From contig JACQXE010000067.1 in the NCBI GenBank assembly GCA_016208915.1, positions 1 to 32,505 on the forward strand: 32,505 nucleotides of DNA, written 5' to 3'. This DNA comes from Nitrospirota bacterium. Its GTDB lineage: Bacteria; Nitrospirota; Thermodesulfovibrionia; Thermodesulfovibrionales; UBA1546. The first letter of the stretch is position 1. Each line of letters begins with the position of its first letter. Shown here in pieces: positions 1 through 32,505 of this stretch. A model generated the notes under the pieces. The model searched no databases. It saw nothing but the letters and a program-made list of their open reading frames with translations, and was not told the DNA's origin. The translations under genes and the position numbers were made by a program.

Positions 1-126
1 AAAAGAAAACAGGACGGACTGCCTTTTAGAAAGGCTGTCATGGCTACTGCTCATAAGTTGATTAGAACTATTTTTGCTATGCTTTCTCATAAAACTCATT
101 TCCGTGTTAAGGAGAATTCTTTATAG
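1..126 (+). CDS. IS110/IS1111-family transposase, C-terminal fragment (truncated by window edge)
   Basis: Frame 1 is open from the first base to TAG at 124-126 and encodes 41 residues ending in a basic, helical tail. The stretch A-T-A-H-K-L-I-R-T-I-F-A-M-L followed by H-K-T-H-F matches my memory of the extreme C-terminus of IS116/IS110/IS902 transposases, where a conserved A-x-A-H-K-L-x-R-x-I-(F/Y)-A-M-L helix precedes a short end. These enzymes are DEDD recombinases that move circular IS110-type elements. The start and catalytic domain lie outside the window. The rest of the element end should lie in the AT-rich 127-205 stretch, where I see no terminal inverted repeat; IS110 elements often lack one. 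Confidence 0.72.
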   Translation, partial: KRKQDGLPFRKAVMATAHKLIRTIFAMLSHKTHFRVKENSL

Positions 127-205
127 TTGACTCCTTTATAAAATATAAATTTATCTGACAAATATAATACTCTAATCCCAAATATATCCCTATTAATTTT
201 CTTTG

Positions 206-1096
206 TCAAGTCCTTACAAACTCGCTCAATGCCTCTTTATACCCCATTGGCCTGAAACCAAAATGCTTCTCAACTGAATCCTTATCGCATATATTGTCAT
301 TTTCGAGCAGTCTGAGCTGGTCATAGGTCACCGGCAGGACAGGAATTGTTTTTTCTGCCAAAGCAGCGCCAAGTTTCAATAGCCGCATGGGCATATGCAG
401 TATTGATTTCTTAATCTTCATTGCCTTTGCTAAACTGCTTACGATTTCATTGTATGTAAGATGCTCAGGTCCTCCTATTTCAAATATACCACTGAATAAT
501 TCAGGCGAAGAAAGGACCTTAAGCAAACATATGATCCAGTCTTTTATATATATCGGTTGAAACTTTGTTTTTCCGTCACCCGGGACAGGAATAATGACAG
601 GAGACATCTTTACTATATCCATAAGCCTTTTTGTAAAACCGTCCCACGGCCCTATTATCAAAGAAGGCCTGAAAACTGTATAGGGGATGTCAGACGCCTT
701 TACTATTTCCTCTGCCTCTGCCTTGGTCCTTAGATATCCGGACCATGAACCTCTGTCTGCTTCAAGTGCAGACTGATAAAAAAAATGTTTAACGCCTGTC
801 TGTTTTGCTTCATTCACAAGATTTTTAGTGCCATCGACATGAACCCTCTGAAATGTTACAGAACCTTTTTCCTCTATTATTCCAACAAGGTGGATAACAA
901 AATTGATATCTTTCAGCGCACCTTGGATAGTGTCAGGCTCTGTTATATCGCCACGCACAACCTCTATGCCTTTTTCATGAAATGACTTCGCTGTTTTTTC
1001 CGAACGGACAAGACACCTGAGCTGATGTCCTTCTTTGAGTAATGCATCTATAAGATGGCTTCCGACAAAACCTGTTGCGCCAGCAATAAAGATCAT
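206..1096 (-). CDS. NAD(P)-binding epimerase/dehydratase, NDUFA9-like atypical SDR
   Basis: This 296-residue protein has an N-terminal Rossmann fold with G-x-x-G-x-x-G at residues 6-12 (GATGFVGS) and a Y-x3-K pair at Y121/K125. It therefore belongs to the extended or atypical short-chain dehydrogenases. The K-F-Q-P-I-Y-I-K-D-W segment near residue 183 and the later I-G-G-P-E-H-L-T-Y stretch are typical of the complex I NDUFA9-like/YbjT-like group, which binds NADP(H) and often lacks a known reaction. There are no membrane segments, so it is probably cytosolic. It is the last gene of the minus-strand run, 31 bp after fumarase beta. I see no Shine-Dalgarno upstream of the ATG; the bases there resemble the right arm of a repeat found elsewhere in this window. 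The substrate cannot be told from sequence. Confidence 0.85.
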   Translation of the reverse strand: MIFIAGATGFVGSHLIDALLKEGHQLRCLVRSEKTAKSFHEKGIEVVRGDITEPDTIQGALKDINFVIHLVGIIEEKGSVTFQRVHVDGTKNLVNEAKQTGVKHFFYQSALEADRGSWSGYLRTKAEAEEIVKASDIPYTVFRPSLIIGPWDGFTKRLMDIVKMSPVIIPVPGDGKTKFQPIYIKDWIICLLKVLSSPELFSGIFEIGGPEHLTYNEIVSSLAKAMKIKKSILHMPMRLLKLGAALAEKTIPVLPVTYDQLRLLENDNICDKDSVEKHFGFRPMGYKEALSEFVRT

Positions 1097-1100
1097 AGCA

Positions 1101-1117
1101 AATGAGCGAAAACACTA
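1101..1117. repeat. Possible solo right-arm remnant of the 128-139 bp repeat
   Basis: AATGAGCGAAAACACTAT differs at one position from the conserved right-arm sequence AATGAGCGAAAATACTAT of the two full copies at 11481-11619 and 18978-19105. No left arm or core is visible nearby. It sits directly upstream of the epimerase ATG, where a ribosome binding site would be expected. It is short, so chance is possible. Confidence 0.35.
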
Positions 1118-1127
1118 TATACTGCCA

Positions 1128-1841
1128 TTACTTAATAAGCCTTTTAAAATTCGCTAACGACTTTTTCTCTATTTTTTTATGCATACTCTTTCCATGCGCA
1201 TCCATAGTTACTATTGCAGGAAAGTTTTCGACTTCAAGCAGCCACATCGCCTCTGTCGTGCCGAATTCTTCAAGTTTCCAGACATCAACCACATTCTTAA
1301 TCCTGTCTGCAAGATAAACTGCAGCTCCACCTATTGTATGAAGATATACACAGGCGTTTTCCTTCATGGCGTCAAGAGCGCTCTGCCCCATGCCGCCTTT
1401 CCCCATTATTCCTCTAAGCCCGTATTTTGATATAACCTCATGCTCATACATTTCGACTCTGACGCTTGTTGTCGGACCTGCTGCTATTACCCGAAAATCC
1501 CCCCTGCCCCCCTTTTCTAAAGGGGGGTGAGGGGGGATTACAATAGGTCCGCAGTGATAAAGGACTGTGCCATCCAGATTAAAAGGAATATCCCTTTTCT
1601 GCGGTTTTTCATTTACAAGAAACTTGTGAAGCTTATCCCTGCCTGTTACAAGCAGGCCATTTATCAAAACCATATCTCCAACCTTAAGACTTAGCGCATC
1701 TTTCTTTGTTAAAGGCAGATTAATTGTTTTTTCTTTTCTTCCCTTGAATCTTGTCGCCTCCGGCGACTCGTCCGCACTCAGGCGGACTCGCCGAGGAGAG
1801 CCGAGGAGAGAACCTTGAACCTTGAACCTTTCTTCTACCAA
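1128..1841 (-). CDS. Fumarate hydratase class I (or L(+)-tartrate dehydratase), beta subunit
   Basis: This is the C-terminal half of the class I Fe-S hydro-lyase, which with the alpha subunit interconverts fumarate and malate. Family landmarks are I-N-L-P-L-T at about 40-45, the V-T-G-R-D-K-L-H-K motif at 65-73, L-Y-H-C-G-P-I at 94-100, A-G-P-T-T-S at 121-126, and the K-G-G-M region. The ATG overlaps the alpha stop by 7 bp, implying translational coupling. Two stretches are foreign to the family. Residues about 5-37 are encoded by tandem and palindromic DNA, and the normal protein would begin near residue 38. Residues about 102-116 are encoded by a GC palindrome set between C-G-P-I-V and R-V-I-A-A-G-P. 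Both insertions keep the frame, so the enzyme is probably made. Fumarate versus tartrate specificity is not decidable; the POR context favours fumarase. Confidence 0.88.
   Translation of the reverse strand: MVEERFKVQGSLLGSPRRVRLSADESPEATRFKGRKEKTINLPLTKKDALSLKVGDMVLINGLLVTGRDKLHKFLVNEKPQKRDIPFNLDGTVLYHCGPIVIPPHPPLEKGGRGDFRVIAAGPTTSVRVEMYEHEVISKYGLRGIMGKGGMGQSALDAMKENACVYLHTIGGAAVYLADRIKNVVDVWKLEEFGTTEAMWLLEVENFPAIVTMDAHGKSMHKKIEKKSLANFKRLIK
1496..1539. repeat. GC-rich palindrome inserted in frame in fumarase beta
   Basis: This is a 44 bp near-perfect inverted repeat. Runs of six C either side of TG are mirrored by runs of six G around TCT-AAAG, flanked by AATC and GATT. On the minus strand it adds about 15 residues including P-P-L-E-K-G-G-R-G. 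I recognise this peptide as the signature of a dispersed palindromic repeat that appears inside coding regions of various bacteria. The reading frame is preserved. Confidence 0.75.
1742..1831. repeat. Composite repeat at the 5' end of fumarase beta
   Basis: Several repeat types are stacked here. CCTTGAATCTTG comes first, then two adjacent hairpins (GTCGCC/GGCGAC at 1753-1767 and GTCCGC/GCGGAC at 1770-1787). Next is a tandem GCCGAGGAGA pair at 1790-1809, then a heptad tract of AACCTTG units at 1811-1831. The segment GCGGACTCGCCGAGG also resembles the arm of the palindrome at 10606-10629. The block codes for the extra N-terminal residues of the beta subunit. Confidence 0.7.
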
Positions 1842-2680
1842 ATCAGCCTTCCTCTCCTGTTAGCCCAGCATGAAATCGATATATCAACAAAATAAGATGC
1901 AGGATGACGATGATTCACGCCTATTTTTACACCAAGAGCAGTTTTCATGCCGCCAAATCCGAGAGGCCCTATCCCCAGAGAATTAATCTCCTCCACCAGC
2001 CTTTTTTCGAGGTCTTTCAGTATCTGGATTTCGTTTGTATCATGAAGTTTTCTCAGGAGCTGTTCCTTTGCGAGTTTTGCAACCTGATCCTTTGCCGCTC
2101 CTACGCCAATACCGATTGTGTACGGAGGGCACCCGCGGCCCTGTGCCTTATAAACCGCATCAAGCGCACATCTTCTGACGCCGTCAATGTCTCTATTTGC
2201 CTTAAGTTCTCCGACCGGAAGTTTGTATGTCTGTCCCATGTTTTCACATCCTGAACCCTTTAATATGAGGTCTATTGTGAGTGTCGTCTCGGTTGTTTCT
2301 TTAAAATATATTATGGGAAAACCGATTCCTGTATTATCACCTGAATTCTTGTCAGTGATAATATCAACGGCATTCGGTCTTAATGGAATCCGCTCGGTTG
2401 CAACTCGCGTAGCTTCTATTATTGTCTTTTCGAGTTCGAGATAACTGAGCCCTCTCGGATTTTTCACATAAAAGACAGGAACGCCTGTATCCTGACATAT
2501 TGGTCTTGCCGTATCCCTTGCGAGATGTACATTCTCAAGGATTACCTGAAGGGCGTGCTTTGCCGTGGAGCTGTCTTTCTCCACGGCAAAAGCTGACTTG
2601 AGTGCATCTTCAACATCAGGAGGCAGAGATGTAGCCACCTTCCTGTAAAGTTCTATTATCCCGTCACGAAGTTTAAGCAA
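1835..2680 (-). CDS. Fumarate hydratase class I (or L(+)-tartrate dehydratase), alpha subunit
   Basis: This 281-residue protein is the [4Fe-4S]-binding N-terminal half of class I fumarase. Three cysteines sit where the family's cluster ligands fall: C62 in I-C-Q-D-T-G, C184 in G-C-P-P-Y-T-I-G-I-G, and C271 in S-C-W-A-N-R-R. The G-S-G-C-E-N-M-G loop at 142-149 has an extra Cys where many relatives carry Ser. The protein is cytosolic and catalyses reversible hydration of fumarate in the (possibly reductive) TCA pathway. The start appears to be TTG at 2680, preceded by AAGGAA; no in-frame ATG fits the family start better. It is 31 bp downstream of the lipoprotein gene and overlaps the beta subunit. 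Confidence 0.9.
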   Translation of the reverse strand: MLKLRDGIIELYRKVATSLPPDVEDALKSAFAVEKDSSTAKHALQVILENVHLARDTARPICQDTGVPVFYVKNPRGLSYLELEKTIIEATRVATERIPLRPNAVDIITDKNSGDNTGIGFPIIYFKETTETTLTIDLILKGSGCENMGQTYKLPVGELKANRDIDGVRRCALDAVYKAQGRGCPPYTIGIGVGAAKDQVAKLAKEQLLRKLHDTNEIQILKDLEKRLVEEINSLGIGPLGFGGMKTALGVKIGVNHRHPASYFVDISISCWANRRGRLIW

Positions 2681-2711
2681 AGCCTATTCCTTTGCCCTCA
2701 CTTCTCTTCAT

Positions 2712-3335
2712 CTACTTTTTTGGTTCTGTTTGTTCTGCTTTAGCAGGCTCTTTCGTTTCTTCCTTCTTGGAAAGTTCTGAGATGGCCTCTTTGTTTATAT
2801 CTATCTTATAGGATTTCTTCAGGTTCTCAACATATGAATCAAAAACCTCTTTCTGTTTCTGGGCAGTCAGTCTCTGGGCAATCATCGATTTTACCTGCTC
2901 AAAATCAACAGGCTTGCCCTTTACAGTGAACTCAGCCTTATGCTTTTCATAAAACTGTTTCATATCTATCTCTGTTACATTTGCCTTAGCCTCTATCTCT
3001 TTCTCCAGCAGAGCGCTGATGAGAATAAGCTTCTGTGAATCTGCAACTCTCTTCTTAAACAGGGGATCTTTGTCCAATCCCTTCTTCTTCGCCTCCTGAT
3101 AGAGCAGTTCTTTCTTAACAATCTCATCGAGGAGTCTTAAGGTCCCATTCTCTCCAGCGAACATGTTCCGGGCAAAGACTGGAAGCGCTGCAAGTTCATT
3201 GTCAACATCTTCTTTTGTTATCTTTACATTGTTTATCTTCGCAAGATACTTGCCTGTCGCGCCCTCTTTCTTTGTACATCCTGAGAATACAAAACCCAAA
3301 ACCAACAACAGAAACAGAACAAAAATCTTTTTCAT
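2712..3335 (-). CDS. SurA-N-like periplasmic chaperone lipoprotein lacking a PPIase domain
   Basis: The ATG at 3335 is chosen over one 13 codons upstream because AAAGGAGA lies about 7 bp before it and a signal peptide follows at once. A hydrophobic stretch ends in F-S-G-C with the lipidated Cys at residue 20. The mature part has the SurA/PpiC N-terminal helical pattern (K-I-N-N-V-K-I-T-K-E-D-V near 32-43, then V-K-K-E-L-L-Y-Q-E-A-K-K-K-G). It continues to the C-terminal helix, A-Q-R-L-T-A-Q-K-Q-K. The parvulin domain that normally sits between F-Y-E-K-H-K-A-E-F and the last helix is missing. The tail is rich in Lys, Glu and Pro. It probably acts as an outer-membrane or periplasmic folding chaperone without isomerase activity. 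The stop lies 40 bp downstream of the end of mglA. Confidence 0.75.
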   Translation of the reverse strand: MKKIFVLFLLLVLGFVFSGCTKKEGATGKYLAKINNVKITKEDVDNELAALPVFARNMFAGENGTLRLLDEIVKKELLYQEAKKKGLDKDPLFKKRVADSQKLILISALLEKEIEAKANVTEIDMKQFYEKHKAEFTVKGKPVDFEQVKSMIAQRLTAQKQKEVFDSYVENLKKSYKIDINKEAISELSKKEETKEPAKAEQTEPKK

Positions 3336-3374
3336 GAAAATCTCCTTTCTATTTTTAGACTTTTTTCTGATCAT

Positions 3375-3962
3375 CTAATAATGCTTCTTAAGCTCAAAAA
3401 GAACCTGCTTTGCAACGTTCTTAAGCGTTTCAAATACACCGACGCCTGTTGGAGCTACTGCCTCAAACCATTGTACGCCGTTCACGTTGAGAATCTTATT
3501 CATTTCCTCAAGAGGGGCAATGCTTGGAAGATCTCTCTTGTTATACTGAACTATAAACGGAAGTTTTTCGAGAGCATACCCCTGTTCCGTGAGATTTATT
3601 TTCAGATCATCAAGGCTTTCTATATTTGCCTCCATCCTTTCTATCTGAGAATCAGCGACAAATACAACGCCGTCAACTCCCTTGAGGATTAGTTTCCTGC
3701 TTGCTGCATAGAATACCTGCCCGGGTACAGTATAAAGATGGAACCTTATCTTGAAGCCTCTTATATCACCGAGCGACAAAGGAAGGAAGTCAAAAAAAAG
3801 CGTCCTTTCTGTCTCGGTTGCTAATGATATAAGTTTGCCCTTCTGCTCAGGGTTTGTCTTCCGGTAGACATATTGAAGATTTGTGGTCTTTCCACAAAGC
3901 CCTGGGCCGTAATATACTATCTTGCAATTGATTTCACGAGAAGAATAATTAATAAAAGACAC
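3375..3962 (-). CDS. mglA: MglA-type small Ras-like GTPase
   Basis: This 195-residue GTPase has the P-loop G-P-G-L-C-G-K-T-T at 19-27. A switch-II region Y-T-V-P-G-Q replaces the usual D-x-x-G, which is the hallmark of the MglA family, and N-K-R-D gives guanine specificity. In Myxococcus MglA controls cell polarity, gliding and type IV pilus switching. Homologues occur in many non-gliding bacteria with unknown roles. It starts with GTG at 3962. The gene follows its roadblock partner by 15 bp, so the two form the standard GTPase/GAP pair. They lie inside an operon of carbon-metabolism enzymes, so a link to polarity here is only inferred. Confidence 0.9.
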   Translation of the reverse strand: MSFINYSSREINCKIVYYGPGLCGKTTNLQYVYRKTNPEQKGKLISLATETERTLFFDFLPLSLGDIRGFKIRFHLYTVPGQVFYAASRKLILKGVDGVVFVADSQIERMEANIESLDDLKINLTEQGYALEKLPFIVQYNKRDLPSIAPLEEMNKILNVNGVQWFEAVAPTGVGVFETLKNVAKQVLFELKKHY

Positions 3963-3977
3963 TTACTTTTACACCTG

Positions 3978-4475
3978 TCATTTAAAGAGGTTGTCAATAT
4001 CCTCATCGCTTATTTCGGCAAATGGCGATTCTCCCATCTTGCCTTCGACTTTTTCTTTTTCTGCCTTATTTGTTATATCCTCAAATATTTTTGTGAAAAT
4101 CTCTGTCGTCTTTTTTACCCTCAGCCTTACAAGACCGAGAGAAGACCTTTGATCGAATATCACAACGAGGATGACTCTCTGACCCACGAGAGAAATATGT
4201 ATGTTGTCCTTTTCTCCTTCATGAAAAAGGATTGTAAACTCTCTTTCTCCAAGAAGTCTTGCTATTCCACCTGTTGCAGCGATATTACCTGCTGTAAGGG
4301 ATGCAAGTGAGGTGGTGTCAATATTATGGGTATCACCTGCCGAGGCTATCAGCTGACCATTCTTGTCTACAAGAAAGACCACATTCGCATTTGCCTGCTG
4401 ATGGAGCTTCTGGAGTTCCTCGTCAATCTTCTGGAACTCGTTCTCATACATCACAAGGTCAGAATTAGTCATCAT
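3978..4475 (-). CDS. mglB: Roadblock/LC7 domain protein, MglB-type GTPase-activating partner
   Basis: This 165-residue protein has a central roadblock/LC7 fold (about residues 20-125: V-V-F-L-V-D-K-N-G-Q-L-I-A-S, then S-L-A-S-L-T-A-G-N-I-A-A-T, then I-L-V-V-I-F-D). The C-terminal helix is extended and acidic. In the known systems MglB dimers bind MglA and stimulate GTP hydrolysis. The ATG at 4475 is followed at once by a second ATG. AAGGAGG lies about 14 bp upstream and partly within a 6 bp hairpin (CCTTAC/GTAAGG at 4491-4505), with a second purine patch, AGAGGT, closer to the start. The gene is 56 bp after porB and 15 bp before mglA. Confidence 0.85.
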   Translation of the reverse strand: MMTNSDLVMYENEFQKIDEELQKLHQQANANVVFLVDKNGQLIASAGDTHNIDTTSLASLTAGNIAATGGIARLLGEREFTILFHEGEKDNIHISLVGQRVILVVIFDQRSSLGLVRLRVKKTTEIFTKIFEDITNKAEKEKVEGKMGESPFAEISDEDIDNLFK

Positions 4476-4531
4476 ATTACCTCTGAACCTCCTTACGGTG
4501 TAAGGTTATCAGAAATATCGCCAATAATCAA

Positions 4532-5464
4532 CTATTCTGCCCCGGATGCCTTGAGCAGAGCTTCCCATTCCCTATCTATCATCTCCTGAAAAGTCTTAAG
4601 CATCCCTTCGTTTTCAGGGCTGAACAGATGTTTGAATCTCCCCTGCGGTTTGATAAAATCTTTCAAAGGCTTTTTCTCCTTTGGCTTAAAGGTGACCTTT
4701 GTAACGCCGTTTTCAATCTCATACAGAGGCCAGTAGCATGTCTCCACAGCAAGCTTGCTAAGCATTATAGCATCATCTGTCCTTGACCGCCAGCCGCGGT
4801 TGCAGGGAGATATTATATTCATAAACTTTGGCCCCTTAATATCAAGCGCCTTTCTGACTTTTTTCATTAAATCCATCCAGTGGCTTGGTGATGCCTGTGC
4901 AACATAAGGGATTCCATGCGCTGCCATTATTCTTGTCATATCTTTCCTCTGCTGGGGTTTTCCTTGAATCACATCTCCAGCAGGGCATGTTGTTGTGTCC
5001 GCTCCGAAAGGAGTAGCGCTCGATCGCTGAATGCCTGTATTCATATATGCGCCGTTGTCATAACATACATAGAGCATATCATGTCCGCGCTCCATAGCGC
5101 CTGAAAGGCTCTGCAAACCTATGTCATAGGTGCCACCATCGCCTCCAAAGGCAATAAACTTGATCTCCTTATCGATCTTGCCCTGTTTTTTAAGTGACCT
5201 GTACATAGTCTCCACACCTGAGATTGTTGCCGCTGCATTTTCGAATGCGTTGTGTATCCATGGAATCTTCCATGCCGTATATTCTGATATGCATGTAGAG
5301 ACCTCAAGACATCCTGTTGCATTCGCTGCTATTAAAGGATACTCTGAAGCAAGTAAAACCATCTTTACAACAATAGGGGCGCCGCAGCCCGCGCACATTC
5401 TGTGGCCTGCTGTCAATAACATCTCTTTCTTTGAAAGCTCTTTTAAAGTAAGTCCTGTTGCCAT
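4532..5464 (-). CDS. porB: Pyruvate:ferredoxin oxidoreductase (pyruvate synthase), beta subunit
   Basis: This 310-residue subunit binds thiamine diphosphate and the proximal 4Fe-4S cluster. C24 and C27 (C-A-G-C-G-A-P), C52 (G-C-L-E-V-S-T) and a distal Cys in S-P-C-N-R-G-W fit the four-cysteine cluster pattern. G-D-G-G-T-Y-D-I-G-x-Q with the following D-N-G-A-Y-M-N-T-G-I-Q is the ThDP/Mg site. The start at 5464 is preferred to one 14 codons upstream because GAGGG precedes it and M-A-T-G-L-T-L-K-E-L fits the family. With the other subunits it interconverts pyruvate + CoA and acetyl-CoA + CO2 using ferredoxin. It lies 85 bp downstream of porA. Other 2-oxoacids are possible substrates. Confidence 0.92.
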   Translation of the reverse strand: MATGLTLKELSKKEMLLTAGHRMCAGCGAPIVVKMVLLASEYPLIAANATGCLEVSTCISEYTAWKIPWIHNAFENAAATISGVETMYRSLKKQGKIDKEIKFIAFGGDGGTYDIGLQSLSGAMERGHDMLYVCYDNGAYMNTGIQRSSATPFGADTTTCPAGDVIQGKPQQRKDMTRIMAAHGIPYVAQASPSHWMDLMKKVRKALDIKGPKFMNIISPCNRGWRSRTDDAIMLSKLAVETCYWPLYEIENGVTKVTFKPKEKKPLKDFIKPQGRFKHLFSPENEGMLKTFQEMIDREWEALLKASGAE

Positions 5465-5549
5465 ATTATTCCCTCTTTTTTTAAAATTCCAATCGCCAAG
5501 CGCCAATTTCCAAACTAATGTTTGTTTATTGTGATTTGGTTATTCGTTT

Positions 5550-6731
5550 TTATTCTCTTACTCCGATGTATTCCTTTAATGTTTTAGCTTTTCCTGTCTT
5601 AGCAATCTCAACCAGTTCATTCAGAACAAGCTCTGCATGACTTGGCATATAATCCCTTCCCCCAAGACCGTATATCTTATTTATTAACAGAGGTCTTTCC
5701 CTGTATGGATAAAGACTTGCTGCAATATCAGCAAACATCGGTCCATAAGAGCCGCCGAATGCATCTGCCCTGTCAAGCACGCAGACCGCCTTGAGATTCT
5801 TAAGGGCATTCCCCACTTCTTCATATGGGAATGGTCTGTAAAGTCTTGGCTTTAAAAGTCCTGCCTTTATGCCTTTTTCCCTGAATGAATCAATAACATC
5901 CTTTGATGTGCCTGCTGCCGAATTCAGAATCACGAGCGCCACCTCAGCATCATCAAGCCGGTACGTCTCAAAAAGTCCGTATTTTCTTCCTGAAATCTTC
6001 TCAAAATCCTTTGCCACATCCAGAACCACCTTCGGCACCTTTGTCATGACCTCAGCCTGAGCCCTTCTGAACTCCATATAGTAATCAGGAAGTATCAGAG
6101 GACCATAGCTGACAGGATGTTCCATATCAAGTAATGGATAAAGCTGTCTGAATTCTCTGACAAAGTTTTTCACAGCAGCATCATCAAGATACTCTATCCT
6201 CTCAATCGAATGGCTTATTATAAATCCGTCCAGACAGACCATTGCAGGCAACCTTATATCCATGTGCTCTGCAATTCGGAATGCCTGTATTGTGTTGTCG
6301 TATGCTTCCTGCCCATTTTCAGACCATAGCTGTATCCATCCGCAGTCTCTTGCACCCATTCCGTCGGAATGATCTCCATGTATATTTAACGGCGCTGACA
6401 AAGCCCTGTTCACAAGTGCCATAACTATAGGAAGCCTTGTGCCTGAAGCTATGAACAACTCTTCCCACATAAGCGCAAGGCCCTGAGATGAGGTCGCTGT
6501 CATGACCCTGCCTCCTGCTGCAGATGCTCCTATACAGCCACTCATAGCGCTATGCTCACTTTCAACGAGTATCATCTCTGTTTTAACCTTCCCGTTAGAT
6601 ACAAAACTGGTAAACCTCTGCATTATGTCTGTAGCAGGGGTTATGGGATATGCTGAACTTACATCAGGGTTTACCTGTCTGAGCGCATCGGCAACAGCCT
6701 CATTACCTGTAGCAGCAACTACCTTAGCCAT
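5550..6731 (-). CDS. porA: Pyruvate:ferredoxin oxidoreductase, alpha subunit
   Basis: This 393-residue protein has the family start K-V-V-A-A-T-G-N-E-A-V-A-D-A-L and the Y-P-I-T-P-A-T substrate/CoA-side motif near residue 28. An S-S-Q-G-L-A-L-M-W-E-E segment and a C-terminal transketolase-like domain II (V-C-V-L-D-R-A-D-A-F-G) follow. It supplies the pyrimidine-binding face for ThDP held by PorB. The ATG at 6731 shares one base with the porD stop (TAATG) and is preceded by GAGGAGGG, which decides against an in-frame upstream ATG. The gene order gamma-delta-alpha-beta is the common archaeal/bacterial four-subunit type rather than the fused bacterial enzyme. Confidence 0.92.
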   Translation of the reverse strand: MAKVVAATGNEAVADALRQVNPDVSSAYPITPATDIMQRFTSFVSNGKVKTEMILVESEHSAMSGCIGASAAGGRVMTATSSQGLALMWEELFIASGTRLPIVMALVNRALSAPLNIHGDHSDGMGARDCGWIQLWSENGQEAYDNTIQAFRIAEHMDIRLPAMVCLDGFIISHSIERIEYLDDAAVKNFVREFRQLYPLLDMEHPVSYGPLILPDYYMEFRRAQAEVMTKVPKVVLDVAKDFEKISGRKYGLFETYRLDDAEVALVILNSAAGTSKDVIDSFREKGIKAGLLKPRLYRPFPYEEVGNALKNLKAVCVLDRADAFGGSYGPMFADIAASLYPYRERPLLINKIYGLGGRDYMPSHAELVLNELVEIAKTGKAKTLKEYIGVRE

Positions 6732-7024
6732 TATTTGCCCTCCTCTTCCATGATGATTGCCTTGTTGCCTTTCTTTCCCGGACATTCAAGTGCGCATATG
6801 CCGCAGCCCTTGCAGTAGTCATAATCAAACTCAGTCATTTTCCCATCCTTTACTTTAACTGCCATATCCGGGCAGTATATCCAGCAGAAAAGGCACTGAA
6901 TGCAGTTTTCCTCGATCCATCTTGGCCTGAACGCCCTCCAGGAGCCTGTCTTGAACTTTAGAGCGCTGCCTCCCTCTGTGACAACAGCGCCCGGAGTAAC
7001 CTCTTTCCATCCTTTTAGTTTCAT
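6731..7024 (-). CDS. porD: Pyruvate:ferredoxin oxidoreductase, delta subunit (2x[4Fe-4S] ferredoxin)
   Basis: A 97-residue ferredoxin-like subunit with two complete cluster motifs: C41-x2-C44-x2-C47-x3-C51-P and C71-x2-C74-x2-C77-x3-C81-P. It relays electrons from the PorB cluster to external ferredoxin. The N-terminal P-G-A-V-V-T-E-G-G-S and W-R-x-F-R-P segments are typical of PorD. Its ATG overlaps the porC stop as ATGA and its own stop overlaps the porA ATG, so translation of the three subunits is tightly coupled. Confidence 0.93.
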   Translation of the reverse strand: MKLKGWKEVTPGAVVTEGGSALKFKTGSWRAFRPRWIEENCIQCLFCWIYCPDMAVKVKDGKMTEFDYDYCKGCGICALECPGKKGNKAIIMEEEGK

Positions 7025-7596
7025 CCTTCCTTTACCTCCCCGTATCCGCGCTTTGTTGCTTCAAGATTTCCGTCTATTATCTTCTGAGAAAATTTCTTAC
7101 CAAAGCTTTTTCTGACATCTTCAAGCATACTATCAAGGCTTACAATATTTGTAATCTTACATATTGCGCCGAGCATTGGGGCATTTGGCAATGCCCTTCC
7201 TATGCAGTCTATCGCTATCTTCGTTGCATCAATAGCAAAAACTCTCTGACCCGGGCTTGCCTTGAGTTTTGCCCTGATTTCTTTTGGGTCTTTTGAAGTA
7301 TTCACAACAAATATTGCATCATTTGTAGCACCGTCTGCTACATTGATGCTATCAAGCAGCGTAGCATCCACAACACTTACAACCTTCGGATTGAGCACAG
7401 GACAATGCATCCTGAGTTCTTTTGAACTTATCCTGTTGTATGCCCTTAAAGGAGCGCCTGCCCTCTCAGGGCCGTATTCAGGAAATGCCTGAACGTGTCT
7501 CCCGCTGCTCAGGCATGCGTCTGCCAAGACTTTTGCAGCAGTAACAGTTCCCTGTCCTCCTCTTCCGTGCCATCTTATTTCAATAATATCAGCCAT
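7021..7596 (-). CDS. porC: Pyruvate:ferredoxin oxidoreductase, gamma subunit
   Basis: The 191-residue gamma subunit has the characteristic R-W-H-G-R-G-G-Q-G-T-V-T-A-A at residues 8-21, followed by F-P-E-Y-G-P-E-R-A-G-A-P. This domain contributes to CoA binding and complex assembly. I choose the ATG at 7596, six codons inside the longest ORF, because GGAGGAG precedes it by about 5 bp and the family starts right there. It is the first gene of the minus-strand operon. Its promoter should lie in 7597-7714, facing away from the LutB-type gene. Confidence 0.92.
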   Translation of the reverse strand: MADIIEIRWHGRGGQGTVTAAKVLADACLSSGRHVQAFPEYGPERAGAPLRAYNRISSKELRMHCPVLNPKVVSVVDATLLDSINVADGATNDAIFVVNTSKDPKEIRAKLKASPGQRVFAIDATKIAIDCIGRALPNAPMLGAICKITNIVSLDSMLEDVRKSFGKKFSQKIIDGNLEATKRGYGEVKEG

Positions 7597-7714
7597 AAGA
7601 CTCCTCCCCGACAAATTTTATAATTTTATCTAATTATGCCACAGTTTTTCAAGCCTTGCAGAAAGCCTACTCAAATCATTGCTACGCACCGAACATAAAA
7701 GTTAATATACCAAA

Positions 7715-8905
7715 ATGAATCTGGATGAAATTAATTCCTTAAGAAAGGCCTTTGACTCAGTAAAAAAAAGGCAGAAAGAAAATATGCCTTCTGACCTTGA
7801 GGGAAAAAAGAAGAGGCTCAGGACAGCACGTGAGTCATGCGTCGGCAGTAAGGAGCTATTAGAGAAGGTTATTAAAAAGATTGAGGACAACGGGATTAAG
7901 ATTTGCAGGGCATCAGATAAAAATGAGGCATTAAATATAATAATAAAAGAGATAGGCGATGAAAAGCTAATCGTAAAATCCAAATCAAATGTCTCCAAAG
8001 AGATAGACCTCACTAATGAATTAGAAAGACTCGGAATTAAGGTTATAGAAACCGATATCGGTGACAGGATGCTGCAGGTCCTAAATCTTAAACCTTCCCA
8101 CCCTACAGGCCCTATCGCACACATGTCTGCAAAAAAGATTGCAGAAGGCTTGTCGTCTCTTTATCATCAAAAAATAAGCGAAAATCCTGAAGATATTGTA
8201 AGTTTCATCAGGAACGAGATTAAAGGTTACCTCGAGGATTCAAGGATTGGGATAACAGGGGCTAATGCAATCACAGCAGAAGAAGGCTCTATCATCATAG
8301 CTCACAACGAAGGCAATATATTTGAAGCAATCAGAAGAGAAAAACATATAGTGGTCACAGGCATTGATAAGGTATATTCCACAATAGAGGATGCAATCAA
8401 TATGCTGAAGATAATCTGTTTCAATGCAACAGGAGCAATTATACCTTCTTTTGTTGAGATAATAAGCAGTGTAAGCAAGACCGCTGATGTTGAAAAGAAG
8501 TTTTACAGAGGTGTTCACACCCCGAAGGATATAACCCTTATACTCCTTGACAATAAAAGGACAGCTATAGCAAACAGCGAATTTAAGGACCTGCTTTACT
8601 GCATTGACTGCGGGAATTGCCTGCTTCACTGCCCAATGTACAATACTGTAGGAAATTTTTTTGCAGAAGAAAAATACCTTGGCGGAAAAGGACTGGCTTT
8701 TCAAAGTCTTGCCTCAGATGAGGTTAATAAAAAACTTGAATTCTGTTTGACATGCGGCAGATGCAGAGAAAACTGCCCTCTGGAAATTAATATACCTGTT
8801 GCAATAAGAAAGATAAGAAGCGACAGTCTTCCTGAAGAAGTCTATTATTTCCTTAAATCACATGTACTCTGGCTCTACTGGGCTTTAAGGCTTAAACTTA
8901 ACTAA
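7715..8905 (+). CDS. LutB-type LUD-domain iron-sulfur protein
   Basis: This 396-residue protein has an N-terminal LUD domain (about 40-285, with I-T-G-A-N-A-I-T-A-E-E-G-S near 180-192 and I-V-V-T-G-I-D-K-V near 212). Two 4Fe-4S motifs follow: C296-x2-C299-x2-C302-x3-C306-P and C344-x2-C347-x2-C350-x3-C354-P. This is the architecture of LutB/YkgF, the middle subunit of the LutABC L-lactate dehydrogenase system. No lutA or lutC is adjacent, so the partner and substrate here are uncertain; it may pass electrons for another 2-hydroxy-acid oxidation. It is divergent from porC, shows no clear ribosome binding site before the ATG, and its stop overlaps the mqnA stop by 4 bp on the opposite strand. 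Confidence 0.82.
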   Translation: MNLDEINSLRKAFDSVKKRQKENMPSDLEGKKKRLRTARESCVGSKELLEKVIKKIEDNGIKICRASDKNEALNIIIKEIGDEKLIVKSKSNVSKEIDLTNELERLGIKVIETDIGDRMLQVLNLKPSHPTGPIAHMSAKKIAEGLSSLYHQKISENPEDIVSFIRNEIKGYLEDSRIGITGANAITAEEGSIIIAHNEGNIFEAIRREKHIVVTGIDKVYSTIEDAINMLKIICFNATGAIIPSFVEIISSVSKTADVEKKFYRGVHTPKDITLILLDNKRTAIANSEFKDLLYCIDCGNCLLHCPMYNTVGNFFAEEKYLGGKGLAFQSLASDEVNKKLEFCLTCGRCRENCPLEINIPVAIRKIRSDSLPEEVYYFLKSHVLWLYWALRLKLN

Positions 8906-9720
8906 ATTAATCCCAGTTCCTTTGAATATTTCCTGAACAACTCGAGACCTTTTTTGTATTCATCTCCAAAATCATAAGAGATGCTCTTCCAGTATGTCAC
9001 AATCTCTTCTTCTGTTAATATGCCGTTCATCGGAGATTCCTTTGCGATCTTCCGGAGGTTTTTGTGCGCGAGTTTTTTTGCGTAATCAAGATCTTCTTTC
9101 AATCTTATCATTAGCTCTGATTTTTCTTCTGAAAGGTCCTTTCTGTAAATCCACAGGGCATATGTAAAAGGGAGCCTGGCATATTTTCTCCATAATTCGC
9201 CGAGGTCATAGGAGATAAAGCCGGGTTTTCTGACCTTATCACTGTAGTATTTCATTGCCTTTAACGCATCGTCCCCTATAAGCAGATACGCATCCACATC
9301 CGAAGCTCCTGACTTATGAGTTACTTCAGCAGACTTGAGTTTGCATCTAACCCTGTAATACTTTCTCAGTATTATCTCAAGCAGAGCAACAGAGGTTTCA
9401 GAATGCGAAGAGGTAAGTATTGTATGCCCGTCGAGAGCCGCTATTGGTTTCTTTGTGAAAAGAAGGATGCTTCTCACAGGGCCGTCAGAACTTATCGAAT
9501 GGCCATCCAGCAATGAGTACTTCTCGCCGCATCTCAGATATTCAATTGATGAAGAAGGGCTCACGTCAATCTTTCCGGTCCTAATTAATTTATTGAGGGT
9601 TGAGGGAACACCTCCAACGAATTCATACATTGAACAGTCGCACTTCTTTTCGAGCATATAGAACAGAGGGAAAAGATTTGAATAAGTGAACTTGCCTATC
9701 CTGAGCTTCTGTTTTCCCAC
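8902..9720 (-). CDS. mqnA: Chorismate dehydratase MqnA (futalosine menaquinone pathway)
   Basis: This 272-residue protein has a periplasmic-binding-protein-like fold. R-I-G-K-F-T-Y-S-N-L-F-P lies at the N-terminus, G-G-V-P-S-T-L-N-K-L-I near 36-46, and D-V-S-P-S-S-S-I-E-Y at 52-61. These are the active-site strands of MqnA, which converts chorismate to 3-enolpyruvoyl-benzoate, the first step of futalosine-type menaquinone synthesis. MqnD is a relative, but the S-P-S-S-S-I-E-Y signature and the length favour MqnA. The start is GTG at 9720 with only a weak purine patch before it. It follows bioD by 14 bp and was probably cotranscribed with it. Confidence 0.85.
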   Translation of the reverse strand: MGKQKLRIGKFTYSNLFPLFYMLEKKCDCSMYEFVGGVPSTLNKLIRTGKIDVSPSSSIEYLRCGEKYSLLDGHSISSDGPVRSILLFTKKPIAALDGHTILTSSHSETSVALLEIILRKYYRVRCKLKSAEVTHKSGASDVDAYLLIGDDALKAMKYYSDKVRKPGFISYDLGELWRKYARLPFTYALWIYRKDLSEEKSELMIRLKEDLDYAKKLAHKNLRKIAKESPMNGILTEEEIVTYWKSISYDFGDEYKKGLELFRKYSKELGLI

Positions 9721-9734
9721 TGCTTACTCTGATC

Positions 9735-10439
9735 CTAAAGATATCCTTTTATAATGTCCATATTGAGATTCTTTAAACCCGCCCTTTCAAACTCTTCATC
9801 CGACATAGAGTGCAGATAAGGGAAAACTCCGAGAAGGGGCGCAGGGCTTAGTTGCTGTATAACCCTGGGATTTGTCTTTTCTGCCATGCCATCCTCAGAG
9901 AGATATGTATGATTTATGATTATACCAGCAACCTTGAGCCCTTCCTTCTGTGCATAATTTACTGTCAGCAAGGTATGGTTTATTGTGCCGAGGTCTGGTC
10001 TGGAGACAATGATCAGAGGAAGTTCTAATTCCCTTGCAAGGTCAAGGACAAAATAATCTCTATTTATAGGCACCAATAACCCGCCAATTCCCTCAACAAC
10101 AATAGATTGATATGATTTTGTAAGCTCTTCAAAAGCCTTCTTTATTTTATTGATATTAATGACTGTCCCTTCCATCTCAGCAGCAACCATCGGAGCCAGG
10201 GGATGTTTAAGACAGCATGGGGTTATATGGTTTATTGTCTCATCCATGTGTGCAATACTCTTAAGAAATATACCGTCAGAAGGCATCAGCGCATTGCCTT
10301 CCTTAGTGCATCCTGTTTCAATCGGTTTCATGCCGCATACCCTGATCCCGAGAAGCCCTATTGCCTTTATCAATGCTGCTGATATTACAGTCTTGCCTAC
10401 TCCTGTATCAGTCCCTGTTACAAAAAATCCTTTTGCCAT
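9735..10439 (-). CDS. bioD: Dethiobiotin synthetase
   Basis: This 234-residue P-loop enzyme has T-G-T-D-T-G-V-G-K-T at 8-17, K-P-I-E-T-G for diaminopelargonate binding and V-E-G-I-G-G-L-L-V-P-I in the middle. It closes the ureido ring of dethiobiotin from 7,8-diaminopelargonate, CO2 and ATP in the cytosol. GAGGAGAG lies just before the ATG. No other bio genes are in view. It sits between a FabG-like gene (211 bp upstream) and mqnA (14 bp downstream). Confidence 0.93.
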   Translation of the reverse strand: MAKGFFVTGTDTGVGKTVISAALIKAIGLLGIRVCGMKPIETGCTKEGNALMPSDGIFLKSIAHMDETINHITPCCLKHPLAPMVAAEMEGTVININKIKKAFEELTKSYQSIVVEGIGGLLVPINRDYFVLDLARELELPLIIVSRPDLGTINHTLLTVNYAQKEGLKVAGIIINHTYLSEDGMAEKTNPRVIQQLSPAPLLGVFPYLHSMSDEEFERAGLKNLNMDIIKGYL

Positions 10440-10605
10440 AATCTCTCCTCCGCTTCAAATGTACTGGGAATAGTGCAGATGTTACGAAAAAATTTATTTT
10501 TCGATACCCTGATTTACCTCAAACAGATGGTATATATATATTATTTAAACCTGAAAACCTTCCAAGATAATTCCAATAGTGCATCGAGTTAAATAAATTT
10601 CTGTC

Positions 10606-10629
10606 CGCCTCGGCGGATTCGCTGAGGCG
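10606..10629. repeat. GC-rich palindrome between fabG and bioD
   Basis: A 24 bp inverted repeat with arms CGCCTCGGCG and CGCTGAGGCG around GATT stands out from the AT-rich 10440-10650 spacer. Its right part (GCGGATTCGCTGAGG) matches GCGGACTCGCCGAGG at 1782-1796 with two changes, so the two loci share a repeat family. It could also fold as a hairpin at the 3' end of the fabG transcript; no T-run follows. The remainder of the spacer is AT-rich with no other signal. Confidence 0.6.
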
Positions 10630-10650
10630 AAAGCAATGTCTGCACTAAGA

Positions 10651-11364
10651 TCATACAATCCTGCTCTCAAGACAAAATACCTGCCCTGTCATGTTCTTAT
10701 TCTGCAAAAGATACAGAATAAACCTCGCTACCTCTTTCGGATCAGATAACATCCCTGAAATGCTTTCTTCCTTTGCCATTTCCATCGCCTTTTCCGCACT
10801 CTTCCCCATATCAGTTTGCATATAACCAGGCGCCAGCGCGTTCACCATTATATTATATTCAGCCAATTCTTTTGCCGCTGCATAGGTAAGGCCAAGGATT
10901 GCTCCCTTTGATGCGCTGTATGCAGTCTGCCCTTTTTTACCTTTCAGCCCAGAGTATGAAGAAATATTAACAATATGCCCGCCCCCTGATTTTATCATAA
11001 CAGGAGTAAACATCCTAATGGCATTAAAGCATCCTTTGAGATTTATCCTTAAGACCTCTTCCCAATCCTTCTCGTGCATCTTAATCATTAAATCATCCTT
11101 TGTTATGCCTGCGTTGTTTATCAGCGCATCAATCCTGCCCCATTTTTTATGAATCTTATCTGCAATTGCTTTCACCTGTCTGCTATCACCCACATCTCCT
11201 TGCAGAAGAATTGCCTTTTCTCCTATCTGGCCCGCCACGTCTTTCGCTTCTGTCTCTGATTTCAGATAGTTCACCCCAACACAATAACCACTTTCCCCGA
11301 GCGCCAAAGCGGTTTCTCTCCCAAGTCCCCGCGATGCACCTGTAACCACTGCAACAGGCAACAT
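10651..11364 (-). CDS. fabG: FabG-type 3-oxoacyl-[ACP] reductase / short-chain dehydrogenase
   Basis: This classical SDR of 237 residues has the cofactor motif T-G-A-S-R-G-L-G near the N-terminus, N-N-A-G-I-T-K-D in the middle and the Ser-Tyr-Lys triad in N-I-S-S-Y-S-G and Y-S-A-S-K. The N-N-A-G-x-T-x-D motif with A-P-G-Y-x-x-T-D-M is characteristic of FabG, which reduces 3-oxoacyl-ACP with NADPH in fatty acid elongation. The ATG at 11364 is preceded by AAGGAG; an in-frame ATG 11 codons upstream lacks this. Its place beside bioD suggests a role in fatty acid or pimeloyl chain synthesis. Another substrate cannot be excluded because SDR paralogues are common. Confidence 0.82.
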   Translation of the reverse strand: MLPVAVVTGASRGLGRETALALGESGYCVGVNYLKSETEAKDVAGQIGEKAILLQGDVGDSRQVKAIADKIHKKWGRIDALINNAGITKDDLMIKMHEKDWEEVLRINLKGCFNAIRMFTPVMIKSGGGHIVNISSYSGLKGKKGQTAYSASKGAILGLTYAAAKELAEYNIMVNALAPGYMQTDMGKSAEKAMEMAKEESISGMLSDPKEVARFILYLLQNKNMTGQVFCLESRIV

Positions 11365-11480
11365 TGAACTCCTTTGATTTTTAAAAATTATATCCATTTT
11401 AACACAATATAATTTTGCTTATAGAGTATGCATTTCTTTTCCTCGGCCCATATGCTTTATAAGTTTTCTAAGATGAAAAT

Positions 11481-11619
11481 AGGACGTAGTATTTAAGCGG
11501 TTTATTTTGCCGATATTCATACAGTTACTATTTTAATAATCAAAAGACAAAATCCTCGGAGGTCGGAACGACCGACCTGCCTGCCGGCAGGCAGAGAATG
11601 AGCGAAAATACTATGTCCT
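11481..11619. repeat. Copy 1 of a dispersed 128-139 bp repeat with complementary ends
   Basis: The outer arms AGGACGTAGTATTT (11481-11494) and AAATACTATGTCCT (11606-11619) pair with one mismatch. The interior shares GCCGATATTC, ATAATCA, the small hairpin CTCGGAGGTCGGAACGACCG and GAATGAGCGAAAA with the copy at 18978-19105. This copy carries an extra 20 bp containing the palindrome CTGCCTGCCGGCAGGCAG. The flanking bases of the 11365-11696 gap are AT-rich and otherwise blank. The arms could be transposon-like ends or the outer stem of a structured RNA. Confidence 0.75.
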
Positions 11620-11696
11620 GTTAGGTTAAACTCAGTTTATAAATTATCTGGGATAAGCCCTTACCTTTTAGTTATAAAGTCTGATAATATAGATTT

Positions 11697-11861
11697 ATGT
11701 TGGACTTTATCGGGAAAACAGTAGAGGTTTTAACCATAGATACAACATATACAGGTAAGCTCGTTGAGATCGGAGAGACAGAAGTCAGTATCGAGTCAGA
11801 ATTAGGATGGATATCGATTCCTGTTGAAAAGATTGTTTCCATCACAGAGAAAGAGGGCTAA
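11697..11861 (+). CDS. Small 54-residue beta-rich protein, unknown function
   Basis: ATG at 11697 to TAA at 11861 encodes a compact 54-residue protein. It has alternating hydrophobic and charged residues (T-V-E-V-L-T-I-D-T-T-Y-T-G-K-L-V-E-I-G, then E-V-S-I-E-S-E-L-G-W-I-S-I-P-V-E-K-I-V-S-I). The pattern of short beta-strands around a central Gly is reminiscent of an Sm-like or SH3-like barrel half, and I believe similar small proteins occur in related bacteria, but this is memory only. There is no Cys, signal or membrane segment. Its stop overlaps the rsmE stop by 4 bp on the opposite strand. Upstream are a repeat and a weak AT-rich promoter region; there is no strong ribosome binding site. 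Confidence 0.6.
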   Translation: MLDFIGKTVEVLTIDTTYTGKLVEIGETEVSIESELGWISIPVEKIVSITEKEG

Positions 11862-12622
11862 ATATCTCCGAGAAGATACTGAATGAGTGTAACTGCAGAG
11901 ATTGCTGCTGTCTCTGCACGGAGAATGCGCCTTCCCAATGATGTAATTGTGAGTCCTTTAGAACTTGCGATATCAATCTCCTCTTTTGTAAAACCACCTT
12001 CCGGACCGATTAAAACGTGAATGGGCGAATCTGTGAATGGGCGAATCTGTGAAAAAGAAATTTTAAGAATTGCATCTTTTAATGGTAATCCTCCCTCTTC
12101 CCATAGAATGAACCCCTTCATTTCTCCGTTTCTCTGTGTCCCCGTTTCTCCGTGTCCTGTGGGCTTTAACAGTGCCCTCAACTCTATAGGTTCTCGCACA
12201 ACAGGCACCATACTCCTTCCGCTCTGTCTTGCTGCCTCTTCTGCAATCTTTCTCCACCTCTGAACCTTCCTTGTCTGCCTTATCTGGCTTCTCTCAGTAA
12301 TAGCAGGGATTATCTCTTTAATGCCAAGTTCTGTTGTTTTTTGGATTACCATATCCATCTTTTCGCCCTTGAGAATGCCCTGAATGAGTATGAGATTTAG
12401 CGGTGATTCTGTATTAATGAAAGACTCTTCAAATATATCTGCAACCACATTCTTATTCTCAATGCCGATGATTCTTGATTTATAGGAACCGCCCTTCCCG
12501 TCTAATATCTCAAGCTCATCGCCCACATTACATCTGAGAACAGATGTCAGATACCTTGCATTGTCACCTGATATTGTTATTCTCCTGCCCTGAAGACTTT
12601 CTTTTGGGAGGATAATACGCAT
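11858..12622 (-). CDS. rsmE: 16S rRNA (uracil-1498-N3)-methyltransferase RsmE
   Basis: This 254-residue SPOUT methyltransferase has an N-terminal PUA-like domain (about 1-72). K-G-E-K-M-D-M-V-I-Q-K-T-T-E-L-G-I follows near 90-106, then the knot motifs I-G-P-E-G-G-F and L-G-R-R-I-L-R-A-E-T-A near the C-terminus. It methylates U1498 of 16S rRNA using S-adenosylmethionine. Two segments are not family sequence. Residues about 155-168 (T-G-H-G-E-T-G-T-Q-R-N-G-E-M) and about 190-204 are encoded by short tandem repeats at 12121-12160 and 12017-12053. Both fall between conserved motifs and keep the frame, so the enzyme may still work. It converges on the 54-residue gene. Confidence 0.9.
   Translation of the reverse strand: MRIILPKESLQGRRITISGDNARYLTSVLRCNVGDELEILDGKGGSYKSRIIGIENKNVVADIFEESFINTESPLNLILIQGILKGEKMDMVIQKTTELGIKEIIPAITERSQIRQTRKVQRWRKIAEEAARQSGRSMVPVVREPIELRALLKPTGHGETGTQRNGEMKGFILWEEGGLPLKDAILKISFSQIRPFTDSPIHVLIGPEGGFTKEEIDIASSKGLTITSLGRRILRAETAAISAVTLIQYLLGDI
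12017..12053. repeat. 16 bp tandem repeat inside rsmE
   Basis: GTGAATGGGCGAATCT occurs twice in exact tandem (12017-12032 and 12033-12048), followed by GTGAA. The unit is not a multiple of three, so its copy number affects frame. The coding sequence is nevertheless open through it. Confidence 0.85.
12121..12160. repeat. Degenerate octamer-periodic tract inside rsmE
   Basis: Eight-base units of the type TTTCTCCG and TGTCCCCG follow each other five times. Seen as 16-mers, TTTCTCTGTGTCCCCG is followed by TTTCTCCGTGTCCTGT. The tract encodes the Gly/Glu/Arg-rich insertion in RsmE. Confidence 0.75.
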
Positions 12623-12626
12623 TTCG

Positions 12627-12720
12627 TTGTATTATATCTATGCCGGACAGAGATTGACAAGAAAAAGACTCGGAGCAGATATAATTCTTGACATAGGCAA
12701 AAATGCTTTGATAGGATTTG
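12627..12720 (+). pseudogene. Possible DUF2283 relic next to rsmE
   Basis: The open frame from a TTG at 12627 reads L-Y-Y-I-Y, then a basic stretch and A-D-I-I-L-D-I-G-K-N-A-L-I-G-F. It closely resembles L-L-Y-I-R-L and E-D-I-V-L-D-I-G-E-N-D-R-I-I-G-I of the DUF2283 protein at 13730-13939. The N-terminus is missing or lies across the rsmE start, and the similarity stops after I-G-F. The frame continues to 12827 without family character. This is most likely a decayed DUF2283 copy; chance resemblance is possible. Confidence 0.3.
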
Positions 12721-12759
12721 TGAGTAATGGGGGTGAATATCACCTCATTTCAGGTAAAA

Positions 12760-12791
12760 GTAGGATAAACGAAATACTTCGTCTATCCTAC
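12760..12791. repeat. 32 bp palindrome, REP-like
   Basis: GTAGGATAAACGAA (12760-12773) and TTCGTCTATCCTAC (12778-12791) pair over 14 bp with one mismatch around the loop ATAC. A degenerate half of the same sequence (GCGAAGTAGTTCGTCTAT) follows at 12809-12826. REP-type palindromes of this size are often mobilised by IS200-like transposases; that connection is inference. Confidence 0.7.
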
Positions 12792-12831
12792 CAAAACAGG
12801 ACAAAAAGCGAAGTAGTTCGTCTATGAACAA

Positions 12832-12851
12832 GTTAGGTGTTTATTGCGGGC
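12832..12851 (+). other. Cassette-like boundary motif, copy 1
   Basis: This is the first of three occurrences of GTTAnnTGyTyATTGCrGGC in the + orientation, the others being at 13461-13480 and 14020-14039. It precedes the lipoprotein gene. GTTAGGT here also fits the GTTRRRY core of integron attC sites. The region to its left lacks the long paired arm seen at the other two sites. Confidence 0.5.
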
Positions 12852-12899
12852 AGGTATACATCATCTTAACATAGAAATAAATAAAGGAGGAGACACATC

Positions 12900-13322
12900 A
12901 TGAGAAATCTCTTGATTGCCATTAGTGCTTTGATATTACTTTCAGGATGTTCAGTAGGCATGGCAATGTCAGGAAAGCAAGACCCTAATTTCGGAGCTTT
13001 TCGGGTTGGCTCAACAAGAGGAGAGGTTGAATTGCAACTCGGGAGTTCCATTACATCGACTACGACACCAGACGGTAAACGGATTGATATATACGAATAT
13101 GAATTGGGCAATGCGCCCTCTGCTGGAAGGGCTATTGGTCACGGGGTAATGGATATCTTAACACTGGGATTATGGGAAGTTGTGGGAACTCCTATTGAAG
13201 GGTTTCAGGGTGAGAAAAGAAGGCTGTTTATCGTATATGACAAAAATGATAGAGTAGAAGCAATTAATCAAGCACCTATGCCAAAAACACAAGAAGAAGT
13301 GGAAAAGAAGGAACAACAATGA
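12900..13322 (+). CDS. Small lipoprotein, BamE/SmpA-like fold suspected
   Basis: This 140-residue protein starts with a lipoprotein signal peptide (M-R-N-L-L-I-A-I-S-A-L-I-L-L-S-G-C, lipidated Cys at 17). The mature region has R-V-G-S-T-R-G-E-V-E-L-Q-L-G near 36-49, the G-x-T-x-x-E-V-x-x-x-L-G pattern of BamE/OmlA-like domains. A conserved-looking V-M-D-I-L-T-L-G-L-W-E-V-V-G-T-P-I-E-G block follows. I recall similar lipoproteins of unknown function in scattered bacteria, sometimes in mobile contexts. AAGGAGG lies 9 bp before the ATG. It stands alone, on the opposite strand to its neighbours, between two boundary motifs, which suggests an acquired accessory gene. It is probably anchored in the outer or inner membrane leaflet. 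Confidence 0.75.
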   Translation: MRNLLIAISALILLSGCSVGMAMSGKQDPNFGAFRVGSTRGEVELQLGSSITSTTTPDGKRIDIYEYELGNAPSAGRAIGHGVMDILTLGLWEVVGTPIEGFQGEKRRLFIVYDKNDRVEAINQAPMPKTQEEVEKKEQQ

Positions 13323-13400
13323 TCATTTAGAGAAAAGTGATAGGGGTCAAATCTACAAAATATATTTTATAAACAATATAAAAAAATGCCTGCAGCGGCA

Positions 13401-13480
13401 GATAATATGTTGCAAAAGATTTATCGTCCAAAGGTTACGCCATTCTTTTGTAACAGAAACGTTAGTTGTTCATTGCGGGC
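13401..13480 (+). repeat. attC-like / cassette boundary element, copy 2
   Basis: The right 38 bases (13443-13480) match 14002-14039 at 30 positions. The left part (GATAATATG, CAAAAGA, CCAAA) aligns with the left part of the copy at 13961. GTTGCAAAAG at 13409-13418 pairs with CTTTTGTAAC at 13445-13454, with one G-T wobble. This gives an imperfect hairpin that precedes GTTAGTTG. It lies downstream of the lipoprotein gene. The first bases of the 13323-13400 stretch are AT-rich with no feature. Confidence 0.5.
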
Positions 13481-13500
13481 TTTATAAATAAAAGGAGGGC

Positions 13501-13635
13501 GTGAAAAAAGGAAAAAGGGGGCCAGTTCTATTTAAAGAATGCCCGAACCTTCATTTAACAACCGGCTTTGCGACGCTTCAATATCCATTAAGACAGCATT
13601 ATTATCTGAAGAAAAAAACAAGCAGAGTGCTATAA
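13501..13635 (+). CDS. Doubtful 44-residue ORF
   Basis: GTG at 13501 follows AAAGGAGGGC directly and the frame is open to TAA at 13635. The product is basic (K-K-G-K-R-G-P-V-L-F-K-E-C at the start, Y-Y-L-K-K-K at the end) and matches no family I know. The ribosome binding site is very close to the GTG. It fills part of the 13481-13672 stretch inside the cassette-like island, and may be a fragment of a lost gene. Confidence 0.25.
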   Translation: MKKGKRGPVLFKECPNLHLTTGFATLQYPLRQHYYLKKKTSRVL

Positions 13636-13729
13636 TAAACCAAAGGGAACTAAGGAATAAGAATTATTTTTTATGGAAATTCGGATTGATCCTCATACTT
13701 TAGAACGCACGGAAAATGGGAGGTGTGAC

Positions 13730-13939
13730 GTGAATATTGTCTATAACGACAAGACTGACCTTCTCTACATCAGGCTTGATGATAAAAAGCAGGATGTAAT
13801 TAACAGGAGAGTCTCAGAGGACATTGTTCTTGATATCGGAGAAAATGACAGGATTATCGGGATAGAAATTCTCGATGCCTCAAGACATGTTTCTCTTGAT
13901 AAACTGCTGCCTGTTAAATATGAGCTTTCAAAAGCATAG
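13730..13939 (+). CDS. DUF2283 domain protein (with possible upstream DUF4258 remnant)
   Basis: From GTG at 13730 (GGGAGG six bases upstream) the 69-residue product is a full DUF2283 protein: N-I-V-Y-N-D-K-T-D-L-L-Y-I-R-L at the start, then E-D-I-V-L-D-I-G-E-N-D-R-I-I-G-I-E-I-L-D-A-S. DUF2283 genes are frequent small partners of DUF4258-like genes in toxin-antitoxin-like pairs of unproven function. The same frame runs upstream to an ATG at 13673, whose first residues M-E-I-R-I-D-P-H-T-L-E-R resemble the start of such a DUF4258 protein. This suggests an internal deletion that fused a remnant of the partner to this gene. The gene ends 22 bp before a boundary element. Confidence 0.7.
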   Translation: MNIVYNDKTDLLYIRLDDKKQDVINRRVSEDIVLDIGENDRIIGIEILDASRHVSLDKLLPVKYELSKA

Positions 13940-13960
13940 AATACATTGCCCATAACTTCG

Positions 13961-14039
13961 GCTAACATAGCGGAAAAGACTACTGCCCAAACCCTTTGGG
14001 CTTCTTTTGCAACGTGAACGTTATCTGCTCATTGCAGGC
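13961..14039 (+). repeat. attC-like / cassette boundary element, copy 3
   Basis: GCTAAC at 13961 and GTTA at 14020 form the outer arms. AAAAG and CTTTT (with nearby GCGG/GC) form an imperfect middle stem, and GCCCAAA/TTTGGGC around CCC (13985-14001) is a perfect inner hairpin. The general layout of TAAC...GTTA with nested imperfect stems over about 60 bp resembles an integron attC site placed just after a small gene. Conservation with copy 2 runs past GTTA for another 16 bases, which is not usual for attC. Confidence 0.5.
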
Positions 14040-14055
14040 AGGGTAAACAACTATG

Positions 14056-15156
14056 CTACTTTGTCCCTGCAAAAATATCTTTCAGCTTCTCTCTGAAACC
14101 CTTTGAAACCTCATCACCGTTTATCTTTGAAAATTCTTCAAGCAGTTCCTTCTGCCTTGGTGTGATGTGTTTCGGGACTTCTATATTAACTATTACTACC
14201 TGATCGCCTCTCTGGTGGCTCCCGACCTTTGGCATTCCCTTTCCTTTTATATTGAATGTCTTTCCTGAAGGAGTGCCGGCAGGAATTTTTAGTTTTGTAC
14301 TACCGTCAATCGTGGGGATCTCGATCTCTGAACCAAGCGCTGCCTGTGGAAAAGAGACAGGAACCTTGCAATATAAATTCATCCCTTCTCTCTGAAAGAA
14401 CGGATGTTCCTCGACATCAAGAATAATGTACAAGTCTCCTGGCGGTCCGCCATAAATACCGAGTTCGCCTTCTCCTGATATCCTGAGCCTTGAATCTGCA
14501 TCCACGCCGGCTGGGACCTTAACGCTTATATTCCTGTATTGTTTAATCTTCCCATGCCCTTTGCATGCCTTGCACGGGTCTGTGATAATCCTGCCTGCGC
14601 CGTGACATTTACCGCATGTCTTGGCCACACTGAAAAAGCCCTGCTGGAATCTCACCTGACCTGTTCCTTTGCAGTTAGAACAGGTTACAGGCCCCTTGCC
14701 CGGCTCAGCCCCTGTGCCTTTGCATTCTGAGCAGTTTTCCCATCTCGGCACTTCAATTATCTTTTCAGCGCCAAACGCCGCCTCCATGAGAGTGATATTA
14801 ATGTCATATCTGAGGTCGTCTCCTTTTGCAGGCCTTGGTCCGCGTCTGCCTGTGAATGTGCCGAAGAAATCTCCAAAGATGTCTTCAAAGATATCGCCAA
14901 AACCTCCTGCTCCACCAAAAGGACTATACCCTGCACCGACACCTTCAGCAGTCCCAAACCTGTCATAATTAGACTTTTTCTCAGAGTCGGACAGGCAGGA
15001 ATACGCCTCGTTTATCTCCTTGAATTTCTCCTCAGATCCTTTGTTATCAGGATTCCTGTCAGGATGATATTTAAGGGCAAGCTGTCTGAATGCCTTTTTT
15101 ATATCCGCATCGGATGCGTCTCTTGATACACCGAGAATATCGTAATAGTCTTTCAT
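14056..15156 (-). CDS. dnaJ: Chaperone protein DnaJ
   Basis: This 366-residue type I J-protein has its J-domain with H-P-D at 31-33, then a Gly/Phe-rich linker. Four C-x-x-C-x-G-x-G zinc repeats follow ([32 protein letters not shown]), and then the C-terminal substrate-binding domains. It delivers clients to DnaK and stimulates its ATPase in the cytosol. It is the last gene of the hrcA operon. The spacer before its ATG is entirely a heptamer-periodic tract, and I see no Shine-Dalgarno there, so its translation may be weak or coupled to dnaK. Confidence 0.97.
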
Positions 15157-15219
15157 ATTCAGCGATCAGCACTCAGCTGTCAGCTGCCAGCTAATAACTG
15201 AAAGCTGACCGCTAATAGC
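15157..15219. repeat. Nine-unit degenerate heptamer tract filling the dnaK-dnaJ spacer
   Basis: Nine consecutive 7-base units run from ATTCAGC through GATCAGC and ACTCAGC to TGACCGC and TAATAGC. Most end in AGC. The tract leaves only 3 bp of the intergenic spacer unexplained and abuts the dnaJ start codon. Confidence 0.85.
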
Positions 15220-15222
15220 TTA

Positions 15223-17148
15223 TTAGCTCTCTTTCTTCTTATCTACATCCTCAAATTCAGCCTCAACAACTTCTTCCTCTGAGGGTTTGGCTCCTGCTCC
15301 TCCTGATGTGTCAGCACCGCCTCCTGCTGCCTGTTGTGCTCCTGCTGCCTTGTATATGTGCTCTGCAAGTTTGTGAGACGCCTGCATCAGGCTTTCCACA
15401 GAAGATTTTATCTCTGAAGCATCTGAGCTTGTGTCTTTTGCATTCCTGCATTTCTCAAGCGCTGCCTCTATATCCTTTTTCTCGGATTCATTTAATTTGT
15501 CTCCGTATTCCTTGATAGATTTTTCGACACTGTAGACAAGAGTGTCTGCCTCGTTCCTTACCTCGGCAAGCTGCTTTTTCTTTTTGTCTTCGTCGGAATG
15601 CGACTCGGCGTCGCGCATCATCCTCTTTATTTCATCATCATTAAGCCCGCTCGATGCAGTTATCCTTATTGACTGCTCTTTTCCGGTGCCAAGGTCTTTT
15701 GCAGAAACATGAAGTATGCCGTTTGCATCAATATCAAATGTAACCTCTATCTGGGGGATTCCCCTCGGTGCAGGCGGAATGCCGATAAGTTCGAAATTTC
15801 CGAGGAGTTTGTTGTCTGAAACCATCTCCCTCTCTCCCTGAAAAATCTTTATCGTAACTGCCGGCTGGTTATCTGATGCTGTCGAGAATACCTGGCTCTT
15901 CTTTGTAGGTATGGTTGTATTCCTCTCTATCATCTTTGTAAATATTCCGCCGAGCGTTTCGATCCCCAAAGACAGAGGCGTAACATCAAGCAGCAATACC
16001 TCCTTAACATCGCCTTTGAGCACTGCAGCCTGTATCGCAGCGCCCACTGCAACAACCTCATCAGGGTTGACTGTCCTGTTAGGTTCCTTTCCGAAAAATT
16101 CCTGAACTGTCTGCTGGACTTTTGGCGTTCTTGTCTGCCCGCCTACAAGCAGCACCTCATCTATCTTTGAAGACGGAAGGTTGGCATCACCAAGCGCCCT
16201 CTTACATGGGCCGGTTGTATTCTCTATAAGGTCTCCGACGAGTTGTTCAAGTTTTGACCTTGAGAGCTTCATAAGAAGATGCTTAGGACCGGTTGCGTCT
16301 GCTGTTACGAACGGTAAATTTATCTCTGTTTCCGTAGCTGTTGAGAGCTCTATCTTTGCCCTTTCTGCTGCCTCTTTAAGCCTTTGAAGCGCCATCTTGT
16401 CGTGCTTGAGATCGATACCCTGATCTTTTTTGAACTCTTCTACCATCCAGTCAATGATCCTGAGGTCAAAATCATCACCGCCGAGATATGTATCTCCATT
16501 GGTTGACTTAACCTCTATTACGCCCTCTCCTATCTCGAGTATTGATATATCAAATGTCCCACCGCCCAGATCATAAACAGCAATCTTTTCTTCTTTCTTC
16601 TTATCCATCCCATAAGACAAGGCTGCTGCTGTTGGTTCATTTATTATTCTGAGGACATTAAGCCCGGCTATCTTGCCTGCATCCTTTGTTGCCTGTCTCT
16701 GGCTGTCATTAAAATAGGCCGGGACTGTTATAACCGCATCTAGGACAGTTTCTCCGAGATAATCCTCTGCGGCCTTTTTGAGTTTCTGCAATATCATTGC
16801 TGATATCTCAGGCGGAGAATATCTCTTGCCTCTGCTTTCAACATGCGCATCACCGTTAGATGCCTCAACAATTTTATAGGGAAGCCTCTTTTTTGCATGA
16901 TCCACCTCAGGCGAATTATACTTTCTTCCCATTAATCTTTTGATGGAGAATACTGTGTTTTCAGGGTTTGTTATTGCCTGCCTTTTAGCTATCTGGCCTA
17001 CAAGCCTTTCGCCCTTTTCAGTAAATGCGACAACAGATGGTGTTGTCCTTGTCCCCTCCTGATTTGGTATTACAACAGGTTCACCACCCTGAACCACTGC
17101 AACAACAGAGTTAGTTGTACCAAGGTCTATTCCAATTGCTTTGCCCAT
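15223..17148 (-). CDS. dnaK: Chaperone protein DnaK (Hsp70)
   Basis: This full-length 641-residue Hsp70 begins [12 protein letters not shown], with the phosphate loop [10 protein letters not shown] near 198. [11 protein letters not shown] lies near 336 and a Gly/Ala-rich C-terminus ends in acidic residues (V-E-A-E-F-E-D-V-D). It folds and protects client proteins in an ATP cycle driven by DnaJ and GrpE. Note Gln in G-G-Q-T-R where many have G-G-S-T-R or G-G-M-T-R. AGGAAAG precedes the ATG and grpE ends 3 bp upstream. Expression should follow the CIRCE-controlled promoter before hrcA. Confidence 0.98.
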
Positions 17149-17151
17149 TTT

Positions 17152-17829
17152 TTATCTTTCCTCCTCTATTTTTTCTTCTTCATTTTCTTTTTTCTGACTG
17201 ACTTCCGACTCCTGACTTTTGACTTCTGTTTTTTTCGACACTGCCACCAGTGAAGGTCTTAATACCTTGTCCCCGACCATATACCCTTTTCTGAATTCCT
17301 CAATGACCATATTATCTTCAATATCATCTCTTTCGATCTGAGACATCGCATGATGAAAAGATGGATCAAAAGACTTATTGAGTGCGTTTATCTGTACAAG
17401 TCCGAATCTTTCGAGGACTCTTAGAAATTCCTTAAGTGTAATCTCCACGCCCTGAACAAGACCTGTCAGCCTCGGCTGATCTCCGATTGATGCGTCATTT
17501 ATTGAATGCTTGATAGCCATCTCCAGATTATCTATGACAGGCAAAAGGTCATACAGCAGAGACTCATTGCCATACTTTGTAATCTCTTCCTTCTCCTTTA
17601 TAATCCTCTTTTTATAGTTCTCAAATTCTGCATACATCCTTACATATTTATCTTTTTCCTTCTGAAGTTCCTCTTCAAGATTAGGCCCTTTAGCTTCAGG
17701 CTCTGCATCTGAAACCATCTCGGTAGTCTCTGGCGCGATTTCCTCTCTATCCGTACTCTCAGCCGAATCCGGGGCATAAAGATTCTGAGAAGATTCACGC
17801 CCTATCTTGTTTTTTTTATGCCTCTCCAA
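17152..17829 (-). CDS. grpE: Nucleotide exchange factor GrpE
   Basis: This 225-residue protein has an acidic N-terminus, a long coiled coil (about 50-110, with R-M-Y-A-E-F-E-N-Y-K-K-R) and the beta-wing domain with S-F-D-P-x-x-H-x-A-M-S and G-Y-M-V-G-D-K-V-L-R-P-S-L-V-A-V-S. It releases ADP from DnaK. The start is TTG at 17829, with AGGAGG five bases upstream; no in-frame ATG fits. The last 25 residues (K-S-Q-E-S-E-V-S-Q and a Lys/Glu run) lie beyond the normal end of the family and are partly encoded by a heptamer tract at 17201-17228. Confidence 0.96.
   Translation of the reverse strand: MERHKKNKIGRESSQNLYAPDSAESTDREEIAPETTEMVSDAEPEAKGPNLEEELQKEKDKYVRMYAEFENYKKRIIKEKEEITKYGNESLLYDLLPVIDNLEMAIKHSINDASIGDQPRLTGLVQGVEITLKEFLRVLERFGLVQINALNKSFDPSFHHAMSQIERDDIEDNMVIEEFRKGYMVGDKVLRPSLVAVSKKTEVKSQESEVSQKKENEEEKIEEER
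17201..17228. repeat. Heptamer tract inside the 3' end of grpE
   Basis: Four successive 7-base units begin with GAC at 17201, 17208, 17215 and 17222 (for example GACTTCC, GACTCCT). They extend the GrpE C-terminus without closing the frame. Confidence 0.8.
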
Positions 17830-17847
17830 TTATTCCTCCTGTAACCA

Positions 17848-18882
17848 CTATCTTTCGGAAAGCATCCTTGAAAGGAACAGGGCTGTAAGATCAACCATGC
17901 ATATAGCCTTTGAGTAATCCATTCTTGTAGGTCCTATTATCCCGACACTGCCGACAGGCTTGTCTCCTTTTTTATAAATTGCTGCCACCATGCTAAACTG
18001 TTTCATTTCTGAAACAGAATTCTCAGAGCCGATCAGAACCTGCACGCTGGTATTCCCTGATTCCAAAAGACTGTCAAGGAGTTTTACTATCAGGTGTTTG
18101 TCCTCTATAGCCCTTGATATATCTTTTATCCTCTCTACATCTGAAAATTCCGGAAGCCTCAATACCTCAGAGAATCCTGAAATAAAGATATTGTCATAGG
18201 GAAACGCCACTGCCTCCTTGCAAATTCTCAACGCCCTTGATATTAGCCTGTCACACACTATCTTCTCTTCTGCCATTTCCCTCATAATCCTCAAACGAAT
18301 TTCATCAAGGTTAAATCCATAAAACTCTGAATTGAGATATAATGCAATCCTGTTAAGATCCCGCTGTGAAATCTCTGAACCCAGATCAATTGTCCTGTTC
18401 TTTACCAAACCTTCATCTGTAAACAACAATGTTACAATCTGATTACCGCTGTGTTTTAAGAGTTTGATCTTATTGAATGTTGCAACCCCTGCATTCGGGG
18501 AAAGCACAGCGCTGAGATAGTGCGAAAAGCTCGATAGTCTCTTTGTCGTCTCTTCGAAAAGCAAATCAATATCATTTTTTATTGACTCGAGTTCACCTGC
18601 GAGATCATGAACAAATTTCCTGTTGTCAGGCTCAGATTCTCCTGAGCACAGAGAATCAACATAAAGCCTGTATCCCTTATCCGTAGGCACCCTTCCCGCA
18701 GATGTATGCGGTTGTCTCAGGAATCCCATTTCCACAAGATCCGCCATTATATTCCTTATTGTTGCCGGAGAAAGGCTAAAGGAATAGCTCTTTGTAATAA
18801 ATCCTGAGCCAACAGGATCAGGTCTGTTTATATAGCTCTGCACTATTGCACAGAGTACTTTTTTGTCCCTTTCTTCAAGCAT
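17848..18882 (-). CDS. hrcA: Heat-inducible transcription repressor HrcA
   Basis: This 344-residue repressor has an N-terminal winged helix (S-P-A-T-I-R-N-I-M-A-D-L-V-E-M-G-F-L at about 35-52, then Q-P-H-T-S-A-G-R-V-P-T-D-K-G-Y-R-L-Y-V-D, diagnostic of HrcA). A GAF-like regulatory domain and a C-terminal G-x-V-G-I-I-G-P-T-R-M-D-Y-S segment follow. It binds CIRCE and is itself kept active by GroE in known systems. It is first in the operon, 18 bp before grpE, directly downstream of a perfect CIRCE, so it represses its own operon. Confidence 0.97.
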   Translation of the reverse strand: MLEERDKKVLCAIVQSYINRPDPVGSGFITKSYSFSLSPATIRNIMADLVEMGFLRQPHTSAGRVPTDKGYRLYVDSLCSGESEPDNRKFVHDLAGELESIKNDIDLLFEETTKRLSSFSHYLSAVLSPNAGVATFNKIKLLKHSGNQIVTLLFTDEGLVKNRTIDLGSEISQRDLNRIALYLNSEFYGFNLDEIRLRIMREMAEEKIVCDRLISRALRICKEAVAFPYDNIFISGFSEVLRLPEFSDVERIKDISRAIEDKHLIVKLLDSLLESGNTSVQVLIGSENSVSEMKQFSMVAAIYKKGDKPVGSVGIIGPTRMDYSKAICMVDLTALFLSRMLSER

Positions 18883-18901
18883 CTTTGCACTCCGGATGAA
18901 A

Positions 18902-18928
18902 TTAGCACTCTCAATGGTCGAGTGCTAA
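18902..18928 (-). promoter_or_regulatory. CIRCE operator (HrcA binding site)
   Basis: TTAGCACTC at 18902-18910, a 9 bp spacer and GAGTGCTAA at 18920-18928 form the exact consensus CIRCE inverted repeat. It lies 19 bp before the hrcA start and just downstream of the predicted -10. Confidence 0.98.
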
Positions 18929-18929
18929 T

Positions 18930-18959
18930 AATTTAGCAACAAACCGTTTCTTGTGTCAA
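18930..18959 (-). promoter_or_regulatory. Probable sigma-70 promoter of the hrcA operon
   Basis: On the minus strand TTGACA (18954-18959) is followed after 18 bp by TAAATT (18930-18935), a 4/6 match to TATAAT. Transcription would start within the CIRCE, so bound HrcA would block it. Confidence 0.6.
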
Positions 18960-18977
18960 GTATTGCTTCAAAATATT

Positions 18978-19105
18978 AGACATAGGCATAGTATTTGAGC
19001 GGCTTTTTTTGCCGATATTCCGACAGTATGCATAAGATAATCAGGAGGCAAAAACCTCGGAGGTCGGAACGACCGAGAATGAGCGAAAATACTATGCCTA
19101 TGTCT
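18978..19105. repeat. Copy 2 of the dispersed repeat, perfect 19 bp complementary ends
   Basis: AGACATAGGCATAGTATTT (18978-18996) and AAATACTATGCCTATGTCT (19087-19105) are perfect inverted repeats. The interior matches copy 1 (GCCGATATTC, ATAATCA, CTCGGAGGTCGGAACGACCG, GAATGAGCGAAAA) but lacks its 20 bp palindromic insert. It fills the gap between the hrcA promoter and the speE stop. I see no target-site duplication. Confidence 0.8.
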
Positions 19106-19110
19106 GTCTA

Positions 19111-19947
19111 TCACCATTCAAGTTTCCTCTTCATCAACTTTTCGTACATCTTATTAGGAAGAAATGCATGCTGATGTATCTCGTCACTGTAATATTTTGT
19201 ATTTATACTGAATTTTTGTCTCATCTCACGCGGTAAAGCTCCCTTTGAGGCAACAGAAAAGGTCCACCAGTTGCCGGCATAAGTCGCTATCGGTGCAGTA
19301 TATATATCCACCAAAGGAAATATCTTTTTCATCGTTTCCTGAACCTCAATAACTATCTCCTTATGAAAATGCAGGGATTCAGAGAGCGTCACATAAAATC
19401 CATCCCTGCTGAGGCAGTTCTTCACAGATGTAAAAAACTCCTCTGTGAAAAGGCTCGTCGCAAAACCGACTATATCTGTTGAGTCAACGATCACGACATC
19501 TATATCTGCATCACGTCCCTTAAGAAATTCAGCCCCATCCATACACTTAATTTCAACGCGAGGGTCATCAACATCACATGCTACTTTGGGAAAGAATTTT
19601 CTTGAAACATTTATAACTTCTTCGTCTATCTCAACAAAATATACCTTTTCAACAGTTTTATGCTTCAAGACCTCTCTTACCGCGCCTCCGTCTCCACCGC
19701 CTATAATAATTACATTCTTAGGTGCAGGATGTGCATGAAGCACGACATGCGTAAGCATCTCATGATAAAAGAACTCGTCCCTCTCGGTTATCTGCACGAC
19801 TCCGTCGAGTATTAGCATTCTGCCGAAATGAGGATTCTGCACAACGATTATCTCTTGAAACTTGCTTTTTCCCTTATAGAGAATATTCTCAACCTCATAG
19901 GAATACTGGATTGGCGCATATGGGTCTCTTTCATAAAACCTTATCAT
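19111..19947 (-). CDS. speE: Spermidine synthase (polyamine aminopropyltransferase)
   Basis: This 278-residue Rossmann methyltransferase-like enzyme has V-I-I-I-G-G-G-D-G-G-A-V-R-E-V-L-K-H around residues 79-96 (decarboxylated AdoMet binding). Q-I-T-E-R-D-E-F-F-Y-H-E-M-L and V-V-I-V-D-S-T-D follow. The second motif has S-T-D where D-S-S-D or D-x-x-D is usual, which leaves the catalytic Asp in place. It transfers an aminopropyl group to putrescine or a related diamine. AAGGAGG lies before the ATG. The neighbouring decarboxylase, 276 bp upstream on the same strand, would provide the diamine; no speD is in view. Confidence 0.92.
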   Translation of the reverse strand: MIRFYERDPYAPIQYSYEVENILYKGKSKFQEIIVVQNPHFGRMLILDGVVQITERDEFFYHEMLTHVVLHAHPAPKNVIIIGGGDGGAVREVLKHKTVEKVYFVEIDEEVINVSRKFFPKVACDVDDPRVEIKCMDGAEFLKGRDADIDVVIVDSTDIVGFATSLFTEEFFTSVKNCLSRDGFYVTLSESLHFHKEIVIEVQETMKKIFPLVDIYTAPIATYAGNWWTFSVASKGALPREMRQKFSINTKYYSDEIHQHAFLPNKMYEKLMKRKLEW

Positions 19948-20223
19948 CCCTTTACCTCCTTATTAATTCTTTTTTATATACTGAATTAGTACTCTCCAAA
20001 ATAACTGAAAAAAGGCTGAATGATGAAAAAATACAATGACGACACCTTTAAAAATTAATCTACATCCTATTATTCTTAAAAACATCTGTCATATTGTTCC
20101 CTTTAAAGACGCTTATCAAAACGAGGTTGCACATCTTAATATCCTGTCGATTCATTGTATTTATGAAGCGTTCAGCTTTTTCATAAATCTAATTTGAATA
20201 ACTTAATGTTGCCTTTCCCCTCA
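19948..20223. other. AT-rich spacer with an inverted repeat
   Basis: This spacer between the decarboxylase and speE is AT-rich. ATTTATGAA (20159-20167) and TTCATAAAT (20180-20188) form a perfect 9 bp inverted repeat, with AAGC/GCTT inside. It could end the decarboxylase transcript, though no T-run follows. Short ORFs of 32 and 53 codons are present on the two strands, and neither resembles a known family or has a convincing start. The speE promoter presumably lies here. Confidence 0.4.
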
Positions 20224-21387
20224 TTATATCAAAACCGTCTTCGGTATAGAAAAACCGTTAAATTCTGATGCATATGATATCGTATATGCGCCGCTCGAGA
20301 GAATCAGCAACAAACCCTGAATCGCAGGCTCAGACAATGCAATACCTTTTTCTATAACATCAAAGCTGTCACAGCTCGGACCTGCCAGAGTCCATTTCTT
20401 TTTAACACGCTTTTCTCTCTCTGTCTCTACGATATAACTGTATTTTATTCCTCCGATACTCTCCATCAGGCCATTAAAAACCCCTACGTCAATATAGAGC
20501 CAGTTTTCATCAGCTCTTTCTGCCTTGCCTATCACCGAGGTCACAAATATCCCTGCATCTCCGACAACAGCCCTCCCAGGCTCGATAAATATCTTTATGT
20601 CCTGCGGAAACTTTTCCTGTATCAGGTTGTTCACATTCCTGTCTATGTCATCAACCTCAATAACATTCTTTGTGTATTTTATCGGATAGCCTCCTCCGAT
20701 ATTCAGCAGATTCAGCCTTATCCCTTTCCTGTCTGCAATGTCCCATAAAGCCTTTGCCTTGTCGAGAGCGCTATTCCAGTTATAAATATTCGTGCATTGT
20801 GAACCGACATGAAATGTTATACCAACAGGATTAAGCCCCTTCTCCCCTGCATAGGAAAGAAGGGCTGCAGCTTCATCAAGTTCAACCCCGAACTTCTTGC
20901 TTAAAGGCCATTCGCTCCCCTCATTCGGAACAGAAAGCCTTACATATACATTACAGCCCGGGATAAAATCTGCTATTTTATCCACTTCATCCCTGGAATC
21001 ATATGCAAAATAATTCACACCGTATGATGCAGCCATACGGAGAAACTTGAACGACTTGACAGGATTGCTTGATATTATCCTTGCAGGTTTCACTCCTATC
21101 GAAGAAAGCAGGCTCAGTTCACCCTCAGATGCTATCTCGAAACCCATACCAAGTTTATTAACAAACCTGATTATCCCTATATCAGGATTTGCCTTGACAG
21201 CATAAAAGACTTTAGAATTCTTTATGTTCCGGCCTATGACAGACACCTTCTCCCTGATCTTTTCACTGTCAATGAGAAGAAAAGGCGTATCAGTCTCCTT
21301 TTTGTCAAGGTATTTCAATGCCTTGAACAATGTTGCCTTCGAGACTATCTCTGTATGGTACTTTTCTATCTTAAAGGTCCGAAGCAC
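20224..21387 (-). CDS. Fold-type III PLP decarboxylase (ornithine/lysine decarboxylase family)
   Basis: This 387-residue alanine-racemase-fold decarboxylase has F-Y-A-V-K-A-N-P with the PLP lysine at K65 and F-H-V-G-S-Q near 191. I-G-G-G-Y-P, I-E-P-G-R-A and G-P-S-C-D-S-F-D-V-I follow, the last with the catalytic Cys and Asp of eukaryotic-type ODC. These features fit ornithine or lysine/ornithine decarboxylase better than diaminopimelate decarboxylase or carboxynorspermidine decarboxylase, which lack the C-D-S/G-x-D signature. It makes putrescine or cadaverine in the cytosol, probably feeding SpeE. The start is GTG at 21387, with GTAGGA immediately before it. Substrate choice between ornithine and lysine is not visible. 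Confidence 0.82.
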   Translation of the reverse strand: MLRTFKIEKYHTEIVSKATLFKALKYLDKKETDTPFLLIDSEKIREKVSVIGRNIKNSKVFYAVKANPDIGIIRFVNKLGMGFEIASEGELSLLSSIGVKPARIISSNPVKSFKFLRMAASYGVNYFAYDSRDEVDKIADFIPGCNVYVRLSVPNEGSEWPLSKKFGVELDEAAALLSYAGEKGLNPVGITFHVGSQCTNIYNWNSALDKAKALWDIADRKGIRLNLLNIGGGYPIKYTKNVIEVDDIDRNVNNLIQEKFPQDIKIFIEPGRAVVGDAGIFVTSVIGKAERADENWLYIDVGVFNGLMESIGGIKYSYIVETEREKRVKKKWTLAGPSCDSFDVIEKGIALSEPAIQGLLLILSSGAYTISYASEFNGFSIPKTVLI

Positions 21388-21465
21388 TCCTACCCCGTTT
21401 CAGAATATCTTATTTTAAGAGAATCAATTATAAACCATATTGCAGGATTTTTGAAAAGGGCTGTG

Positions 21466-23445
21466 CTACACTCTGTTCAAAATATCTCTTATCTCTTTCA
21501 AAAGCTCTTTGGGTAATACAGGTTTAGAGATAATTTTTATTCCATCACTCAGCAATCCTCCCATAGCCGTGACCTCAGAAGGATAACCACTGATAAAGAG
21601 CGCCTTAGCATTAGGGGCAAGATCCTTTATCTTCTCATAAACATCTCTGCCGTTCATCTTAGGCATTACAACATCAAGCAGCAGAAGGCTGATCTTGTCC
21701 TTATTCGCCATAAACTTATTCACGGCATCCTCTCCGTCTATTGCCTCTATAATCTTATAGCCGAACTCCTCCAACAGGTTCTTTATGGAGTTTCTGGTCG
21801 TTGCGCTATCCTCTGCAACAAGTATCGTCTCTGTGCCGCCAATAATAGGGCGAGATTCTTCGGATTTTACTTTCTCTGAATACAATCTCGTCAATGGAAT
21901 ATATATATTAAATGTTGAACCTTTTCCAATCTCGCTGTAACAATCAACATATCCGTTATGCTGTTCTATTATTCCATAAACTATTGAAAGCCCGAGCCCT
22001 GTGCCTTTGCCTATCTCTTTGGTCGTAAAGAATGGTTCAAATATTTTCTCTTTCGTCTCTTCAGTCATTCCTGTTCCTGTATCAGAGAATGCAATAAACG
22101 CATAATCAGCAACTTCTCCTTCACCATGCAGCCTCATGAATGCCTTCTCAAAACGCTTTATCCCTGTGCTGATAGTCAGGGTTCCTCCTTTCTGCATGGC
22201 ATCACGGGCATTGGTGGCAAGGTTCATCAATACCTGCTCTATCTGTCCTGAATCAGCCATAACTAACAGTTCCCTGTTTAAGAGAGAAGTTCTTATGTCA
22301 ATATCTTCTCCTATTACTCTCACGAGAAGTTTTTCAACCTTTCTTATAATATCATTAAGGTCTACCGGGGCAGTAGCCATTTTCTGTTTTCTGCTTAATG
22401 CAAGAAGGTTTCGTGTCAGACTGGCAGCTTTTTCTGTTGCAGAGAGTATATGGTCTACATAAGTGAGCAGAGGTTCATCTTTTTCCATCTTCATCTTCAG
22501 TATGCTTCCATATCCTATTATTGCTGTAAGCACATTATTAAAATCATGTGCTACGCCTCCTGCAAGCCTGCCGACTGCCTCAAGCTTCTGGGCATGGAGA
22601 AGCTGAGCTTCAAGTCTCTTTTTATCTGTTACATCATTGACAACCTCTATTGCAGAGACAACCTTCCCTGAATCATCCCAGACAGGATAAGCTTTTATCT
22701 CTACATATATCGGATTATTATTCTGGTCATAATGTATGTGAGTTGCTGCACTATGCTTCCCTGTCTTGAAGACATCCAAAACAGGACAGGGTTCACCGTG
22801 CTCGAAGCAGGGTTCATGTGTTCCATGGAAAATCTCATAACAATATTTCCCTGTGACCTGTTCGAAAGACATGTGAACCAAGTTCAGGTATGCCCTGTTT
22901 GCAGAAATGATCCTGTATCCACCATCTATGACAATAAACCCTTCATCAACTGTCTCAAGTATATCTTTTATGAATTTTTCTGACTTTTTTCGATCTGTGA
23001 TGTCCCTCATCACAGATGCGTATGCTGTTATCCTGTTTTCTTTATCTCTCAGGGCAACCGCAGTTATTTCCACAGGCATCACTCTTCTATCCTTTGTTAT
23101 CCTTACAGATTCATACCCTGAGAAGGATCCATCCCTTTGCAGAGCAGTAAGACAATGTTCCAGCTCTTTCTGGGCAATTTCTTCAGGAATAATAGTTTCT
23201 ATAGACTTTCCTATGATCTCTGCTGCCTTATAACCCAGCATTTTCTCTCCGCCCTGATTCCATGATGCGATATTTCCGTTCATGTCTATTGAACATACTG
23301 TATCCGGCATGGTATGAATTATAGAAGCCAAAAACCTGTTTTCTTCCTCTGCCTTTTTGCGTTCTGTAATGTCACGGACATATTCTATTACGCCTTTTAA
23401 TTCGCCTGTCTTTGAGTCAATAAGCGGAAAGCTAAAAAGATCCAT
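21466..23445 (-). CDS. PAS hybrid sensor histidine kinase, C-terminal part (split gene)
   Basis: This 659-residue ORF is the continuation of the ORF at 23467-23976, separated by one TGA in the same frame plus seven codons (P-E-G-Q-R-G-W). The ATG at 23445 is therefore a secondary start inside a PAS domain. It contains the end of PAS-1, PAS-2 (about 37-150) and PAS-3 (about 157-275, with H-G-T-H-E-P-C and C-P). HisKA follows with the phospho-acceptor H300 in G-G-V-A-H-D-F-N-N, then HATPase_c (N-L-A-T-N-A-R-D-A and D-T-G-T-G-M plus G-T-G-L-G-L) and a receiver domain with the phospho-Asp in [13 protein letters not shown]. The hybrid layout suggests a cytosolic output through another phosphotransfer or response protein not seen here. 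All catalytic residues are present. Confidence 0.85.
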
Positions 23446-23466
23446 CCAGCCTCTTTGCCCTTCAGG

Positions 23467-23976
23467 TCATGTAAAGGGAACGACTTCGTAATCAGGCTTT
23501 CCCCTTCTCAATGTTCGAATGCTCGGGCAAACCTTGCAGGGCTCTTTACGTCCATGATAGGCCTCGTAGCACTTTTTTCCTGTCAAAGGCAAGTTGTGGG
23601 CATACCACTCTTCCATAACAGCATTGACACTTATGATATTCATTTCCTTATCCAGAATGCTTATTCCATCCTGAATACTATCAAAGATACTTCTTAAAAA
23701 ACTTTCACTTTCTTTTAAAGCATCATCTGAACGCCTCTGCTCATAATAAATATTTTCTAACCGCTGTATATAAAACATAAGCTCGCCCAGTAAGGTAGCT
23801 ATAGCAAAAGCAGTAATCCCACCAACAATCAGATGCTCATTATCAAAATAAGAAATTTCAGGATGGAGAAAAAGGTCAACTATGGAATTAAGATTTGCAA
23901 TGAATAAAACAACAATGGCAACAAAAATAATCTTTTTAATCAGACTCTTTTTTGCTTTATTCATAGGTGATTCCAT
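23467..23976 (-). CDS. PAS hybrid sensor histidine kinase, N-terminal part (split gene)
   Basis: This piece encodes 169 residues, or 165 if the second ATG at 23964 (with GGAA upstream) is used. Two membrane helices (about 12-37 and 49-70) bracket a short periplasmic loop. A coiled linker and the first two-thirds of PAS-1 with C-Y-E-A-Y-H-G-R-K-E-P-C-x-x-C-P follow. It ends at TGA (23467-23469) after V-V-P-F-T, exactly where relatives as I know them continue with a Gly (V-P-x-T-G-P-x-G). A single GGA to TGA change would explain the break. The piece alone has no kinase domain. The intact protein would be about 836 residues and membrane-bound, sensing through periplasmic, membrane or PAS-bound signals. 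Confidence 0.8.
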   Translation of the reverse strand: MESPMNKAKKSLIKKIIFVAIVVLFIANLNSIVDLFLHPEISYFDNEHLIVGGITAFAIATLLGELMFYIQRLENIYYEQRRSDDALKESESFLRSIFDSIQDGISILDKEMNIISVNAVMEEWYAHNLPLTGKKCYEAYHGRKEPCKVCPSIRTLRRGKPDYEVVPFT

Positions 23977-24001
23977 ACAAATATTAACACAATATATTGG
24001 A

Positions 24002-24033
24002 TTGTCAATAAAAATCTTGCTGCATGATATAAT
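24002..24033 (+). promoter_or_regulatory. Possible promoter of a leaderless aminotransferase mRNA
   Basis: A perfect TATAAT at 24028-24033 ends five bases before the ATG at 24039, so initiation would fall at or beside the start codon. TTGTCA at 24002-24007 is a good -35 but 20 bp away, longer than ideal. No Shine-Dalgarno is present, consistent with a leaderless message. Confidence 0.4.
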
Positions 24034-24038
24034 TTCAT

Positions 24039-24917
24039 ATGAATATTTATCTTAATAACAGGATTGTGCCTGCTTCTGACGCAAAAGTCTCTGTATTTGA
24101 TCATGGATTTCTTTACGGAGATGGGATATACGAGACAATGAGGGCATACAATGGGGCAGTTTTCATGCTCGATGCACATATTAAAAGGTTTTTCCGTTCA
24201 GCATCGATGATAGAACTGGATATTATGAGGAAAAGGGATTCGATTAAAAAGGCTATATATAAAACTCTCTCTGCCAACTCGCTAAAAGAGGCATATGTAA
24301 GGCTGACTGTATCAAGAGGCCATGGCGCCATAGGCCTTGATCCTGCTCTATGCAAAAAACCGACATTCATCATAATTGCTCAGGAGCTCAGACAATATCC
24401 TGCTGTTTATTATGAGAAAGGCGTCAGCTTAACCATTGCCAAGACAAGAAGAAATCTGAAAGAGGCAATCAACCCGCAGATTAAATCCCTTAATTTTTTA
24501 AATAACATCCTTGCAAAGATCGAGGCGAAGAAAAAGAACGCCTATGAAGCGGTGATGCTGAATGCAAAAGGTTATCTTACTGAAGGAACAATCTGTAATG
24601 TCTTTTTTGTCGCAAAGGAAAAAAACAGCGAGGTCCTCTGCACGCCATCAACTGATTGTGGAATTCTTGATGGGATAACGAGAAATATAATTTTAGATTT
24701 AGCCAAAAAAAATGGCATTGCAATAAAAGAAGGCAAATTTACAAAAAAAAATCTCTACAATGCCTCTGAGGTCTTCATCACGAACACAACTATGGAGGTA
24801 ATGCCTGTCTCTAAGATTGATAATAAGAAATACGCCTCAGGTTATATTACAAAGCTGCTGGGCACGGCATATAAGGAAAAAGTAAAAAGCTACACCTTAA
24901 GGTTTAAAGATATATAG
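24039..24917 (+). CDS. Class IV PLP aminotransferase (branched-chain / D-amino acid / ADC lyase family)
   Basis: This 292-residue fold-type IV enzyme has F-D-H-G-F-L-Y-G-D-G-I-Y-E-T near 20-32, V-R-L-T-V-S-R-G-H near 87-95 and the PLP lysine K149 in I-K-S-L-N-F-L-N-N. E-G-T-I-C-N-V-F-F-V and a C-terminal I-T-N-T-T-M-E-V-M-P-V follow. Branched-chain aminotransferase (IlvE), D-alanine aminotransferase and 4-amino-4-deoxychorismate lyase share these features, and sequence alone does not choose between them. The S-R-G-H-G-A-I-G-L-D-P stretch is common in the IlvE/PabC-like group. It is cytosolic, transcribed alone and divergent from the histidine kinase. Confidence 0.82.
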   Translation: MNIYLNNRIVPASDAKVSVFDHGFLYGDGIYETMRAYNGAVFMLDAHIKRFFRSASMIELDIMRKRDSIKKAIYKTLSANSLKEAYVRLTVSRGHGAIGLDPALCKKPTFIIIAQELRQYPAVYYEKGVSLTIAKTRRNLKEAINPQIKSLNFLNNILAKIEAKKKNAYEAVMLNAKGYLTEGTICNVFFVAKEKNSEVLCTPSTDCGILDGITRNIILDLAKKNGIAIKEGKFTKKNLYNASEVFITNTTMEVMPVSKIDNKKYASGYITKLLGTAYKEKVKSYTLRFKDI

Positions 24918-24988
24918 TTGTCCAATGGTTCTCTCTTTAACAAAGCCATTCTTCTTTCAATAAGACCTCATTAACTAATATACCACGC

Positions 24989-26368
24989 CTATATCATCTC
25001 ATCAATAGTTCTTAGGATTATCTTCTCTTTATCAGCAACACTTTTCAGTTCTTCTGTAAAACCCTTTCTGCTAAACAGGGCATAAGTTTCTTTCCGGTTT
25101 TTCTTGCCCCACTCTACCATTGGCGCTTTTTTCTTTAAATCAGATAAAACATCAATGCCTATTTTCCTTGTGCTCCATTTAGCCTCGCCGAAAAGTACTG
25201 AGTTGTCATCTTCATTTACTGCAACTACATCGATCTCTGCATCTTTTGACCACCAGCGGCCTACTTTATTAAACCTCATACGGTCACCAAGACCTTTTTT
25301 GACAAATGACCTGCAAACTTCTTCAAATGCGTAGGATGCAAATATGTCTATATTAGGCCTTACCTTGTTTTTAATTAAATAATCAACTTCACCTTCTTCT
25401 ATAAAGCTCTTATTAGGAAAAACAAAGTTAAACCAGAACCTGAAATAATTATCATAAATCAAATAGATGCCTTTTTTGCTTTTCTCAAATGATTTCTCAA
25501 TAACAGGAACTTCCCTTTTGATAATTCTGAGATCGGTAAGGACTGAAAGATATTTGCCGACCATATTTTTTTCAAAGCCTGTCTCATTTATTATTTCGCT
25601 TGCGCGGGTTTTACCCATGGAAATAGCCCTTAAAATAGAGGAGTAGTTTCTTGGCTCACGCAATTCTTCCCTTAGTATAAATTCGGGTTCGCTGAAGAGA
25701 TATGCTTCCGGCGTAAGAATTTTACTTTTTATATTCTTCCAAATGTCTGCCAATGGATCAAATTGAAGGAGATACGCAGGAGTGCCGCCAAGAATTGCAT
25801 ATGTATGCATGAATTCTTCATTCGATTTTCCGGGGAAAAACTTTTTTGAATCCCAGAAGTTGAGAGATTCTATAAGTAATTGTCCTGTTCTTCTGCCGAA
25901 AAGCGGCGATTTATAACCAAGCACTTCCGTTTCCATCATACCTATGCTTGATCCGAGCAGAATAAGGAATATTTTAGAATCTTTAAGTTCTTCATCCCAC
26001 CCCTTTTGAAATATCGAAGGGACGGCCTTGTTTGCCTCAACCAGGAAAGGGAATTCATCTATAGTAATTATTATTCTCCCTTTCCCTTTGATATACCTGA
26101 AAAAATCATGCCAATTACCAAATCCACGTGAAAGCAGTAGTTCGTCATTAAACAATAGCCCGACCTTTTCTGAAAGCATTTGGAGTTGCTCCCTTTCAGG
26201 AGCTTTGTCTGCAAGGAAATAGATGTGAGGGATGTCTTTAAAAAACTGTTTGACGAGCTCAGTCTTCCCAACACGCCTCTTGCCATAGATGACAATAAAC
26301 TGGGACTGTTTTTCCTTGTACGACTTGTTTAAAAATTCAAGCTCTCTTACCCTGTTAATGAAGGTCAT
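24989..26368 (-). CDS. AAA-type ATPase with C-terminal DUF234 (PD-(D/E)XK-like) domain
   Basis: This 459-residue protein has Walker A G-K-R-R-V-G-K-T at about 29-36, Walker B I-I-I-T-I-D-E-F-P near 98-106 and the L-G-S-S-I-G-M-M-E sensor region. A winged-helix section (S-M-G-K-T-R-A-S-E-I-I-N-E-T-G) follows. The C-terminal DUF234 domain has E-I-D-V-V-A and L-F-G-E-A-K-W, an E/D...E-x-K arrangement typical of PD-(D/E)XK nucleases. This is the archaeal-type ATPase family (AAA_14/DUF234), often found near mobile elements, with roles poorly defined. AAGGAG precedes the ATG. It is a single gene with no obvious partner; the downstream neighbour on the opposite strand is metabolic. Confidence 0.82.
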   Translation of the reverse strand: MTFINRVRELEFLNKSYKEKQSQFIVIYGKRRVGKTELVKQFFKDIPHIYFLADKAPEREQLQMLSEKVGLLFNDELLLSRGFGNWHDFFRYIKGKGRIIITIDEFPFLVEANKAVPSIFQKGWDEELKDSKIFLILLGSSIGMMETEVLGYKSPLFGRRTGQLLIESLNFWDSKKFFPGKSNEEFMHTYAILGGTPAYLLQFDPLADIWKNIKSKILTPEAYLFSEPEFILREELREPRNYSSILRAISMGKTRASEIINETGFEKNMVGKYLSVLTDLRIIKREVPVIEKSFEKSKKGIYLIYDNYFRFWFNFVFPNKSFIEEGEVDYLIKNKVRPNIDIFASYAFEEVCRSFVKKGLGDRMRFNKVGRWWSKDAEIDVVAVNEDDNSVLFGEAKWSTRKIGIDVLSDLKKKAPMVEWGKKNRKETYALFSRKGFTEELKSVADKEKIILRTIDEMI

Positions 26369-26487
26369 GCCAGCTCCTTAAAAGTTTACTTATAAGTATT
26401 ATACTTTAAAGTAACTTAATTTGTTCAACACATTTTTTTTCTAATAGTCCCTTCCCCGACTCCTAATTGTTACACTTAAAAGACAAT

Positions 26488-26517
26488 AAAAAAAAAGGGA
26501 GGGCGAAATGCCCTCCC
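26488..26517 (-). terminator. Rho-independent terminator
   Basis: On the minus strand GGGAGGGC pairs perfectly with GCCCTCCC around a 5-base loop and is followed by nine T. It terminates the surface-protein transcript ending at 26624 and insulates the ATPase gene. Confidence 0.93.
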
Positions 26518-26532
26518 CCTCTATTTCTGTAA

Positions 26533-26560
26533 AAACTGAAAACTATAAACTATAGACTGC
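26533..26560. repeat. Heptamer tract downstream of the SBBP gene
   Basis: Four 7-base units (AAACTGA, AAACTAT, AAACTAT, AGACTGC) follow each other between the terminator and the end of the surface-protein gene. Confidence 0.8.
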
Positions 26561-26615
26561 TTCTCTTTCTTCTCAACAAATACCCTCCGGCTAATGCAAG
26601 CGTTGCAACAGCCAT
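26550..26615 (-). pseudogene. Orphan C-terminal membrane-anchor tail
   Basis: A 21-codon frame reads M-A-V-A-T-L-A-L-A-G-G-Y-L-L-R-R-K-R-S-S-L before TAG. It closely resembles the last residues of the protein ending at 28806 (I-G-G-Y-L-L-R-K-R-R-K-V), a hydrophobic helix plus basic tail. A stop precedes it in this frame and the SBBP gene ends 9 bp upstream in another frame. It is therefore disconnected from any ORF. It is probably the leftover anchor of an older surface protein. Confidence 0.5.
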
Positions 26616-26623
26616 TGCTTAAA

Positions 26624-28288
26624 CTACTGTATAACTCTGATAGTGTCCGATCCTCTGATAGAATTGCCATTAAAGGTCTTGCCTTCCAAAATTGCTGTTG
26701 TATCTGTTTGGGTTAATTGCAAGGCCTCAGTAGTTACATGTACTATCAAATCTAAGAGTCCATCTTCATTCACATCAGCTAAAGACGCCATAGGCGTACC
26801 TTTCCCTTTTAGTTTTACAGGAGCACTTGCCAGTGTAACAGTCATTGGATCAACTGTCGTTGCATCAAAGGTGGTAGTGCTGAGTATAGCTACTGGCACC
26901 GTACCTCCTGAGCCAAGATTAATACTGTTTGGATTGCTGCCTGGTTTTATATCGATTGTCACTATAATTACAGCCTTCTTAACAATCACAAAAGGCGAAA
27001 AGCTGCTTACTTGTCCACAGATTATGCCTTGGTTGGGGTCGTTTAAACTTGTAACATCTACCCACGAATCATTCTCATAATGAAGAAGGCGCATTTGTGG
27101 CTCGTTATAGTTTGACGGATACGGGATGCATACTGTGGCTTGACCACTAAATGAAGCTGTCGTGGTGATATCAAAATAGGCCGGCCCTGCTGGAAAATCA
27201 TTGAGCACAACAAACCCGCTTGGCACAGGAGGGTAACCACTGGTAACGCCGTTATTTAATATGGTATCCCCCGGCACAGACACGACAGGGAATATTACAG
27301 TGGCCAGATCAGCTGTTACTCCAACATCTGTGCCAGTAGGTGTATTAAAAGCTGACATCTTTAAAACATAGGCATCTGCATCATCAGCCCACGTTTGCCA
27401 GGGAAGGGCTTCATATGTGGTGCCCACCACATATAAATTACCCATATTATCGAGAGTCACACCTGAAGCATCGTCATAGCTTGGAGTCCCAAATTGATAT
27501 GTCCATAACTCAGTGCCATCAGAATCATACTTTTTGACATAGGCATCGTAATCACCAACCCAATCTTGTCCTGGCAAGTTATCATTTGTGCTGCCGACAA
27601 TATAAACATTGCCAGCACGATCAACCGCAATGCTCGAAGCGTCGTCGTCGCCAGAGGAACCGAACTGGTGTGTCCACAACACATTGCCAAAGGGATCATA
27701 TTTTCTGACATAAGCGTTGGAACCACCTTCCCAGCTTGACCCTGCTATGTCACCATTCGTACCACCTCCAACGTAAACGTTTCCATCACGGCCAACAGCA
27801 ACACTATTGGCATAGTCTATGTTCGGGGTTCCGAACTGACGCGTCCACAGTTCGTTTCCTTCACTGTCGTACTTACACAAGAAGGCATCCCAGTCACCGC
27901 CACATGTCTGGCAAGGATTGGTGTAACCCGCAATGTAGACATTGCCATCAGCGTCTACTCCTACATCAAATGCGCCGTCCCAACCCGATGTACCGAACTG
28001 GCGTGTCCACAGTTTGTTTCCTTCAGAGTCGTACTTTCGCAAAAATGTGTCAGCATCTCCAGTAGATGGGTCTCCAGCAGGTGTCTGGCCAGGTAAAATG
28101 CCATAAGTTGTGCCCACTACATATACGTTGCCAGCAGTGTCAATAGCTGCACCGTCTGTCCGAGCTTCCGAACTGGTGTGTCCACAGTTCGTTTCCTTCA
28201 GAGTCGTACTTGCGTATAAAAGCATCTGCATTGCCAGAAGATATCTGCCCCGGTAAACTTTCATAGACAGTGCCTGCGACATAAACAT
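26624..28288 (-). CDS. SBBP-repeat surface/secreted protein, C-terminal part (frameshifted)
   Basis: From about 28165 downward this frame continues the repeat protein begun at 28670. Residues before A-R-T-D-G-A-A-I-D are out-of-frame overlap, so the ORF's own ATG is not a real start. At least five SBBP-type beta-propeller repeats (G-N-V-Y-V-x-G-x-T, D-A-x-x-x-K-Y-D-x-x-G-x-x-L-W-T-x-Q-F-G) are followed by a module T-G-T-D-V...T-V-C-I-P-Y...W-V-D-V-T-S...I-I-C-G...S-F-S-P-F. A final I-D-I-K-P-G-S-N-P-N-S-I-N-L domain ends in D-T-I-R-V-I-Q. The protein is exported if intact. No anchor is left in frame. Confidence 0.75.
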   Translation of the reverse strand: MFMSQALSMKVYRGRYLLAMQMLLYASTTLKETNCGHTSSEARTDGAAIDTAGNVYVVGTTYGILPGQTPAGDPSTGDADTFLRKYDSEGNKLWTRQFGTSGWDGAFDVGVDADGNVYIAGYTNPCQTCGGDWDAFLCKYDSEGNELWTRQFGTPNIDYANSVAVGRDGNVYVGGGTNGDIAGSSWEGGSNAYVRKYDPFGNVLWTHQFGSSGDDDASSIAVDRAGNVYIVGSTNDNLPGQDWVGDYDAYVKKYDSDGTELWTYQFGTPSYDDASGVTLDNMGNLYVVGTTYEALPWQTWADDADAYVLKMSAFNTPTGTDVGVTADLATVIFPVVSVPGDTILNNGVTSGYPPVPSGFVVLNDFPAGPAYFDITTTASFSGQATVCIPYPSNYNEPQMRLLHYENDSWVDVTSLNDPNQGIICGQVSSFSPFVIVKKAVIIVTIDIKPGSNPNSINLGSGGTVPVAILSTTTFDATTVDPMTVTLASAPVKLKGKGTPMASLADVNEDGLLDLIVHVTTEALQLTQTDTTAILEGKTFNGNSIRGSDTIRVIQ

Positions 28289-28670
28289 TCGGTTCTACAA
28301 CAGCGATGTAAGGCAAATCCATTCCATATCCATATGGAGTTCCAAACTGGCGTGTCCACAGCTCGTTCCCTTCAGAGTCGTACTTGCGTATAAAAACATC
28401 CCCATTGCCAGAAGATGTTTGCCCCGGCAAATTTCCCGCTGTAAGCCCAACAACATAGACATTACCGATTCCGTCCGCTGCTACTTTAAAACCATCGTCG
28501 CTGACTGAGGTGCCAAATTGGCGTAGCCAAAGTACTTCTTGTGCTTCAGAAAACTGTACCGTACATAATAGCGTCGCTGATAGAATTAGTAAAACTGCGC
28601 TCAAAAAATACCAACCCTTGCATAATAATGTGTTGTCCCTAATAAATCCCTTCGTATTTCGCTGCTCCAT
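28140..28670 (-). CDS. SBBP-repeat surface/secreted protein, N-terminal part (frameshifted)
   Basis: The ATG at 28670 is preceded by GGGGGA and encodes a signal peptide (Y-F-L-S-A-V-L-L-I-L-S-A-T-L-L-C-T-V-Q-F-S-E-A). Two and a half SBBP repeats (W-L-R-Q-F-G-T-S, G-N-V-Y-V-V-G-L-T, D-V-F-I-R-K-Y-D-S-E-G-N-E-L-W-T) follow. After W-T-H-Q-F-G-S-S the frame runs into D-R-R-C-S-Y and a stop, while the repeat continues one frame over. The break lies at about 28161-28170 and matches a net loss of two bases modulo three, with the repeat also two to three residues short. This is a frameshift deletion or a sequence error. Confidence 0.75.
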   Translation of the reverse strand: MEQRNTKGFIRDNTLLCKGWYFLSAVLLILSATLLCTVQFSEAQEVLWLRQFGTSVSDDGFKVAADGIGNVYVVGLTAGNLPGQTSSGNGDVFIRKYDSEGNELWTRQFGTPYGYGMDLPYIAVVEPNVYVAGTVYESLPGQISSGNADAFIRKYDSEGNELWTHQFGSSDRRCSY

Positions 28671-28805
28671 ATTTTATCCCCCAATCAAAAAGTTTTTATG
28701 TAAGGCAGCAGAAAGGTTCTTTCCACTGCCCCACATTTACTTCTCTCCTTACACCTCATACTTACTTTGGCAAAAGTATGTCTCTTCAGTAACTAAAAAC
28801 TGTTT

Positions 28806-29882
28806 TTATACCTTCCTTCTTTTTCTCAATAAATATCCTCCAATCAATATTAAGCTTATAAGGGTTGCGATAAGCCATTTGAAATCATAACCCACAGGAG
28901 TTGGAGAAGTTGACTCCATTACTGCAAATTCTGAGAATGATGTTGTTTCACCGCAGATGATGTTGGCACTTGTATTGCGTGTTGTTGTTATGTCTCTCCA
29001 GCCTGTGTTCTCGAGATGGAAAAGCTTCAGATTGTTTTCATTTCCATGCACATCCGCATCATTATATTCAATGCAGACTGTCACAGAACCAGTGAACGTG
29101 CCTGTAAAAGTAATGTCATAAGACTGGCCTCCAACAATCCTGAAATTTGAAAGAGGTGTTGGATTAGCTATTGGTGTAACAGTAACTATTCCGCCTGAAG
29201 TTACATTATCAAATGTGAGGTCAGTTTCTGGTCTTGGCGATACTGGTATATCGTTTCCTGTAGGTATTGTGCCGTTTGTTGTTGTGAATGTTGCTGATAC
29301 TGTGCAATTAGCTGTAACCGGAGCAGTTGTATACGTATTTCCTGATAATAAGCCGCCACAGCCAGTTACTGACACAATGAAGTAACCATTATTTGCTGTT
29401 ACTGTGAATGAAGCAGTAGCGCCTTGTACGACTGTCTGGCTTGCAGGTGTTATTGTCCCGCCGCTTCCTGCACTTGTGCTTACTGTATATGTGGATGTGT
29501 TTATAGAAAACGTGGCTGAGACGTTGCAATTTGCTGTTATTGAGCCAGTGGTATAGGTGTTGCCATTTAATGAGCCTCCACATCCTGTTACTGATGCGAT
29601 GTGATAACCTGCATTTGGAGTTACGGTGAATGCAATGGTTGAGTTGTAGTTCACAGTCTGCGGTGTATTCGGATTAATACTACCGCCTGATCCAGCAGAA
29701 GGAGTGACGGTGTATGTGTTAATAGCAAAGTTGGCAATAACTGTGCAGTTGGCAGTAATTGCGCCAGTTGTGTAGCTGTTGCCGCTGAGGATTCCAGTTG
29801 GACATGTGCCTGTTACATTAGCCTTAAGTTGCAGTAGCGCCTTGTGCTGTGGTCTGAGGTGTACTTGGAGTAATGGTTCCAT
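28806..29882 (-). CDS. InlB-type B-repeat surface protein, C-terminal anchor part (frameshifted)
   Basis: The real coding part begins near A-N-V-T-G-T-C at about 29820; the residues before it are out-of-frame overlap with the gene at 29824-32331. It holds the rest of one and two to three further repeats of about 70 residues (Y-T-V-T-P-S-A-G-S-G-G-S-I-N-P, F-T-V-T-P-N-A-G-Y, Y-T-T-G-S-I-T-A-N-C). A pre-anchor module shared with the SBBP protein follows (T-G-N-D-I-P-V, T-V-C-I-E-Y, I-I-C-G-E-T-T-S-F-S-E-F), then a membrane helix and the basic tail R-K-R-R-K-V. The tail suggests C-terminal membrane anchoring or sorting during export. Confidence 0.75.
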   Translation of the reverse strand: MEPLLQVHLRPQHKALLQLKANVTGTCPTGILSGNSYTTGAITANCTVIANFAINTYTVTPSAGSGGSINPNTPQTVNYNSTIAFTVTPNAGYHIASVTGCGGSLNGNTYTTGSITANCNVSATFSINTSTYTVSTSAGSGGTITPASQTVVQGATASFTVTANNGYFIVSVTGCGGLLSGNTYTTAPVTANCTVSATFTTTNGTIPTGNDIPVSPRPETDLTFDNVTSGGIVTVTPIANPTPLSNFRIVGGQSYDITFTGTFTGSVTVCIEYNDADVHGNENNLKLFHLENTGWRDITTTRNTSANIICGETTSFSEFAVMESTSPTPVGYDFKWLIATLISLILIGGYLLRKRRKV

Positions 29883-32331
29883 TGCCAGATGAAGAAGGTG
29901 TTACTGTATAAGTAGGCATAGCCGTGGTCGTAATACTAAAAGTATCGCTGACTACATCGATAGTGAGGGTAGCGTTAGTCGTTGTCGAATAAGAACTTGA
30001 TGAAGTAAGACGGACTTGAACTGAATCGCCATTGTTGACCGTGCCTGACGAAGATGTAAAGGTACCACCATTAATAGAATATTCTCCACCGGTGATTGAA
30101 ATCGGCGAAGGGGCGTTGATGCCGGAGATGGTGATAGAGTTAGAAGTAATGACCGTATTTAATGTAACGCCTGTCTGGTCGGTGAAGGTGAAAGAGTCAG
30201 GAATAGTATCAGGCAATGGTGTTATAGTGCCGCCACGAACAGGCCAGACATAGTATTTTATACTCTTATAACTTACATAGTCCGTGTAAAGCATGTTTCC
30301 ATACCGATCGAGATTCCATGCAAGGTTAGTATTAGCAGCTGCGGTAGTAGACGACCAATAGTTAGATTGAGCATTCATAAAGCCTTGGGTATTAAGCCAA
30401 AAGAAAATATTTGGCTCAGATGTATTAACAAGACTTTTAAACTCGATTCTATTGGAAAGTCGCCAATCATTGCGACCAAGATAATTGTTACTATTCAAAC
30501 ATGCAACATAATCCAAAGTTTCTTGCCATGTTTTTGTCCCACCAGAGCATGTACCAACTGTTGGCGTGCCAGCATCCTTTGTCCACATTAATCCAGTGAG
30601 ATTATCTGTAATTGTCTGATCTCCGTTATCAGCAAATCTCGGGGTAAGCCATGCAACGCCTGCTTGAATTTCCCCATCCTGTCCTGTGCCTGTACAAGTA
30701 ACTTCGGCCCCTGCTGAGTTATAACACTTCGTTTGGCCGGTTTTTGGCAAGCTAATTAATCCCCCAGACCCTGCGCGGACAATCCACACATTGCCGACAT
30801 CCGTCGCCTTACCCTGATAACCAACTCCTCCGCTATGTCCCGTTTGTGTACGGAATACCCATGCCCAAGTTTTATTATCGGCACGCGTTGTTGATAACCA
30901 GTACCAATCCGACTGAACATTTATAAATCCTTGGGTATTCAACCATGTAGGTAGAAAAGAAACACCTGCATTTACTATGCTCGGCATCTCGTTATAATTT
31001 GGCAGTCGCCAATCATTATGTCCAAGATAATTTTCGGCGTTTAACTTTGCCACGTAGTCAAGAGCATGCTGCCAGGTGACCTTTCCATCATTTGCAACGT
31101 TATCTGTATCCCATCCTGGATCTCGTGTAGTCATCAGGTTTGCATCTTTCGACCAGATTAGACCGGTCAGGTTATCCGTAATTGTCTGATCTCCGTTATC
31201 TGAAAACCTCGGATTAGGCCATGCAACGCCTGTTTGAATCGCACCGTCATCGCCAGCAGCATAGCTCGACGTCTGGCCAGTGCGGGGGAGGTCAATGGCG
31301 GGAAAAGCATTGGTGGCATATTTGAGGTCATGATTACTAGCGTCAGAATAACTTATATGAACTTTGCCCTGTGAGTCGATGGCTATAGAAGTATAATAGC
31401 CCACATACCCAGCGCTATCAATCGTAGATGTAACCCATGTTCCTGAGGCATTTGTTGCATATTTGAGACTACCATTTGAATTATCCAAATAGCTTATATG
31501 CGCCTTATTGCTTGAATCTATTACTATGGAAGTATCTCCATACCCTCCACTGCTAACGGTAGATACAGCCCATGAGCCTCCAGTATTCGTGGCATATTTG
31601 ATACCGCAGTTTATGAGATCATAATAACTTATATGAACCTTGTTATTTGAATCGAGAGCTATAGAGGTATAACTGCCCACATAGTTTCCACTGTCAATCG
31701 TAGAAGTAACCCATGTTCCTGAGGCATTTGTTGCATATTTAAGATCATCATTTGTATCATCAAAATAACTGACATGCGCCTTGCCATTTGAGTCAATGGC
31801 GATAGAGGTATAAGTGCCCACATTTCCAACGCTATCAATAGTTGATGTAACCCATGTGCCTGAGGCGTTCGTTGCATATTTGAGGTCATAGTTGCCTTGG
31901 TCATTATAGCTAATGTGCACTTTGTTATTTGAATCGAGGGATATTGAGTTACCCCCTCCTACCCATCCGGCACTGTCAATGGTAGAAGTAACCCATGTGC
32001 CTGAGACATTTGTGGCATATTTGAGGTCTTGGTTGGTATCATCAGAATAGCTTATATGTACTTTATTGTTTGAATCTACAGCAATTGATGCATATCTCCC
32101 TACACCCAAAGAACTATCCACTGTTTCATACTGCCATTGTGTACCATCGTAATAGGCATGATAAAGGTGATCGCCGCCGTAAACAATATGAGGGTAGTTA
32201 GTAACTTTATCGATAGCGATAGACCGCTGGGACATGTTTGTAAAATACTTCGGCGCATCCACTGCCTCAATTGTCCATGAAGCAAAAGACAAAGAAGGCA
32301 AAACCAGTACCATAGCGCAGAAGAACAACAT
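29824..32331 (-). CDS. DUF1566 (Lcl C-terminal) repeat surface protein, N-terminal part (frameshifted)
   Basis: I choose the ATG at 32331 over a TTG just upstream; neither has a clear ribosome binding site. A signal peptide ends at L-S-F-A-S. About six to seven repeats of roughly 46 residues follow (I-A-V-D-S-N-N-K-V-H-I-S-Y, D-L-K-Y-A-T-N, G-T-W-V-T-S-T-I-D-S), to about residue 350. Then come two DUF1566 domains (each with N-G-D-Q-T-I-T-D-N-L-T-G-L-x-W and N-D-W-R-L), a beta domain near 725-810, and the start of an InlB-type repeat. The frame stops at T-A-Q-G-A-T-A-T where an S-F-T-V-T-P-N-A-G-Y-like stretch is expected. About ten residues plus the frame are lost before the downstream ORF takes over. 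The intact product would be an exported adhesin-like protein of about 1170 residues. Confidence 0.8.
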   Translation of the reverse strand: MLFFCAMVLVLPSLSFASWTIEAVDAPKYFTNMSQRSIAIDKVTNYPHIVYGGDHLYHAYYDGTQWQYETVDSSLGVGRYASIAVDSNNKVHISYSDDTNQDLKYATNVSGTWVTSTIDSAGWVGGGNSISLDSNNKVHISYNDQGNYDLKYATNASGTWVTSTIDSVGNVGTYTSIAIDSNGKAHVSYFDDTNDDLKYATNASGTWVTSTIDSGNYVGSYTSIALDSNNKVHISYYDLINCGIKYATNTGGSWAVSTVSSGGYGDTSIVIDSSNKAHISYLDNSNGSLKYATNASGTWVTSTIDSAGYVGYYTSIAIDSQGKVHISYSDASNHDLKYATNAFPAIDLPRTGQTSSYAAGDDGAIQTGVAWPNPRFSDNGDQTITDNLTGLIWSKDANLMTTRDPGWDTDNVANDGKVTWQHALDYVAKLNAENYLGHNDWRLPNYNEMPSIVNAGVSFLPTWLNTQGFINVQSDWYWLSTTRADNKTWAWVFRTQTGHSGGVGYQGKATDVGNVWIVRAGSGGLISLPKTGQTKCYNSAGAEVTCTGTGQDGEIQAGVAWLTPRFADNGDQTITDNLTGLMWTKDAGTPTVGTCSGGTKTWQETLDYVACLNSNNYLGRNDWRLSNRIEFKSLVNTSEPNIFFWLNTQGFMNAQSNYWSSTTAAANTNLAWNLDRYGNMLYTDYVSYKSIKYYVWPVRGGTITPLPDTIPDSFTFTDQTGVTLNTVITSNSITISGINAPSPISITGGEYSINGGTFTSSSGTVNNGDSVQVRLTSSSSYSTTTNATLTIDVVSDTFSITTTAMPTYTVTPSSSGNGTITPSTPQTTAQGATAT

Positions 32332-32339
32332 CAACAACA

Positions 32340-32370
32340 GTTTCGAGTTTCAAGTCTCAAGTTTCCAGTC
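32340..32370. repeat. Heptamer tract between the IS200-like end and the surface protein
   Basis: Four 7-base units (such as GTTTCGA and GTTTCAA) and a partial fifth occupy the region directly upstream of the surface-protein start, where its ribosome binding site should be. Confidence 0.8.
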
Positions 32371-32376
32371 ATAACG

Positions 32377-32425
32377 CTCCCTCAAAGAGGGAGGCTTGAC
32401 GGTTGTGAGCCGTCTCAAAGACGGC
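32377..32425. mobile_element. Right-end hairpins of an IS200/IS605-type element
   Basis: Two hairpins with three-base loops lie just downstream of the transposase stop: CTCCCTC/GAGGGAG (32377-32393) and GCCGTCT/AGACGGC (32409-32425). Paired subterminal hairpins and no terminal inverted repeats are the known ends recognised by Y1 transposases of the IS200/IS605 group. The exact element end is not resolved. Confidence 0.65.
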
Positions 32426-32439
32426 CGTTTAGGTTTATA

Positions 32440-32505
32440 CTAAAATCTGCCCTCTTCTTGTTCACTGTCCAGCTTTTCCTGATTAGCAATGTAGTCTTTG
32501 ATCTT
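32440..32505 (-). CDS. IS200/IS605-family TnpA transposase, C-terminal fragment (cut by window edge)
   Basis: The minus strand is open from the window edge to TAG at 32440-32442 and encodes K-I-K-D-Y-I-A-N-Q-E-K and an acidic tail. An I-K-x-Y-I-x-N-Q helix is the usual C-terminus of the HUH/Y1 transposases. The catalytic domain lies beyond the window. Its coupling to two hairpins downstream supports the call. Confidence 0.65.
   Translation of the reverse strand, partial: KIKDYIANQEKLDSEQEEGRF

Follow-up and report, generated by a model that had tools for sequence, protein, structure and literature searches.

A probable orphan cassette array of an integron-like system between rsmE and dnaJ in a Nitrospirota bacterium

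Positions 12749-14039 of the window, the whole stretch of 32,505 nucleotides analysed from the draft genome of a Nitrospirota bacterium, very probably hold an orphan array, one that lacks an integrase, of an integron-like system: an attI-like site and then two captured cassettes that each close with an attC-like hairpin, with a HARP-domain Xer-type recombinase (HX) as the recombinase. The sequence itself shows the site types, the cassette units, the crossover position, the association with HX and the insertion between rsmE and dnaJ. A first-pass annotation of the same DNA had described a cassette island with no integrase in view and had allowed for a different cassette-type mobile system; both views were right, no recombinase lying beside the array and the likely enzyme being an HX encoded elsewhere in the genome, not the integron integrase IntI.

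Layout of the rsmE-dnaJ junction

The sequence GTTANNTGYTYATTGCRGGC has exactly three matches in the window, all on the plus strand, at 12832, 13461 and 14020, spaced by 629 and 559 bp, and these are indeed the same-orientation boundary repeats and the two units that had been reported. When up to three mismatches are allowed, 0.14 matches are expected by chance, and three copies appeared in none of 100 shuffles. The annotation had proposed a search for the conserved block elsewhere in the genome; in the organism's own draft genome (G000, 2.5 Mb in 88 contigs), the repeat pattern, with up to three mismatches, gave 23 matches as against one for the reversed control, some of them carrying the same longer element. 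The features of the region are as follows.

11858-12622, minus strand: rsmE, 16S rRNA methyltransferase, left chromosomal flank (Pfam PF04452, E 1e-46), adjoining dnaJ directly in most relatives
12623-12748, no strand assigned: left junction, with minus-strand -10/-35-like boxes of rsmE (direct reading)
12749-12840, plus strand: attI-like site (copy 1), predicted crossover G12832|T12833 (model R2, 59.5 bits, E 2e-16)
12833-13461, plus strand: cassette 1, 629 bp, with the lipoprotein ORF 12900-13322 and G|TTA sites at both ends
13387-13480, plus strand: attC-like site 1 (copy 2), with left arm TGCCTGCAGCGGCAGATAAT, inner stem GTTGCAAAAGA/TCTTTTGTAAC and right arm 13461-13480 (model R1, 81.7 bits, E 8e-16)
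13462-14020, plus strand: cassette 2, 559 bp, with the DUF2283 ORF 13673-13939 (E 2.6e-12)
13531-13590, plus strand: inside cassette 2, an extra left arm TGCCCGAACCTTCATTTAAC, then an incomplete repeat of a second class AACCGGCTTTGCGACGCTTCAATATCC
13947-14039, plus strand: attC-like site 2 (copy 3), with left arm GCCCATAACTTCGGCTAAC and right arm 14020-14039 (model R1, 82.2 bits, E 6e-16)
14056-15156, minus strand: dnaJ, right chromosomal flank (Pfam DnaJ_C, E 2e-51)

The lipoprotein and DUF2283 genes named beforehand were both recovered, the former with BamE and lipobox matches that are weak. A counterpart of the DUF2283 cassette, 85% identical, adjoins a recombinase fragment in another Nitrospirae bin (L113:8523-8753). 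In the left junction, 12666-12705 is 70% alike to the DUF2283 gene (repeat D3) and is possibly a cassette remnant, and the 'MYYI..RLTRK' reading of this junction is present also at the same locus in the relative G001. Upstream of rsmE, on the minus strand, the motif TTGTCA-18-TATAAT lies at 12623-12665 and is found too in the short gap of the relative G005; it seems that rsmE is driven from a promoter of its own at this point of cassette insertion. The second repeat class, TAACAACnGGCTTTGCGACGCTYCAATATCC...CGTTGGgtCGCTCCATGTGCCTGTTC, lies 3' of attC-like left arms and recurs in related loci (L061:1640-1700; L188:616, 1879, 3814 and 5115; L112:11786; L184; L069; L020), its copy in the window, 13552-13590, being truncated; it may represent another cassette-end type or an end element. 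The Rfam scan gave no match. Elsewhere in the window, 31307-32078 holds internal tandem repeats of about 140 bp in a gene for a large secreted repeat protein.

The region 12623-14055 separates two genes which both lie on the minus strand and which, across 30 relatives, wherever both could be placed, are mostly 4-79 bp apart. In the window the gap amounts to 1436 bp, and two relatives, G001 (1261 bp) and G046 (1072 bp), also exceed that range. An attI-like site occupies the same place in the same orientation in G001 (37 bits), and G046 has another gene behind GTTATCTGCTCATAGCGGGC; the junction has therefore received, or kept, material that differs between lineages.

Two types of site and the mobility of the cassettes

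Alignment of the copies placed copies 2 and 3 at the ends of imperfect palindromes of about 93 nt, and copy 1 behind a different sequence, one also seen behind recombinase genes. Two models were accordingly used. R1, for attC-like sites, was trained on 43 sites from HX loci aligned around TAAC...GTTA; the window's two sites were among them, so that their scores are no independent test. Beyond its training set, R1 detected more sites in the HX loci. R2, for attI-like sites, was trained only on 20 recombinase-adjacent sites, none from the window, and it also detects sites behind recombinases absent from its training. Since copy 1 is matched by R2, and is left unmatched by R1, it is taken as attI-like and copies 2 and 3 as attC-like. 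Of the three boundaries reported in the first-pass annotation, two stand as attC-like, with the nested imperfect arms that it ascribed to copies 2 and 3 and that copy 1 lacks, and the reading of three equal attC sites was abandoned once the attI model was available.

Across the 43 attC-like sites, 92% of the pairs are formed in a 12-pair inner stem and a 3-pair apical helix, a percentage inflated by the fact that most training sites were picked for a good inner stem, which does not inflate the covariation pattern. Double changes in the stem numbered 162 compared with 45 +/- 8 in shuffles, and stem covariation reached 0.687 compared with 0.235 when shuffled, the signal being lost on sliding the partner. 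The unpaired spacers measure 1 nt on the left in 41 of the 43 sites and 5 nt on the right in 38, in imperfect palindromes whose total length is about 93-120 nt. The core TAAC/GTTA is kept, but the heptamers R' GTTRRRY and R'' RYYYAAC occur in 9/43 and 11/43 sites, respectively, and both together in 2/43. The attI-like sites, with their two palindromic cores, resemble duplex sites, and in nearly all loci they lie about 100 bp (80-180 bp) after the HX stop codon.

If a cassette were excised as a circle at G|TTA, its first bases and the left arm at its end would together form one site. In 46 cases, the left arm scored a mean of 7.1 against the start of its own cassette, -1.8 against that of the next cassette and -2.2 in the null; the own start was better in 40 and the next in 5 (p 2e-7). 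The pairing spans about 20 nt (17-22 nt in eight examples), with the internal mismatch, where present, at positions 10-11, and it was found in six of six cassettes on a Rufibacter plasmid. The conservation beyond GTTA, which had been called unusual, is an extended outer arm of about 20 nt; related arrays show this arm paired with the left arm that closes its own cassette. Such pairing is not unique to the HX system, as had been considered, since three class 1 cassettes pair too, the outer arm being 8-12 nt long there as against about 17-22 nt here. The window's own two cassettes show no pairing between start and end (scores -1 and -3), so that their ends have been exchanged or have decayed; this, together with the only moderate single-strand folding of their attC-like sites, whose stems are imperfect (z-scores -1 to -2.7), indicates that the copy in the window is old or chimeric.

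Homology between related loci also marks the cassette boundary. In L107 and L112, the recombinase ends and attI-like sites are 98% identical as far as the G of the attI site, beyond which the cassettes are unrelated, and a nuclease cassette common to both, at different array positions, is homologous from GTTA on. The cassettes common to L053 and L112, and to L043 and L112, begin exactly at G|TTA after unrelated sequence, the latter lying behind an attI-like site in L043 and behind an attC-like site in L112.

The HX recombinase and its arrays

HX came to light in a search of the order with the integron integrase model, which matched true IntI and also gave two-piece matches lacking the middle, next to the motif. 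The protein, of about 370-385 amino acids, combines a HARP-like N-domain (PF07443, E 8e-5, below the cut-off), a SAM-like domain and a Phage_integrase domain. It passes the NF040815 model (237 bits, cut-off 220) and fails TIGR02249 (222 bits, cut-off 265), the middle of which is unmatched, compared with 367 bits for the true IntI of the same genome. An IntI-specific insertion of about 40 residues is present in five IntI of the order and absent from four HX in the alignment, and this segment is also passed over when HX is aligned to the sequence of the IntI4 crystal structure. The residues R, K, H, R, H and Y, at the positions taken to be catalytic in tyrosine recombinases, do not vary among twelve HX proteins. 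The predicted structure of the recombinase, with a mean pLDDT of 70 and a pTM of 0.46, was set aside. In the tree, whose branches to the outgroup are long, the HX proteins cluster together, with the enzymes of IS91-type transposase loci as their neighbours (99/94), and the IntI of the order stand apart (99/96); within the HX clade, hosts of different phyla are mixed. NCBI names the homologues 'site-specific tyrosine recombinase/integron integrase'.

A scan of 85,000 species genomes, in which short contigs may be misbinned, yielded 40 HX loci, in bins of Nitrospirota, Desulfobacterota, other former Deltaproteobacteria, WOR-3, Marinimicrobia, Stahlbacteria, Ratteibacteria, Acetothermia, Nitrospinota, Acidobacteriota and others; related loci occur in bins of more than 10 phyla, the hosts being mostly metagenome bins. 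Their common plan is a recombinase, an attI-like site and then same-strand cassettes with attC-like sites between them. In L063 (Nitrospirota), for instance, an attI-like site and three attC-like sites lie behind the HX gene, together with small genes of the same strand, a plan repeated in WOR-3, Acetothermia, Nitrospinae, Acidobacteria and other bins. Furthermore, plasmids of Bacteroidota carry full-length HX homologues at 39-43% identity: in Rufibacter tibetensis (L197) the homologue precedes eight small same-strand genes with hairpin sites between most of them, and in Chryseobacterium (L196) the attI-like end AAACAA|GTT resembles the Nitrospirota sites. No HX homologue was found in phages and viral contigs.

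According to the proposed mechanism, HX would recombine at G|TTA to cut cassettes out in circular form and would integrate them (attC x attI) into the landing site that follows its own gene, the attC-like site acting as a folded single strand. Recombination at the sites in the window, the role of HX as the enzyme, the single-stranded action of attC and the loss of a local recombinase are what we infer from sequence comparison. The rsmE-dnaJ array would have lost its local recombinase, deleted or degenerate copies beside an attI-like site being known in relatives. L187:1865-2167 (G013:C95) encodes an HX whose catalytic part has been lost in frame, the remainder being joined to the last 31 residues, and an attI-like site and three attC-like sites still come after it; a deletion of this type is a route to orphan arrays. 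L176 and L177 hold only HX fragments, beside a lone attI-like site. The array in the window would be in the same state as these three loci, with nothing left of the gene. An intact array with a full-length HX, its own attI and cassettes is present on contig C25 of the same genome, and this HX, which could act in trans on the rsmE-dnaJ array, is likely to be its cognate enzyme.

Alternative explanations and relation to known systems

The array might be an ordinary CALIN, that is, canonical attC sites moved by the true IntI of the genome, with HX as a mere neighbour. CALINs are common (PMC9668308), the core TAAC/GTTA and the G|TT crossover are common to attC, and G000 carries a full-length IntI on C64 as well as IntI fragments. 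This explanation is nevertheless very unlikely. R1 sites were absent from 206 kb around 16 IntI genes and from three class 1 integron regions, class 1 attC included; the R boxes depart from the canonical form as described, and the attI-like site comes after the HX stop. Moreover, R1 sites, present in 21 of the 61 genomes of the order, track HX, occurring in 7/7 HX genomes (p 0.0003), and are not associated with IntI (p 0.24; p 0.72 among HX-free genomes). The lack of sites around IntI genes and the lack of association with IntI also led to the rejection of the motif as the attC of the genome's IntI. Of the 21 genomes with R1 sites, 14 had no detectable HX gene, which is a weak point, the likely reasons being assembly breaks and gene loss; given these genomes, IntI or another enzyme might act in trans on some arrays. 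As a separate observation, near-identical C-terminal pieces of true IntI lie at the ends of several contigs and are followed there by different genes (C61 and C63 of G000, C5 and C26 of G001; L074, L075, L179, L180), which suggests a multicopy IntI without cassettes.

Modules with sites acting as duplexes, as in the pdif system, would involve the same cassettes and enzyme without hairpins. HX is Xer-like, the attI-like sites have the duplex-like look already noted, and HX lacks the IntI insertion that is said to accommodate extrahelical bases (PMC4792948); against this, the inner stem of the attC-like sites covaries through changing sequence within long imperfect palindromes, the unpaired spacers are nearly fixed, a mismatch lies about 11 nt from the crossover, and what is conserved is structure, not sequence, all of which make duplex action unlikely. 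Terminators, or REP-like elements that transposition has spread between genes and that have nothing to do with cassettes, would account for the intergenic position of the elements and for GCCC..GGGCTTCTTTT, which on direct reading looks like an intrinsic terminator, but the complementarity over about 20 nt between start and end of the same cassette, the homology that ends exactly at G|TTA and the arrays headed by a recombinase with its own second type of site already contradict this explanation, to which we give almost no credence.

The favoured reading, an orphan array of an HX-driven integron-like system, can be set against the known systems. Integrons based on IntI are recognized by an integrase with an additional domain near patch III (PMC9668308, PMC4792948) and by attC sites with R boxes (PMC9668308, PMC4792948, PMC2727003). 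Recombination through the single-stranded bottom strand is another of their hallmarks. Chromosomal integrons and the HX system share a recombinase, a landing site beside its gene, tandem same-strand cassettes, palindromic sites at the cassette ends, the G|TT crossover, complementary cassette start and end, and orphan arrays, whereas HX lacks the IntI-specific insertion and forms a separate clade, and its sites have R boxes other than GTTRRRY/RYYYAAC and spacers of 1 and 5 nt. The attI site lies beside the recombinase gene at HX loci, and stands without a recombinase in the rsmE-dnaJ array; the attC hairpin is conserved in structure, most sites having been selected for their stem; and tandem cassettes of one orientation, with the G|TT crossover and with matching ends that imply a circular form, occur in related loci, the ends being unmatched in the window's two. 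On the other side, HX is devoid of the IntI-specific domain and falls outside the IntI clade, and few sites carry both the R' and the R'' heptamer. The HX system is hence of integron organisation, yet not a member by the IntI and attC criteria.

Xer-type enzymes move small gene modules in the pdif (XerC/XerD) system as well, pdif sites being duplex sites of about 28 bp. A CALIN, which IntegronFinder calls from at least two hits of the attC covariance model with no IntI nearby, is likewise a cassette cluster without an adjacent recombinase, but the rsmE-dnaJ array keeps an attI-like site and differs in the type of its sites. The closest enzymes to HX in the tree, the IS91-associated tyrosine recombinases of the NF040815 XerA-like family, lie beside IS91-type transposases, with no HARP-like N-domain and no cassettes seen. 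In Treponema integrons, intI is transcribed toward attI (PMC3607928); HX likewise reads toward its attI-like site, the Treponema enzyme being an IntI. In the literature searched, whose coverage was incomplete, no description of cassette arrays run by HX-like enzymes was found.

It is probable, although with less assurance than for the array itself, that a separate class of integrons is represented here, with HARP-Xer recombinases devoid of the IntI I2 insertion and folded cassette sites with outer arms of about 20 nt, in many phyla and on Bacteroidota plasmids, a class which would have arisen independently or would preserve the state before the insertion. The IntI-specific insertion has been described as defining integron integrases and as needed for integron recombination, and a cassette system without it makes the origin of integrons testable in terms of which parts of enzyme and site are needed for capture. 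Searches which require the IntI domain will miss HX arrays, whose genes in candidate phyla and Bacteroidota, among them toxin-antitoxin pairs, lipoproteins, nucleases and methyltransferase genes, are probably uncatalogued. HX could also serve as a new tool for moving DNA, and gene-capture arrays of the HX type have probably been overlooked across many bacterial groups.
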